This document shows positions 1 through 64,000 of a DNA stretch of 64,000 nt, piece after piece (position 1 is the first letter of the stretch; each line of letters begins with the position of its first letter). Source of the DNA: Acholeplasmataceae bacterium (GTDB taxonomy: Bacteria; Bacillota_I; Bacilli_A; Acholeplasmatales; Acholeplasmataceae); assembly GCA_021736335.1 (NCBI GenBank), contig JAIPGC010000003.1, positions 1 to 64,000 of the forward strand, given 5' to 3'. Position numbers and translations under genes: made by a program. Below the pieces are notes generated by a model. The model was not told where the DNA came from. It made no database searches and worked only from the letters and a program-made list of their open reading frames with translations.

Positions 1-587
1 TCAATTGGATATTTTGCAAAATTTGAAAAGTCATACATGAGTGTCATGACCTCAATGCTTCTTTTTGTCCAGAATGATAAAGACCCAAAGATGAGTTTGA
101 TCGAGAAAAAGAACCACATCGCAAAGAACGCACTCACAATTAATGCTGTCACATTTGAAAATGTCCAGATGATACCTAAGGTTGGTGTAAAGATGGCTAA
201 AAAGATAATACCTAAAATTAGTTCACCTATACCTTCTAATTGAATCATTTCTGCGACAAGCTGAAAGAGTGGATTAATCGGTTTAATCAAATATTTATCT
301 AAAATTCCTCGTGTAATTCCACCATTAGATAGTTGCCAGACTTGATCTGAAAAAATATGATCAATCGCTTTTGGAATTAAGTAGAAACCATAAAGAAATC
401 CCATCATTTCAATATTCCATCCATTGAGCGAAGGAATCGTTGTAATCGTTAAGTAAAGTGTAGTAAAGATAATCGTATTTTCAATTAAGAAACCTAAAAT
501 ACCGATGATTGCATCTAATCGGTAAGAAAGTCTTGCTTTAAGACTTCTTGAAACATAATAGGGATAGAGTTTTAAGTACTTCTTCAT
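1..587 (-). CDS. ABC-2/DUF990-type exporter permease, partial (C-terminus beyond the left edge)
   Basis: Minus-strand reading from ATG at 587: MKKYLKLYPYYVSRSLKARLSYRLDAIIGILGFLIENTIIF...; hydrophobic, adjacent to a second permease and an ABC ATPase. Not in the ORF track because it is truncated. Confidence 0.8.
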   Translation of the reverse strand, partial: MKKYLKLYPYYVSRSLKARLSYRLDAIIGILGFLIENTIIFTTLYLTITTIPSLNGWNIEMMGFLYGFYLIPKAIDHIFSDQVWQLSNGGITRGILDKYLIKPINPLFQLVAEMIQLEGIGELILGIIFLAIFTPTLGIIWTFSNVTALIVSAFFAMWFFFSIKLIFGSLSFWTKRSIEVMTLMYDFSNFAKYPI

Positions 588-588
588 A

Positions 589-1413
589 TTAACCACCGAC
601 GCTCACAACACGTTTTTTAAGTCTGTTAAAAGATAGATTACATAAGAAACCTAAAATGACAATCCATAAGATTTGAACAAGAAAACTACTAATTATCTCA
701 CGTGGAGTTAATCGCTCTAAGAAAATCATAATTGGTTTTTCAATCATACTTTGAAAAGGTAAAAATTTTAAGATATTACTTAACCAATCAGGAAAATATG
801 AAGATGGTAATAAGCTTCCAGATAGAAATGCAAATGTAATATTTTTAATAATCATTAAACCAAAGAGTGCATTCGTAAATATAGCAATTTCACCGATTAA
901 GAAATTAAGTGAGTCAGCAATCACGAAAGATAATAAAATACTCAATATAAACAAAAGATGTGTACCAATTCCTGGAATTGGGATACCAATGATGATGTTG
1001 AGCAAAATCATTGATAATGTCCACAAAGGAATAAACATCAAAATAGAGGTTGAAATAAATACACCAAAACTTGATGAAAGTAAACGATAACGATAATTAA
1101 TCGGACGAATAAGAGATATTGCGATATTTCCTTCATAAATATCATCACCGATAATCCAAAATGAGATTGATGAGAATGCAAGTGAGGTTGCTACCCTTGC
1201 AAAAATTAAATAGGCAATCATCTCATGAAATGTCATCCCATTAATTGCTTCCGTAGTGGAATTCTTATAAACGGCTTGCCATAGAAAAAATAGAATTAAT
1301 AGTGAGATGATGTCTCCAAGAAGCCATCCAAATGCACTAAATTTATAGGCAAACCCATCTAAGATACCTGCTTTAGTAAAAGCCAAGTATTTTTTAAATT
1401 TGTCTGGTCTCAT
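589..1413 (-). CDS. ABC-2 type transporter permease (DUF990-like)
   Basis: Multi-TM 274 aa protein overlapping the upstream ATPase gene by 20 nt. Confidence 0.85.
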   Translation of the reverse strand: MRPDKFKKYLAFTKAGILDGFAYKFSAFGWLLGDIISLLILFFLWQAVYKNSTTEAINGMTFHEMIAYLIFARVATSLAFSSISFWIIGDDIYEGNIAISLIRPINYRYRLLSSSFGVFISTSILMFIPLWTLSMILLNIIIGIPIPGIGTHLLFILSILLSFVIADSLNFLIGEIAIFTNALFGLMIIKNITFAFLSGSLLPSSYFPDWLSNILKFLPFQSMIEKPIMIFLERLTPREIISSFLVQILWIVILGFLCNLSFNRLKKRVVSVGG

Positions 1414-2395
1414 AAATTTTTTTCACAATACTTTCTAATGAATTTTCCTTGATATGAATATCATCAACAACATAATCATTTAAGATCGTTTTAAGTACTT
1501 GGTTGATACTGATTTTTTCGATATCAAAAGATAGCTCGATATATCCGTTTTGAATTTCTACATCAACATCATGACCAATCTTTGTTTTTAGTAACTGCAG
1601 ATCAATCTCTTGTGAACTGAAAAAACGGATATGTCTAATATCTCCAAATTTCTTTTTGATAAGATTGATTGATCCATCGTAGAGTATGGATCCTTCATCC
1701 AAGATGATGATTCGATGACATAAGTCGGTGATATCATCCATGTTGTGTGTCGTTAAGATAATTGTTGTTTCATACGTCTTATTGATTTCTTTAATTGCTT
1801 TAATCATTCGATCTTTAACTAAGACATCAAGTCCAATCGTTGGTTCATCAAGAAATAATACTTTTGGGTTATGGATAAGACTTGCAGCAAGATCAGCTCT
1901 CATGCGTTGGCCTAGTGATAATGTTCTTACGGGTTGACTTAAAAAGGGCTCAAGATCTAATACTTTGTTTAGGAAATCAAAGCGATCTTTGTAATCTTGA
2001 TTGGATACATCATAGATTTGTTTCAAAATAATTAGAGATTCAATGAGTGGTAAATCCCACCATAATTGTGTACGTTGACCAAAAACAACACCAATCTTGT
2101 TTAAAACATGGCGTCTTTGTTTGGGGTGATAAGGGTGATAGCCTTCAACAAGTATTTCACCTTCAGTTGGTGTTAAGATTCCACACATCATCTTAATAGT
2201 TGTTGATTTACCTGCACCATTCGCCCCGATATAACCAACAATTTCACCCGGTTCAAGTGAAAATGAAATATTTTTAACCGCTTCAATTAAATCATATTTA
2301 AGGGAAAATAATGTCTTAAACATGCCAATAATACCAGGTTTTCTCACTGGTTTTTTAAATACTTTTTTAACGGATTTGACTTCAATGATTGCCAT
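1394..2395 (-). CDS. ABC transporter ATP-binding protein
   Basis: Walker A GANGAGKST, signature LSLGQRMRADLA, Walker B VLFLDEPT. Confidence 0.95.
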   Translation of the reverse strand: MAIIEVKSVKKVFKKPVRKPGIIGMFKTLFSLKYDLIEAVKNISFSLEPGEIVGYIGANGAGKSTTIKMMCGILTPTEGEILVEGYHPYHPKQRRHVLNKIGVVFGQRTQLWWDLPLIESLIILKQIYDVSNQDYKDRFDFLNKVLDLEPFLSQPVRTLSLGQRMRADLAASLIHNPKVLFLDEPTIGLDVLVKDRMIKAIKEINKTYETTIILTTHNMDDITDLCHRIIILDEGSILYDGSINLIKKKFGDIRHIRFFSSQEIDLQLLKTKIGHDVDVEIQNGYIELSFDIEKISINQVLKTILNDYVVDDIHIKENSLESIVKKIYETRQI

Positions 2396-2556
2396 ATACC
2401 TATACTTCCTAGTTCACTCTATACTTATTATATCAACACTTCTAAAGAGTACTTCTATATCGTTACCATAAATAATCATGATAAGATTAATTTCGAAAAG
2501 TTCTTGTAAAAATTATAACATATAATATGTTTAAATAGTATTCCTGAACAGAGTAG

Positions 2557-2628
2557 TCGTGTACATTTAAGTTAACTTTGTTATAAATCGTGTTAAAATT
2601 TTAGCACCCTAGTATCAAATCGTGTAAA
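2557..2628. repeat. Short TCGTGT(A/T) repeats, ~31-32 nt spacing
   Basis: TCGTGT at 2557, 2588 and 2620; a GCACCC motif lies between the second and third. Confidence 0.6.
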
Positions 2629-2757
2629 AAGTTAAGTTGAACCTTTGATTTATTTATAAGATTCGAGTGGCTAATAATTACAATCTCTATGTACAAAAGC
2701 GTGAAAATCCAAAAATAATTAGCATATATTGACTCTTATCGTTAAATTCAAGTACAA

Positions 2758-2792
2758 AAAAAGGCCTGATACGTATTGTATCAAACCTATGC
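2758..2792 (-). terminator. Putative rho-independent terminator (minus strand)
   Basis: Minus strand AGGTTTGATACAATACGTATCAGGCCTTTTTTTGT: stem followed by T-run. Confidence 0.6.
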
Positions 2793-2827
2793 TTCTTATA
2801 TGTGTTAGGCTACCTATTTTAATACAA

Positions 2828-2900
2828 TTACGCACCCCTAGTGAGAATTTGCGCACCCTACACCTATTTTTACGCACCCCTGCTTGATTTTACGCACCCC
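2828..2900. repeat. Four iteron-like CGCACCC(C) repeats, 20-21 bp period
   Basis: CGCACCC(C) starts at 2831, 2852, 2873 and 2893; three of the four are preceded by TTA. Confidence 0.75.
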
Positions 2901-3042
2901 TAAATTATGGCTTACTTTAGCCTTTTTATTTTAGAGCAATTTTCAAGCAGTTATTTCTTTGATCAAAATAGGTTATTCCACTATCAGCTCATTGTGGGGT
3001 GTCGAACCCATACTTCCGGATATAAATATTAGATTAGAATGT

Positions 3043-3249
3043 CTAACCCCAAATTCCAAAAAAGAATAAAGAACTTAGCCCCATTAGAATGACTCCTACT
3101 ACGACGAAGAATGAGTGCACATTATCTCCCCATAACAGTTTTGATCTTGCTACAAAAAGTTTATAAATGATAAATTCACTTTTCTTCAGTGCGCTCACTA
3201 ATAAAAACAAACCAATCAAAGCCATTAAACTTCCCCATAAATAATTCAT
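3043..3249 (-). CDS. Small two-TM membrane protein
   Basis: 68 aa hydrophobic ORF, overlaps the XRE gene stop by 4 nt (ATGA-type coupling). Confidence 0.65.
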   Translation of the reverse strand: MNYLWGSLMALIGLFLLVSALKKSEFIIYKLFVARSKLLWGDNVHSFFVVVGVILMGLSSLFFFGIWG

Positions 3250-3947
3250 TTTGTTTCCTCCTCAATAAATTTAATTTTCATTTTATATATTACTTTCTTT
3301 AAATCCTCGATGTCGATTATATCTCTTACAACTAACATTTGATTATCTGTTGTTAAGATTTTCAAAAACCCATTGTTTTCATAAACACGAATACCTGTAT
3401 AAAATTGATATTTCTTTATATATATGTTCTTAATTTTGATTCCTTCCACCGTTAAATTACCTTTTTGAATAACCACTTTATCATGATAGATATCAAGCAA
3501 ATCATTCGGAGAATCCAAATAGATATATCTCCATCTGGATGTCATAAAAAGTAGAAATAACCAAAACATTGTAAATAAACCAAATCCTAATGTGAAATGC
3601 CATGTTAAAATCTCAAGAGTTGAGATATAAGTTGTTGTAATAATCATCGCAACAGATAAGAAAATCAAGAATCCTACAAAGAAATCGTAGTATTTTTTCA
3701 TTCGAAGGTCTTTTTTTGCTATATATATAGATCCTTGGTATAAAACTTCTGTTTCCCCAATAAACAATTCATCATGTGAAATATGAAATATATTCGTCAT
3801 TTCAGTAATCATTTGAAATCCTGGTTCAGATAAATCATTTTCCCACTTTGATATTGTTTGAGGTGTCACATTCAGCAACTCAGCAAGTTGCTTTTGGCTC
3901 ATGTTATTTTTAATTCTATTTGTTCTAATTCTCTCACCAAACGTCAT
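3246..3947 (-). CDS. XRE-family HTH regulator with C-terminal membrane domain
   Basis: N-terminal HTH_3: MTFGERIRTNRIKNNMSQKQLAELLNVTPQTISKWENDLSEP; two TM segments after the HTH. Confidence 0.85.
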   Translation of the reverse strand: MTFGERIRTNRIKNNMSQKQLAELLNVTPQTISKWENDLSEPGFQMITEMTNIFHISHDELFIGETEVLYQGSIYIAKKDLRMKKYYDFFVGFLIFLSVAMIITTTYISTLEILTWHFTLGFGLFTMFWLFLLFMTSRWRYIYLDSPNDLLDIYHDKVVIQKGNLTVEGIKIKNIYIKKYQFYTGIRVYENNGFLKILTTDNQMLVVRDIIDIEDLKKVIYKMKIKFIEEETK

Positions 3948-4048
3948 AACACCACCTCCTAAACACTTATATTATACTGCAAAAATACTTCAAAACATAA
4001 CAACGTTTCGTTGAATTACTAGAATGAAACTATTTTTAAACTTATTAT

Positions 4049-4098
4049 AATCGTGCAAATTCATTTGAAATCGTGTATTTCAAAATGTAATCGTGTAC
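4049..4098. repeat. Three TCGTG(T/C)A repeats, exact 20 bp period
   Basis: TCGTGCA 4051, TCGTGTA 4071, TCGTGTA 4091. Confidence 0.65.
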
Positions 4099-4208
4099 TG
4101 ATTTTTAATTTCTACTAAAATTGTATAAGAATAGATCATTCCATATCTATTAGGTTACTAACTTTTAACACAATGCTAAAATCAAGAAACGGCTCTATTA
4201 GTAAATAA

Positions 4209-4246
4209 AAAGGCCAAACACAATATTGTATTTGACCAATGCTTTG
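4209..4246 (-). terminator. Putative terminator downstream of tRNA-Ser
   Basis: Minus strand GGTCAAATACAATATTGTGTTTGGCCTTTTTA. Confidence 0.65.
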
Positions 4247-4250
4247 CTAA

Positions 4251-4340
4251 TGGCGGAGGAAAGGGGATTTGAACCCCTGCGCCTTTTACAGCCTACAAGC
4301 TTTCCAAGCGTGCCTCTTCAGCCCCTTGAGTATTCCTCCA
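4251..4340 (-). tRNA. tRNA-Ser(GGA)
   Basis: Minus strand TGGAGGAATACTC...CTTGGAAAG...long variable arm...GGTTCAAATCCCCTTTCCTCCGCCA. Confidence 0.93.
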
Positions 4341-4344
4341 TATA

Positions 4345-4422
4345 TGGTGCACCCGACATGAATCGAACATGCGACCTTAACCTTCGGAGGGTTATGCTCT
4401 AATCCAACTGAGCTACGGGTGC
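4345..4422 (-). tRNA. tRNA-Arg(CCG)
   Basis: Minus strand GCACCCGTAGCTCAGTTGGATTAGAGCATAACCCTCCGAAGGTTAAGGTCGCATGTTCGATTCATGTCGGGTGCACCA. Confidence 0.93.
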
Positions 4423-4583
4423 ACAATGTGTCGCGATAATTATTTTACCATGTAATTTTATAAATGTCTAATCGAAAAACTAATAACCATAAGTTAGTAA
4501 ATAATGGTATAATAAGTAGCGAAAAGAATATACCTATATTGAGCATAGACTTGATGAATGGATTAAAAAAACTAGGAGTTCAC

Positions 4584-5327
4584 ATGATAAAACCTATTTT
4601 TAATCGATATGAAAGAAAATACTTTCTAACAAACGATCAAAAAAATGAATTTGCCGAATTTTTGAAGACTCACATGATTTATGATTCTTTTTCAAATGGT
4701 GGTAAAGCCTATACGATTTATAATATCTATTTTGATACAGATGATTTTAATATCATTAGAAATTCTTTATCTAAACCTAAATTTAAAGATAAATTGAGAC
4801 TAAGATCATATCAATGTCCAGTAAACTCTCACGACTTGGTTTTTCTTGAAATTAAAAAAAAATACGAAGGAATTGTCAACAAGAGACGTGTAAATCTAAC
4901 ATACAAAGCAGCAATTGATTATCTTGAAAAGGGTATTAAACCTCAATTTGATGCATATATAGATAAACAGATCTTTGAAGAAATTGATTATTTTATCAAT
5001 ATTCATAAAGCTAAACCTGGTGCATTCATAAGTTATGAAAGAACCGCTATGATATCAGAGAGTGAAGAATTGAGAATAACATTTGACCATCAAATGTTAT
5101 TTAGAAAGCAAAATATATCGCTTACCAAAACTGGTGGAGCACCTATTATGGAAGACTCGACTACCTGGTTAATGGAAGTTAAGAGTAATGATAATTTTCC
5201 ATTATGGCTTGCTCAAAAATTATCATCATTTCAATTATATAGTCAAGGCTTTTCAAAATATGGAACAGCATACAAACAATTTCTACTAGGAGGAATTACA
5301 GATGATTACATCCTTTATGATTATTAA
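4584..5327 (+). CDS. VTC-domain (polyphosphate polymerase-type) protein
   Basis: MIKPIFNRYERKYFLT...YFDTDDF...KLRLRSY...FLEIKKKYEGIVNKRRV; the RBS AGGAG supports the start at 4584 rather than 4464. Confidence 0.82.
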   Translation: MIKPIFNRYERKYFLTNDQKNEFAEFLKTHMIYDSFSNGGKAYTIYNIYFDTDDFNIIRNSLSKPKFKDKLRLRSYQCPVNSHDLVFLEIKKKYEGIVNKRRVNLTYKAAIDYLEKGIKPQFDAYIDKQIFEEIDYFINIHKAKPGAFISYERTAMISESEELRITFDHQMLFRKQNISLTKTGGAPIMEDSTTWLMEVKSNDNFPLWLAQKLSSFQLYSQGFSKYGTAYKQFLLGGITDDYILYDY

Positions 5328-5988
5328 CATGGATACACTGACTTTAACAAATATCTTATATGTTTTATTAACATCAACAACTTTGGGTATTGTTTTGTCA
5401 TTAGTGTTTGTTTATACAAGAAAGAAAACAGTTTATGATCATGCATTTAGTTTCACTTTACTACTTTTACCCTTGGTGATTTCAATTATCATTATGCTCG
5501 TATCAAATAATCTTGCTCGAGCATTTAGTTTAGCAGGTGTGTTTGCTTTAGTACGCTTTAGAACTGCAATTGCTGATTCAAGAGATATCACTTATATTTT
5601 AAGTGCTGTAGGCATCGGTCTAGCTTCTGCAATGGGTTATTTACTTTATGCAGTTGTGATTACAGCTTTCATTAGTTTGCTACTTATTATATTGAGCTAT
5701 TTCCAAATCGATAAGGACCATACTAATCATGCAAAGCTCAAAATCGTGATCCCTGAAAACCTAAATTACTCCACTGTCTTTGATGAGGTGTTCAAAGAAC
5801 ACTTATTGAGTTCACAACTCCAAAAAGTGAAAACTACTGATTTTGGTACGATGTTTGAATTGACCTATATTATAAAAATGAAAGATACCATGGATCAGAA
5901 AAAATTCTTAGATGCTCTTCGAGTAAGAAATGGTAATTTAAGCATCACACTAACGACTGATTATGTATCACTAACATCTGAACAATAA
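5302..5988 (+). CDS. DUF4956 membrane protein
   Basis: Multi-TM plus FSLAGVFALVRFRTAIADSRDITYILSAVGIGLASAMGY, typical of DUF4956; overlaps the VTC gene. Confidence 0.8.
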   Translation: MITSFMIINMDTLTLTNILYVLLTSTTLGIVLSLVFVYTRKKTVYDHAFSFTLLLLPLVISIIIMLVSNNLARAFSLAGVFALVRFRTAIADSRDITYILSAVGIGLASAMGYLLYAVVITAFISLLLIILSYFQIDKDHTNHAKLKIVIPENLNYSTVFDEVFKEHLLSSQLQKVKTTDFGTMFELTYIIKMKDTMDQKKFLDALRVRNGNLSITLTTDYVSLTSEQ

Positions 5989-6023
5989 AACAAAAAAGCG
6001 AGCAATCGCTTTTTATTTTTTAA

Positions 6024-6100
6024 TGGTCGGGACGACAAGATTTGAACTTGCGACCCCTTGCACCCCATGCAAGTGCGCTACCAAGCTGCGCCACGTCCCG
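6024..6100 (-). tRNA. tRNA-Pro(GGG)
   Basis: Minus strand CGGGACGTGGCGCAGCTTGGTAGCGCACTTGCATGGGGTGCAAGGGGTCGCAAGTTCAAATCTTGTCGTCCCGACCA. Confidence 0.93.
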
Positions 6101-6128
6101 GCCTATTCATTATATCAAAAAGGAAGCG

Positions 6129-6151
6129 TAAAAAAAAGAGCCGAAGCTCTT
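6129..6151 (-). terminator. Rho-independent terminator after pepC-like gene
   Basis: Minus strand AAGAGCTTCGGCTCTTTTTTTT. Confidence 0.85.
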
Positions 6152-6157
6152 AATTCA

Positions 6158-7483
6158 TTATTTTGCTAATGCACCCATAGGATCCCAAGGTTTTAACACT
6201 TTTGGTGCTTGTTTCCATGCTTTCTTTTGAACTTCAGAAAGATACTTTTCATGAATGACAGCTTGATAGACATATTGATCAAACCATGAGTCTGATGCTA
6301 AATAATATCCTTTACTTCCATTAGCATCACCCCAGCTATTTTCAATCTTAAAGCGATTAGGTTTTCCTTCATCTATATTGACTGCAGTAAGTAGCATTGC
6401 ATGATTCATTGCACTTTGACTGTAGTCAAGTTGATCTTCTTTTGATAAGAATAAGCTCATCTCAAGCATCTGATCATAATCATATGATAGGTCATCCCAA
6501 ACGCCAATTGTGCGATCACCATACCTTGCAACATCTGATCCGAACCAAACAACTTCATTATCTAAGAGTTGTTTCAAAACAAGATCCTTTAAATCTTTCA
6601 TTTCAAGGTTTAAATATTTGATTTCTCTACCACCAATGACATTACCTAAATATGAAACTGTATAAGTTTTCATAAAGGGTTTATCTTTTGTTGGTGAATT
6701 GATGATACTAACATAGTCCTTTAAGATGTCACCTACATGTTCAAAATAAAAACCTTGAGGTGTAAGTCCTTTGATGATATGATATTGTTCTTTTGCTATA
6801 TATTCAAAATCAAATGATTCTGGTGGTGTACCAAAATTAGTTGATAAAAATGTATATAGTTCATCAAGTGCTTTTGTCTTAAGTGCTTCAATCTCACTTT
6901 TCTTGCCTTCACTAAATAACCGTCTTGCACTTGCTGCATATTGGCGTAATTTGAGATTAATAATTTGATTCATAAATCTGGTTCCACTGCTTGAAGTCGT
7001 TTCTGCCATAGCTTCTTTTGGAACAATACCATACTTTTCAATTAGGCTTACGAACATATCCCATTGACCACCATCCTGAATACCTGTCTTTAATAGGTGT
7101 TGCAATGTTCTATCGTCTTGATCAGCATCCAAGAAATCATCAATAGATTCAATGAAATAATTAATCTTTTCAAACTTATCCCAAAAAGCTGTGTAGTTCT
7201 GTGATAATTCAAATTCCTTTAAATCGTACTTCTTAGCAATCACTTCTCTTAAATGATTGAGTCCAGCAAAAATCCAACATCTGCCACTTTGCTTTTGATT
7301 AGCAACTGGTAATGTTTTAATTTCATTTGAAAAGCGAAATTGAGTTAAAGGCTTTTGTTCTTGCTTATCAAAAAGATTGGCTAAATCATTTTTGACTAAA
7401 ACGCGTTTTAATGCTTGTTGAACTGGTTTTTTTTCATAGTTACTTTTTAATTTTTTTAAGTCATTTACTTCAATTTTTTTCAT
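6158..7483 (-). CDS. pepC: C1-family aminopeptidase C (bleomycin hydrolase-like)
   Basis: QKQSGRCWIFAGLNHLR catalytic Cys motif; MNHAMLLTAVNID and ENSWGDANGSKGYYLASDSWF. Confidence 0.95.
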   Translation of the reverse strand: MKKIEVNDLKKLKSNYEKKPVQQALKRVLVKNDLANLFDKQEQKPLTQFRFSNEIKTLPVANQKQSGRCWIFAGLNHLREVIAKKYDLKEFELSQNYTAFWDKFEKINYFIESIDDFLDADQDDRTLQHLLKTGIQDGGQWDMFVSLIEKYGIVPKEAMAETTSSSGTRFMNQIINLKLRQYAASARRLFSEGKKSEIEALKTKALDELYTFLSTNFGTPPESFDFEYIAKEQYHIIKGLTPQGFYFEHVGDILKDYVSIINSPTKDKPFMKTYTVSYLGNVIGGREIKYLNLEMKDLKDLVLKQLLDNEVVWFGSDVARYGDRTIGVWDDLSYDYDQMLEMSLFLSKEDQLDYSQSAMNHAMLLTAVNIDEGKPNRFKIENSWGDANGSKGYYLASDSWFDQYVYQAVIHEKYLSEVQKKAWKQAPKVLKPWDPMGALAK

Positions 7484-7506
7484 TTATTTTCACCTTTCTT
7501 ATTTCA

Positions 7507-7534
7507 AAAGACGGCCCAACAGGGCCATCTTTTA
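7507..7534 (-). terminator. Rho-independent terminator ending the JetABC operon
   Basis: Minus strand AAAAGATGGCCCTGTTGGGCCGTCTTTT, starting immediately after the JetC stop. Confidence 0.85.
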
Positions 7535-10500
7535 TTAAACTCTAATCATTCTTTCATCCTTAAATGTTTCCACAATAGCATAATCATTTTCTTTTACAAT
7601 GACCAAGCTTGTGTTGACATAATTGATGATATTTGAAACGCGTTGAGGTGGTACAGCAATCAATAATTGAATGCTTAAGCTGTTATAGAATTTCATCATC
7701 GCATCGATTCTTGATTCATCCATATTATTAAATGCTTCATCAAATAAAACGATACAACCTGAGTCAATTCTTCTATTTTTGGTTAGAAGTTGTTGGAAAG
7801 AAGCTGCAATAACGATATAGAATGGAACTTGAGTTTCCCCACCACTCTTTTCCTTAGAAACCTTAGAGAACATGGACTTGTTCCCATTCTTATTCGTGAC
7901 TTCAATGTCATATGCCATATAGTTTCGATAATCCAAATACTTATACGTTAACATATCATATTCAGGATCATTAGAGGCAATCTTCTCAAATAATTCCATC
8001 AAGATGGTTTCATTTTTCTTTGTTAAACCTTCAGTAAACAATGTGTGCTTGCTAATTGCTTCATTTCCCATAATGATATTATAGTACAATTTATAATCGG
8101 GATCATCACTTGCTTTGTAGGTCAGCTGATAACTATCTGAACCAAAGGTCTTACCCATTAAGGCGATATTGAGTTCAGCTATTTGTTGCTGTGCGTTTTC
8201 AATTGATGCTCTAAGCTTGCCAACAAATTCTTCTTTAAATCCGATTTCTGAATTTCTACGAAGTTCTGTTGCTTCTTGTTCATAACGAACTAAGTTGTTG
8301 TTTCTAATCTTATGTGCTTCTTGTTCGAAATAAACGAGATCATCCATTGTCGGTGCAGCACCAAAATGGAAGAGATCAATATAATTCTTCATTTGGTTGA
8401 CAATGTCAGCTCCAGCCTTTATGATTTGTGAATTCAAACTTACATTGGATTGTGCCAAGTAAGTTGTAATTGCGTCATGGTCCTGCTTAAACTTCATCTT
8501 TAAAGCAAAGAATTGAGTATTAGCAAGACTTAATTTTTCAGGATGCTTGTGACTGAGTTCTTTTTGAGCAATAGAGAATTCATCTAGTTTTTCTTTGATT
8601 TCATCAATTAAGTCGATGATCCGTTGACGTTCATCACGGTTTGTTGCAATCTCACCAACAAAACTTTCTGAATCTATGCGTAATTGCTTACGGTTATCTC
8701 TTGCTTTTTGAATTTGTTCTTCAAGCTTAGCAAGATTCTTATCCTTACCTAAGCTATTGATTTGTTCTTCAAGTTGTGTGTACTCTCTTCTGGTTTGTTT
8801 GATTAAATCAAAATATCTGATTTGTCCTTGATGTACTAGTTGGTTAGATCTACTTTGTGAAAGTAATCTCATGATCTTATCGTTTTTATCTGTGATGTCA
8901 TATAACTTGTCCATTTTGGCTTCTAGAGCGCTTAAATGCTTAGTTTCCATCTCTGTTTGCATCGTAGTTGCTTGAGTGCCTATAAAAGGAATTTCATAGA
9001 CTCTAGGATTGATTTGTCTTGCAGTATGGTTACTATAAGTCATGCATGTTGGAGTAATCGAACGATTGAAATTCTTTAAGTCATGAACATCATCCACACA
9101 ATATGTACTGTTAAGTAGCATATTAATATAATATCTAGCATATGTATGGTCTGAGGTTACTTTATCTGCAAGTGTTCCAGGAACAAGTTGCTCATATGCG
9201 GTAAGTTTTTGTGTGTTAACGAGTCCAACTCCATATATCTTTTGTTCAAATTTAACTTGATCATATATATCAAGAGCATCATTAAAATAACTAGGATCTA
9301 CGATAATGTCAAATCTTTGTGTATTCAAATAACCTTCAACAGCATTTCTCCACTTTTCATCACTTACTTCAATGAGCTCGCATAATGGTCTTACACGAAC
9401 TTCTTTTTGATAATGACTCGATAATCCATCATTAATCGCACGGATTAAATTTTCTACATAATTAGGATAAGTTTTAACATTTCTTTTCAGTTGATTGAGT
9501 CTTTGTTGAGAATCACGTATTTCTTCTGATAACTCTCTTTTTTCAGCTTCCAATTTGTCTTTTTCAGTATGATATGCTTGAAGATATGCTTGAACTTCAG
9601 TATTGAGTGTTGAAAGCTGTTGTGATAGCTCTGAAGCACCAAGTTGATCTTCATTGGATTGATAATAACTTACAAATTCTTTCATGGTTGTGTTGGGTAG
9701 CAAGTTAATTAATTCTTTAATGGTTGTAAATTCTTTTTGAAGCATATCTTTAAGCTGTGATAAAACATCTCTTTGAGTTTCATATTCTGTCGCTTTTTTT
9801 TGCAATGCTTCTTGATATGAGCTTAAAGTTCTTGATAAATCACTATCATTTTTCGCACGTTCTAGGTTTAAAATTGCACGATCGTTTTCTTCGATTTGAT
9901 CATCAATTTGACCTTTAGCTTCGCGAAGATAATCTAATTTCTTATCAATTTGAGTTAATTTGTCTTCATTTTGTTTGATGAAAGATTCTCTTTTTTCTAC
10001 CCAATTGAGTTGATCAATGAGTTTATTGATATCTTGCTGTTCTTTATTTAATGTGATATCTTCACCAGTTTGGTGTATCAAATCAAGTTTCTCAAGTTTT
10101 TCACGATCTTTTTTGATTTGCATTTCAATCTTTTTAAGTTGTGCAACATTGTTTTTTAATGATTGAATGTCAATTGGATCATCATCTAGCAAAAACTCAA
10201 AGACGAATGCTTGAAGGTCTATTGATCTAAAAGCTAGGGCTTTGGGAAGTATTTTTGCATACTTAGTTGCATCCATACCAAAAAATCTCGCAAGTGCATC
10301 ACGATATTTTTTTTGTGTCTCAAAAGGTGTAAATTCAATATCTAAAGACTTAAGATAAGCCTTCATGCTCTTATAGTCTCTTGGATATTTCTTCTCAAGG
10401 AATAAGCTATCATGAATGGATACATTATCTAAAAGATAAAATCTTTCTTTAAGTGCGGATGTTTTTGGTAAATCAAGGATACATCCAATCACAGAAAACT

Positions 10501-10810
10501 TTTTACTTTGTTCATCGAAGAACTCTAAGGCGAGATGTGAAACGACATCTCCATTTCTTAGAAATTCTTTGTTTTCAGCACCAATACGACCTCTGACATA
10601 CCCTTCTAAAGTACGCTTTGCATCATCAGTTGCTGCAATATTAAATTTAGAACCACTTCTTCCACCTACAAATAAATATTGCATGGCATCTAGCAATGTA
10701 GATTTACCGGATCCGTTTTCACCGGAAATGAGGGCATTATCTTTAATATCAATGGTTTGATTAGAGAATAAATGCCAGTTGACTAATTTAATCTTCGTCA
10801 ATTTCTTCAT
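7535..10810 (-). CDS. JetC/MksB-like SMC-type ATPase (Wadjet family)
   Basis: Walker A SGENGSGKSTLLDAMQYL; long coiled coil; signature KSGGETQVPF; Walker B CIVLFDEAFNNMD. ATG at 10810 is better spaced from AGGAGG than the GTG at 10822. Confidence 0.9.
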   Translation of the reverse strand: MKKLTKIKLVNWHLFSNQTIDIKDNALISGENGSGKSTLLDAMQYLFVGGRSGSKFNIAATDDAKRTLEGYVRGRIGAENKEFLRNGDVVSHLALEFFDEQSKKFSVIGCILDLPKTSALKERFYLLDNVSIHDSLFLEKKYPRDYKSMKAYLKSLDIEFTPFETQKKYRDALARFFGMDATKYAKILPKALAFRSIDLQAFVFEFLLDDDPIDIQSLKNNVAQLKKIEMQIKKDREKLEKLDLIHQTGEDITLNKEQQDINKLIDQLNWVEKRESFIKQNEDKLTQIDKKLDYLREAKGQIDDQIEENDRAILNLERAKNDSDLSRTLSSYQEALQKKATEYETQRDVLSQLKDMLQKEFTTIKELINLLPNTTMKEFVSYYQSNEDQLGASELSQQLSTLNTEVQAYLQAYHTEKDKLEAEKRELSEEIRDSQQRLNQLKRNVKTYPNYVENLIRAINDGLSSHYQKEVRVRPLCELIEVSDEKWRNAVEGYLNTQRFDIIVDPSYFNDALDIYDQVKFEQKIYGVGLVNTQKLTAYEQLVPGTLADKVTSDHTYARYYINMLLNSTYCVDDVHDLKNFNRSITPTCMTYSNHTARQINPRVYEIPFIGTQATTMQTEMETKHLSALEAKMDKLYDITDKNDKIMRLLSQSRSNQLVHQGQIRYFDLIKQTRREYTQLEEQINSLGKDKNLAKLEEQIQKARDNRKQLRIDSESFVGEIATNRDERQRIIDLIDEIKEKLDEFSIAQKELSHKHPEKLSLANTQFFALKMKFKQDHDAITTYLAQSNVSLNSQIIKAGADIVNQMKNYIDLFHFGAAPTMDDLVYFEQEAHKIRNNNLVRYEQEATELRRNSEIGFKEEFVGKLRASIENAQQQIAELNIALMGKTFGSDSYQLTYKASDDPDYKLYYNIIMGNEAISKHTLFTEGLTKKNETILMELFEKIASNDPEYDMLTYKYLDYRNYMAYDIEVTNKNGNKSMFSKVSKEKSGGETQVPFYIVIAASFQQLLTKNRRIDSGCIVLFDEAFNNMDESRIDAMMKFYNSLSIQLLIAVPPQRVSNIINYVNTSLVIVKENDYAIVETFKDERMIRV

Positions 10811-11426
10811 TGTCGTCAACACCTCCTTCTACATAGCCTTCCAATTTATTTACAACTTCTTTGATGTTATCTAAGTTGGTGACATAAAGGATGGTTGGGT
10901 ATATTTTAATCCGAGCATCATCATGCAAGCCTTTATCGATAAAATCGATGATATTATAGTTTCTTAAAAATGATAATGCTGGTTTGAGCTTATCTTTTGT
11001 GATTCTCTTATGATCTAAAAATCCAATTCTTGTTAATTCTTCATGAATCTCATGTAAGAAGATTTCCACATTTTCATCAAGTGTAACAAAATCCTTTTTT
11101 CTTTGATAGATGATTCTAATGACTAAAATCATCAAACTTTCAGTTTTTCTTAAACGCATATGATTATAAAAACTATCATTGCTAATATGAACCACTTCAT
11201 CTTCACGATGAACATTAAGTGTAAAATCGCTTAAAACAAAGAATGATTCAAATAATTCTTTATAAGCTAAGATAAAACGATAATCGTTTGTATCTCCAGG
11301 CTTTCTTTTTGTCAGAAGATTAACCTGTAAAAGCTTATTGACAATACGAGAAAAGATGGTTTTTTCACCTTCTTTTAATGTAATGAAAATATCATTGAAT
11401 TGTTTAGCTGCTGCTGTTTTATTCAT
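10788..11426 (-). CDS. JetB/MksE-like protein (DUF4194)
   Basis: 212 aa winged-helix-like protein directly upstream of and overlapping the SMC-like ATPase gene; MRLRKTESLMILVIRIIYQRKK typical of DUF4194. Confidence 0.85.
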   Translation of the reverse strand: MNKTAAAKQFNDIFITLKEGEKTIFSRIVNKLLQVNLLTKRKPGDTNDYRFILAYKELFESFFVLSDFTLNVHREDEVVHISNDSFYNHMRLRKTESLMILVIRIIYQRKKDFVTLDENVEIFLHEIHEELTRIGFLDHKRITKDKLKPALSFLRNYNIIDFIDKGLHDDARIKIYPTILYVTNLDNIKEVVNKLEGYVEGGVDDNEEIDED

Positions 11427-12805
11427 GCTTTTACCTCTTTAATCCTAAAGTTTTGGAAAGTGACGAAATTGTTCTTACATTCTCTTCCTAATGGTTCAAC
11501 ATCATAATGCATACCAACAGATTTTGAATACAAGAAGATTAAGATGAGTCTAACAAAATCCTCTTGTGTTTCTAAATTGATCTGAGATGCTTCTAATGAA
11601 GAATGTCCATCAAGTAAGTTTTTAACATGCTCATCAATTTCTTTTTTACCGTAGATATTATTTTTAAGCAATGCTTTAATTTTTTCTTGTCTGTATTCAT
11701 CACTAATTTGATTCTCATCAAATGTCAATTCCTCAATTACAGGCTCAATTCTCATACGGCGTTGATTGTAAAGCGATGCAGTATCGATATTTCTAGCTTG
11801 TGTCAGGAAGAAAAGTTGTGAGTAATCAAAATCCCTTTGTCCTAAGACAATTCTAAATAGTCTATTGAATATACCTTCGATGTCATCAGATTGATTTGTG
11901 AAAAAGAGAATCTTTGAAGCTGCAGCACTGATATATTGTTCATTCTTTCTATCAATAGCAAGGATTAAATGTTCTAATGCTGTAAAACTATCTGTAATGA
12001 ATCTTAGACGATCTTCAATGTAAAGATAGGCTTCATTATAATCTTCGATTCTTTTCACCTTTTGGACCATACTAGCAAGCCCGTCCATAACCTCTTCACT
12101 GTTTCTGATATTGGAAACTGATTCTAAGATGGATCGTTTATATCTGGGTAAACTGTCTGTCGTTTTAAGATTGTAATAAGCTGAATCAAAGAAGTTTTGT
12201 TTATACTCTATGAGTAATTTTTCAAGTAATATCTGTAGATCTTGCTTTGATTGTTTTTTTGTAATGTCATAATAATATCGATAGATATTAGCTTTTAGTG
12301 ATTTGAGTTTGCGAATGATGTCATTAGTCTTTTGATAAGCTTGCTCCAAGACACCAATGCCTTCATCTAAGTTGAATGAATTCAAAAGAGAATACACAGT
12401 GAAAATCTCACCTGTATATTCGCTTTGGCGATTGTTTTGGATATTTTCTAGAATATCAATAATTTGTATGGAATAATCAAATAAGTTGAGTGAAGTTTTA
12501 TAGTTGCCTAATTCTTCTTCACCAATCCATCCGTTCTTTTTCAAGACATTGATGACATGCACTGCCTTCTGTCTTGATGTTCTTGCAGGCTCGTCGTCAT
12601 CGACATCAACGAACTCTTCTGTGGTCTGTTCATCAAAATAATCTATTAATCTTGAGATGATAAATTCTCTATCCCCCTGATAAGCATCTTCAATACTATC
12701 AATTGCTCTATAGATGATGAAAATACAATCGATGTATGTCTTTTTATTAGGGGAGGAAAGCACACTAAAAAAATTACTGTTGATTCTTTCAAAGAGATGT
12801 GCCAT
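11423..12805 (-). CDS. JetA/MksF-like kleisin-type protein (DUF5716/JetA family)
   Basis: MAHLFERINSNFFSVLSSPNKKTYIDCIFIIYRAI... N-terminus; overlaps JetB by 4 nt; conserved JetA-JetB-JetC order. Confidence 0.82.
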   Translation of the reverse strand: MAHLFERINSNFFSVLSSPNKKTYIDCIFIIYRAIDSIEDAYQGDREFIISRLIDYFDEQTTEEFVDVDDDEPARTSRQKAVHVINVLKKNGWIGEEELGNYKTSLNLFDYSIQIIDILENIQNNRQSEYTGEIFTVYSLLNSFNLDEGIGVLEQAYQKTNDIIRKLKSLKANIYRYYYDITKKQSKQDLQILLEKLLIEYKQNFFDSAYYNLKTTDSLPRYKRSILESVSNIRNSEEVMDGLASMVQKVKRIEDYNEAYLYIEDRLRFITDSFTALEHLILAIDRKNEQYISAAASKILFFTNQSDDIEGIFNRLFRIVLGQRDFDYSQLFFLTQARNIDTASLYNQRRMRIEPVIEELTFDENQISDEYRQEKIKALLKNNIYGKKEIDEHVKNLLDGHSSLEASQINLETQEDFVRLILIFLYSKSVGMHYDVEPLGRECKNNFVTFQNFRIKEVKA

Positions 12806-12895
12806 CAGATCCTCCTTTATTTTAATAAAATAAAAAAAATATGAATTTCATATTTATTGTAACATGAATTAGACATATTTTCTATTATTTTTGTA

Positions 12896-14554
12896 TTATT
12901 TGTTGCGACCAAGGGTAATCTTGATTTTCTTACCGTTAAACATCTTTCCATTCAGTTCATCCAAACGCTTAATTGCTGCTGGATGAATTTGAAATTCAGT
13001 ATCATTTTGATTGACGATAATGTCACCAACATTCTTAGGATAAAGGTCAGCATATTTCTTAAAATAATCAAGCATTTGCACTGGACGAAGTCCGTCTTCT
13101 TTACCTAAATTGATGACAGCATTCTTGTATGTACCATAAGATTTTTTACCTCTGGAATCTCCTGAAGCATCTGATCTATTTCTTGAACTTCCTCGAGTAT
13201 CATTGCTGTTTCTTGTCTTATAGTCATTCGTTCTTTTTTGTGCTGGTGATTCGATCTGACCATATGTCTTTTTTTCTACTGTTATCTTAGATAACAATGC
13301 ATGAATGATTTCATCATCTGAGAATCCATCTTCATGAAGATGTTCTATGATATCATCATAATTGTTTTCATTTTTGATAATGACATCTTTGATTTTCTTA
13401 TAGTTTCTTTCTTCACTCTTCTTGTAAATATCTTCTTCTGTAGGAATTTCTTTTGGTGTAATTTTCATCTTGATATAATTCTCAATCATAGCAAGTTTAC
13501 CACGTAAGCTTGGATACACTAAAGATACTGATAAACCTGATTTTCCAGCACGTCCAGTACGCCCAATTCTATGCACATAAATTTCATCTTCAAATGGGAT
13601 TTCATAGTTGATAACCATGTCGACATGAGAGATATCTAAGCCTCTTGCTGCAACATCTGTTGCAATCAAAAACTTAAGTCTTTTTGCTCTAAATCTACCC
13701 ATAACATAGTCTCTTTGACTCTGCTTCAAATCACCATGAATTGCATCAGCTTCGTAGTTGTGTTTTTGTAAAAATGCAGAAACACTATCCACGTCAACTT
13801 TTGTGTTGCAAAAAATAATCGCTGAATTAGGGTCATGATAATCAAGTACTCTTATGAGCAAATCATCACGATCAGATTTCTTCACCATATAGTAAATTTG
13901 ATCTGTCTTTGTTACAGTCAAAGTAGGTGTTTCAATCTGAATGATTGCAGGATTCTTCTGATACTTTTGTGCGACCTTTTTGATGAATGGAGGGATCGTT
14001 GCTGAAAAGAGTGCTGTTTGTCTTGTTCTAGGTGTGTCTTTAAGCAATGTTTCCAAATCTTCTTGGAACCCCATTTTAAGCATTTCATCTGCTTCGTCCA
14101 TAACAAGAATCTTCAGATTACTGAAATCAACTGTTCCACGATTTAAGTGGTCAATCGTACGTCCAGGTGTAGCAACCACAATATGTGGATGCTCTGCTAG
14201 TGCCTTAAACTGTTTGTTGTAAGATTCTCCACCAAATATAGAAGTGATTCTTACAGCCTTATTAAACTTGATGAGTTTCAAAAACTCTTTATAAACTTGA
14301 AGCGTTAGCTCTCTTGTGGGACAAATCACTAATGCTTGAACTGTTTTTTCATTGACATTGATTTGTTCTAAGATAGGTATAGCAAAAGCGAATGTTTTGC
14401 CTGTACCTGTTTGAGCTTGGCCAATCAAATCTTGGCCCTCTAGCATTTTTGGAATCGCGTGATGTTGGATCGGCGTTGTTTCCACTAGACCTAGGCTTTC
14501 AATAGCCTGTTTTGTTTCTGTTAAAATTTGTAAATCATTAAATAAAATATTCAT
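12896..14554 (-). CDS. DEAD-box RNA helicase with DbpA-type RNA-binding domain
   Basis: AQTGTGKT, VMDEADEML, SATIPP, HRIGRTGRAGKSG; C-terminal KKYADLYPKNVGDIIV...KRLDELNGKMFNGKKIKITLGR. Confidence 0.95.
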   Translation of the reverse strand: MNILFNDLQILTETKQAIESLGLVETTPIQHHAIPKMLEGQDLIGQAQTGTGKTFAFAIPILEQINVNEKTVQALVICPTRELTLQVYKEFLKLIKFNKAVRITSIFGGESYNKQFKALAEHPHIVVATPGRTIDHLNRGTVDFSNLKILVMDEADEMLKMGFQEDLETLLKDTPRTRQTALFSATIPPFIKKVAQKYQKNPAIIQIETPTLTVTKTDQIYYMVKKSDRDDLLIRVLDYHDPNSAIIFCNTKVDVDSVSAFLQKHNYEADAIHGDLKQSQRDYVMGRFRAKRLKFLIATDVAARGLDISHVDMVINYEIPFEDEIYVHRIGRTGRAGKSGLSVSLVYPSLRGKLAMIENYIKMKITPKEIPTEEDIYKKSEERNYKKIKDVIIKNENNYDDIIEHLHEDGFSDDEIIHALLSKITVEKKTYGQIESPAQKRTNDYKTRNSNDTRGSSRNRSDASGDSRGKKSYGTYKNAVINLGKEDGLRPVQMLDYFKKYADLYPKNVGDIIVNQNDTEFQIHPAAIKRLDELNGKMFNGKKIKITLGRNK

Positions 14555-14635
14555 TTTTTTCCTCAATTCTTTTTAAACCTTATACACTATACCATAAACA
14601 CTTTAAAAATACTATCATTCACACAAAAAAAAGAC

Positions 14636-15283
14636 TCAATGAGCCTTCTTTCTTTGACAATTCTCACCTTCACAGTGTTCAGTCTTGGAAAATTGTGCAC
14701 TTGCTCGAATTAACTCATCTAAAAGAGCCTTTTCGTTATGATATCCATTTAAGCGATATTTACCATCTATTCTGATATGAGGAAGTTCAAATATGCCTTT
14801 TACAATCGCGTTTTCCCTATTAGATTGAACTTGCGATAAGTACATATCTGAGTTTAATACCTCTTCTGTGAGTGTCTTATCTATACCAGATTGAAAAGCA
14901 ATATCAAGTAGAACTTGATGATCACTTATATCTTTATGATCTTCATAATATGCTTTAAATACATTCAGATTAAACAAAAATGAGCAATCTTCCTTTTTTG
15001 CAAGATGTGAAAGACGATGTGCATCAATAACCTGAACTGGCCTTAAATTGGGATTCACATCTTCAGTAATCTTTTGTGCCTCATTTAATGAGATCACATG
15101 ATGTTTACTCAAAATCCGATGGAAAGTACAATCATCTTCAGGACTAAAAAAGGGAATCATTTCATAACTTCGATAAAGCAATTCCAAATTTTTAAATTCA
15201 TAGTCCAATAATATTTTTTCTATGGTTTTATGTTGTTTGTAACAAAGTGGGCTTAAATAATCCAACCAAATTTCTAATTTCAT
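14636..15283 (-). CDS. DsbA/FrnE-family thioredoxin-fold protein
   Basis: LEIWLDYLSPLCYKQHKTIE...; GIFELPHIRIDGKYRLNGYH; C-terminal CEGENC (CX4C). Confidence 0.8.
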   Translation of the reverse strand: MKLEIWLDYLSPLCYKQHKTIEKILLDYEFKNLELLYRSYEMIPFFSPEDDCTFHRILSKHHVISLNEAQKITEDVNPNLRPVQVIDAHRLSHLAKKEDCSFLFNLNVFKAYYEDHKDISDHQVLLDIAFQSGIDKTLTEEVLNSDMYLSQVQSNRENAIVKGIFELPHIRIDGKYRLNGYHNEKALLDELIRASAQFSKTEHCEGENCQRKKAH

Positions 15284-15397
15284 TTATACTCCTTAACAAG
15301 CCATCATCTAAACATCAATTTAATGTAATTCAATTATAATTTCTAATGCTTAAGATGTCAAAAGATGAGACTTATGAGTGGAGTTTTTTAGGTTGTA

Positions 15398-16876
15398 TTA
15401 AGACTTTTTATATACAATGGTCTCGTTAATAACTGTTGCGTATAATATATCTTTTTTAAAATCTTCGATTGGTGCTAAAAGTAAATCTTCTGTAAAGATT
15501 GTTAAATCAGCAATATAGCCTTGTTTCAAATAACCTCTATAGGGATCCATTGTTGAAAAATTAGCTCCTTTTGTATATAAAGAGATAGCTTCAAATCTAG
15601 TTAATGCTTCGTCTTCAAAATATACTTTTGAATCATGATCAGATTGTCTTTTTACTGCTGCATGGATACCAAGTAAAGGATTAGGTATCTCAATCGGTGC
15701 ATCACTACTACCTGCAAGAGGTACACCTTGTTTAAGTAGTGATTTCCATGGAAAAGCATACCTAGGAATCTGGCTGAAATAACCTAGAGCCCACGGAAGG
15801 TCACTTGATAAAAATTGAGGTTGAATATCGATAGACAAGGGCATATTTTTAATCATCATCAATGCTTTTTCATCTACCCATGGTGTATGAATCAAACGAT
15901 CATATGTTCCTGGTTTTGGTGGATGTTTTTTTAGAATTTCAAGTACTTCAACCAACCCTTGATCACCAATCACATGAATTGCAACGTTGAGTTCATGAAG
16001 TCTTGTTTTTTTTACCATCTGCTCAAAAGTCTCTTTTGAATGGATTCTCATGCCATAAGACTCTGAGTCTTTATACTGAGCCTTCATAAGGGCTGTCTTT
16101 GATGAAACTGTACCATCATAAAACATCTTTACAGCTCCTAGCTGTAAATATGGGGTTTGATTTAAAAACACTCGATTTGATTTGATGTAATCATCTAGTA
16201 CCATATGATGAACGATTAAATGTGCTCTAAAAGGCATTTGAGATAGAACTTTGTCAAATACACCTAGAGTATTATAAAAGCCATCATAGTAGAAGAGATC
16301 ATCACTGTGACCACCTGTTAACCCATAGCGATATAAAGCTTGAATGGATTTTTTAAGGAGGTTTTCTAAAACTTGATTTGTGTGCATTGGAAATGTATGC
16401 ATGGCTTGTTCTGCTAAGTCTTCAGTTAGAAAACCATTAGAATCTAATGCTTTAACTTTCTTAAGCACAATATCATTTGCTGTCACACTGTGATAATCAT
16501 TATGTCTAATCAATATCGGATAAGTAGAGCTGATTTGATTTAAATCATCTTTAGTTACTCCACACTCAAAATAACCTTCAGCAAAAAGTGGCTCATGATT
16601 AAAACTTTTCTTTAGAATATCTAAAACTGCTTCTTTATCCTTTAGATTTTTCAAGTTTGGTCTGGAAAGCTTCTGACCATACCCCAGAAGATGAAGATGG
16701 GCATCAACAAATCCAGGATAGATATGATTGCCTTTTAGATCAATAACTTCATCAAAGTCTAAATGCTCAATTTCTTGGTCAAAGCCAACAATGACACCTT
16801 GATTGGTTGCCATTTGATATTTCGCCTCTTGCTCAGTTAGCATGGTATGAAACACACCGTTTTTCCATAGTTTCAT
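15398..16876 (-). CDS. Amidohydrolase (YtcJ-like)
   Basis: GFVDAHLHLLGYG, VAIHVIGDQG, LAGSSDAPIEIPNPLLGIHAAVKR. Confidence 0.9.
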   Translation of the reverse strand: MKLWKNGVFHTMLTEQEAKYQMATNQGVIVGFDQEIEHLDFDEVIDLKGNHIYPGFVDAHLHLLGYGQKLSRPNLKNLKDKEAVLDILKKSFNHEPLFAEGYFECGVTKDDLNQISSTYPILIRHNDYHSVTANDIVLKKVKALDSNGFLTEDLAEQAMHTFPMHTNQVLENLLKKSIQALYRYGLTGGHSDDLFYYDGFYNTLGVFDKVLSQMPFRAHLIVHHMVLDDYIKSNRVFLNQTPYLQLGAVKMFYDGTVSSKTALMKAQYKDSESYGMRIHSKETFEQMVKKTRLHELNVAIHVIGDQGLVEVLEILKKHPPKPGTYDRLIHTPWVDEKALMMIKNMPLSIDIQPQFLSSDLPWALGYFSQIPRYAFPWKSLLKQGVPLAGSSDAPIEIPNPLLGIHAAVKRQSDHDSKVYFEDEALTRFEAISLYTKGANFSTMDPYRGYLKQGYIADLTIFTEDLLLAPIEDFKKDILYATVINETIVYKKS

Positions 16877-16893
16877 TTTTTCACCTCAAAAGA

Positions 16894-16935
16894 AAAAGCT
16901 CTTTACATGATTTTATCATGTTTTGAGCTTTTTTT
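16894..16935 (-). terminator. Terminator downstream of recX
   Basis: Minus strand AAAGCTCAAAACATGATAAAATCATGTAAAGAGCTTTTT. Confidence 0.75.
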
Positions 16936-17689
16936 ATGATTGGATTGCTTTTTTAATATCTTCAATTTTAAATCCTTTGGCATAGAGTTTTTGAATGATT
17001 TTGTATTCTACTTGCTGATCTTCCATATTGTGATATTTCTTGATGAGCTTTGCGTATTCCTTTTTAATCAGTTCAAGCTCATCCACCTGATAAGATGACA
17101 TCGACTTTTTGATTTGAGCTTCAACTGCTTCTAAACTAAACCCTTTTCTCAAATAATACCCTTTTAAGGATTGAATTGCTTGTTTCTTTGATTTGTTTTT
17201 AATAGCACTAATTTTCTTGGGGAGTAGACGGCTTAAAATCTGATCTTCATCGATATGCTTGGTGAAACTTTCGATCAACTCAGCTGATACACCTTTTTCA
17301 CGAAGCTTATTAAATATCATGAGTGGTCCATCGTTATTTTGTTTCATTTGAACATATAACTTCGTATATGCATAATCATCTAGATATTTTTTTTCTATAA
17401 ATTTGGTTACAAGTTGTTTGACAATTGATTCTTGGGCACCTTTAGATCGTAAATAATCACTTAATTCCTTAGTTGTTTGCATTTTCTTAAGATGAATGAT
17501 GCCCAACTTATAATAATGCGCATAATCATTTTCCATGATCAACTGATGATAGGATTTGCTGTCGTATGTTTGAAGAAGCTTCAAATGAAACTTTAAGAAA
17601 ATTTCAGGTTCAATCATGATCCATTCATCATCAAATCTTACCTTATAATATTGTGTTTTCTTTTCTATTTCATGTATTGTTTTCATCAT
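16934..17689 (-). CDS. recX: Regulatory protein RecX
   Basis: Three-helix repeats, LRSKGAQESIVKQLVTKFIEKKYLDDYAYTKLYV; 4-nt overlap with the upstream gene. Confidence 0.87.
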   Translation of the reverse strand: MMKTIHEIEKKTQYYKVRFDDEWIMIEPEIFLKFHLKLLQTYDSKSYHQLIMENDYAHYYKLGIIHLKKMQTTKELSDYLRSKGAQESIVKQLVTKFIEKKYLDDYAYTKLYVQMKQNNDGPLMIFNKLREKGVSAELIESFTKHIDEDQILSRLLPKKISAIKNKSKKQAIQSLKGYYLRKGFSLEAVEAQIKKSMSSYQVDELELIKKEYAKLIKKYHNMEDQQVEYKIIQKLYAKGFKIEDIKKAIQS

Positions 17690-19194
17690 GTTGATTTGAT
17701 TAAATCGATCAAGGTTTGCAATTGAACGTCTTTATCTAAATCTTGAATGTCAGTCATATATATCTGATGAATCTTAATTGCTGTTTCTCGGTCGAGATTT
17801 CCCGTTACAGTAAGGTTTTGATCAAGCTGAAAATCTTCAATTGCATTTTGCGTAGCCAAATCGAAATAACCATCTGTGCGTAGCTCGTTTACACCACTCA
17901 AATCAAAGAAATAATTAAGAAATGCTTGGTAGTTACCAAGTTCAAATGATACTTCATTAAATCCTACTTCTCCGCCGTATAAAGGCATTTCTAAAGCTCT
18001 AATTCCATCTTGTTCAATGATGTTGACGTCAAGTGGATCTTCATGCACATTCTTACCATCATCATAGGTCCATTGGCCCTCAGTATAAACAAGCGAATAA
18101 CGTATATTGCTAATTTCATAAAGGTTGAGCGTGTTCTGATACACACCTTTTCCGTATGTGGGATATCCATATAGTTGGTAGCCACCATTGATTGAAAGAG
18201 CAGCAGCTAAAACTTCAGAAGCTGAGGCTGATCTTCCATTAACCAAAACGGCGATATCATATGATTTAAGTGAAGTTAGATTGCCATAAAAACTTGAGAC
18301 TTCACCACTTCTTGGAATCATTTGAAAGAGTGGCTTTTCAACATTATTTGTCAAAAGCTGTTGCGTAATACCTGGAATCATAGCTGAATTATCATTATTG
18401 TGTAAAGCTGATAATGATCCACCAGGATTATCTCTTAAGTCAAGAATTAATGTTTTAGATGTGCTATTAATATCAAGATTGCTTGCTTCAATCTCATTGA
18501 GTAAATCACTAAATACTTTGGCTGTTCCAGGTGTCACATCTTGGATATATCCTGAAAAATGTGTAATTTTAATATACACAATATCGTCTTCTCCTAAATC
18601 AACTGAGTATGCAGTTGGGGTAGGAATTTCTATATAAGTCACTGTTACTTGATACTCATTTTGATCTGGGTCAACAACAATTAAAGTTTTCGTGTCATCA
18701 AGTGAACCCTTTAAATATGATAAAACCTCTTCTTCTGAATTTAATGTATCAAAGTATAATGGTTGTCCATCAACCATAATACCAATAATCAAATCATTGG
18801 GAAATAATAGGTCTTCTGCAGCAGAACCTACATAAACAAAAGATATTCTAAGATTGAGGTCTTCCATCACAAATACAATGCCTATACCAATGAATGTCTC
18901 ATCTCCAGAAGGTGCAACAGATAATGGATTAGCAACCAATCTAGTATATGGATCGTTGTTTGCTTGTGCATATGATTCGACGATACCTTTCATTGAAGCT
19001 ATAAACGCTGCCTCAACCTCAACATCGTCAATATCGTAATAATAAAAGTTTCTAAAACTGGTTGTAATTTGATCAAAAGTATCATTTGTTGATTCACTTG
19101 GAGTTGAAGGAATCACAACAGATATATAATAACCTGCTAAAAAAGCAAGAATGACACTGACTAAAAATAGAATACCTAATTTTTTGCTTGCCAT
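17686..19194 (-). CDS. S41-family C-terminal processing peptidase with peptidoglycan-binding-like C-terminus
   Basis: N-terminal TM; PDZ-like region; LDLRDNPGGSL; VNGRSASASEVLAAAL (Ser) and YPTYGKGVYQ (Lys). Confidence 0.92.
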   Translation of the reverse strand: MASKKLGILFLVSVILAFLAGYYISVVIPSTPSESTNDTFDQITTSFRNFYYYDIDDVEVEAAFIASMKGIVESYAQANNDPYTRLVANPLSVAPSGDETFIGIGIVFVMEDLNLRISFVYVGSAAEDLLFPNDLIIGIMVDGQPLYFDTLNSEEEVLSYLKGSLDDTKTLIVVDPDQNEYQVTVTYIEIPTPTAYSVDLGEDDIVYIKITHFSGYIQDVTPGTAKVFSDLLNEIEASNLDINSTSKTLILDLRDNPGGSLSALHNNDNSAMIPGITQQLLTNNVEKPLFQMIPRSGEVSSFYGNLTSLKSYDIAVLVNGRSASASEVLAAALSINGGYQLYGYPTYGKGVYQNTLNLYEISNIRYSLVYTEGQWTYDDGKNVHEDPLDVNIIEQDGIRALEMPLYGGEVGFNEVSFELGNYQAFLNYFFDLSGVNELRTDGYFDLATQNAIEDFQLDQNLTVTGNLDRETAIKIHQIYMTDIQDLDKDVQLQTLIDLIKST

Positions 19195-20057
19195 ATCGCT
19201 GCCTCCCTAGTGAATCCTTGTCCTATTGCTTCTTTGGTTCTTGTAACAAAAGTAAATGCATTAGGATCAACATCCTTGATAATTTGTTTGAATTGATAAA
19301 TTTGCATCCTGTCAACGGTGCAAATCATCATATCCTTTGTTTGATTCGTAAATCCGCCAACCACCTTAACCTTAGTTATGCCTCGCTCTAATTTTTCATA
19401 GATTGCCTTTTGCATGTGAAGAGAATGATCAGTGATGATAAATGCTGTAAATCCAGATTTGCCTTCTATTGCCAATCTATCAATAATGAGTCCACTCAAG
19501 ATCATCGTACCTACTGCATAAAGACCCAATTGAAAATTGATCATCATAGCAATAAAAATAATGATACCATCAGTAATATACATGGCCATTGAAAAGGGTA
19601 TGTGGAGATATTTTTTCATCATATTTTGGATGATATCAATACCTCCTGTGGTTGCATTACTTCTAAAAACGATACCTAGTCCAACACCTAAGAAGATGCC
19701 CCCAAATAGTGCACCAATCAGTAATGGACTTTCTGTCATATGTTGCATAAAAAAATTCTTATCGATTGAAATCTCAAGTATCCAAATCACAAAAGGTGAA
19801 AGAAGGGTTGCGTAAATAGTCTTGACAAAAAATACTTTCCCTAAAAAGATGAGTCCAATAAATAATAAAACAGTATTAGCGATAAACATAAATAAACTGA
19901 CTGAAATAACATCTTGTAATAAAACCGAGACACCCATAACACCACCAATCACTAGATTAAGTGGTAATAAGAAAAAATAGAAACCAAGTGACAGCAGGAT
20001 GACTCCTGCTGTGATTTCTAATATTTCACGAACTTTTGCTTTATTCAACATCTTCAT
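19176..20057 (-). CDS. YitT-family membrane protein (DUF161/DUF2179)
   Basis: LFGGIFLGVGLGIVFRSNATTGGIDIIQNMMKKY; C-terminal VDPNAFTFVTRTKEAIGQGFT. Confidence 0.92.
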   Translation of the reverse strand: MKMLNKAKVREILEITAGVILLSLGFYFFLLPLNLVIGGVMGVSVLLQDVISVSLFMFIANTVLLFIGLIFLGKVFFVKTIYATLLSPFVIWILEISIDKNFFMQHMTESPLLIGALFGGIFLGVGLGIVFRSNATTGGIDIIQNMMKKYLHIPFSMAMYITDGIIIFIAMMINFQLGLYAVGTMILSGLIIDRLAIEGKSGFTAFIITDHSLHMQKAIYEKLERGITKVKVVGGFTNQTKDMMICTVDRMQIYQFKQIIKDVDPNAFTFVTRTKEAIGQGFTREAAIWQAKN

Positions 20058-21144
20058 CTCCTGCTTTTAAATAAGCATTGATAAACCCATCGAGTTCACC
20101 ATCCATGACAAGATCAACTTGACCAACTTCATAGTTTGTCCGATGATCCTTAACCATCTGATAGGGATGAAAAACATAGGATCTAATTTGTGAACCCCAG
20201 GCATTATCCTTTTGCTCACCTTTAATATTATTGAGCATCTCTTCTTGTCTTTTTATTTCTTCTTGGACAAGTTTAGCTTTTAATACACTAAATGCTGCTT
20301 CTTTATTTTTTAATTGACTACGTTCATTTTGACATGTGACAACAATCCCTGATGCTAAGTGCGTTATTCTGACTGCTGAGTCAGTTGTATTAACGGACTG
20401 ACCACCAGCTCCACCACTTCTATAAACATCAATTTTAACATCTTCATCTTTAATTTCAATGTCGATATCATCACTGATTTCAGGTAAGACATCACATGAT
20501 GCAAATGAAGTGTGTCTTCTAGCGTTAGAATCAAATGGGGAAATACGAACCAAACGGTGTACACCGCGTTCAGCCTTTAAGTAACCATAAGCATAAGGTC
20601 CTTTAATGAGCATAGTGACGCTTTTAATACCTGCTTCATCTCCTGATTGATAATCAAGGACTTCAACCTTATATCGCTTTTTTTGAGCATATCTTGTATA
20701 CATGCGATAAAGCATATCAGCCCAATCTTGTGATTCGGTGCCACCAGCTCCTGGGTGTAATTCGATAATCGCATTATTGGAGTCATATGGACCGTTTAAT
20801 AATATTTCAATTTCGAAAGCTTTGAGTTCAGTTTGAAGAGCTAGAATATCATCTTCGAGTATGACCCATTCTTCAGTACCTTCTTCACTAACTTCAAACC
20901 AATCGACTAGATTCATATATTTCTTTTCTAATGTAATTAAACTGTCTAATTTTTGTCTAATATAGGTTGCTTCTTTAGTCAGTTTCTTAGCTTGTTTTGT
21001 ATCATTCCAAAAATTAGGTTTTTGCATTTCCAGGTTCAACTCACGATATTGGTCTTCTAATTTTGTGGGTTGAAGTGCTTTTGTTAAATCCTCTAAACTT
21101 TGTTTAAATCCTGATAGGATCTTATTAACTTCATATGTTTCCAC
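20041..21144 (-). CDS. prfB: Peptide chain release factor 2, no programmed frameshift
   Basis: RISPFDSNARRHTSFASCDVLPE and GGAGGQSVNTTDSAVRITH; GTG start preceded by AAGGAGG; the whole protein is in one frame. Confidence 0.95.
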   Translation of the reverse strand: METYEVNKILSGFKQSLEDLTKALQPTKLEDQYRELNLEMQKPNFWNDTKQAKKLTKEATYIRQKLDSLITLEKKYMNLVDWFEVSEEGTEEWVILEDDILALQTELKAFEIEILLNGPYDSNNAIIELHPGAGGTESQDWADMLYRMYTRYAQKKRYKVEVLDYQSGDEAGIKSVTMLIKGPYAYGYLKAERGVHRLVRISPFDSNARRHTSFASCDVLPEISDDIDIEIKDEDVKIDVYRSGGAGGQSVNTTDSAVRITHLASGIVVTCQNERSQLKNKEAAFSVLKAKLVQEEIKRQEEMLNNIKGEQKDNAWGSQIRSYVFHPYQMVKDHRTNYEVGQVDLVMDGELDGFINAYLKAGDEDVE

Positions 21145-21156
21145 AAAATCACCTCC

Positions 21157-23625
21157 TTATCGCCAAGGTAATTGACGTTGACTTCTGTTCTTTCTGACTT
21201 TGGGTTTTCTTGGTCTTGCATCCGTACGGCCTTCGTTAGTTGATGTATTTTTGACAACAGCTTCGCGTTCGACATTGTACTGGATTTGTGCACGAAGTGC
21301 ATATCTTGTTACATCATGAGAAATGTTTTCAACCATTTCATTAAACATCCTTAATCCTTCAGATTGATAAATGACTAATGGATTTTGTTGTCCATAGGAT
21401 TGAAGAGATACAGATTGTCTTAATTCACTCATTGCATCAATATGGCGCATCCAAAAAGTATCAATAACACGCAACATGACAACCTTTAAAAATTCATTGA
21501 ATATTTCTGGTGGGAAGTTTTGTTTCTTAGATTCAATTTCTTTATGAGCTAAATCCATGATAAAGGCTTTAACTTCATTTTCATCCATCTTCTCAATAAG
21601 CTCTTTAGTAATTGTACCTGGTCTAAAGACGTTACCATCAAATTGAGCGATGATGTTGTCATCATCAATTTCGAATTGGTTTTTACCAACAGGGTGAATG
21701 AATTGATCAAGCTTTTTATTGATACTATTATCTATAGTTTTGAGAACTTCATTTTCAATGGACTCATAAACTAAAACGTTTCTTCTTTCACGATAAATGA
21801 TTTCTCTTTGTTTTCTTAAAACATCATCATATTTTAAGACTTGTTTACGTGAATCATAGTTATTACCTTCAATTCGCTTTTGAGCGCTTGTGACAAATCT
21901 AGAAAATAGTTTTGATGATAAAGGTTCACCTGTAGTATTGAGTCTTTCTAACATTTCAATTCTATTCTTAAAGGTTTCTCCGCCAAATCGCATCATCAGT
22001 TCATCTTCAGCTGACAAATAGAATCTGGAGTATCCAGGGTCTCCCTGACGTCCACTACGACCTCTTAGCTGATTATCTATACGTCTTGATTCGTGACGCT
22101 CACTACCGATGACAGCTAATCCACCTAAAGCAACAACACCTTCTCCAAGTTTGATATCTGTACCACGACCAGCCATATTGGTAGCAATCGTTACTGAACC
22201 CATCAATCCGGCTTTAGCAACAATTTCAGCTTCGCGTTCATGGTTTTTAGCATTCAAGACTTCATGTGGGATTCTTCTTGCTTTGAGCATTCTAGAAATA
22301 TCTTCTGAGGTTTCAACTGCTATGGTACCAATCAGCATCGGCTGACCTTTTTTATATCTCATTTCAACTTCATCGACTAAGGCATTAAATTTATCTTTTA
22401 AATTAGCATAGATAAAATCAGGCTCATCTTTTCTGATCACCGGTGCATTGGTTGGAACTTCTATGACATCCATGTTATAGATTTCTCTAAATTCTTCTTC
22501 TTCAGTTTTTGCTGTACCAGTCATACCTGAAAGTTTCTTATACATTCTAAAGAAATTTTGGTATGTGATGGTTGCTACTGTCACTGTTTCTTTTTTGACT
22601 TGTACGCCTTCTTTAGCTTCTAAAGCCTGATGAAGACCTTCAGAGAACTGACGTCCTCTTAAGATACGACCAGTAAACTGGTCTACGATTAAAACTTCGC
22701 CATTATCAACGACATACTCTTTGTCTCTTGACATGATATGGTTTGCACGAAGTGCATTGTTGATATGATGAACAAGTGTTACGTGTTTTAAATCATATAA
22801 GTTATCCAATTGGAAAATTTGTTCTGCTCTATGAATACCAGATGGTGTTAAAGCAATACTTTGTGATTCAAGGTCAATTTCGAAATCTTCATCACGTATT
22901 GATTTAGCAAAACGATCTGCTGCTTGATAGAGGTTATGATTATTTTTTGATCCACCAGAAATGATTAAAGGTGTTCTAGCTTCATCAATTAAGATGGAGT
23001 CGACTTCATCGATGATTGCGTAATTTAAGCCACGTTGAGCGACCATATCTTTTGCATATAAAACCATGTGATCACGTAGATAGTCAAATCCAAGTTCGCT
23101 ATTCGTAGAATATAAAATATCACAATCATAAGCTGCCTTCTTTTGCTCTCTTGTGATATCTCTGACGTTTAAGCCTACAGTAAGTCCTAAATATCTGAAT
23201 AGGTCTCCTATATCGCCTTCTGCTTCACGTTTAGCCAAGTATTCATTGACTGTTACAATATGGACACCTTCGCCATTAAGAGCATTTAAATATGCTGGCA
23301 TAACAGCTGTTAGTGTTTTACCTTCACCAGTTCTCATTTCTGCAATATTACCATGAAAAATTGCTACAGCTCCTAAGACCTGTACGTAATATGGGAAGAG
23401 TTTGGTGATGCGTCTAGAGGCTTCTCTAACAACTGCAAATGCCTCAGGCATTAAATCATCTAGTGATTCACCATCTCTATATCTTTGTTTGAAAATTTCT
23501 GTTTTTGCTGTTAACTCACTATCTGACATTTTTGCCATAGCTTCTTCATAAGAAAAAACGATGTCAGCTATTTTTTTGGCATCTTTTAATTCCTTTTTGC
23601 TAGGGTCAAACCACTTTTTAAACAT
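21157..23625 (-). CDS. secA: Preprotein translocase ATPase SecA
   Basis: MRTGEGKTLTAVMPAYLNAL, NYAIIDEVDSILIDEARTPLIISG, NMAGRGTDIKLGEGV. Confidence 0.98.
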   Translation of the reverse strand: MFKKWFDPSKKELKDAKKIADIVFSYEEAMAKMSDSELTAKTEIFKQRYRDGESLDDLMPEAFAVVREASRRITKLFPYYVQVLGAVAIFHGNIAEMRTGEGKTLTAVMPAYLNALNGEGVHIVTVNEYLAKREAEGDIGDLFRYLGLTVGLNVRDITREQKKAAYDCDILYSTNSELGFDYLRDHMVLYAKDMVAQRGLNYAIIDEVDSILIDEARTPLIISGGSKNNHNLYQAADRFAKSIRDEDFEIDLESQSIALTPSGIHRAEQIFQLDNLYDLKHVTLVHHINNALRANHIMSRDKEYVVDNGEVLIVDQFTGRILRGRQFSEGLHQALEAKEGVQVKKETVTVATITYQNFFRMYKKLSGMTGTAKTEEEEFREIYNMDVIEVPTNAPVIRKDEPDFIYANLKDKFNALVDEVEMRYKKGQPMLIGTIAVETSEDISRMLKARRIPHEVLNAKNHEREAEIVAKAGLMGSVTIATNMAGRGTDIKLGEGVVALGGLAVIGSERHESRRIDNQLRGRSGRQGDPGYSRFYLSAEDELMMRFGGETFKNRIEMLERLNTTGEPLSSKLFSRFVTSAQKRIEGNNYDSRKQVLKYDDVLRKQREIIYRERRNVLVYESIENEVLKTIDNSINKKLDQFIHPVGKNQFEIDDDNIIAQFDGNVFRPGTITKELIEKMDENEVKAFIMDLAHKEIESKKQNFPPEIFNEFLKVVMLRVIDTFWMRHIDAMSELRQSVSLQSYGQQNPLVIYQSEGLRMFNEMVENISHDVTRYALRAQIQYNVEREAVVKNTSTNEGRTDARPRKPKVRKNRSQRQLPWR

Positions 23626-23715
23626 ACAAACACATCCTTTACGTTCTTTATTATATTACTATAATAAGCGCTTTTTTACAAGAGATTTCACTGTTTAAGG
23701 ATTTTTAACATAATT

Positions 23716-23763
23716 AAAAAAGACTGGTATAATCCACAGAAAATCTATGGTTACAGTCTTTTT
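23716..23763. terminator. Long imperfect hairpin between lemA-like gene and secA
   Basis: AAAAAGACTGgTATaaTCCAcAGAaaaTCTaTGGttACAGTCTTTTT, A/T tracts on both sides. Confidence 0.55.
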
Positions 23764-23802
23764 GATTAAATGGCTTTATCAAAGGGTTAAAGAAAAAAAT
23801 AA

Positions 23803-23820
23803 AACGCCAATGGCGTTCTA
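23803..23820 (-). terminator. Short GC hairpin after lemA-like gene
   Basis: AACGCCAATGGCGTT followed by a T-rich run on the minus strand. Confidence 0.6.
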
Positions 23821-24375
23821 TTAAAAATCAAATTTAACATCTTCTCTTTTAACTGCTTCAGCTTCGAAAAATGCACGTTTTTCAAACTTCTTCCAATTTG
23901 CAATGATATTGCTTGGGAATACGACAACTTTTTGGTTGTAGTAACTAACATTTGAATTATACACACGTCTTGCTGCTTGAAGATTTTCTTCTACTTCCAT
24001 TGATGCATCTTGAAGTTTAAGAATGTTTTGTGATGCCTTTAAATCAGGGTATTGTTCTACAACCACATTAAGTGATTGCAATCCTCTTGTAACTTCATTC
24101 GCAAATTCTTGTTTTTCTTGAATAGATGCGCCATGACCAGGTTGTCTCATTGCTACAACCTTAGTTAAAGTTTCTTGTTCATGCTTCATATAACCCTTAG
24201 CGGCAGAGAACATCTTTGATAGTAAATCAAAACGTTTTGTTAAAGCGACATCGATGCTTGATTCTGATTCATCAATCTTAACTAACATTGTTCTAAATGA
24301 GTTGATTGTACCTATAACCCACCCAACAACAATTAATAAAACTACTACAGCTGCTATTACATAATAAATCCACAT
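23821..24375 (-). CDS. LemA family protein
   Basis: N-terminal TM, INSFRTMLVKIDESESSIDVALTKRFDLL, ARRVYNSNVSYYNQKVVVFPSNIIA. Confidence 0.95.
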   Translation of the reverse strand: MWIYYVIAAVVVLLIVVGWVIGTINSFRTMLVKIDESESSIDVALTKRFDLLSKMFSAAKGYMKHEQETLTKVVAMRQPGHGASIQEKQEFANEVTRGLQSLNVVVEQYPDLKASQNILKLQDASMEVEENLQAARRVYNSNVSYYNQKVVVFPSNIIANWKKFEKRAFFEAEAVKREDVKFDF

Positions 24376-24390
24376 ATTCTTCTCTCCTTT

Positions 24391-25287
24391 CTAAAGAGTC
24401 TTTTTAAACTTGCTACTATCTAACCGCAACTCATTAATGATTGCGGGTATTAGTTCGATATCAGTCATAAATGCCTTGATTGATTCTTCATTGATTGGCT
24501 TCTTAAGTGAAATTTCCATATAATCTTTACGATCATTGACACCTATATGCAACTCGTCTTTGACAAAATAATAGAGGATTGATCCACGATGCAGTTTTTC
24601 AAGCTCTAAAAGTTTTTCAATCATCGTTGATGTGATGTGATAGAATCCATATTCTTGAGTAGAAGCATAGATGGCAAACTTCTTATTGAATTCCATGCTT
24701 TCAGTATCGATTTTGACAAGGTTCTTTTTTGAGATACCCCATCCACGACCTTCTACAATTCTTAACTCATCATCAAATTTGCGTTCGAATGTATAAATAT
24801 ACCAACGACCTTTGAAGTATGTTTCATAGGTTACTGTTACATTTCCTTTTGAATCTCTGTGTTCAACTCTTTCTTTAAAATCAATATCACAGACTTCGAA
24901 ACCAACACCTTTGTACTTACCTCTTATATAATCTTCAGCTGTTGATCGATCAGGTCTCTTGACCATGCCTGTTGCTACAATTCTTGAAACAGGAATGGAC
25001 CCATGCTGATCATAAAAGACATCATCAAACTGTTCTTTTAATAATGAGGTAACTAATTCTTTTTTAATGATCTCTCTAAAGCTTTGAAATTGCTTCATTG
25101 ATTTTGCAAAAAAGACTAATGCGGGTATCAATAAAATAATACCAATGAAAGCAAAAATAGGCTCAACTAAAAAGAGTATGAAAAAAAGAATTGCCGGAAT
25201 TAAAAATATCAGTCCTTTTTTCTTTTGCTTACTATATTCTTTAAATATTTTTAACCGTTTTTCTTCGATTATTTTTAAGTCTGTCAT
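24391..25287 (-). CDS. DUF3137 membrane protein
   Basis: Two TM segments followed by a cytosolic domain with FKGRWYIYTFERKF; adjacent to lemA as commonly seen. Confidence 0.75.
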   Translation of the reverse strand: MTDLKIIEEKRLKIFKEYSKQKKKGLIFLIPAILFFILFLVEPIFAFIGIILLIPALVFFAKSMKQFQSFREIIKKELVTSLLKEQFDDVFYDQHGSIPVSRIVATGMVKRPDRSTAEDYIRGKYKGVGFEVCDIDFKERVEHRDSKGNVTVTYETYFKGRWYIYTFERKFDDELRIVEGRGWGISKKNLVKIDTESMEFNKKFAIYASTQEYGFYHITSTMIEKLLELEKLHRGSILYYFVKDELHIGVNDRKDYMEISLKKPINEESIKAFMTDIELIPAIINELRLDSSKFKKTL

Positions 25288-25305
25288 ATCATCACCGATA
25301 TCATT

Positions 25306-26454
25306 TTATAATAGATTTCTAAATATTGCAATCATATCGAGTTTTTCCCAAGAAAAGGACTCGTCTTCTCTACCAAAATGACCATATGCAGATGTTTTAG
25401 AATAAATTGGTCGCTTGAGATCAAGCATTTTAATAATACCTGCGGGTCTTAAATCGAAGTTTTCCTTGACAGCGTGATATATTTTTTCGATAGCAACTTT
25501 TTCCGTACCAAAGGTATCAATATAAATGCTGACTGGTTTTGCAACGCCAATCGCATATGCAATCTGTATTTCACAAGCATCTGCAATACCTGAACCAACG
25601 ATATTTTTAGCAATATATCTTGCCATATAAGCTGCGCTTCTATCGACTTTTGAAGGATCTTTTCCTGAAAATGCTCCACCACCATGTCTTGCATATCCTC
25701 CATAAGTATCGACGATGATTTTTCTTCCTGTCAAACCAGCATCTCCTGCTGGACCACCAATCACAAATCTTCCAGTAGGATTGATCTGATAAATGGTATT
25801 TGATGTATCATATCCCGATAGAACAGGACTTAAAACATGTTCATGTATTGCTTTTTTCAAAGCATCTTGAGTCCATGACTCATCATGTTGAGTAGATAAA
25901 ACAACTGTATGAATAGATACAGGATAATTGTGTTCATCATATGCGACAGTCACTTGAGTTTTCCCATCAGGACGTAGTCCTTTAATGATCTTATGCTTTC
26001 TGACATACGCCAAACGCTCAGCCAAACGATGAGCTAAGTAAATTGGAAGTGGCATCAATGCAAGTGTTTCATTATTTGCATAGCCAAACATAAAGCCCTG
26101 ATCTCCAGCACCTTGTTCTTTATGTTCTGATTCATCAACACCAAGAGCAATATCAGATGATTGTTCCTTAATCTTCACATCAACAACGACATGATCAGCA
26201 TTAAAGCCGGTGCCTTCTTCATCATATCCTATTTGACGAATTGCCTGTTTGATGATCTCTTGATAGTCAATATGCGCTTTAGTGGTAATCTCACCAAATA
26301 ATAAAGCATAATCAGTGGTTACTGCTGTTTCAACAGCAACTCTTGATTCTGGATCCTGTCTTAGACATGCATCCAATATTGAATCTGATATGAGATCTGC
26401 AACCTTATCTGGATGTCCTTCTGTTACAGATTCACTACTAAATAATTTTCTCAT
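25306..26454 (-). CDS. metK: S-adenosylmethionine synthetase
   Basis: [60 protein letters not shown] supports the start at 26454. Confidence 0.98.
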
Positions 26455-26473
26455 TTCTTTCCTCCTGCTTTCC

Positions 26474-26506
26474 AAAAAAAATACGCTTTCCCAAGGAAAA
26501 GCGCTA
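26474..26506 (-). terminator. Riboswitch expression-platform terminator
   Basis: Minus strand CGCTTTTCCTTGGGAAAGCGTATTTTTTTT. Confidence 0.88.
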
Positions 26507-26519
26507 CATTTCGGATTTT

Positions 26520-26612
26520 CCTTATTGATGGGTTATACCCCTCGTGATAAGCACCTAATTGAATAGGTTGCTGCTACTTCGTCGGTCACTAGCCTCCGTA
26601 GCTCTGAATAAG
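26520..26612 (-). promoter_or_regulatory. SAM-I (S-box)-like riboswitch aptamer upstream of metK
   Basis: Minus strand CTTATTCAGAGCTACGGAGGCTAGTGACCGACGAAGTAGCAGCAACCTATTCAATTAGGTGCTTATCACGAGGGGTATAACCCATCAATAAGG: P1 closure, GAGG...GACGAAG...GCAACC core, P3 and P4 hairpins; then a terminator and metK. Confidence 0.88.
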
Positions 26613-26694
26613 TTAACTTATTATTTTTAATTGCTCATTTATAATACATGATTATGGTATAAAAGTCAATAGATTTACTAATGAAATCGTTATT

Positions 26695-28005
26695 CTAGAA
26701 GTTGTTGTACATCTCACCAAATTCATCATGAAACTTAAGGAATCTTTCCTTCAAATCATAGTCAAAATAATTTGCAAGCTCTGTTTGAAATAATTTCATC
26801 ACAATATTGTGTGCCATTGGTCTTTTATAAGATTTTGGTCCACGCATCGTAATATATAAATCAGCAAGCAAAATGATCTGAGCTTCAATATCAGGTTGAA
26901 TGATTAGCATTTCCTTCAGGAACTTCTCATTAGCAGTATCTTCAATATGTGCTCTAGCGATATCTTCGCACTTTTGAGCGAGTTGCATGCGTTTAGCAAT
27001 CTTTGATCCAAGCTCGGTTTTCTCTTTGAGCATATCATAAGATTGCTCATCAAATGAATTCATGTCATTCAGTAGATTCTTAATCTCTTGATATTGAAGA
27101 TGCACCATGGCATAGCTATTCATTTGTTCAATGCGTAATTGAGCAAGTCCATAATTGTTTGCTAATTTCTCACTCATGAGTTGTACTTGATATGCATGTC
27201 TTTTGTCCATTAAAGTGTATGAACTTGAAAAAACAACTGAGAACAAATCACCGACAATATGAGAGAAATCACCTTGTACTTGACGTCTTTTTATCAGTTC
27301 TTTTTTTCTTTCTTCTTGCATGTATTGTCCCATAGACACAATCGCATAAACTACAAAATAAAAGAGGATAAAGAGTAAGGTTCTAAGTAAAATATCGCTA
27401 AACTCTGGCAATTTGATAAATGCTGGTAAAAACTCAATGATGGATTGTCCATTAACAAGTCCATGAAAATTATAAGTCCATATTAAATGAATTGCAGTGA
27501 GTAATGCAAGCAAAGCTTGAAAACTACTACTCAACAGTTTTTTCTCTTGATATAACGAAATAACAACGATTGCATAATACATTAAGATATAAGCTCCAGT
27601 TTCAAAATATTCCTTTTGATAGAGTCTAGCATAAATTAAAACGGATGAAAAGAAGATATAAAATGCCGCGACATACATAGCAACACTTTGTTTGGTCTTA
27701 TCATTTGGGTCTAAATTGATCAGTTTTTTAAGCAATTTATTAATGACATAGGTTAAAGGGAAAGCAATGAGGGTCACTACCCAATCAGAAACGCCACCTT
27801 CAACACTAAGTGATAAGATCAATAAGATAATAGAATACATTAAGTTTGATAAGAAAATAATATTTTTTATAACGACATTTCTACGATAAAGCACAGCGGT
27901 ATCATTGGTAATATCGACACCTTGCTCAAAACCAAAAAACTTAGCAAATATATCTTTGCCAAGTGCTTTTAAATTCCAAATGCTATACTTTTTCGTTTTT
28001 GCCAC
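26695..28005 (-). CDS. Multi-TM protein with degenerate HD-GYP-like C-terminal domain
   Basis: TM-rich N-half; C-half colinear with HD-GYP (HAYQVQLMSEKLANNYGL...MVHLQYQEI...FDEQSYDMLKEKTELGSKI...ADLYITMRGPKSYKRPM) but metal ligands lost. Confidence 0.6.
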   Translation of the reverse strand: MAKTKKYSIWNLKALGKDIFAKFFGFEQGVDITNDTAVLYRRNVVIKNIIFLSNLMYSIILLILSLSVEGGVSDWVVTLIAFPLTYVINKLLKKLINLDPNDKTKQSVAMYVAAFYIFFSSVLIYARLYQKEYFETGAYILMYYAIVVISLYQEKKLLSSSFQALLALLTAIHLIWTYNFHGLVNGQSIIEFLPAFIKLPEFSDILLRTLLFILFYFVVYAIVSMGQYMQEERKKELIKRRQVQGDFSHIVGDLFSVVFSSSYTLMDKRHAYQVQLMSEKLANNYGLAQLRIEQMNSYAMVHLQYQEIKNLLNDMNSFDEQSYDMLKEKTELGSKIAKRMQLAQKCEDIARAHIEDTANEKFLKEMLIIQPDIEAQIILLADLYITMRGPKSYKRPMAHNIVMKLFQTELANYFDYDLKERFLKFHDEFGEMYNNF

Positions 28006-28022
28006 GCATCATCATCCTATTC

Positions 28023-28604
28023 TTATAAATCAAATATACTGAATCTTTTGACTCCAATATCCTCATGAGCTAAATCTTCGTTCATGACTTGAGCAACTCT
28101 AGTTGATGCTGCTGCTGCAATAGCACCTACAATATCATCTAAGAATGTATGGCAGATGCCAGGTTCTTTACCTGCATCATTTAATCTTTTGACGATGCCA
28201 TGTTTATTCACATCAATATCACCAAAATTGGTTTGTCCAATGGTCCCATAAAGTCCTGCAACCTCTAAACCCATTGTTTCATCAATGCCAAATAATCCTA
28301 AATCCTCATAGATGATATCCTGAATTGGTCCTTGGAACATGCCTTCTTCAGCGAGTCGATCAATTTCAGCACCTAATTGGACATGATGAAATACATCTCT
28401 AAGTGATAAGATCTTTTCAACAGATTCTAAACAGATGTCTCTTGAAATATCATCTGTATATTTTGATTGCTGTTGATATGTGATTTCAGCAATTGATTCT
28501 AAAGTCACACCTCTTTTTAACAAGGTTTTCTTATTGAATTCAAACATTTCTTGTCTTGTGAAGATAATTTTCTTTTTCTTATCTTGATTAGCCATTTGAT
28601 TCAT
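28023..28604 (-). CDS. Phosphatidylglycerophosphatase A-like (YutG/PgpA family)
   Basis: FHHVQLGAEIDRLAEEGMFQGPIQDIIYEDLGLFGIDETMGLEVAGLYGTIGQTNFGDIDVNKHGIVKRLN...CHTFLDDIVGAIAAAASTRVAQ. Confidence 0.82.
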   Translation of the reverse strand: MNQMANQDKKKKIIFTRQEMFEFNKKTLLKRGVTLESIAEITYQQQSKYTDDISRDICLESVEKILSLRDVFHHVQLGAEIDRLAEEGMFQGPIQDIIYEDLGLFGIDETMGLEVAGLYGTIGQTNFGDIDVNKHGIVKRLNDAGKEPGICHTFLDDIVGAIAAAASTRVAQVMNEDLAHEDIGVKRFSIFDL

Positions 28605-29526
28605 TCCCTTCTATGAAGATATCACCAATACTGATAATATTTTGTCCATTCAGAAAATCTTTTACTGCCATACGTCTTTTTCCTGGAGCTTGTATTTCTA
28701 ATATTTCAATTGAGCCATCACCAGTAGCAATAATCAGTTTCTTTTTATTCTCAAGAACTGTTCCAGGTATTGCTTCACTGTCTATTATATCACTATTTGT
28801 TGCACGATAAAACTTGATTAAATGATTTCTTAAGAACGCATGTGCACCTGGTTCTTCAGACAAACCACGGATTCTATTGATAATCTTTTGGGAGGTTTCT
28901 TTGAAGTTAATCAATTCATCTTGATGCTTCAATGTGTACGCAAATGTGACTTGATTGCTATTTTGAGCTATACGGTTAATCTCATGCTTCTGATAATGAT
29001 CCAAAACAGAAATAATGAGCTTACTACCTAAAACACTTAATTTTTGGGAAAGCAATGTATAATTGTCATTTGCATCAATTTTTGTTTTCTCTTGCTTGAT
29101 GATGTCCCCACTATCCATCTGATATGCCATATACATAATGGTGATTCCAGTTTCTTTCTCACCATTAAATAAAGCATATTGAATGGGAGCGCCACCTCTG
29201 TATTTTGGAAGTAATGAACCATGAACATTGATCGCTTCAATTTTAGTAATCAGTTCCTTTGGTAGCATCTGCCCATAAGCTGCTGTGATAATTAAATCAG
29301 GTTTAGCATCTAAAACTGGTTGATAATCAACTCTTAGTTTCTCTGGTTGAAAAATAGGAATATGCTCACTTATTGCAAGTTTTTTTATAGGTGATTCAGT
29401 CATTATTTTCTTTCTTCCTACAACCTTATCAGGCTGTGTAACGACTAAAAGCACCTCATGATGTTGTATCAATTTTTCTAAAATTGGAACTGAAAACTGA
29501 GGAGTTCCCATAAAGACTAATTTCAT
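28588..29526 (-). CDS. fmt: Methionyl-tRNA formyltransferase
   Basis: MKLVFMGTPQFSVPILEKL; NVHGSLLPKYRGGAPIQYALFNGEKETGITIMYM. Confidence 0.97.
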   Translation of the reverse strand: MKLVFMGTPQFSVPILEKLIQHHEVLLVVTQPDKVVGRKKIMTESPIKKLAISEHIPIFQPEKLRVDYQPVLDAKPDLIITAAYGQMLPKELITKIEAINVHGSLLPKYRGGAPIQYALFNGEKETGITIMYMAYQMDSGDIIKQEKTKIDANDNYTLLSQKLSVLGSKLIISVLDHYQKHEINRIAQNSNQVTFAYTLKHQDELINFKETSQKIINRIRGLSEEPGAHAFLRNHLIKFYRATNSDIIDSEAIPGTVLENKKKLIIATGDGSIEILEIQAPGKRRMAVKDFLNGQNIISIGDIFIEGNESNG

Positions 29527-29534
29527 AAAATCAC

Positions 29535-31850
29535 CTATACATTATCCAATGTTGGATAATACCTCATGGTTATATTTTTCGTTTCATAATTTTTTATTTG
29601 TTCAAATAAATCGATTCGATTCATTTGATCTTTTTTAACTGTCAATGTAAATCTAAATTGATCTTTGATGACCTTAATCATTGCTGGTGTTGGTCCTAAT
29701 ATATCATATCCTAAGGAAATAAGCTTCTTTCTTAAAAGAAAAGCTTGTTGATATGTCTTAAGATACTCACTGCCTTCAATTAGAATTTGTGAGGTCTCTA
29801 CGAATGGCATATATGAAGAGAGTTTACGGTAATAAATGGCTTCCTTATAAAAGTCTTCATAATGATTTAAAACATTTTTAATCGCATAGTGATCAAGATC
29901 ATAACCCTGTATCAGAGCCTCTCCTGGTAATAGACGGCCTGATCTACCTGTTACCTGATTAAATAGCATATAAGCTTGCTCACTGGCTTTATATGATGGC
30001 ACTTTGAGTGATAAATCAGCCATGATAATGCCAACCAAGGTTACTTTGGGGAAATCTAGACCTTTAGCAATCATTTGCGTGCCTAATAAAATATCTGCTT
30101 CTTCATTCATAAATTCATTCCAAATCAATTCATGACTCCCCTTGTGTGTCGTCACATTGGCATCCATACGAATGATTCTTGCTTCGGGTAACGCACTTCT
30201 TAGTGCTCGCTCGACATATTCGATACCAACGCCTACTTCTTTAACTGCTTTTTGACCGCAAACCTCACACGATTCACTAAATGGTTTTTCATATCCGCAA
30301 TAATGACACTTTAATGTGTTCTTATCCTTATAGTATGTAAGAGAAATATCACAATGAGGACATTTTGGTACATCACCACATTGTCTACATAAGACAAAAG
30401 GCGCATATCCCTTTCGATTGAATAAAAGCATGACTTGTTCATGTTTTTCTAATCTCTTTTTCATGCCTTCTAATAAAGCATTTGAAAATATCGATGAGTT
30501 TCCGCTTTCTAATTCTTTTTTCATATCAATCAAACTGACCTTTGGCATGGCAATATTTTGAGGTCTTTTGGTCAATTCTAATAATTTATACTCGTGATTT
30601 AAAGCTTTATACATTGAAACGATGCTAGGTGTTGCACTTCCTAAAACGACTGGTATCTGGTGATATTTCGCTCTTTCAAATGCAATCAATTTCGCATCAT
30701 AAAAGACACCTTCGGTTTGTTCATAAGATGCATCATGTTCTTCATCTATAATAATCAATCCAAGTTGATCAAGGGGTAAGAAGATTGAGCTTCTAGTGCC
30801 TAAAACAATCTGAGCTTTTTTTTCTTCAATCATACGGTACTGATCAAAGCTTTCACCTTTACTTAATGCACTGTGATAGATTGCAACTGATTCAAATCTT
30901 GATTTCAATCGTTTTGCCATGGGTGCGATTAAAGTGATTTCAGGAACTAAGACTAGGACTTGCTTATCTTTGATAAGTACTTGTTCAATCAAGTTCAAGT
31001 AAACCTCTGTTTTACCTGATCCAGTAATACCTTTTAATAAAAATATTTGGTTATGATTCAACGATTGACTGATAGCACTAACAGCTTGAACTTGCTCTTT
31101 GTTTAAAATAATTTCTTTATCTTCTAAAGAAAATTGATGAACAATATCTCTTTTAACTTCCTTTGCTTGTTGAATTAAAACACCATGTTTTTCAAGCGTT
31201 GAAAGACTGCTATTGGAAATGCCAAATGCTAGAAGTTCCTTCTTGAAATAGATGTTTTTATTCATGAATAAATCAAGAACCAATGGATATCGATCAATTT
31301 TTGCATAATGATGCTCTTGATTATAGCTATAGCTCAATTCAGTCTTAATTTTTCCTTTTTGTTTGATCACTGTGTCAATAGAAATCAATCCTAATTTAAC
31401 AAGTCTCTTCAATCTTGGATAATGAATCTGATCACTTTTCTTTAGCTTCCAAATACCCTTGGAATCAAACATTTCTAAAAGATCTGAAGGTATACCCTCT
31501 TTTTTGATCATAGTCACTATTTTTTGATAACCCATCTGTAATGCGTTAGGTAGTACTGTTGAAAAAATCGAACTGTAAAGGTTAGGAGCATAATGCATAA
31601 TGGAATCGATCATCAAAAATGTTTCATCACTTAAGGTAGGAACAACATCAATGACATCGATGATCTCTTTAGTTGCTTCATGACTTTCATCAGTCATCAT
31701 GACAACATATCCCATTCTTGTTTGTGTATTGAAAGGAACTAAAACACGCATGCCCCGGTCTAAAAAAGCCTGAAATTTTTCAGGAACAATATAGTCAAAA
31801 AAGCGATTAACTTCTTCGTGCTTAATATCTATTATGACCTTTGCAAACAT
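29535..31850 (-). CDS. priA: Primosomal protein N' (PriA helicase)
   Basis: LLKGITGSGKTEVYLNLI, DEEHDASYEQ, zinc-binding CRQCGDVPKCPHCDISLTYYKDKNTLKCHYCGY. Confidence 0.97.
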   Translation of the reverse strand: MFAKVIIDIKHEEVNRFFDYIVPEKFQAFLDRGMRVLVPFNTQTRMGYVVMMTDESHEATKEIIDVIDVVPTLSDETFLMIDSIMHYAPNLYSSIFSTVLPNALQMGYQKIVTMIKKEGIPSDLLEMFDSKGIWKLKKSDQIHYPRLKRLVKLGLISIDTVIKQKGKIKTELSYSYNQEHHYAKIDRYPLVLDLFMNKNIYFKKELLAFGISNSSLSTLEKHGVLIQQAKEVKRDIVHQFSLEDKEIILNKEQVQAVSAISQSLNHNQIFLLKGITGSGKTEVYLNLIEQVLIKDKQVLVLVPEITLIAPMAKRLKSRFESVAIYHSALSKGESFDQYRMIEEKKAQIVLGTRSSIFLPLDQLGLIIIDEEHDASYEQTEGVFYDAKLIAFERAKYHQIPVVLGSATPSIVSMYKALNHEYKLLELTKRPQNIAMPKVSLIDMKKELESGNSSIFSNALLEGMKKRLEKHEQVMLLFNRKGYAPFVLCRQCGDVPKCPHCDISLTYYKDKNTLKCHYCGYEKPFSESCEVCGQKAVKEVGVGIEYVERALRSALPEARIIRMDANVTTHKGSHELIWNEFMNEEADILLGTQMIAKGLDFPKVTLVGIIMADLSLKVPSYKASEQAYMLFNQVTGRSGRLLPGEALIQGYDLDHYAIKNVLNHYEDFYKEAIYYRKLSSYMPFVETSQILIEGSEYLKTYQQAFLLRKKLISLGYDILGPTPAMIKVIKDQFRFTLTVKKDQMNRIDLFEQIKNYETKNITMRYYPTLDNV

Positions 31851-31883
31851 GCTTTCACCCATTTTTATTATATCATCAATATG

Positions 31884-31908
31884 ACAAAAAAAGTAACCTA
31901 GGTTACTT
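31884..31908 (-). terminator. Terminator of rimP-rbfA operon, overlapping the rbfA stop codon
   Basis: Perfect palindrome AAGTAACCTAGGTTACTT (31891-31908) followed on the minus strand by a T-run. Confidence 0.85.
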
Positions 31909-32244
31909 TAATGTTTTTAGAATTTTATCAATATTATTGCCATAAGCCAATGCTTCATCGTATTTAAATACGAGATCAGGAATCTTACGGATATTATTGA
32001 TCTTCTTAGCAAGTTCCATACGAATGAGGATTCTGCTTTCCTCAATGGCTAAATGTGCCTTTTCAATCACTTTTGGATCATCGCTTAATATGGTGTAATA
32101 AATGGTAGCAAAGCTATTATCTTTGGTGACTTTTACTTCAGTTAAATTAATATACCCAAAACTTTTGTCTCTAACACTTTGATTGACAATGGTTGCAAGT
32201 TCTCTTTGAATCAAACTAGCTAAACGATCGGTTGTAATAGACAT
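31903..32244 (-). CDS. rbfA: Ribosome-binding factor A
   Basis: LASLIQRELATIVNQSVRD...VTKDNSFATIYYTIL...RKIPDLVFKYDEA; downstream of infB. Confidence 0.93.
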   Translation of the reverse strand: MSITTDRLASLIQRELATIVNQSVRDKSFGYINLTEVKVTKDNSFATIYYTILSDDPKVIEKAHLAIEESRILIRMELAKKINNIRKIPDLVFKYDEALAYGNNIDKILKTLK

Positions 32245-32245
32245 T

Positions 32246-34081
32246 TTAGTCCACCTCTACTTCCTTCATTTGTGAAGCTTCAACAATGTCACCAATCTTG
32301 ATATCATTGAAGTTTTCAATTGAGAATCCACATTCAAATCCTGTTCTAACTTCCTTCACATCATCTTTGAATCGCTTGAGTGATTGAAGTTTACCTTCAT
32401 AAACGACAATACCATCACGAAGTACACGCACTAATGCATCTCTTTTAATGACGCCATCAGTAACATACGCTCCAGCAATAGTTCCAATTTTTGATACTTT
32501 AAATGTTTCTCTAATTTCTGCTTGACCTGTTACGATTTCTTCAAAAGTAGGTTGTAACATACCTTTTAAAGCTGCTTCAACATCTTCAGCAACACGGTAG
32601 ATGATGCTGTATAATCTGATTTCAACACCTTGAGCATCAGCTGCCTGTTTAACAACTGAGGTAGGTCGCACATTAAATCCAATAATCACTGCGTTTGATG
32701 CATTTGCAAGTGTGACATCACTTTCAGTGATGGCACCTACTGTAGATCTAACGACATTGACATGGAATCCATCAACATCAATTTTTTCAAGTAAGTTTTT
32801 TAGTGCTTCAATAGAACCTTGAACATCACCTTTGATGATGATATTAAGAACTTTTTCTGAGCTTTCTATATCACCAAGCATATTGTCTAATGAAGCTTTC
32901 TTAACTGATTTTAATTCTCCATCTCTTTGTCTGGATTGTCTTTCATCAGCAATTTGTCTGGTAATTTTTTCATCAGTGAATGCCATGAAAATATCTCCAG
33001 CTTGTGGTACTTCATTAAGTCCAGTAATCTCAATTGGTTGAGAAGGTTTAGCTTCTTGATAACGACGTTTTAAGTCATCTTGCATGGTTCTGATTTTACC
33101 GTAGGTATTACCAATAACGATATAATCTCCAACTCTAAGTGTACCAGTTTCAACGATCAAAGTAGCAACTGCTCCTCTGCCCTTATCAAGACTAGCTTCA
33201 ATGACTGTACCTTTAGCTAGACGTTTTGGATTGGCTTTGAATTCATCAATTTCACTCATGAGTTGAATGACATCTAATAATTCTTCAAGTCCTTGTTTTT
33301 TAAGAGCTGATACATTGACGAAAGGTGTTTGTCCACCCCAAGCTTCTGGTATCAATCCTTTTTCAGATAATTCATTCATAACACGTTCTGGATTAGCAGA
33401 TGCCTTATCCATTTTATTGACTGCTACGATGATTGGAACTTTAGCTGCCTTCGCATGATCTAAAGCTTCTATGGTTTGTGGCATAACGCCATCATCTGCT
33501 GCGACGACTAAAACAACGATATCTGTTACTTTCGCTCCACGAGCACGCATTTCAGTAAATGCAGCATGACCTGGAGTATCGATAAAAGTAATAGGTTCAC
33601 CATTTCTGATGACTTGATAAGCACCAATATGTTGTGTAATTCCACCAGCTTCGCCTTCGACAACTCTTGATTTTCTAATGGCATCAAGTAATGTTGTCTT
33701 ACCATGATCAACGTGTCCCATGACGGTAACGATAGGAGGTCTTTTGACCATATCGTTTGGATCATCGACGATTTGCATTTCATCAAAACGCGTCACATCT
33801 GTGATGACTTCATCACGAACTTCATAACCTTCATCAAGTGCGATAACTTCAATGGTATCACGATCGATTACCTGGTTAATGCTCGTCATCAATCCAAGTT
33901 GCATCAATCTTTTGATCATAGCTGCGTTGCTTATGTTTAATCCTTCAGCTACAGCAGCGACATTCATATCAGGTTTATAAATAAAGATTTTTTCACCAAC
34001 AACCTTGACCTCTTTTTTATGAAATGTCGGCTTTTTGTTGACATTTTTCTTGTTTGTGTATTTTTTATTGTTTGCAGGCAT
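32246..34081 (-). CDS. infB: Translation initiation factor IF-2
   Basis: [48 protein letters not shown] supports start MPANNKK at 34081. Confidence 0.97.
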
Positions 34082-34085
34082 GTAA

Positions 34086-34376
34086 TCACTTCCTTTTTTC
34101 ATTCATCAATAATTGACTAAACCCCCTGTCGGTTATACCAATAACTTTGATGTCTTTTTTACCTATTGCTTGTGATATGTCTAATGATGTTAGAGTCTCC
34201 ATGACTTCTATTTTATAGAAATTTCCTTTGTCACGAACTTTCTTTTTAGTTAAATCTGATGCATCAGTAGCCAATATCATAAGAAAAACTTGACCGTTTC
34301 TAAGCTTTGTTAATGTTAATTCAGTACCAACTGTGACTTTTCTCGCACGGTATGCAAGGCCAATATTATGATTCAT
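34086..34376 (-). CDS. L7Ae-family YlxQ-like protein
   Basis: 96 aa, [44 protein letters not shown]; between ylxR and infB. Confidence 0.88.
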
Positions 34377-34638
34377 TTGCCAAAGTCAATAATTCATCAT
34401 AAATTGCATCAGGAACGACTACTTCGAGTTTCTTATCCAATGCTTTATTTTTCTTAGCGAGATTTATGACTTCTTTAGAGAGTTTCAAATAAGCACCACG
34501 GCCAGGCGCTTTGCCATTAAGATCAACAGAAACAAGTCCTTCTTTTGTTGCTGCTACACGAACCAAAGATTTCTTCGGTAAGACTTCTTTAGTTACAACA
34601 CATGTTCTCATGGGTATCTTTTTAACTTTTGCCATCAT
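34366..34638 (-). CDS. YlxR/RnpM-family protein (DUF448)
   Basis: KIPMRTCVVTKEVLPKKSLVRVA...GKAPGRGAYLKLS. Confidence 0.92.
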   Translation of the reverse strand: MMAKVKKIPMRTCVVTKEVLPKKSLVRVAATKEGLVSVDLNGKAPGRGAYLKLSKEVINLAKKNKALDKKLEVVVPDAIYDELLTLANES

Positions 34639-34656
34639 CAGTCACCTCGTTACTTC

Positions 34657-35727
34657 TTAATATAATATGCCTTCGCCTTGAGCCATAGTCTCTGACTTAA
34701 TGTCAATGCTCCAACCACATGCCTGAACGGCAAGCTTAACATTTTGTCCAAGTTTACCAATTGCTAATGACAATTGATTGTCTGGTACAATCGCAAGTGC
34801 ATTTTTTTCTTTTGGATTGACACGTGTAACTGCAACGACCTCTGCAGGTTGTAATGCATTAGCTATAAGTTCTTTTTCATTGTCACTCCATCTAAATAAA
34901 TCAATCTTCTCATCGCTTAAGGCTTTTACGATCTCACGAATACGTGATCCGCCTTCACCAACACAAGCTCCGATGGGATCGACTTTTGGATCATTTGATT
35001 TCACACCAATCTTTGAACGATCACCTGGGTCACGAGATATCCCCATGACTTCAATGATGCCATCCTTGATTTCTGGAATAAAGCTTTCAAGTAAGCGAAT
35101 AATCAAACTTGGATGTGAACGGCTGACAAACACTTTAGGCCATTTTGTCTTCATTTCAACATCAGAAACATAAACACGCACATAATCTCCAATATGGAAA
35201 TTGTCTCTTGGAAGTGCTTCTTTCTTAGGCAACAGTGTTGTTAAATCCTTACCAATATCAAGACGGAAATGATCATCAGCAACGTCAATGACTCTTGCTG
35301 TAATCATTTCATGTTCATATGACTTAAAGTGCTTGTATAAGTTTTCTTTTTGCATGTTGATTAATGTTTCATTAAGTCTGCTTTTGAAATCACGAACAGC
35401 AAAATGTCCAAAATCTTTTGGATCAATTTTTTGTTCAAGAATGTCACCGACTTTTGCACGGGAATTGACTTCTTTAGCATCTGCTAAAAGCAGTTGTGTG
35501 TAATTCTTATCAGCATCCATACTGTATTCTTCAACGACTAAATGTTGTTTATAAACGAGTATTTCATACTTATCCTCTTTGATATCAACTCTACAAGAGC
35601 GAACATCATGAGCTTTTTTGCATCCGGCAATCATCCCTTGAACAAAAGCTTCAACGACTTGGTCATGAGTTAATTCTTTTTCTTCAGCGACGGCTTCAAT
35701 ATTCTTAAAAAACTCTTTACTGATCAT
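34657..35727 (-). CDS. nusA: Transcription termination/antitermination factor NusA
   Basis: S1/KH domains; VKSNDPKVDPIGACVGEGGSRIREIVKAL; QLSLAIGKLGQNVKLAVQACGW. Confidence 0.96.
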   Translation of the reverse strand: MISKEFFKNIEAVAEEKELTHDQVVEAFVQGMIAGCKKAHDVRSCRVDIKEDKYEILVYKQHLVVEEYSMDADKNYTQLLLADAKEVNSRAKVGDILEQKIDPKDFGHFAVRDFKSRLNETLINMQKENLYKHFKSYEHEMITARVIDVADDHFRLDIGKDLTTLLPKKEALPRDNFHIGDYVRVYVSDVEMKTKWPKVFVSRSHPSLIIRLLESFIPEIKDGIIEVMGISRDPGDRSKIGVKSNDPKVDPIGACVGEGGSRIREIVKALSDEKIDLFRWSDNEKELIANALQPAEVVAVTRVNPKEKNALAIVPDNQLSLAIGKLGQNVKLAVQACGWSIDIKSETMAQGEGILY

Positions 35728-35736
35728 GTTATCCTC

Positions 35737-36177
35737 CTAAAATTTGATTGCTGTACGCATTTTCTTTGCGTCATCAAATTTGATTTCGATTTTTTTGAAA
35801 CGACCTCTGTCGTTAATTTCCAATAATAGTATATCACTTTCAAATGAGATTAGAGCGCCACAACCCTTATATTTTGGTGACTCCAAATAAATGTACTTGG
35901 TAACCGCCTTTTGGACATCTTCTTTTGTGTTGATAGGTCTTTCTGCTCCAAGGGAAGATAGCTCCAAGAAATAATTTGGATCTAAATCATCATCGTCTAA
36001 TGTTTCTACAAACTCAAGATGGATCTTTTCCAATGTATCTATATCGATAGAATCGGTGTCTAGTAGAATTTCCACTATCTTCTCACCATATTCTTTTTTT
36101 GTTCGAATACTATAGATCTCAAGATTGCTTTTACTAATGATTGGTATTAATTTTTGTTTGATTTTTTCTAAATTCAT
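35737..36177 (-). CDS. rimP: Ribosome maturation factor RimP
   Basis: EIYSIRTKKEYGEKIVEILLDTDSIDIDTLEKIHLEFVETLDDDDLDPNYFLELSSLGAERPI; upstream of nusA. Start MNLEKIKQ at 36177 preferred over 36258. Confidence 0.87.
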   Translation of the reverse strand: MNLEKIKQKLIPIISKSNLEIYSIRTKKEYGEKIVEILLDTDSIDIDTLEKIHLEFVETLDDDDLDPNYFLELSSLGAERPINTKEDVQKAVTKYIYLESPKYKGCGALISFESDILLLEINDRGRFKKIEIKFDDAKKMRTAIKF

Positions 36178-36305
36178 TTTGACCTCAATAAAATGAGTGG
36201 AAATTGTCATCCCACTCTTGTCAACTAATAGTATAGCATTTTTTGATAAAGAATTCAATTTTATTTAATCAAATTTATTGATTTTAAATCATATGTCATA
36301 TTAAT

Positions 36306-36320
36306 TGCGAATGATTTGCA
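36306..36320. promoter_or_regulatory. Fur/Zur-type operator 1
   Basis: TGCGAATGATTTGCA, 7-1-7 inverted repeat with one mismatch, overlapping the putative -35. Confidence 0.75.
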
Positions 36321-36343
36321 ATAAGAAGATAATGTGTTATAAT
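36316..36343 (+). promoter_or_regulatory. Sigma70-type promoter of the zinc-uptake operon
   Basis: TTGCAA (36316-36321), 16 nt spacer, TATAAT (36338-36343). Confidence 0.75.
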
Positions 36344-36348
36344 ATTAT

Positions 36349-36363
36349 TGCGAATGATTCGCA
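36349..36363. promoter_or_regulatory. Fur/Zur-type operator 2
   Basis: TGCGAATGATTCGCA: perfect 7-1-7 inverted repeat downstream of the -10 and upstream of the RBS. Confidence 0.8.
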
Positions 36364-36377
36364 TAAAGGAGTCTCAC

Positions 36378-37322
36378 ATGAAGAAATTTTCAAGCCTCAT
36401 ATTTCTGTTTTTCACTCTAATTATTTTATCTTCTTGTCAAGAAGTGATATATACCGATATTGTCACTACCATGTTTCCACAATATGACTTTGCTCAAGCT
36501 ATTGTTGGTGACGATTATACAGTGAGTTTGCTTTTACCTCCAGGAGCTGAAATTCATGATTACGAAGTAACAAGTCAGGATTTAGCTAAAATCAAGGAAT
36601 CAAAATTATTCATCTTCACAAGTCTAGAGATTGATAATTGGATTGGCGATGTTGAAACCATTGGTGGAAAAGATACATTTGTAATGAATCTATCCGAATC
36701 TTTTGTTAGAGAACCTTTAATCTATGGTGATATATTAGATCCTTTAGATGAAGAGGGCATACATGCAAGCGAATTACATTTCTGGACTGACCCTACAATT
36801 GCTGTACAATTGATTGATGCTATTTTAGAACAAATTATTGCTTTAGATCCTCAATTAGAAGCACAATTAAGAGCAAGAGCAACGACTTATATCAATGAGA
36901 TTGTAGAATTAGATACTCAAATTAAAAACTATATGATTGATCATGAATATCTTGGTTCAACTATTTATTTTGCAGGTCATAATGCACTAGGTGCTTTTGG
37001 TCAAAGATATGGATTAAATATCGTTTCATTATTTGAAGATTTTAAGCCTGATGTTGATTTGACGAGTAATGAACTCATATCTTTTACAAATATTGTTAAA
37101 CAAACCAATACACATTATCTGTTTATTGAAGAACTCGTTTTTCCAAAGGCAGCAAACACGATTGTTAATCAACTCGCAAGTGATGGCTATGATCTTGAAT
37201 TACTTGAGTTTCATGGTTATCATAATATTTCATCATCAGATTATGAAAAAGGAGTGACATATAGGGATTTGTTGGAACAAAATTTCCTACACATCCAAAC
37301 AGTTCTTATGTCAACGATATAA
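36378..37322 (+). CDS. Zinc/manganese ABC transporter substrate-binding lipoprotein (ZnuA/AdcA-like)
   Basis: Lipobox ILSSC; TTMFPQYDFAQAIVGDDYTVSLLLPPGAEIHDYEVTSQDLAKIKESKLFIF; HNALGAFGQRYGL; RBS AAGGAG before ATG 36378. Confidence 0.92.
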   Translation: MKKFSSLIFLFFTLIILSSCQEVIYTDIVTTMFPQYDFAQAIVGDDYTVSLLLPPGAEIHDYEVTSQDLAKIKESKLFIFTSLEIDNWIGDVETIGGKDTFVMNLSESFVREPLIYGDILDPLDEEGIHASELHFWTDPTIAVQLIDAILEQIIALDPQLEAQLRARATTYINEIVELDTQIKNYMIDHEYLGSTIYFAGHNALGAFGQRYGLNIVSLFEDFKPDVDLTSNELISFTNIVKQTNTHYLFIEELVFPKAANTIVNQLASDGYDLELLEFHGYHNISSSDYEKGVTYRDLLEQNFLHIQTVLMSTI

Positions 37323-37324
37323 AT

Positions 37325-37996
37325 ATGATCAATTATAATGAAGTCTCTGTATCCTTTGGAAAATTTAATGTTCTAAATCATATCAATTTCCACATGGAAA
37401 AAGGTGATTTTCTTCATATAATCGGACCCAATGGTAGTGGAAAAACTACGTTAGTTAAATTATTGATTGGCTTATTAAAACCTACAAGTGGAAAAATATC
37501 AATAGATGAAACTGTACATATGGGTTATTTACCTCAAAAGATGAACACCAAAGCGAATCTACCAATGACTGTGTTGGAAGTCATCTATAGCGGATTTAGA
37601 AAACAAAGCATTTTCATTTCGAAAACTGATATTGATTTAATCAAATATTGGTTAGATAAAATGGAAATTCCCCAATTGATCCATTCAAGTATGATGTTCT
37701 TATCTGGAGGACAGCAACAGCGTGTCTTCTTAATACGAGCTCTCATCTCTGATCCAGATTTGCTCATCCTTGATGAACCCACTTCTGCACTAGACCCTTC
37801 ATTTAGAGAAAAGTTTTACCATATGCTATATGAAATGCAACAACAAAAAAATATGACAATCATTCATATTACGCATGATTTAACCGATGCTGTAAAAGAT
37901 AACTGCTTGACCATGTATGTCGATCAAACTGTTAAATTCTTTGGAACTTATAGGGATTTCCATGAATTTGAACACAAGGGGCATCATCATGTTTGA
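37325..37996 (+). CDS. Metal ABC transporter ATP-binding protein (ZnuC-like)
   Basis: IIGPNGSGKTTLVKLLIG; FLSGGQQQRVFLIRAL; LLILDEPTSALD; His-rich tail HEFEHKGHHHV, UGA stop. Confidence 0.95.
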   Translation: MINYNEVSVSFGKFNVLNHINFHMEKGDFLHIIGPNGSGKTTLVKLLIGLLKPTSGKISIDETVHMGYLPQKMNTKANLPMTVLEVIYSGFRKQSIFISKTDIDLIKYWLDKMEIPQLIHSSMMFLSGGQQQRVFLIRALISDPDLLILDEPTSALDPSFREKFYHMLYEMQQQKNMTIIHITHDLTDAVKDNCLTMYVDQTVKFFGTYRDFHEFEHKGHHHV

Positions 37997-38795
37997 TTTC
38001 CTACAGTATGATTTTATCCAGCATGCTATCTTGATTGGTATTGCTTTAGCACTCTCAGCATCCCTATTAAGTCCATTTCTTGTCTTAAATCAACAAGCGA
38101 TGATTGCTGATGGTCTAGCCCATGTAAGTTTTGCAGGTATCATATTAGGTGTGATATTATCAAATGAACCCTTATACATTGCTATCCCATTTGTTATGGC
38201 TGCTTCGCTTTTGATTAAATACCTAACAACTAAAAAAACAATCAATGGTGATGCTGCTATCGGTTTGGTTTCAGCTGTTTCATTTGCTTTAGGTCTTATC
38301 CTAGTCAAAAAAGGTCAAGGGTTTAATATTTCTATTGAAAGTATGTTGGTAGGAAATATTTTCACAGCAACCAATACTGAAATGATTTTATCGATGATTG
38401 TTACTGTCTTGATACTTGTATTTATTCTAGTGAACTATCGAGCATTACTAATGATGACATATGATGAAAGTTATGCGAAGTTTTCAAAAATAAAAACAAA
38501 CTTTCTTGGATATGTTTTATCAGGATTAACAGCCTTTTTCATTGTTATAGGTGTTAGGACAATTGGAACACTTTTGATATCAGCACTTGTGATATTTCCT
38601 TCTATTATTTCTAGTCAATGGACAAAGAGTTTTAGAAATACTTTGATTTTAGGAATCATATCATCATTTATTGTTGTGATAGCAGGTATCTTTATTGCTC
38701 ACCCTCTTGAAATTCCAGTTGGCTCGACAATTGTTATGATTTATGCGATACTCTTATTAATTTTACTCGTCATTAAGACGATACTAAGGAGATGA
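37989..38795 (+). CDS. Metal ABC transporter permease (ZnuB-like)
   Basis: LLSPFLVLNQQAMIADGLAHVSFAGIILGVIL; overlaps the ATPase gene by 8 nt. Confidence 0.93.
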   Translation: MFDFLQYDFIQHAILIGIALALSASLLSPFLVLNQQAMIADGLAHVSFAGIILGVILSNEPLYIAIPFVMAASLLIKYLTTKKTINGDAAIGLVSAVSFALGLILVKKGQGFNISIESMLVGNIFTATNTEMILSMIVTVLILVFILVNYRALLMMTYDESYAKFSKIKTNFLGYVLSGLTAFFIVIGVRTIGTLLISALVIFPSIISSQWTKSFRNTLILGIISSFIVVIAGIFIAHPLEIPVGSTIVMIYAILLLILLVIKTILRR

Positions 38796-38799
38796 TACG

Positions 38800-39180
38800 A
38801 TGAGAATGACAAGTCAAAGAAAATCAATTCTAAATTTATTGTCAAAAACTGCACAACCAAAAAGTGCTGAAATGATTTTTGAGGAACTTCCAAATCATAC
38901 AATGAATTTGTCAACTGTTTATCGAAGTCTTGATACATTTTTTGCTCAAGGCATCATTTCAAAAAGTACAATGCAAAATACATCATACTATTATATCAAT
39001 CAAAAAAACCATCATCACTACATGATTTGCTTAGGGTGTCAAAAGATGTATGAAATGGATTGTCATTTGGATCATATTGCACAAGATGCAGCAAATGAAC
39101 ATCATTTCAAAATCACCCATCATGATATGACAGTTTATGGATATTGTGCAGATTGTCAGCAAAAAAATATAGAAAAATAG
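38800..39180 (+). CDS. Fur-family regulator (likely Zur)
   Basis: MTSQRKSILNLL...LSTVYRSLDTF...NHHHYMICLGCQKMYEMDCHLDHI...YGYCADCQ; two CxxC motifs, last gene of the zinc operon. Confidence 0.9.
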   Translation: MRMTSQRKSILNLLSKTAQPKSAEMIFEELPNHTMNLSTVYRSLDTFFAQGIISKSTMQNTSYYYINQKNHHHYMICLGCQKMYEMDCHLDHIAQDAANEHHFKITHHDMTVYGYCADCQQKNIEK

Positions 39181-39208
39181 AGCCGATACAATGTATCAGC
39201 TCTTTTTA
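39179..39208. terminator. Bidirectional terminator
   Basis: AGAGCCGATACAATGTATCAGCTCTTTTTATTT. Confidence 0.8.
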
Positions 39209-39209
39209 T

Positions 39210-40055
39210 TTACCATTTTCTTGGATCGTCATTAATAGAATCTAAATAAACCATATCTTGATGATCTATTTCAAAATCTACTGCAGCATTTTCAATAATT
39301 CTTGATTCATGGGTAGATTTAGGAAGTGGTGCTGTTCCTTTTTGAATGCAGTATCTGATGCAGATTTGAGCAGGTGTAACTTGATATTTTTTCGCCATGT
39401 CTTGAATGTCATTGTTCTTAAGCAAATGACCGATTGCAAGTGGAGAATAAGCCTCAACTAGGATGTTCTTAGCTTTACAATACTCATCAGTTTCTTTTTC
39501 ATTATGTCCGATGAAGTATCCGATTTGATTTGCATGTGGAACGACTTCGCAATGCTCTAGGATATTATCTAAATCCTTCGTATTGAAGTTTGAAACACCA
39601 ATGGCACGTACTTTGCCTTCTTTATAAACCTTTTCCATTGCTTTGTAGGCTAAAACGTTACCTTCTCTACAATCCTTACCTATTTCATTCCATGGCCATG
39701 GTGCATGAATGAGATATAAATCTAGATATCCAATATTAAGTGCCTTCATCGTCTTTTCAAAGGCTTCAAGTGCACCTTCATAGGTTTTGATATGAGACTG
39801 CAACTTAGATGTCACAAATATTTCTTCTCTTGGAATACCAGAATCTCTAATTGCTTTTCCAACACTTTCTTCATTTTGATAAGCAGCAGCTGTATCGATA
39901 TGACGATACCCGTTTTTTAATGCCATTCTAACAGATTGATAAGCAATATCACCACTTGGAACCTGCCATGTTCCAAATCCGATTTTAGGAATTTTTACAC
40001 CATTGCTTAAAGTGTATGTTTGTACCAAAGTTTTCATAATTTGTAGCCTCCTCAT
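39210..40055 (-). CDS. Aldo/keto reductase
   Basis: IPKIGFGTWQVP; YRHIDTAAAYQNEESVGKAI; LYLIHAPWPW; VRAIGVSNF. Confidence 0.96.
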   Translation of the reverse strand: MRRLQIMKTLVQTYTLSNGVKIPKIGFGTWQVPSGDIAYQSVRMALKNGYRHIDTAAAYQNEESVGKAIRDSGIPREEIFVTSKLQSHIKTYEGALEAFEKTMKALNIGYLDLYLIHAPWPWNEIGKDCREGNVLAYKAMEKVYKEGKVRAIGVSNFNTKDLDNILEHCEVVPHANQIGYFIGHNEKETDEYCKAKNILVEAYSPLAIGHLLKNNDIQDMAKKYQVTPAQICIRYCIQKGTAPLPKSTHESRIIENAAVDFEIDHQDMVYLDSINDDPRKW

Positions 40056-40129
40056 TAATTTAATTATATCATTATTATTTTTTTGCCAAACCCAATATAC
40101 TCAAGCAAAAAAAAAGAATGCAAAGCATT

Positions 40130-40528
40130 CTATTTTACTTTGATGATTTTGTATAAGACATAACATCCATAAAGAGCAACAAGCATTAATATTGAGCCTG
40201 TAGCTATGTTAAGCAGATCCAAATAACTTTCTTGTACAACTTGTACACCTGATAAAATCATCTGTACAATATAAACAAAGAAATATCCATATAATAAATA
40301 ACGAAGCAATGACATTTCTTTTGGTGTTACAACTGATATACGTGTGTCAGGTCTACGGTAAATAATGAATCCCAATACACCTACAGTAACCAATAGTGCG
40401 ATAATGACATAAGTAAGCCATGGCAATGATGCACCTAAGTAATGATTAAGTATCACATTTCCTCCAATTAAGAAAAAGATACCAAACAACATAATTTGAA
40501 CAACTAGACTCTTGCGATACACATTCAT
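40130..40528 (-). CDS. Hypothetical membrane protein
   Basis: 132 aa with about four TM segments. Confidence 0.65.
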   Translation of the reverse strand: MNVYRKSLVVQIMLFGIFFLIGGNVILNHYLGASLPWLTYVIIALLVTVGVLGFIIYRRPDTRISVVTPKEMSLLRYLLYGYFFVYIVQMILSGVQVVQESYLDLLNIATGSILMLVALYGCYVLYKIIKVK

Positions 40529-40595
40529 TTTTTTAATCTCCTTATGATTATTTTTTATTTTTAATGATATACTAATATTGAAATGAGGTAATTAT

Positions 40596-41084
40596 ATGAA
40601 TAAGGCTGTTTATCCAGGAACATTTGATCCTCTAACAATTGGACATTTAGATATTATCAAACGTGCTGCACGTTTTGTTGATGAACTTCATGTCGTGGTT
40701 GCTGACAACTATAAGAAAGTACCAACATTTACGACTGAAGAAAGAATAGACATGATCAAGCGTGTAACAATGGATATTGAAAACATCGTGGTCACTTCTA
40801 CAGAGGACTTAATTGTCCGTTATGCTCAAAAAAATGATATTTCGATTATGATTCGTGGTTTGAGAAATATTCCTGATTATGAAAATGAATATGCTTTATA
40901 TCAATTCAATCGTAATCTGAATAGAAATATAGAAACCATTATCTTATTTCCATCATCAAGAAATCACTTCGTATCATCGTCAGCAATCAAGGAATTGATT
41001 ATTCATCATGCTGACATTTCACCTTATGTTCCAAAAGAAATCATTAAGGATTTACAAGACAAATTAAGACCTAAATTAGATTGA
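40596..41084 (+). CDS. coaD: Phosphopantetheine adenylyltransferase
   Basis: AVYPGTFDPLTIGHLDIIKRAARFVDELHV; IMIRGLRNIPDYENE; SSSAIKEL. Confidence 0.97.
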   Translation: MNKAVYPGTFDPLTIGHLDIIKRAARFVDELHVVVADNYKKVPTFTTEERIDMIKRVTMDIENIVVTSTEDLIVRYAQKNDISIMIRGLRNIPDYENEYALYQFNRNLNRNIETIILFPSSRNHFVSSSAIKELIIHHADISPYVPKEIIKDLQDKLRPKLD

Positions 41085-41848
41085 TTGATTTGAAAAAATC
41101 ATAGAGTTGATCTTCTTTGATATGAGGAGCCATATGTTTGGCTTTTTCTTTTAGCTCATCAAATCTTGTATTGCTCATAGCAATACCAATATCAGCCATC
41201 TCAATCATTTTAACATCGTTTGCTCCATCACCTACACAAATTAATCTAAAATCTGTTTCATGTTCAACAGCTTTCTTAATTCCAAACGCCTTATTGATGA
41301 AAGGATATATGAAATCAGCACCACCTGCATGCCACGGAAAGACTTGAAACTTAGGTAACTGAATAGCGGTATCAAGAATTTCTTTTTCATTATCTCCAAA
41401 TAACCAAAAACTGGTAAACCTTATTTTTATTGTGAAAATTGCAATCAACATTAGGCGTTTTACCTCTTAATTGTTTCATGCCATCTTCAACACAAGAATC
41501 CCAAGCATTCACTGCTTCCTCGTCTAAACCAACCATCCCAATATTAAATTGATGGCCTTTTGCAATACTTAATGCTTCTTCAATATCTTCATGTAAGATA
41601 GGATGATCATAGATCACCTGATCATCTTTATAGATAATTGATCCGTTTAGTAAAACCTTATACTTAAAAAAAGACACGACTTCTTGAATCACTTCAAGTT
41701 TCTTATATCCTCTTCCAGTAGCAAGTCCTAATATAACATCATCTCTTTTTGAGAGTTCGAGTAATAATTTTTTTGTTTGTTCAGGAATTTTGCCGAGATT
41801 ATTGTTATAAATTGTGTTATCAACATCAAAAAAGATTATTGTTTTCAT
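41071..41848 (-). pseudogene. Cof-type HAD hydrolase split by an apparent +1 frameshift
   Basis: 5' ORF (MKTIIFFDVDNTIY...NKVYQFLVIWR*) and 3' ORF (...FWLFGDNEKEILDTA...CVGDGANDVKMIEMADIGIAMSN) join as ...KVYQF-WLFGDNEKE... if one T is removed from the T5 run near 41404-41408. Confidence 0.8.
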
Positions 41849-41951
41849 CCCACACCTCAAAAATATTATAGCATATTAAGTAATCTACTACCATTTTATA
41901 GATTTTTATTATACAATAAGAATGTAATATTCGCTGCTGGAGGATTTAAAT

Positions 41952-43637
41952 ATGGTAAACCCATTACTCAGAACCGGTGAACTCGGCATTTTTGCATTAG
42001 GGGGACTCGGTGAAGTTGGTAAAAACATGTACATCTATGATATCAATGGTGGAATCTATATCGTTGACTCAGGAATCTTATTTCCTGATGAGCAACTTTT
42101 AGGTATAGACTACGTCATACCTGATTTCACATATCTTGTTGAAAATGAGGAACGCATTGTCGGTCTTTTTATCACACATGCTCATGAAGATCACATCGGA
42201 AGTATTCCTTATCTATTGAAAAAGGTCAAAATTCCTAAGATTTATGCTGCAGGTATTGCAGTTGATATGATAGAATATAAGCTTTTAGAACATCAAGATA
42301 TTAAAACACCTAAAATTGAAGAATATAAGAGTTATTATACCTATCAATTTGATCGCGTTGAAATATCATTCATTAGAATGAATCACTCAATTCCCGATAT
42401 GTTTGGTATAGTTTTTAGGACTGATCAAGGTATTTTATTCCATACAGGAGATTTTAAGATTGATTTTACACCTGTTGGTCCACCTGCAGAATATGACAAA
42501 TTAGCTGCGATTGGTAGTGAAGGTGTCTTATGCATGCTTTCTGATTCTACGAATTCAGAAAGAGATGAACTTATTCCATCTGATAGTAAAATAGGAAAGT
42601 CTATTAATGAACTCTTCTCTAGAATCAAAGGACGTATCATTATAGCTACTTTTGCATCTAACATGTATCGCATTCAACAAATCATTGAAGCTTCTGTCTT
42701 AAACGGTAGAAAAGTTGCAGTATTTGGAAGAAGCATGGAACGTGCCATTGAAATCGGAATGCAAACCGGTTATATCAAGGCACCTAAAGATACGATTGTG
42801 AATAGTGAACAAGTCAATCGAACGAAAGCAAATGAACTTACGATCTTAGTGACAGGTTCACAGGGAGAACCATTAGCTGCCTTAAGTAGAATAGCAAATG
42901 GTAATCATCGTCAGATAAAAGCCATGTCTGGAGACACAGTCATCTTTTCATCTTCTCCTATTCCTGGAAATCAAGAAGGTGTCAATAGAACTGTTAACAA
43001 GCTCTTTAGATTAGATGTAGAAGTCATTACTCATGGACCACTTGCTGATACACATACATCAGGTCATGGTAGTCAAAATGATTTGAAGTTGGTGCTAAGT
43101 CTTGTCAAACCAAAATTATTTATTCCTATGCATGGTGAGCATCGTATGCTCAAGCTTCATCGACAACTTGCAATAGATTGTGGTGTCAAACCAGAAAATA
43201 TTCTAGTCATGGATAATGGCGAAGTTGCAGCTATTACATCATCTTCTATTCGTATGGCTGGAAAAGTAACATCAGGTGAAGTCTATATTGATGGAACAGG
43301 TATAGGTGATATTGGAAGTATGGTCATCAAAGAACGTAAGCTTTTGAGTGAGGAAGGTTTGTTCTCAGTTGTATTATCCATTAATTCAAAAACTAAGAAA
43401 TTAATCAATGAACCAACAATTATCTCAAGAGGATTCATCTATATGAAAGGTAACGAAGAAATCACTTCTTTACTTGCAAATGAAACAAAGAAAATTGTTC
43501 AAATTGAATTAAACCGTAAAATGTATAATGAACTCAACTTGAAACAAGCAGTTATTGATTATTTAAACACCAAAATTTATGATATGACACAAAGAAGACC
43601 TTTGGTTCTTCCAATTGTGGTTGATTTAAAAAGTTAA
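41952..43637 (+). CDS. rnj: Ribonuclease J
   Basis: FITHAHEDHIGSIPYLLKK; HTGDFKID; HTSGHGSQNDLKLVLSLVKPKLFIPMHGEHRML. Confidence 0.96.
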   Translation: MVNPLLRTGELGIFALGGLGEVGKNMYIYDINGGIYIVDSGILFPDEQLLGIDYVIPDFTYLVENEERIVGLFITHAHEDHIGSIPYLLKKVKIPKIYAAGIAVDMIEYKLLEHQDIKTPKIEEYKSYYTYQFDRVEISFIRMNHSIPDMFGIVFRTDQGILFHTGDFKIDFTPVGPPAEYDKLAAIGSEGVLCMLSDSTNSERDELIPSDSKIGKSINELFSRIKGRIIIATFASNMYRIQQIIEASVLNGRKVAVFGRSMERAIEIGMQTGYIKAPKDTIVNSEQVNRTKANELTILVTGSQGEPLAALSRIANGNHRQIKAMSGDTVIFSSSPIPGNQEGVNRTVNKLFRLDVEVITHGPLADTHTSGHGSQNDLKLVLSLVKPKLFIPMHGEHRMLKLHRQLAIDCGVKPENILVMDNGEVAAITSSSIRMAGKVTSGEVYIDGTGIGDIGSMVIKERKLLSEEGLFSVVLSINSKTKKLINEPTIISRGFIYMKGNEEITSLLANETKKIVQIELNRKMYNELNLKQAVIDYLNTKIYDMTQRRPLVLPIVVDLKS

Positions 43638-43644
43638 AAAAAAT

Positions 43645-43672
43645 GAGTCTAGCAAAAAGCTAGGCTCTTTTA
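43645..43672. terminator. Bidirectional terminator
   Basis: GAGTCTAGCAAAAAGCTAGGCTC flanked by A-run and T-run. Confidence 0.8.
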
Positions 43673-44500
43673 TTTCATATAAGCTACAAAGGCATCAAAT
43701 ACATATTTTGTCACTAGGGCGTCATCTTTTGCATCATGTGCCTGATCAAACTCAACATTATAATATGTCTTATAAGCTCTAAATAATCCTAGATCATCTT
43801 TAAGATTAAAATAATCCTTATGCAGCTTGAGTAAATCAATAAAATCTGTATCAACGGTTAAATTTGGTTTGTCATGTAAGATATAGGAATCATTCATTGC
43901 TGTCAAATCATTTTTTCCCCAAACAACTAATTTAGGATGATACTTTTTAATTATTTTTTCCAGTTTCTTATAATAGACATCAAATTTGACCGCTTCACTA
44001 AAAAACTTGTCTTCATCTAAACTAAGGAATTTTTTGGTTCTTCTACTTAATGTCATTTTTTCTTTTGGTAGAACATAATAACCATCTTGATGAAGAATCT
44101 TTCCTTGAACCTCTGATAAGACATAACCAGCTTGGATAATCTCTGGTGAGAATTGGTGTTCATGATAACCTGGCATTGTCATCTCAAAATCGATGAACAG
44201 ATAATACTTATTGCTATCTAAAACTTTTCTCATTTCTCTTCTCATACTTGTTAAATCATAATGAATGATCAAAGGATTCAAAGAGATGATTTGATTGAAA
44301 TGAGCAACTTGATAATAAGAGAACTTTCCAATCTTTTTCATGCGAGGGGTTATCTCAAAATCAACAAGTACACCTTTTCTTAAATACATAAAAAATGTCT
44401 TTGCTAATCTGTTAGATAGGTAAAAACCAACCTTTCTACCACCTAAAATCAAATAAAATATTTTATTGTGAGCATCGATGCTCCATATGATTTTTCTCAT
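43670..44500 (-). CDS. DEDDh-type 3'-5' exonuclease family protein
   Basis: YLFIDFEMTMPG (DxE), WGKNDLTAMND, HDAKDDALVTKYVFDAF. Confidence 0.8.
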   Translation of the reverse strand: MRKIIWSIDAHNKIFYLILGGRKVGFYLSNRLAKTFFMYLRKGVLVDFEITPRMKKIGKFSYYQVAHFNQIISLNPLIIHYDLTSMRREMRKVLDSNKYYLFIDFEMTMPGYHEHQFSPEIIQAGYVLSEVQGKILHQDGYYVLPKEKMTLSRRTKKFLSLDEDKFFSEAVKFDVYYKKLEKIIKKYHPKLVVWGKNDLTAMNDSYILHDKPNLTVDTDFIDLLKLHKDYFNLKDDLGLFRAYKTYYNVEFDQAHDAKDDALVTKYVFDAFVAYMK

Positions 44501-46227
44501 TTCAATACCTCTTTGATTTCTAAGATGACTGCTTTAGGAATCCCTAGAGAAGTTAGTTCTTCTTCACTTGCATTCTTAATTGCATCAATACTTGTAAAAT
44601 GGCTTAATAAAGCCTTTTTTCTTTTTTCTCCAATACCTGATATTTCATCAAGTGGAGATGATACAGCAAGCTTATTTCTGGTGCTACGATGAAAATCAAT
44701 AGCAAATCTATGAATCTCTTCTGATAGTTTTAGCAAGAATTTATAGAGCTCACTTTGCTTAAGAAGTGGAATCACTTCATCTTCAAAAACAAGGGCTTCT
44801 AAGATATGCTTACTATTCTTTTTAAGCCCAGCAATTTTGATATCAAGACTCAATGAATCAAGGATTTCCTGTGCTGCATGAAGTTGTCCTTTACCACCAT
44901 CTACAAGAATTAAATCTGGAACATCCAAATTTTCCATTAACATTTTTTGGTATCTGCGATATGTTACTTCTTTCATCGCTTGATAGTCATCGTTGGTTGT
45001 TGTTTGCAGATGATATTTACGATAACTCTTTCTTTCAAAATCACCATTTCTATAGACAACTAAAGCTGATATAGGAGCAGTTCCAAAGAGTTGAGCATTA
45101 TCAAATATCTCAATATGATTGACTTTATGATGAATCAATTTGCTTAACTCATCCTGAGCTTTTTGTTTTTGTTCGTCCTTGTGACGATATAACATAAAGT
45201 GATGTTCTAAGTCATAATCTGCATTCTTTGAAGCTAGATCTGTAAGCTTCTTTTTGTCACCTTTTTGTGGAATGATTGCTTTTTTCCCAAAGAAAGGTTC
45301 AATATCTAATAATGTGAAACGATCACTAAATAACAGTTCTTCAGGTATGTATTGTTCATAAAATTGTTGCAAGTAACTTAAGATAGCATCCATGACTTCA
45401 CCGACATAAGCGAAAACAACTTGATGAGGATCAACCATCTTGCCTTTTCTTATGACTAATATCTGCAGTGAGACATCATCTTTATTATAAGCATAACTGA
45501 TGACATCGCGATCTTTAAAATCATTTGAATTGATAATCTGTTTCTCGATTGTCGTATCAATATGATTAATCATGTCTCTAAATTCTGCAGCTTTTTCATA
45601 ATGCATATCCATTGAAGCTTGCTGCATTTCAGTTTCCAAGCGGTTCAATACTTCTTTCGTATCACCTTTTAGAAAATTAGTGATTTGCAAAAGTGTGTCT
45701 TGATAATCTACTTTAGTGTTGATACATGGCGCTAAGCATTGTCCAATATGAAAATACAAACATGCCTTCTTAGGCATAGTTTCACATTTTCTAAGGGGAT
45801 ATAGACGATTTAATAATCGTGTTGTTTCTCGTGCTGCGTATACATTGGTATATGGACCAAAGATTTTACCCTTGGCATTTTTCTTTCTCACAACTTGCAA
45901 TCTAGGGTGTGTCTCTTTAGTGATTTCTATATAAGGATATGTCTTATCATCCATCAATCTAATATTGTATTTTGGTAAATATTGCTTGATGAGATTGCTT
46001 TCAAGAATCAATGACTCACGTTCGCTATTCGTCAAAACATATGAAAAATCGCGAATTTCTAGAACCAGTCGCGTTGTTTTTTCATTGTGTGCACCAGTAA
46101 AATATGATTTCACACGATTCTTTAAATTTTTGGCTTTACCCACATAAATGACTTCATCCTGCTCATTTTTCATGAGATAGCAGCCGGGTTCATTGGGTAA
46201 TAATGCTAATTTGTCCTTAAAATTCAA
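44497..46227 (-). CDS. uvrC: Excinuclease ABC subunit C
   Basis: GIY-YIG-like GCYLMKNEQDEVIYVGKAKNLKNRVKSYF; LILVDGGKGQLHAA; HhH IGEKRKKALLSHF. Confidence 0.97.
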   Translation of the reverse strand: MNFKDKLALLPNEPGCYLMKNEQDEVIYVGKAKNLKNRVKSYFTGAHNEKTTRLVLEIRDFSYVLTNSERESLILESNLIKQYLPKYNIRLMDDKTYPYIEITKETHPRLQVVRKKNAKGKIFGPYTNVYAARETTRLLNRLYPLRKCETMPKKACLYFHIGQCLAPCINTKVDYQDTLLQITNFLKGDTKEVLNRLETEMQQASMDMHYEKAAEFRDMINHIDTTIEKQIINSNDFKDRDVISYAYNKDDVSLQILVIRKGKMVDPHQVVFAYVGEVMDAILSYLQQFYEQYIPEELLFSDRFTLLDIEPFFGKKAIIPQKGDKKKLTDLASKNADYDLEHHFMLYRHKDEQKQKAQDELSKLIHHKVNHIEIFDNAQLFGTAPISALVVYRNGDFERKSYRKYHLQTTTNDDYQAMKEVTYRRYQKMLMENLDVPDLILVDGGKGQLHAAQEILDSLSLDIKIAGLKKNSKHILEALVFEDEVIPLLKQSELYKFLLKLSEEIHRFAIDFHRSTRNKLAVSSPLDEISGIGEKRKKALLSHFTSIDAIKNASEEELTSLGIPKAVILEIKEVLK

Positions 46228-46283
46228 TTAAATCACCACTCATATTGTATCACAAATCACGATTCATTCCTCTATTTGCGTAA

Positions 46284-46306
46284 AAAAAAAGCGCATCGCG
46301 CTTTTT
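46284..46306 (-). terminator. Terminator after rpoZ
   Basis: Minus strand AAAAAGCGCGATGCGCTTTTTTTTT. Confidence 0.85.
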
Positions 46307-46308
46307 AA

Positions 46309-46524
46309 TTAAGATTCAAATTTAATGTCAACTTTGCCATCTAGAATTTCTTCTAAAGCAATACCAATAGATTTAACGCATTGAGCGTTTTCAACATTTA
46401 ATTTTTCTGATTCCAATATGAGAGCAACTTTGCTTGCTGCGTATACAAGTTTATATTTTGAGTCGATTTTTGATAACAATTTGTCAATGGATGGATAACG
46501 CATACCGTCTTTATTCTTATTCAT
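46309..46524 (-). CDS. rpoZ: RNA polymerase omega subunit
   Basis: RYPSIDKLLSKIDSKYKLVYAASKVAL...; directly downstream of gmk. Confidence 0.88.
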   Translation of the reverse strand: MNKNKDGMRYPSIDKLLSKIDSKYKLVYAASKVALILESEKLNVENAQCVKSIGIALEEILDGKVDIKFES

Positions 46525-46527
46525 GTC

Positions 46528-47145
46528 TTATTCTCCTATCATCTTAATATAGTTATGAATTGATCTTTCTGTTCTCGCATGCTCTGCTCTGATAATTGCC
46601 ATGATTCTATCGGCAGCATTGTTGACTTCATCATTAACAACAATATAATCATATTTATGAGCAAGCAAAAACTCAGACTCTGCTTTTTTCATTCTTTTTT
46701 CAATCAGTTCTATAGGCTCAGTGCCACGATTCTTCAATCTTTCATATAGAGCTTTTTTCCCTGGTGGAACCAAGAAAATAAATACAGCTTCTTTCATTTG
46801 TTTTCTTACTTGAAGTGCACCTTCCACCTCAATCTCCAAAACAACTTCTTTGCCTCGATCAAGCTGCTCTTCCACTTTATCACGCGGTGTGCCATAATAA
46901 TTACCGACAAACTCTGCCCATTCTAAGAATTTATTTTCCTTAATTCTTTTAATGAATGTCTCTTTGTCGACAAAATAATAATCAACACCCTCAACTTCAT
47001 CTGGTCGTGGAGGTCTTGTAGTCATCGATACAGAATAGACGAGATCATGGTGTGGCATTTGAAATAAAGCCCTACGAACAGTACCTTTTCCAACGCCTGA
47101 AGGACCTGAAATGACAACTAATAAACCTTTTTCATTAAGTTTCAT
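46528..47145 (-). CDS. gmk: Guanylate kinase
   Basis: GLLVVISGPSGVGKGTVRRAL; SVSMTTRPPRPDEVEGVDYYFV. Confidence 0.97.
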   Translation of the reverse strand: MKLNEKGLLVVISGPSGVGKGTVRRALFQMPHHDLVYSVSMTTRPPRPDEVEGVDYYFVDKETFIKRIKENKFLEWAEFVGNYYGTPRDKVEEQLDRGKEVVLEIEVEGALQVRKQMKEAVFIFLVPPGKKALYERLKNRGTEPIELIEKRMKKAESEFLLAHKYDYIVVNDEVNNAADRIMAIIRAEHARTERSIHNYIKMIGE

Positions 47146-47280
47146 AGGATCCTCCTTCTGTGATTGATGTTACTCCTTATTATATATGATAAATGATAGA
47201 GTGTAAATAGATTTATCTATATTTGGAATAGAATAACGCTTACAAAAGAGATTATCGCCTTAAATTGTGTTAAAATAGTC

Positions 47281-48858
47281 ATGAGGTGTCATATGGTTTT
47301 CGATGGATTTTTTATATATCATTTAATAAGTGAGTTAAATAGGCAATTGGAAAAAGCACGATTGGAAAAAATCTATCAAACGGGTGAATATTCGTTTGTT
47401 TTTGTGTTTTATTTAAGAGGACAAAGATTATTTATGAATCTTAATTTGAGTTCTCACAATTTTGGAGTTTATTTAACACAGACAAAATCAGAATCAACGA
47501 TGAGTTCTCAATTCTTAATAACACTCAAAAAACATTTGGAAGGTGCTATTTTACAGTCTATCGTTCAACATGAGACAGACAGAGTTTTTATTTTCAAATT
47601 TGTTGTACATGATTTTCTAGATGGTCAGATCCAAAAAAACCTAATATTTGAAGCTATGGGTAAACATTCCAATTTGTTACTGGTCCAAGACAATATCATT
47701 TTAGACACTTATAAGAAGATGTTTTTTGCTGAAGGAAGACAATTGTTACCTCAAGCACAATTTGAGTTCTTCCCTTCTGATAAGCTCGCTTTTCATCAAA
47801 TCGATTATTCTAAAGTATTTTCATATCAGGACATTGTTAATCAGTATATGGGAGTTTCACCCTTTTTAGCAAGATATCTAATTGACCATAGAGTGCAGCT
47901 TTCAGATATAAAAGTAAAGCCAACACGTGCATTAGACCTTAAAAAAGACTATGTATTTGATATTTTTGAAGATAGCACACACAAAAAATACTTTTCATCA
48001 ATTTCACTCATGATGGATCTAGATGCAGATCAAGCTTCTCAATCCATTTCTTCTCATGCATTGTTTATTGAAAAACAGCTCAAAAAGTATACAAACAAAA
48101 AAGAACAACTCATTACTATGCAAGACCAAGCTCTACTCAATTTAGAAAACAAGGGTAAAGGAGATTTAATTTATCAATCAGGATTACCTTTAGATGAGAA
48201 AAATTCATCTATTGAGGTTCTTGGTTCAACCATTCATTTAGATCCGACTAAAACTTTAAATGAAAATGCTCAAACTTTCTACAAAGCTTATCAAAAGGCG
48301 AAACGAACATTAGATCATATCAAAACTCAAAATCGTGAAAATGAAGAGATGATCAGTCTATTTGAAGAATATATGACATATCTGGAGCTATCTTTAGGTG
48401 AAAATATTAAGGACTTTGAGTCTGATCTCATTCAACTTGGGTATAAAGCAAAACAGAAATCTCCTCAAAAGAAACAAAACAAGAAACCAAATATTCTTAA
48501 ATTAACAGATGGAGACATACATTACTATATTGGAAAAAATAGTCTTCAAAATGAATACATAACACATCAAATTGGAAAAAAAGATGATTATTGGTTTCAT
48601 GTCAAAGATTTTCCTGGATCTCATGTTTTAGTGGATACTCCAAAACTCAATGAATCAATCATTAGAAAAGCTTCAATGCTAGCTGCTTATTTTTCCAGCA
48701 TGAAATATTCCTCATCAATTCCTGTTGATTATACACAAATTAAATATATTAAGAAGATTTCTGGCAAGCCTGGTTATCATGTAACATATAAGAATCAACA
48801 AACCATGTATATTGATATTGATGAGAAAAAAATCGAGAACTATTTAAAAAACGTCTAA
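47281..48858 (+). CDS. NFACT/RqcH-family protein
   Basis: MVFDGFFIYHLISELNRQLEKARLEKIYQ; IYYIGKNSLQNEYITH...DDYWFHVKDFPGSHVLV (NFACT-R). Confidence 0.93.
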   Translation: MRCHMVFDGFFIYHLISELNRQLEKARLEKIYQTGEYSFVFVFYLRGQRLFMNLNLSSHNFGVYLTQTKSESTMSSQFLITLKKHLEGAILQSIVQHETDRVFIFKFVVHDFLDGQIQKNLIFEAMGKHSNLLLVQDNIILDTYKKMFFAEGRQLLPQAQFEFFPSDKLAFHQIDYSKVFSYQDIVNQYMGVSPFLARYLIDHRVQLSDIKVKPTRALDLKKDYVFDIFEDSTHKKYFSSISLMMDLDADQASQSISSHALFIEKQLKKYTNKKEQLITMQDQALLNLENKGKGDLIYQSGLPLDEKNSSIEVLGSTIHLDPTKTLNENAQTFYKAYQKAKRTLDHIKTQNRENEEMISLFEEYMTYLELSLGENIKDFESDLIQLGYKAKQKSPQKKQNKKPNILKLTDGDIHYYIGKNSLQNEYITHQIGKKDDYWFHVKDFPGSHVLVDTPKLNESIIRKASMLAAYFSSMKYSSSIPVDYTQIKYIKKISGKPGYHVTYKNQQTMYIDIDEKKIENYLKNV

Positions 48859-48957
48859 TTTACCATAATTTAGACTTTTTTTAATCTTTGGGGCAAATCA
48901 GTTGATAGAAACCCTACTTTGATGTAAGATAAGATTATAAATAAGGAGGATATTAAA

Positions 48958-49563
48958 ATGAAATTTGAATTACCTAAATTACCATATGCATATGATGCAC
49001 TAGAACCTTTTATTGATGCAAGAACAATGGAAATCCATTACTCAAAACATCATCAAGGCTACACTAACAATTTAAATGCAGCATTAGAAAAACATGCTGA
49101 TCTATCAACTCCATTAGAAACGTTACTTGCAGATTTATCATTAGTACCATCAGATATTCGTACTGCTGTACAAAATAATGGTGGTGGATATTATAATCAC
49201 GCTTTCTTCTGGCCTTTACTTAAGGTTAACAATGGTGCATTGCCTACTGGAAAACTATTAGATGCTATCAATTCTAACTTTGGTTCATTTGATGCTTTTA
49301 AAGAAGCTTTTGGAAATGCAGCTAAAACAAGATTTGGCAGTGGTTGGGCTTGGCTTATTGTAACACCAGAAAAGACCCTCAAGGTCTTATCAACTGCAAA
49401 CCAAGATACACCTCTTGCTGAAGGTAGTCCAATCTTAGGTCTTGATGTTTGGGAACATGCTTATTACTTAAACTATCAAAATAGACGTCCTGACTATGTT
49501 TCAGCATTCTTTAGTGTCATCAATTGGGATAAAGTACAAGCATTATACAAGGCAGCTTTGTAA
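48958..49563 (+). CDS. sodA: Superoxide dismutase (Fe/Mn)
   Basis: [67 protein letters not shown]. Confidence 0.97.
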
Positions 49564-49585
49564 ATTATAAAATTAAAAAAAGAAA

Positions 49586-49617
49586 AGAACCAACATCGCT
49601 GTTGGTTCTATTTTTTT
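49586..49617. terminator. Terminator after sodA
   Basis: AGAACCAACATCGCTGTTGGTTCTATTTTTTT, perfect 9-bp stem. Confidence 0.88.
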
Positions 49618-50896
49618 ATCCTGCGATTTGAGCAACGTCAGTAATGATTGTTTCTTCAAACTCTCTTGACTCTCCAACTCTTTCAATTGTCTTTTTAAAC
49701 ACAATAGGTCCAACAATTTCAAAGAATAGGATTCCAGCTAGTACGATTGTCTTAACTAAAATAGCTTCAGGTGCTGGGAAGATTGATGAGACAGCAACGA
49801 GCATCCCAATTTCAACCCCACCTTGTGGAAGTAGACATAATCCAGTTGCATTTCTAACAACCTTAGGTGATTTTGCAATCACAGCACCAAGATAAGCACC
49901 ACCAATTTTACCAATCGATCTAAAGACGATATAAATGACTGCTATGATACCAGCTACCTTGAGCACTGATAATGATAACTGTGCACCTGCTAGAGTGAAG
50001 AAAACGATAATGAGTGGTCCACTAAAATTACTTAATGCTGCACCTTGAATTTCAAATGGTTCCTTCTTAATGAAGTTTGTAAAGGTCATCCCAACCATCA
50101 TAGGTGTTAAAATCATTGATAATTCATAGCGATGTGCAATAAATACTGAAATTAAAACAGTCGATAAGGACAAGACAAGATAGGCAATATATCTTTCTCT
50201 TTTTGGCATCTTTGTTACAAAGAATTTAGATGCCAAACCTAAGACTCCACCTAATACAGCACCAACTAAAACTGATAAAGTAACTTCAAGTAATGGTAGT
50301 AATAAAGCTGTTTGAATATTGAGTTGTCCCCCAGCAATCAAACTAACTGAAATTGTTGTAAACAATCCGAATATGATAACACCGATGATATCATCTATTC
50401 CAGTAACTGGAACAACAGTATCAACAACCGGTCCTTTAGCTTTAATCTTTTTGATAATTACCATGATTGGTGCTGGAGCAGTTGCAGTTGCAATTGCTGA
50501 AAGCGTTAATGCTAACCAAAGTCTTCCATCAATTAAATAGACCAAAGTAAATACAACAAGAGCCGTTGCTAAAGCTTGAACTATAGTGATGATGATAATT
50601 GATTTTCCGCTTTTTTTAACTTTTGGTAACCATAATTCTGTACCAATCTGATACGCAATAATTCCTAAAACGAAATTTGTAATAACATCAAAACTAGCGA
50701 CTGTTTCAACTGAAATGACATTAAAAACACTTGGTCCTAGTAATATACCTGCAACAATATAACCTGTAATTTCTGGTATTTTAATGAGCTCAGCAAGCTT
50801 TCCTAATACAAAGCCAAAGAGCAATGTAAGTGATAAAAATAATAAAAACATATAAATATCCATAAAATATAACATCTCCTTCATGTGTTGCCACAT
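49616..50896 (-). CDS. Cation:proton antiporter (CPA2/KefB-like)
   Basis: KLAELIKIPEITGYIVAGILLGPSVF; DDIIGVIIFGL; about 12 TM segments. Confidence 0.88.
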   Translation of the reverse strand: MWQHMKEMLYFMDIYMFLLFLSLTLLFGFVLGKLAELIKIPEITGYIVAGILLGPSVFNVISVETVASFDVITNFVLGIIAYQIGTELWLPKVKKSGKSIIIITIVQALATALVVFTLVYLIDGRLWLALTLSAIATATAPAPIMVIIKKIKAKGPVVDTVVPVTGIDDIIGVIIFGLFTTISVSLIAGGQLNIQTALLLPLLEVTLSVLVGAVLGGVLGLASKFFVTKMPKRERYIAYLVLSLSTVLISVFIAHRYELSMILTPMMVGMTFTNFIKKEPFEIQGAALSNFSGPLIIVFFTLAGAQLSLSVLKVAGIIAVIYIVFRSIGKIGGAYLGAVIAKSPKVVRNATGLCLLPQGGVEIGMLVAVSSIFPAPEAILVKTIVLAGILFFEIVGPIVFKKTIERVGESREFEETIITDVAQIAG

Positions 50897-50954
50897 TGTC
50901 TAATTATACTCCATTTGAACTATTTTTCAAGGAAAATATTTACTTTATTGAAAA

Positions 50955-50979
50955 TAAAAAAAAGGAAGCGTTTGCTTCC
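50955..50979 (-). terminator. Terminator after hpf
   Basis: GGAAGCAAACGCTTCC plus T-run on the minus strand. Confidence 0.85.
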
Positions 50980-50984
50980 TTCAA

Positions 50985-51533
50985 TTATATATGAGTTTCT
51001 ATGATTGCATAATCTCCGTCATCTCTTCTATAGACAACATTTGTTCTTGATGTCTCCTTATCTAAGAACACGTAGAAATCATGACCTGATAGTTCCATCG
51101 CTGCTATTGCTTCATGTGATGTCATGGGAACCAATTCAATCTTCTTATTTTTAACGAGCTGACTAGCTAAAATATCCTTTTCAAGAGACTCAGCGTCAAA
51201 TTCATTTGAATAGGCTTGCTTAATGCCCTCTTTTTCCAAATTATGTTTTAATTTATCCTTATGTCTTCTGATTTGTGCAACGAGTTTATCATTTGCTTTA
51301 TCGATTGCTGCATACATGTCAACATCAACTACTTCTGCACGTAATACTGTACCTTTAGCAGGTATGGTAACTTCAATCTTATGGTGATCCTTATACACCT
51401 TACAAACAACTCTTACTTCAGAGATAACCTCTGGTCCAAAAAAGGAAACAACTTTGCTAAATCTCTTTTCTGCATAATCTTTGATCGCATTTGTTGGTAC
51501 GAAACCATTCTTACCTAAAACTTCGAATTTCAT
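50985..51533 (-). CDS. hpf: Ribosome hibernation promoting factor, long form
   Basis: KNGFVPTNAIKDYAEKRFSKVVSFF; YAAIDKANDKLVAQIRRHKDKLK; C-terminal SGHDFYVFLDKETSRTNVVYRRDDGDYAIIE. Confidence 0.95.
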   Translation of the reverse strand: MKFEVLGKNGFVPTNAIKDYAEKRFSKVVSFFGPEVISEVRVVCKVYKDHHKIEVTIPAKGTVLRAEVVDVDMYAAIDKANDKLVAQIRRHKDKLKHNLEKEGIKQAYSNEFDAESLEKDILASQLVKNKKIELVPMTSHEAIAAMELSGHDFYVFLDKETSRTNVVYRRDDGDYAIIETHI

Positions 51534-51907
51534 AGTTTTTCTCCTTCTTCTATATTTTCATAAAGCGTCAGTAAATAAATGTTACCTAGCTTTAGAGAAT
51601 CCAATGTTAAAAATGAAATGTCTTTAAAATCATCTAGATACAAAAAGATTGCATCTCGATACTTGGATAGATAATGCTTCAAATAGGGTTTAATAAATGA
51701 CATATAAGCGATACCTGAAACATGAGAATCACCCCTTATCATTGAATTGTGAAAGATCATAGCTTCTTCAATTGGAATCATCTCACTTTTGGGTGACAGT
51801 GGATACATCATATAACACATTTCACAAATATGATGAATCTCAGGGTCAAACAAATTGAGAATTGTTTTTTTTGTTTTTACTTTTTTTCCACAAATACCAC
51901 AAAGCAT
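51530..51907 (-). CDS. Cys-rich small protein, possible ComFC-like remnant
   Basis: N-terminal CGIC...CEMC two-Cys-pair motif; directly upstream of hpf, the usual comFC position; no phosphoribosyltransferase motif. Confidence 0.5.
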   Translation of the reverse strand: MLCGICGKKVKTKKTILNLFDPEIHHICEMCYMMYPLSPKSEMIPIEEAMIFHNSMIRGDSHVSGIAYMSFIKPYLKHYLSKYRDAIFLYLDDFKDISFLTLDSLKLGNIYLLTLYENIEEGEKL

Positions 51908-51948
51908 AACAAGCCCTCCTAATTGATATTAGTTGGGCTTGTTTGAGT

Positions 51949-54006
51949 TTACTTTTTATAAGCTTCTACTATTTTATCAATTAGCATGTGAGGAACTTCT
52001 TCGTATCTGACGAATTCACGTGTGAATGAACCACTGCCTTGAGTCATAGCTTTTAAATCAATTGCATATTTAACAATTTCTGCTTCCGGAACTTCTGCAA
52101 TAACAACTTGGAATCCTTCAGTTTGATTCATACCAAGTACACGACCACGTCTTTTATTCATGTCACCCATGACATCACCAACAAATTGATCCTTAATCGT
52201 TACTTCGACTTTGACGATAGGTTCCAAAATGGTAGGTTGACATGTCTTAATCGCATCCTTAAATGCTAATGCTGCAGCAAGTTTAAATGATAATTCATTG
52301 GAGTCAACAGCATGATAAGATCCATCATATAATGTAGCCTTGATATTGATTACAGGGAATCCTGCAAGAGGACCATGTTCAAATGCTTCGATAAGTCCTT
52401 TTTCAACTGCTGGGAAATAGTTTCTAGGAACGGCACCACCAAATACATCTTCTTCAAATTCAAATAATTCTTTAGATGGTTCGAATTTAATCCATACATG
52501 TCCAAATTGACCAGCACCACCAGATTGTTTCTTATGCTTACCTTCAGCTTGTACTGATTTCTTAATTGTTTCACGATAAACGATTTTTTGTTCATCGATA
52601 TCAACATCAACTTTAAACATTGTCTTCATTCTTTCAAGGACATAACCTAAATGCGTCATACCTTGTCCGCCTAATAATAATTGAGCAGTTTCTTTATTTC
52701 TTCTAATTTCAAATGTTGGATCTTCAAGATTTAATCTATGAAGTGCCATTGAGATCTTATCTTCATCATTTTGGTTCTTTGGATGCACAGCAATATAAAT
52801 AACAGGTGTTCCTACTGATACAGGTTGATAGACAATCTGGCTCTTTGGATCTGCCAATGTATCGCCTGTTTCTATACCATCAATCTTTGCAACCGCCGCC
52901 ATATCACCAGCATGAAAGAAATCACATGGAATTTGGTTCTTTCCACGGATTGCAAATAGATTTGTTATTTTCTTTGAATCGCCTTTATTTGATAGGACAA
53001 CATCTTGTCCATTCTTTAATGTACCTGAATTGATCTTCAAAACATTAATTGCACCTAAGAAAGGATCAACAGTTGTTTTGAAAACATAAGCTGAAAATGG
53101 TTCATTATCACTCGTCAAGCGTGTGATAGAGTCACCAGTTTTAGCATCTTTACCAACAAGTGGTTGTAATTCATCTGGTGTAGGTAAATAATCGACTAAC
53201 ATGTTAAGTAATGTTCTTACACCAATCGTTTTAGTTGCACTACCAACGATGACTGGAGTCAGTTCACCATCAATGATTCCAGCACGAAGTGCAGTCTTTA
53301 TTTGATCTTCTGGTATTTCTTCTCCAGAAAGATATAAATCTAATAATTCTTCTGAAGTTTCAGCAACACTTTCTAATATCATGTTGTGAAGCTCTTCAAC
53401 TTTAGCTTTCTTTTCTTCCCAAATTTCAGCATCTTGACTGTCTGTGCCATCATAGATTCTTGCCTTCATTTCGATGACATTAACAAACCCTTCGAAATTT
53501 TCATTATGACCAATTGGCCAACAGAAAGGAACAGCTTTTTTTCCTAACTTTTCACGAATTTCATCTAGAACTTCTTCAAATTTGACATTTTCCTTATCCA
53601 TCTTATTGACATAGATAATTGCTGGAATATGGCGTTTTCTGATTTCACCCCAAACACGTTCAGTACCTACTTCAACACCTTTACTCGCATCGATTAAGAT
53701 AACTGCACCTTTAACAACTTCAAGTGCTTGGCTTAAATCTCCTACAAATTCATCACTACCTGGAACATCTATAAAGTTTAACTTATAGTCCATCCATTCA
53801 ACTGGAATGACACTGAGTGAAAGACTTGATTGTTTTGTTTGTTCTTCGACTAAATAGTCTGAAACTGTATTCTTACGCTCAACTTCTCCCTTTTTGTCAA
53901 TCGCTTTGCCTACAAATAGTAGAGCTTCAGATATACTTGTTTTGCCTGATCCTTGATGACCTAATATTGCAATGTTGCGAATCTCTTTGGTTGAATACTC
54001 TTTCAT
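51949..54006 (-). CDS. Elongation factor G-like GTPase (EF-G paralog)
   Basis: NIAILGHQGSGKTSISEALL; DVPGSDEFVGDL; VNKMDKEN; EF-G domain IV/V motifs. Start MKEYSTKEIRN at 54006 preferred. Confidence 0.93.
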   Translation of the reverse strand: MKEYSTKEIRNIAILGHQGSGKTSISEALLFVGKAIDKKGEVERKNTVSDYLVEEQTKQSSLSLSVIPVEWMDYKLNFIDVPGSDEFVGDLSQALEVVKGAVILIDASKGVEVGTERVWGEIRKRHIPAIIYVNKMDKENVKFEEVLDEIREKLGKKAVPFCWPIGHNENFEGFVNVIEMKARIYDGTDSQDAEIWEEKKAKVEELHNMILESVAETSEELLDLYLSGEEIPEDQIKTALRAGIIDGELTPVIVGSATKTIGVRTLLNMLVDYLPTPDELQPLVGKDAKTGDSITRLTSDNEPFSAYVFKTTVDPFLGAINVLKINSGTLKNGQDVVLSNKGDSKKITNLFAIRGKNQIPCDFFHAGDMAAVAKIDGIETGDTLADPKSQIVYQPVSVGTPVIYIAVHPKNQNDEDKISMALHRLNLEDPTFEIRRNKETAQLLLGGQGMTHLGYVLERMKTMFKVDVDIDEQKIVYRETIKKSVQAEGKHKKQSGGAGQFGHVWIKFEPSKELFEFEEDVFGGAVPRNYFPAVEKGLIEAFEHGPLAGFPVINIKATLYDGSYHAVDSNELSFKLAAALAFKDAIKTCQPTILEPIVKVEVTIKDQFVGDVMGDMNKRRGRVLGMNQTEGFQVVIAEVPEAEIVKYAIDLKAMTQGSGSFTREFVRYEEVPHMLIDKIVEAYKK

Positions 54007-54143
54007 CCTAAACCTCCTGTAATCGTTTACATATTCTATACCCATATTATAGCATAAACTTATCCTCAGCAAATCGATTTTATACAGAAAATATGAAATT
54101 TCACATAAGTCACAAAAGATGCTATAATATAGTCGGTGAAAAT

Positions 54144-54392
54144 ATGAGAAAACTAGCTATAAAATTAATTGAATGGTATCAAAGAGATATTTCTCCAAAT
54201 AGCAATCATAAATGTAGACATTCTCCAACATGTTCTGCATATGCAAAAGAATGTTATATACGCTTTAATTTTTTTAAAGCTTCGTTTTTGAGCGCAAAAA
54301 GAATTCTGACATGCAATCCTCTATTTAAACCTAAATATGATCCAGTTCCCGAAAAGAAAATTCGCGTAAAAAAAGAAAAAACCAATGATTAA
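54144..54392 (+). CDS. yidD: Membrane protein insertion efficiency factor YidD
   Basis: IKLIEWYQRDISPNSNHKCRHSPTCSAYAKECY...KRILTCNPLFK. Confidence 0.93.
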   Translation: MRKLAIKLIEWYQRDISPNSNHKCRHSPTCSAYAKECYIRFNFFKASFLSAKRILTCNPLFKPKYDPVPEKKIRVKKEKTND

Positions 54393-54411
54393 TTCATTGG
54401 TTTATTTTTTT
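54378..54411. terminator. Bidirectional terminator between yidD and the V-ATPase operon
   Basis: AAACCAATGATTAATTCATTGGTTTATTTTTTT. Confidence 0.8.
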
Positions 54412-55029
54412 TAGTTTAGCTTTTTCTTGTTGATTCTTAATCACTTTTTGTCTTGTAAAGGATTCTCTTTCCTTTTCCTCTAATGCTTCAGTGATAAATT
54501 TAATGTTTTCTTCAAATTTAGGTATCACGACATTCTCTAATGCATTTGCACGCTTTTGGGCTTTTCTTATGGCATTTGCAAGTCTATAAGTTGAATTATC
54601 AACTTCAGCAAGCTTGACAGTTAAGTCTCTTACCTTTAAAAAGCATTTGTATGCAAAATCGAATTTAGTATTTGTGTGTGAGATACCATAAGTGATTTTG
54701 ACATGTTCTACTTCATGCGTTACTTTTGGTATTTCAACTCCCATGACACTTTTATAACTCACAGAGATCCCTGAATCTACTGGAATAGATTGAGCGATAT
54801 CACTGACGATACCTAAAGTGATATTGGCATCTTGAAGAGCAAGGTATGCTTTCTTATATGTTTCTGAAATCTCATTACGAAGTAAACGAACATCCTCAAG
54901 AAGACTCATCATCTCATGGATTAAGATATTTCTTTTTCTATCCATGAGTTCAAAGCCTTTGTGTGCTAATTGATTAGATTTAATTAGTGTCATTAAATTT
55001 CCTTTTGTAGGAAAAACCTGTTCACCCAT
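54394..55029 (-). CDS. ntpD: V/A-type ATPase subunit D
   Basis: PTKGNLMTLIKSNQLAHKGFELMDRKRNIL; RANALENVVIPKFEENIKFI. Confidence 0.95.
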   Translation of the reverse strand: MGEQVFPTKGNLMTLIKSNQLAHKGFELMDRKRNILIHEMMSLLEDVRLLRNEISETYKKAYLALQDANITLGIVSDIAQSIPVDSGISVSYKSVMGVEIPKVTHEVEHVKITYGISHTNTKFDFAYKCFLKVRDLTVKLAEVDNSTYRLANAIRKAQKRANALENVVIPKFEENIKFITEALEEKERESFTRQKVIKNQQEKAKLKKINQ

Positions 55030-55032
55030 TCA

Positions 55033-56469
55033 TTACATCCCCTTTAGGGCACTTATAATTGGTCTTTTAATAATGTGGAAACGTTCAACAGCACGTTCAT
55101 GATTATAAAACTTGTTGATCATCTTCTCATCTAATCTACTTAATTCTTCTTTAGGAAGTACTGATAATAAATCCCAACCTAGGTCAAGTGTATCAATAAT
55201 AGAACGATTGGATTCAAAGCCTTGCCCAATAAAATGCTTTTCAAACAGATTACCAAATTCAATATATTGTCTATCTACAGGTGACAGTTCATCTTCACCA
55301 ATGACTGAGGCTAAACTTCTAGCATCTTGAACTTGTGCATATGACGCAAACATTTGATTGGCAACATCCGAATGATCGTCTCTCGTGTATCCAGCTCCAA
55401 TACCATCTTTCATCAATCTAGATAAGGATGGTAAAATGCCTACTGGAGGAAATATGCCTATCTGATTTAAATCTCTGCTTAAAACAATTTGCCCTTCAGT
55501 GATATATCCTGTTAAGTCTGGGATTGGATGGGTAATATCATCATTAGGCATCGTTAAAATAGGAATTTGTGTCACACTGCCTTTGGCTTGAGATACAATA
55601 CCTGCTCTTTCATATAAGGAAGCTAAATCCGAATATAAATAACCAGGATAACCTTTACGTCCAGGAATTTCACCTTTACTACTTGAAAACTCACGGAGTG
55701 CTTCACAATATGATGTGATATCAGTCAAAATAACTAGTACATGGATATCATGCTTAAAAGCAAGATATTCAGCAGCGGTCAACGCAAATCTTGGAGTTAA
55801 AATTCTTTCAATGATAGGTTCATTTGATAGATTTAAAAACATGACCACCTTATTCATGACACCTGCTTCTTCAAATGAATGTCTAAAATAAGCAGCGACG
55901 TCATTTTTGACGCCCATTGCAGCAAATACGATACAAAAATCATTACCCTTACTTTCAGCAATCTTAGCTTGCTTAACGATTTGAACTGCAAGTTCATTGT
56001 GAGGCATCCCTGATCCAGAAAAGATTGGTAATTTTTGTCCTCTTATCAATGTTGTAAGTGCATCAATGGAACTAACACCTGTTTGAATATAGTCTCTTGG
56101 ATATATTCTTGAGACAGGATTTAAAGGTTGACCATTAATGTTTCTTTTTTCATCAACAAAAACCTCACCCAACCCATCAATTGGACGACCAGAACCATTA
56201 AATGTTCTTCCTAAAATTTCTTTGGATAAGGACATTTCAACAGAGTGACCTGTAAATTTAGTTTTTGTGTTGACAAGCGAGATATTTTGCGTACCTTCAA
56301 AGACTTGGATAGCTACTTTCTCGCCTTCCATTTGGACAACACGACCAAATCGTGAAGAACCATCATTGAGCTTGATTTCGACCATTTCTTCAAAGCCAAC
56401 GCCTGTAACCCCATCTAAGAAAATGAGTGGTCCTTTAATCTCATCTAATCCGATATATTGGAGATTCAT
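55033..56469 (-). CDS. ntpB: V/A-type ATPase subunit B
   Basis: [66 protein letters not shown]. Confidence 0.97.
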
Positions 56470-56480
56470 AAATGCCTCCT

Positions 56481-58232
56481 TTAGTGAATTCTTTTAATTA
56501 TGCGGTCAATCGTTTTTGGATATTCATCAAATTTTTCTAGTTCATCATTAGCCACATCATATTTCATCTTGATGACAGACTCAAATATTCCTGTATCAAT
56601 TAATAAACTGAGTGAACGTCCACTTTCTATAAAACCTTTAGCTTTCATGTTGAGATACAAAATAACGTCCATCATCTGAAGTTGTTTTTGTAGTGGTACA
56701 TAGGTATCGTCTTTATGAAAAGCATTTTGTTGTAAAAAGCCTAAACGAATAACTTTGCCTACTTCAATAATCAGTTTTTGATCATCAGGTAATACATCAC
56801 TACCAATAAGCTTAGCAATTTCTAATAATTTATTTTCCTCAGATAAAATACCCATGATCGCTTGTCTATTGGTTAAAAATCTAGGGCTCACATTTTGGTC
56901 ATACCATTTTGATAAATCAGTCACGTATTCTGAATAGCTTGTATTCCAATTGATAGCCGCATAATGTCTTTGATAAGCAAGTTGCTTATCTAAAGCCCAA
57001 AAGCTTCTCACAAATCGCTTTGTATTTTGGGTAACAGGTTCCGAGAAATCTGCACCTTGTGGAGATACCGCACCAATGATCGATACAGATCCTTCATGAC
57101 CACTTAAGGTCTTCATGTAACCTGCACGTTCATAAAACTGGGAAATACGACTTGGTAAATAAGCAGGAAATCCTTCTTCTGCAGGCATTTCTTCAAGTCT
57201 TCCGCTGATTTCACGTAGTGCTTCAGCCCAACGAGAAGTTGAATCAGCCATGAGTGCCACATGATAGCCCATATCACGATAGTATTCTGCAATAACGACA
57301 CCTGTATAGATGCTTGCTTCTCTTGCTGCTACGGGCATATTAGAGGTATTAGCTATCAACACTGTGCGTTCCATAAGTTTCTTATTGGTTCTAGGATCAA
57401 TCAATTCACCAAATTCCTCTAGAACTTGGGTCATTTCATTACCACGTTCACCACAACCTACATAAACAATCAAGTCTGCATCACACCATTTAGCAAATTG
57501 GTGTTGCATCATGGTTTTTCCTGTACCAAATCCACCTGGAACAGCTGCTGCTCCACCTTTGGCAATAGGAAATAATGTATCAATGATACGTTGTCCACTA
57601 ATTAAAGGGACAGAAATTGGTATTCTATTTTTAACTGGTCTTGGCGTTTTGATTGGCCATTTTTGGACCAAGGTAAGTTCGTGTATTTGACCATGTGTAT
57701 CTTCTGTTTTCACAATGACATCATGTAATTTATATGATCCATTTTTAGCAACAAATGTGACTCTACCATCCATGCCCTTAGGTACCATCAGTCTATGCTC
57801 AATTGTTTTTGTTTCAGGTATTGTCGCATAAATTTGTCCGAATTTTAATTCATCATCGATTTTAACTGATAAAGTCACATCCCATAATTGCTTACTATCT
57901 AGTGATTCAACATCACTACCAATTGGAATATAAATGCCTTCATTATCAGAAATTAATTTCAAAGGGCGTTCTATACCATCAAAAATATTTTTAAGTAATC
58001 CTGGTCCTAACAACGCTGATATGGGTTCCCCTGTTGATAAAACTGGTTCACCAATCACGAGGCCAGTTGTTGATTCATAAACCTGAATGGTTGTACTTTC
58101 TTGGCTAATTGAAATGACTTCACCAAGTAATTTGTTATTTCCAACGAAAACCATTTCTAACATCGAAAAATCAACAGCGTTTTTAACGGTAACAACTGGT
58201 CCATTAATCGAATAGATTGTATTTTTCATCAT
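56481..58232 (-). CDS. ntpA: V/A-type ATPase catalytic subunit A
   Basis: [51 protein letters not shown]. Confidence 0.97.
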
Positions 58233-58241
58233 TGTTACCTC

Positions 58242-58847
58242 CTATTTTCTAATAAATAATTTAGAGTTCTTGTAGAACCATTCCTTTTGTTCAGCAAATT
58301 TAGAATCTATGGTTTCATCAATAACGATACCTTCTTTTTCAATCATTGCTTCAAAACCTCCCAAATGTAGATTTGGTGATTTGATGATTTCAAAGGATGA
58401 TGTCACATGATTCTTAATTAATGAAGGAAGGTGAGTATCTCTATCAGAGATTGTAAAAATGACATGTTTTGATTTTGCTAGATTGTTGATTTTAACAAGT
58501 TTTTCTTCCATAAGCTTTTCATAATCTTTAGAGGTGATGAACTGATAAATTTGGTCTAAGACAGCATGAAAAACGATATTCGTCATGAATGTTCTTTCTT
58601 TGATTAATTTCGCATCGTAGCCAACGCTTATTTTGTTGAGTTGATCCTGATAATCCTTTTGGATTTCCTTTAGAGCTCTACTGAGTTCTAAATCTCTTTT
58701 CAGTGAAAGTTCTTCATTGACTTTTTTCATTTCTTTTGCATAGAGATAATTAATTTCTTTACGCAATTCACCAATTTTTTTATCAGATTCTTGCTTTATT
58801 GCTTTATCAAAATAACGATATAGCTGTTCTGCATTGTTATATGCCAT
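58242..58847 (-). CDS. ntpE: V/A-type ATPase subunit E
   Basis: Coiled-coil 201 aa protein in subunit E position; LHLGGFEAMIEKEGIVIDETIDSKF. Confidence 0.85.
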   Translation of the reverse strand: MAYNNAEQLYRYFDKAIKQESDKKIGELRKEINYLYAKEMKKVNEELSLKRDLELSRALKEIQKDYQDQLNKISVGYDAKLIKERTFMTNIVFHAVLDQIYQFITSKDYEKLMEEKLVKINNLAKSKHVIFTISDRDTHLPSLIKNHVTSSFEIIKSPNLHLGGFEAMIEKEGIVIDETIDSKFAEQKEWFYKNSKLFIRK

Positions 58848-58856
58848 ATTTTCACC

Positions 58857-59165
58857 TCATAATTTGATGCCAATAGCTTCACTAACATATCGGTCTATTG
58901 CTTCTCCGATTTGAGCTGTACCATGGCGATCAGGTATTTCTACAATAAGCTTTTTAGGTAGTGTTAATTTAAGTTCTGAGATGATTTGAGGAGCTAGTTC
59001 GACCAATTTGGTCGTGACTAAAACAATGGCAATTGATTCATCGCTCAAAGCAGTCTCAAGCGCACTTAAGAATTCTTTGAGTGCATGAACAACAACACCA
59101 TCAATACCTACTAATCTCATACCTACTTGTGTATCTACATTGTCGCTTATTAAGAAAAACTTCAT
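58857..59165 (-). CDS. V/A-type ATPase subunit F
   Basis: FFLISDNVDTQVGMRLVGIDGVVVHALKEF; LIVEIPDRHG; 102 aa. Confidence 0.88.
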   Translation of the reverse strand: MKFFLISDNVDTQVGMRLVGIDGVVVHALKEFLSALETALSDESIAIVLVTTKLVELAPQIISELKLTLPKKLIVEIPDRHGTAQIGEAIDRYVSEAIGIKL

Positions 59166-59180
59166 ACGAATCCTTCTTCC

Positions 59181-59633
59181 TTAAAGCTTACCGATAATTA
59201 ATATTGAAATTAATAAACCATATATCGCAACACCTTCACCAAGTGCAACGAAAATCAGAGATTTACCAAAGTTCTTTTCATTTTCAGAGAATGCTCCAAT
59301 TGCTGCTGGAGCTGCAGCTGCAACAGCAACACCAGCACCTAATGCTGATAGTCCTGTAGATAGTGCTGCACTTAGGAAACCTAAGCCTTGAGCCATTGTT
59401 CCTGTCATCAAATCTATGGTATCGCCTTCAGCACCATAAACCGTTCCTTTGAAAAAGAGTTGCACAACAAATACAGCAACAACAATTGTGAAAAAGCCAA
59501 TAACATGTGTCTTTAGTCTGTTTTTTGCTGATTGGATTGATACCTTACCTTTAAAAACCTTAATTAAAGGTAATGAAATCAGAACAACTAATACCATTGG
59601 TAAAATAATTTCTAAAAAGTTTAACATAATCAT
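59181..59633 (-). CDS. ntpK: V/A-type ATPase subunit K (rotor ring)
   Basis: Gly/Ala-rich hairpin GLGFLSAALSTGLSALGAGVAVAAAAPAAIGAFSENEKNFGKSLIFVALGEGVAIYGLLISIL, preceded by two extra TM helices. Confidence 0.92.
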   Translation of the reverse strand: MIMLNFLEIILPMVLVVLISLPLIKVFKGKVSIQSAKNRLKTHVIGFFTIVVAVFVVQLFFKGTVYGAEGDTIDLMTGTMAQGLGFLSAALSTGLSALGAGVAVAAAAPAAIGAFSENEKNFGKSLIFVALGEGVAIYGLLISILIIGKL

Positions 59634-59648
59634 TCCTCCTAAAATCTC

Positions 59649-61568
59649 TTATTGATTAACTGCATTAAATGCAATTCCGTTTCCTTCATAATATCTTGAA
59701 AATAATTCATAAAATTGAAGTCTCAACACTTGAATACTAACAATCAAACCCTCTAATCCCATGACAAATAAGTTGCCAATAATCAGGACTAACCATCCAG
59801 AATTACCAACCATTTCCATGAGCGTCATGACGACGAACATTAATCCTGCATGAACCAATATAAATCCGCCAACACGTAAGAAAGACATTGTATTTGTTGC
59901 ATAGGATAAGACAATTTCAAATAATTCAAAGAATCCTTCAGCAAAAAATCCACCAAAACCATTTGGAAACATTTTCTCTTTGTGATATAAACGTTCTAAA
60001 GGTTCCTTGAGGAATATGAGAATCACTGGTATTCCCACAAATCCTATAATTGTAAATATATTGAATATTGATGTGCCCAATCCTAACTGAAGTGCTGCAC
60101 CAACTAAAATGAAACCATAAAGAATCAATCCTGCAACCCCATTATGTGATGCAAATAGTTCCACATAGTGTTTTTTCTTCAGTAATGTGATCATGTTGAG
60201 TAACATAGCTATCACAATGAATAATGCACCAAGAGCAATAGCTACAATCAAAATTGTCATTGTAAATTCAGAATCCATCACATGAATGGGTTTTCCAGCT
60301 AAGCCAAGAACTTGGGTATAAACTGGTGTCAAGAATTCTTCCATTCCAAAGAATGAACCATATAAGAATCCAAAGATAGCAGACGAGATACCTACTCTTA
60401 TTCCAATTGCTCCCAATTGCATCTTTTTATACTTCAGCAAAAGAAATCCAAATAGAATCAAAAGTAAACCTTGCCCTAAATCACCAAACATCATTCCAAA
60501 TAGTAAAGCATAGGTGATAGCAACAAATGGTGTTGGATCTATTTCTCCATATGATGGCAGTCCATACATTTCAACAAACATCGAAAATGGTTTGCTGAAC
60601 CAACCGTTTTTAAGTTTTGTTGGTGGTTGAAAGCGACGATCACTATATGCATCATTGACTTCAATTTCAACATCTTCGATATTTTCAAATGCCTTTTTGA
60701 ATTCTTCAACATCCTCTTCTTGAACAAACCCTGAGATGCTTAATTTGTCGCCTAAACCTACTACATATTTCTTAGCTTCATAGATTCGATTGAGGAATAA
60801 CAATTCTCCTTTGATATGAGAAAGCTTTGGATTACATTCGACAATCATGCTTTTGATATCCGCTTGATATGATTCAATCATTTTCTGTGTGTTTTCTATT
60901 TCTGCATTGAGAGCTCCTACTGCATCTTTTGGAGTTCCATGGACAAAGTCTGGTATAAAAATACGTTCAAAGAACAGTGATGAGAATATGTTATCAACCT
61001 CACGCTTGTATTCGTCAGTTGTGAAATACATGCACCAGCTATTATTGTTGTCATGATTAAATGATTTAAAAACAAATGGTTTATTCTGAAAGAATCTGAG
61101 TTTCTCAACACTATCATTAGGTAATCTACCAAATCTTATGTTAATGTACTCACATGCAAATAAATCATCCAAAGCAATATCTAAATTCTCAATATTTTGA
61201 ACTTGAATTAAAGCATCTTTGTATTTATAATTATGTTCTTCAAGTTTTTTGATTAGCTCAATTTCAGAAGATAACTTTTCTTTTAATTCATTAAGAAAAT
61301 CATAGATTTCATTAAATGTATATTCTTCTTCACGTGTTTCAATATTAGGCAGTTTAATTTCATATTTAGTTTCGATTTCTTCAAGTTCAGCCAAAAGTGG
61401 CTGACAAGGATTGTCAGCAACAAAAGACGTCAGTCCACGAACTTTTTCAACAATTTCTCTAGCTTGGACAGGATGAAATCCCTTGAGATCGATAAAGTTG
61501 TATAGAACAGCATTTAGACTGCTTGCACTGGCTGTTAAATCAATAAATTTTACTTTTGCTATACTCAT
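59649..61568 (-). CDS. ntpI: V/A-type ATPase subunit I
   Basis: ITYALLFGMMFGDLGQGLLLIL; EGFFELFEIVLSYATNTMSFLRVGGFILVHAGLM. Confidence 0.95.
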   Translation of the reverse strand: MSIAKVKFIDLTASASSLNAVLYNFIDLKGFHPVQAREIVEKVRGLTSFVADNPCQPLLAELEEIETKYEIKLPNIETREEEYTFNEIYDFLNELKEKLSSEIELIKKLEEHNYKYKDALIQVQNIENLDIALDDLFACEYINIRFGRLPNDSVEKLRFFQNKPFVFKSFNHDNNNSWCMYFTTDEYKREVDNIFSSLFFERIFIPDFVHGTPKDAVGALNAEIENTQKMIESYQADIKSMIVECNPKLSHIKGELLFLNRIYEAKKYVVGLGDKLSISGFVQEEDVEEFKKAFENIEDVEIEVNDAYSDRRFQPPTKLKNGWFSKPFSMFVEMYGLPSYGEIDPTPFVAITYALLFGMMFGDLGQGLLLILFGFLLLKYKKMQLGAIGIRVGISSAIFGFLYGSFFGMEEFLTPVYTQVLGLAGKPIHVMDSEFTMTILIVAIALGALFIVIAMLLNMITLLKKKHYVELFASHNGVAGLILYGFILVGAALQLGLGTSIFNIFTIIGFVGIPVILIFLKEPLERLYHKEKMFPNGFGGFFAEGFFELFEIVLSYATNTMSFLRVGGFILVHAGLMFVVMTLMEMVGNSGWLVLIIGNLFVMGLEGLIVSIQVLRLQFYELFSRYYEGNGIAFNAVNQ

Positions 61569-61577
61569 GATTTCCTC

Positions 61578-62615
61578 CTAGTAAATTAACATCTGCTTAA
61601 TTTCGTTTTCATTAATCTGATATCTAATGCCTTCTATGATATTTGTCAAGTTTTCTACTTCAAAACTACTTAATGTTACAAAAGCTAAATATATCTTAGG
61701 AACATTCGTTGAAAAATACATAAATTTTTTAGCAAGATCATAACGAATATGACCTGCGTAGTATTCGACATAAACATAATCTTTATCACTTGTAAATCTT
61801 GAAAATTCTGATTGTGATAAATATTTTAAAATAGCATCCGGATTTTGAAGATTGATAATTTCATCAATCTTTTTTTCATTAATTCGAGTATTCTTTTTGA
61901 TTAAGATACTTTTTATGGTTGCTGGATCAGCCTGATAAAATTTCTTTAATCGATATATCTTTATGATGTTTGATAGTTCAATTCGTGTTTGAAATATACT
62001 TTTTAAATCTTTTAATACAGACCCTTTATAGTGTTTTTCAACACGACGAAAAGCCTCATCATAATAATAATCTTCAAGTGCAAATTCAATATCCAAATAG
62101 CGTATATTTTCTTTGTTTCTTGTGTCAAATGGTTTTAGAATCATATAATAAGGTGTTTTTTGCAAAGATTCAATCAATTCAGAAAAATTCGTTGCTTTTA
62201 AAACCAAAGCTAGATCAATAGAGGTATGAATGTCAAAGAAATAAGGTACTTTCCCTTTGTTTTCATCAAATTTCTCTGATATCATCGCTCTTATTGCTGA
62301 TAATATGACTTCATTTTCCTGTCTCACAATATCAAGCTCATAAAACTCTAAATCCTTTGTATTAACTTGTTTGATGAGTCTAATGATTTGGTTGAAAGCA
62401 TTTTTTTGAATTAATCCCTCCAGATTGCCTCGATGTATAGAACTTTCTTGGACATCCTTTAGGATTTCTCGATAATTCTCATGCTTTTTAAGAAATCCTA
62501 CAAAATCTGATAATGACCTAAATTTAGCCATCTTCTCATATTCTTCGGGTTTGATGAAGTTTCCATAGATTGATTTGGCTTTTGCACTGATTGCATTATT
62601 TGCCCAAGAACTCAT
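61578..62615 (-). CDS. ntpC: V/A-type ATPase subunit C (AC39 family)
   Basis: NNAISAKAKSIYGNFIKPEEYEKMAKFRSLSDFVGFLKKHENY; ELSNIIKIYRLKKFY. Confidence 0.9.
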   Translation of the reverse strand: MSSWANNAISAKAKSIYGNFIKPEEYEKMAKFRSLSDFVGFLKKHENYREILKDVQESSIHRGNLEGLIQKNAFNQIIRLIKQVNTKDLEFYELDIVRQENEVILSAIRAMISEKFDENKGKVPYFFDIHTSIDLALVLKATNFSELIESLQKTPYYMILKPFDTRNKENIRYLDIEFALEDYYYDEAFRRVEKHYKGSVLKDLKSIFQTRIELSNIIKIYRLKKFYQADPATIKSILIKKNTRINEKKIDEIINLQNPDAILKYLSQSEFSRFTSDKDYVYVEYYAGHIRYDLAKKFMYFSTNVPKIYLAFVTLSSFEVENLTNIIEGIRYQINENEIKQMLIY

Positions 62616-62752
62616 ATATTTGTCTCCTTCACCGATATCTTAACCTAATACATATCAATCTTTAATTTGATTATTATCAATAATCATATCAATAAAACGT
62701 AATTTTTAACAGTAAAATGATGAACGGATGTCCATCATATGGTTTATAGTGG

Positions 62753-63064
62753 CTATTTCACACACACCTTATAGATTTGTTCAATCCAAAGATCTTTGTT
62801 ATCCTCATACTGTTTCTGGATACTCTTAAGTGTTTCTTTATATGTCAGTAATTCATTCTTTTTCTTCTCTTGAATCTCAGCTTCATATTTTTCTTGAGTC
62901 AATTTAAGTGTTTCTTCAATTTCAGCAAGAAATTTTTGATGCAACTTTTCCGATTCTTTTTTTATCGTTTCATCCAAATGCTCTTTTTCTTTAGCGAGCT
63001 TACTCACTTCTTCTCGAGCTTTCTTGTCTAAATTGATAGTATCTTTGATAATGTTATGATGCAT
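62753..63064 (-). CDS. Coiled-coil protein, probable V-ATPase peripheral stalk subunit (G/H type)
   Basis: Charged helix DKKAREEVSKLAKEKEHLDETIKKESEKLHQKFLAEIEETLKLTQEKYEAEIQEKKK, first of the V-ATPase genes; start MHHNII likely. Confidence 0.65.
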   Translation of the reverse strand: MHHNIIKDTINLDKKAREEVSKLAKEKEHLDETIKKESEKLHQKFLAEIEETLKLTQEKYEAEIQEKKKNELLTYKETLKSIQKQYEDNKDLWIEQIYKVCVK

Positions 63065-63095
63065 AATCTCACCTACATTTCTATTGTTTAAAACC

Positions 63096-64000
63096 TTAAT
63101 AAGCTCTAGCAAACCAAACAGTTTGTGTTGCTTTTTGATGAGTTACTGGGCATGTTTCAGTAATGAATGTTTGATCAAAAGGAATAACTCTTGCAGTAGC
63201 AGTTGTATCTTTTTTAATTTGTATCTCTGCATCTTCTCCTGAAATACTCATTGCCACATATCCACCTTTTTTGATGTATGCTTTGAATTCATCATAGGTT
63301 TTTGCTTGGTATGTATTTGCTTCTACATGTTTGACCGCACGATCATACATTGCATCATGCATATTTCTTAATATCACAGGTAAAGATTCTAAAACTTCAT
63401 TCATATTCATGACATGCTTTGTTCTATCGTGACGAGTAACTAGTGTCACTTCATTTTTCTCTAAATCTCTTGGTCCAATTTCGATACGAATTGGAACACC
63501 TTTCATTTCATACTCAGAGAATTTCCAACCAGCAGATTTATTTGAGTCATCAACAGATACACGATATCCTGCTTTTTTTAGTGCATCAAATAATGTGGTT
63601 GTTGCTTGTTGAACGATTTCTTTTTGAGATTGAATAGGAATGATAACGACTTGAGTTGGTGCTACATAAGGTGGCAACACTAAACCTTCATCATCTCCAT
63701 GAACCATGATGACTGCACCTAGTAATCTTGTTGATACACCCCATGAAGTTTGATAAGCAAATTGCTGTTGATTATTTTCATCTGTAAATTTAATATCAAA
63801 TGCTTTAGCAAATTCTTGTCCAAAGTAATGTGTAGTTCCAGATTGTAGTGCTTGACCATCATGCATCAATGCTTCAATACTATAGGTTTCAACTGCACCA
63901 GCAAATTTTTCTTTTTCTGTTTTTTTACCAGTGACAAAAGGAATCGCAAGAAGTTCTTTTCCTACCATCTTATAGATTTCAAGGATATCTAATGTTTCTT
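63096..64000 (-). CDS. proS: Prolyl-tRNA synthetase (archaeal/eukaryotic-type), partial at right edge
   Basis: TSWGVSTRLLGAVIMVHGDDEGLVLPPYVAPTQVVIIPIQ; C-terminal ...VWFARAY. Reading frame is open through position 64000. Confidence 0.93.
   Translation of the reverse strand, partial: ETLDILEIYKMVGKELLAIPFVTGKKTEKEKFAGAVETYSIEALMHDGQALQSGTTHYFGQEFAKAFDIKFTDENNQQQFAYQTSWGVSTRLLGAVIMVHGDDEGLVLPPYVAPTQVVIIPIQSQKEIVQQATTTLFDALKKAGYRVSVDDSNKSAGWKFSEYEMKGVPIRIEIGPRDLEKNEVTLVTRHDRTKHVMNMNEVLESLPVILRNMHDAMYDRAVKHVEANTYQAKTYDEFKAYIKKGGYVAMSISGEDAEIQIKKDTTATARVIPFDQTFITETCPVTHQKATQTVWFARAY

What the first reader, a model, noticed from the sequence alone, without database searches (positions are those of the whole stretch)
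7507..12805. Wadjet-like JetABC operon with no adjacent JetD nuclease
Seen: three overlapping minus-strand genes, JetA-like (460 aa, DUF5716-type N-terminus), JetB-like (DUF4194) and JetC-like SMC ATPase, followed directly by a strong terminator (7507-7534) and then pepC. Upstream is a DEAD-box helicase. Known: Wadjet/JetABCD and MksBEFG normally carry a TOPRIM-type nuclease (JetD/MksG, DUF2220) that cleaves looped plasmid DNA; MksBEF loci without MksG also exist. Inference: this is either a nuclease-less condensin used for chromosome organisation, a defence locus that lost its effector, or a system whose nuclease is elsewhere or different. The compact operon with all ATPase motifs intact argues against decay.
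Basis: partly seen in the sequence, partly recalled or inferred. Interest (0 to 1): 0.72.

Follow-up and report, generated by a model that had tools for sequence, protein, structure and literature searches.

The report
Nuclease-free Wadjet as resident condensin
A plasmid-destroying defence machine (Wadjet) appears in this bacterial lineage without its DNA-cutting subunit, kept for a long time in organisms that have lost the usual chromosome-folding machine, which suggests that a defence system has become their ordinary chromosome organiser.

Summary
In detail: jetA (11423-12805), jetB (10788-11426) and jetC (7535-10822), minus strand, are full-length type I Wadjet genes with intact ATPase motifs and no jetD beside them. 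The genome has no JetD, and jetC is under strong purifying selection. The host is an Acholeplasmataceae MAG, same genus as Peloplasma aerotolerans. This is not a local loss: JetABC without JetD occurs across most of Acholeplasmatales (76 of 101 relatives have JetA, 8 have JetD, mostly beside a second Jet copy). None of the 101 has ScpA, an over-cutoff ScpB or a true SMC, although related families do. On an RpoB tree Smc-ScpAB was lost twice, both times in clades where nearly every family carries nuclease-free JetABC. One sister family (f12) has both systems. In another Acholeplasmatales family sepF directly follows jetC. Best reading: a defence-derived loop extruder that lost its nuclease and took over as resident condensin, by more than one origin, as proposed for MukBEF/MksBEF. 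Function is inferred. Only two Smc losses exist, and some lineages have neither system, so replacement is not proven. Novelty: new variant of a known kind.

The parts
11423..12805 (-). jetA, kleisin-type subunit (460 aa)
   Evidence: Pfam JetA PF18982 280 bits; PADLOC JetA1 322 bits; AlphaFold model matches Wadjet-II JetA and MukF
10788..11426 (-). jetB, KITE/MukE-like subunit (212 aa)
   Evidence: DUF4194 78 bits; PADLOC JetB1 208 bits; model matches MukE and JetB structures
7535..10822 (-). jetC, SMC-type ATPase (1095 aa from GTG; ATG at 10810 also possible)
   Evidence: PADLOC JetC1 1076 bits; profile matches E. coli Wadjet JetC 8as8 over its full length, E=6e-44; ATPase motifs intact
12811..12818 (-). 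ribosome-binding site AAAGGAGG of jetA
   Evidence: sequence
12856..12884 (-). possible promoter TAGAAA-17-TACAAT with TG before the second hexamer
   Evidence: scan; the scan as a whole is not above chance
7507..7534 (-). terminator-like hairpin directly after the jetC stop codon
6158..7483 (-). pepC (neighbour, not part of the system); downstream neighbour in 27 family f1 loci
12896..14566 (-). DEAD-box RNA helicase (neighbour, not part of the system)

Best explanation
The locus encodes a type I Wadjet JetABC motor that has permanently lost its JetD nuclease and serves as the resident chromosome condensin, in a lineage that has no Smc-ScpAB. Mechanism: JetC dimers joined by the JetA kleisin and held by JetB entrap chromosomal DNA and extrude loops by ATP hydrolysis, as published for other JetABC complexes. 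Without JetD the loop is not cut, so the motor can act on the cell's own chromosome to compact and separate sister chromosomes. Shown here: the genes, their intactness, the purifying selection, the absence of JetD, ScpA, ScpB and SMC, the family-wide inheritance and the sepF linkage in a related family. Inferred: the cellular function and the loop-extrusion step for these proteins.
For: JetC is in 20 of 20 genomes of the window's genus, partly as contig-end fragments. JetA is in 76 and JetD in 8 of 101 order-level genomes. ScpA 0/101 and ScpB 0/101 over cut-off, with 9 of 14 control genomes over the cut-off for each. No SMC hit over 53 bits against a 567-bit cut-off. Of 395 class genomes: 102 JetA without ScpA, 13 both, 168 ScpA only, 112 neither; JetD is linked to JetA in 9/13 genomes with ScpA against 6/102 without. 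On the RpoB tree ScpA changes twice; both ScpA-less clades have support 100 and carry orphan JetABC in almost every family. Orphan JetC clades match GTDB families, as vertical descent predicts. dN/dS for jetC 0.02-0.055. In family f3, sepF follows jetC directly in 14/14 loci, in some followed by ylmH or ileS. The ten other window proteins scanned with Pfam are mostly housekeeping and show no defence island. No close relatives on plasmids or phages.
Against: Only two independent ScpA losses, so the association cannot be tested statistically with phylogeny taken into account. 112 of 395 genomes match neither profile, and within the ScpA-less clade most of family f5 and the small-genome genera g7/g9 lack JetC, ScpA and SMC, so condensin loss without replacement seems tolerated in this group. 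Some f12 genomes carry orphan JetABC together with ScpA. No functional data of any kind.
Confidence: 0.74

Rival explanations
1. JetABC is still a defence system: it silences plasmids by compacting them without cutting (as proposed for Smc5/6), or it uses another, unlinked nuclease.
For: It is clearly of Wadjet type I descent. Loop extrusion alone could hamper a plasmid.
Against: Near-universal, family-matched inheritance is unlike patchy defence genes. No neighbour recurs across the orphan families as a candidate effector. sepF linkage in f3. Genomes that do carry JetD usually have it beside a second, separate Jet copy.
Confidence: 0.13
2. Accessory role: JetABC helps DNA repair or replication-fork handling, and these small genomes need no general condensin.
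For: Most of family f5 and the small-genome genera live without JetABC, ScpA or SMC. 112 of 395 genomes match neither JetA nor ScpA.
Against: Constraint similar to or stronger than that of the neighbouring genes; the opposite distribution to ScpA in two clades.
Confidence: 0.1
3. Simple recent loss of jetD from a defence operon that is now decaying.
For: Degenerate-looking Wadjet loci exist in the class: split JetD in L176, split JetA in L174.
Against: No jetD at this site in any relative examined; dN/dS 0.02-0.06; ATPase motifs intact in the orphans.
Confidence: 0.03

Closest known systems
Wadjet type I (JetABCD / MksBEFG)
   Same: JetA, JetB and JetC homologous over full length; gene order A-B-C; ATPase motifs
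   Different: No JetD/MksG TOPRIM nuclease at the locus or in the genome; conserved across the lineage; host lacks Smc-ScpAB
MksBEF of Pseudomonas aeruginosa (nuclease-less)
   Same: Wadjet-like SMC complex without nuclease; reported role in chromosome organisation; review PMC10586767 proposes origin by loss of JetD
   Different: In P. aeruginosa it coexists with Smc-ScpAB; here it is the only condensin-type complex found. Relation to that MksBEF was not tested.
MukBEF of enterobacteria
   Same: Apparently replaced Smc-ScpAB as chromosome organiser (PMC10586767); kleisin and KITE folds match MukF and MukE
   Different: JetC is much closer to Wadjet JetC (E=6e-44) than to MukB (E=4e-16); shorter coiled coil; separate origin
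Smc-ScpAB
   Same: Presumed role
   Different: Subunits not related closely enough to match the family models; absent from the order

Membership tests
Wadjet type I (JetABCD) | JetA, JetB and JetC of type I in one operon | tested here: met
Wadjet type I (JetABCD) | JetD nuclease (DUF3322 + JetD_C/DUF2220) in the operon | tested here: not met
Wadjet type I (JetABCD) | restricts circular plasmids | not testable with these tools
   needs transformation assay
Nuclease-free Wadjet/MksBEF-type condensin | Wadjet-type SMC, kleisin and KITE without nuclease in the genome | tested here: met
   genome 85% complete but more complete relatives agree
Nuclease-free Wadjet/MksBEF-type condensin | organises or segregates the chromosome | not testable with these tools
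   inferred from distribution, constraint and sepF linkage
MukBEF | MukB-type long SMC (about 1480 aa), closest match to MukB | tested here: not met
   1095 aa; JetC match far stronger than MukB; NCBIfam MukB model 37 bits against cut-off 699
Smc-ScpAB | SMC, ScpA and ScpB models over cut-off | tested here: not met

The most novel reading that the evidence does not exclude
In the class that holds Acholeplasmatales, defence-derived JetABC independently replaced Smc-ScpAB at least twice as the only condensin, through a stage still seen in family f12 where JetABCD, nuclease-free JetABC and Smc-ScpAB coexist. This would be a natural, repeated experiment showing how a plasmid-cutting immune machine becomes a chromosome organiser.
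Probability: 0.6. Interest if true: 0.85.

Novelty: new variant of a known kind. Interest (0 to 1): 0.74.

Why it matters
Whether chromosome condensins such as MukBEF arose from defence systems, and how a nuclease-armed loop extruder is made safe for the cell's own DNA, are open questions. Here are lineages, including the cultured Acholeplasma laidlawii and Peloplasma aerotolerans, in which a nuclease-free Wadjet motor is the only condensin-type complex found. The question can be tested by deletion and Hi-C. It also warns that defence-finding tools may count these loci as (partial) anti-plasmid systems.

Tried and rejected
JetD-docking loss: a review (PMC10586767) reports that JetD contacts an IFDR motif at the JetB N-terminus. 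I compared JetB N-termini; many orphan clades have short N-termini, but so do some JetD-linked ones, and the window's clade keeps a long one, so it is inconclusive. A single origin of all orphans was rejected by AU test (p about 1e-41; simple LG+G4 model). A test of ScpA against orphan JetABC on the tree has no power; the Fisher test (p=3e-20) ignores phylogeny. Promoter scan not above chance. Single-sequence PDB search of JetA found nothing and the profile search found nothing credible, but the fold search worked. Paper searches found no report of Acholeplasma JetABC or missing Smc-ScpAB; most subscription papers, including Petrushenko 2011 and Deep 2022, could not be read.

Full report
WHAT IS THERE. 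The window's minus strand carries jetA (11423-12805), jetB (10788-11426) and jetC (7535-10822), overlapping, with an AAAGGAGG ribosome site before jetA and a 13-bp hairpin (7507-7534) directly after jetC. Pfam and PADLOC place all three in type I Wadjet with large margins. A profile of JetC matches solved E. coli Wadjet JetC over its whole length (E=6e-44), far better than MukB (4e-16). The JetA model (pLDDT 77, pTM 0.42) matches Wadjet-II JetA and MukF; the JetB model (pLDDT 84) matches MukE and JetB. Walker A, signature and Walker B are intact here and in the orphan JetC proteins of the ScpA-less families; some families have conservative variants such as GxNASGKS or DEVF.

THE NUCLEASE IS MISSING, AND NOT BY LOCAL ACCIDENT. 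JetD_C and DUF3322 are absent from the held genome (1.75 Mb, 99 contigs, 85% complete). Of 101 relatives up to order level, 76 have JetA and 8 have JetD. Where JetD occurs beside Jet genes it is the fourth gene of a Jet operon, usually a second Jet copy in the same genome; exceptions are G070 and fragmentary cases (G079, G090). In the loci of the window's relatives with pepC downstream, nothing lies between jetC and pepC. JetC was found in all 20 genomes of the window's genus, some as contig-end fragments.

SMC-SCPAB IS MISSING TOO. ScpA 0/101 and ScpB 0/101 over cut-off (one sub-cutoff fragment in G045) while 9 of 14 control genomes pass each cut-off. No SMC hit exceeds 53 bits against a 567-bit cut-off, and several hits are the JetC ORFs themselves. 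In 395 genomes of the class, 102 have JetA without ScpA, 13 both, 168 ScpA only and 112 neither. JetD adjoins JetA in 9 of 13 genomes with ScpA but 6 of 102 without.

HISTORY. An RpoB tree of 74 genomes shows two ScpA-less clades, each with support 100. Clade alpha holds Acholeplasmatales (f1-f5) and f7, f9, f16, f23, f24; clade beta holds f11, f21, f26, f27. Their neighbours (f10, f12, f15, f20; f13, f17, f22) have ScpA. Parsimony gives two changes for ScpA. Nuclease-free JetABC is in nearly every family of both clades. Exceptions are f5, small-genome genus g7 and, by JetA profile only, G104 (f9), G111 (f16) and G106. Family f12, near clade alpha, holds JetABCD, nuclease-free JetABC and ScpA together in some genomes, a plausible intermediate. 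In JetC and JetABC trees the orphans form clades that match GTDB families, as vertical descent predicts, but these lie among JetD-linked branches. AU tests reject one orphan clade within alpha (p about 1e-43) and overall. The model was simple and branches long, so the number of origins is uncertain; more than one is likely.

FUNCTIONAL HINTS. dN/dS for jetC between close relatives is 0.02-0.055, similar to or below pepC and the helicase (dS is often over 1, so these are rough). In family f3 a SepF gene follows jetC directly in 14 of 14 loci (Pfam 36-48 bits in six tested, cut-off 27), with YlmH or IleS next in some, which resembles the division gene cluster of Bacillota (the cluster comparison is from general knowledge). 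The ten other window proteins scanned with Pfam are mostly housekeeping: NusA, IF-2, EF-G, RNase J, UvrC, PriA, NFACT. Plasmid and phage collections hold only distant JetC relatives (under 30% identity in the rows listed).

MECHANISM. From published work, JetABC is the DNA-measuring motor part and JetD the cutter; nuclease-less MksBEF in P. [quoted passage not shown] The same review notes that MukBEF apparently replaced Smc-ScpAB in enterobacteria. I infer that the window's JetABC extrudes loops on the chromosome and, with no cutter, compacts and separates sister chromosomes. The weak points are: no experiment, only two Smc losses, and lineages that live with neither system. Absence of Smc-ScpAB therefore supports but does not prove replacement.

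VERDICT. New variant of a known kind: a nuclease-free type I Wadjet as the only condensin-type complex found across most of a bacterial order.

Noticed in passing
L083, L084, L090, L093, L098, L111 (family f3 loci), directly downstream of jetC: sepF directly follows nuclease-free jetABC in all 14 f3 loci, with ylmH or ileS next in some: a defence-derived SMC beside division genes.
   Followed up: partly
genomes G064, G067, G072, G074, G076, G084, G086 (family f5) and small-genome genera g7, g9: Genomes up to 1.9 Mb, some single-contig and 99% complete, with no JetC, ScpA, ScpB or SMC detected: possibly condensin-free bacteria.
   Followed up: partly
G129, G140, G157 (family f12; loci L126, L127, L129, L133, L140, L169): JetABCD, a second nuclease-free JetABC and ScpA coexist in one genome.
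   Followed up: partly
L176:3626-4864 and L174:2980-5170: Wadjet loci that look degenerate: JetD split into two frames (L176), JetA split and no JetB/JetC found on the short contig (L174).
   Followed up: no
G057 (genus g7): The only g7 genome found with JetA and JetC, on two contigs; its relatives lack them. Retention or contamination not resolved.
   Followed up: no
window 26519-26614, minus strand: SAM riboswitch (Rfam RF00162, 49 bits) upstream of the 389 aa ORF at 25306-26475.
   Followed up: no
window 4464-5988, plus strand: VTC domain protein followed by an overlapping DUF4956 protein.
   Followed up: no
window 37325-37996, plus strand: 223 aa ATPase-like protein with similarity to ATPases of defence systems (mad3 E=3e-32, AriA, PtuA).
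   Followed up: no
phage record MT835591.1:14834-18097: Human-gut phage contig with a JetC-like gene (25% identity, 76% of the query).
   Followed up: no
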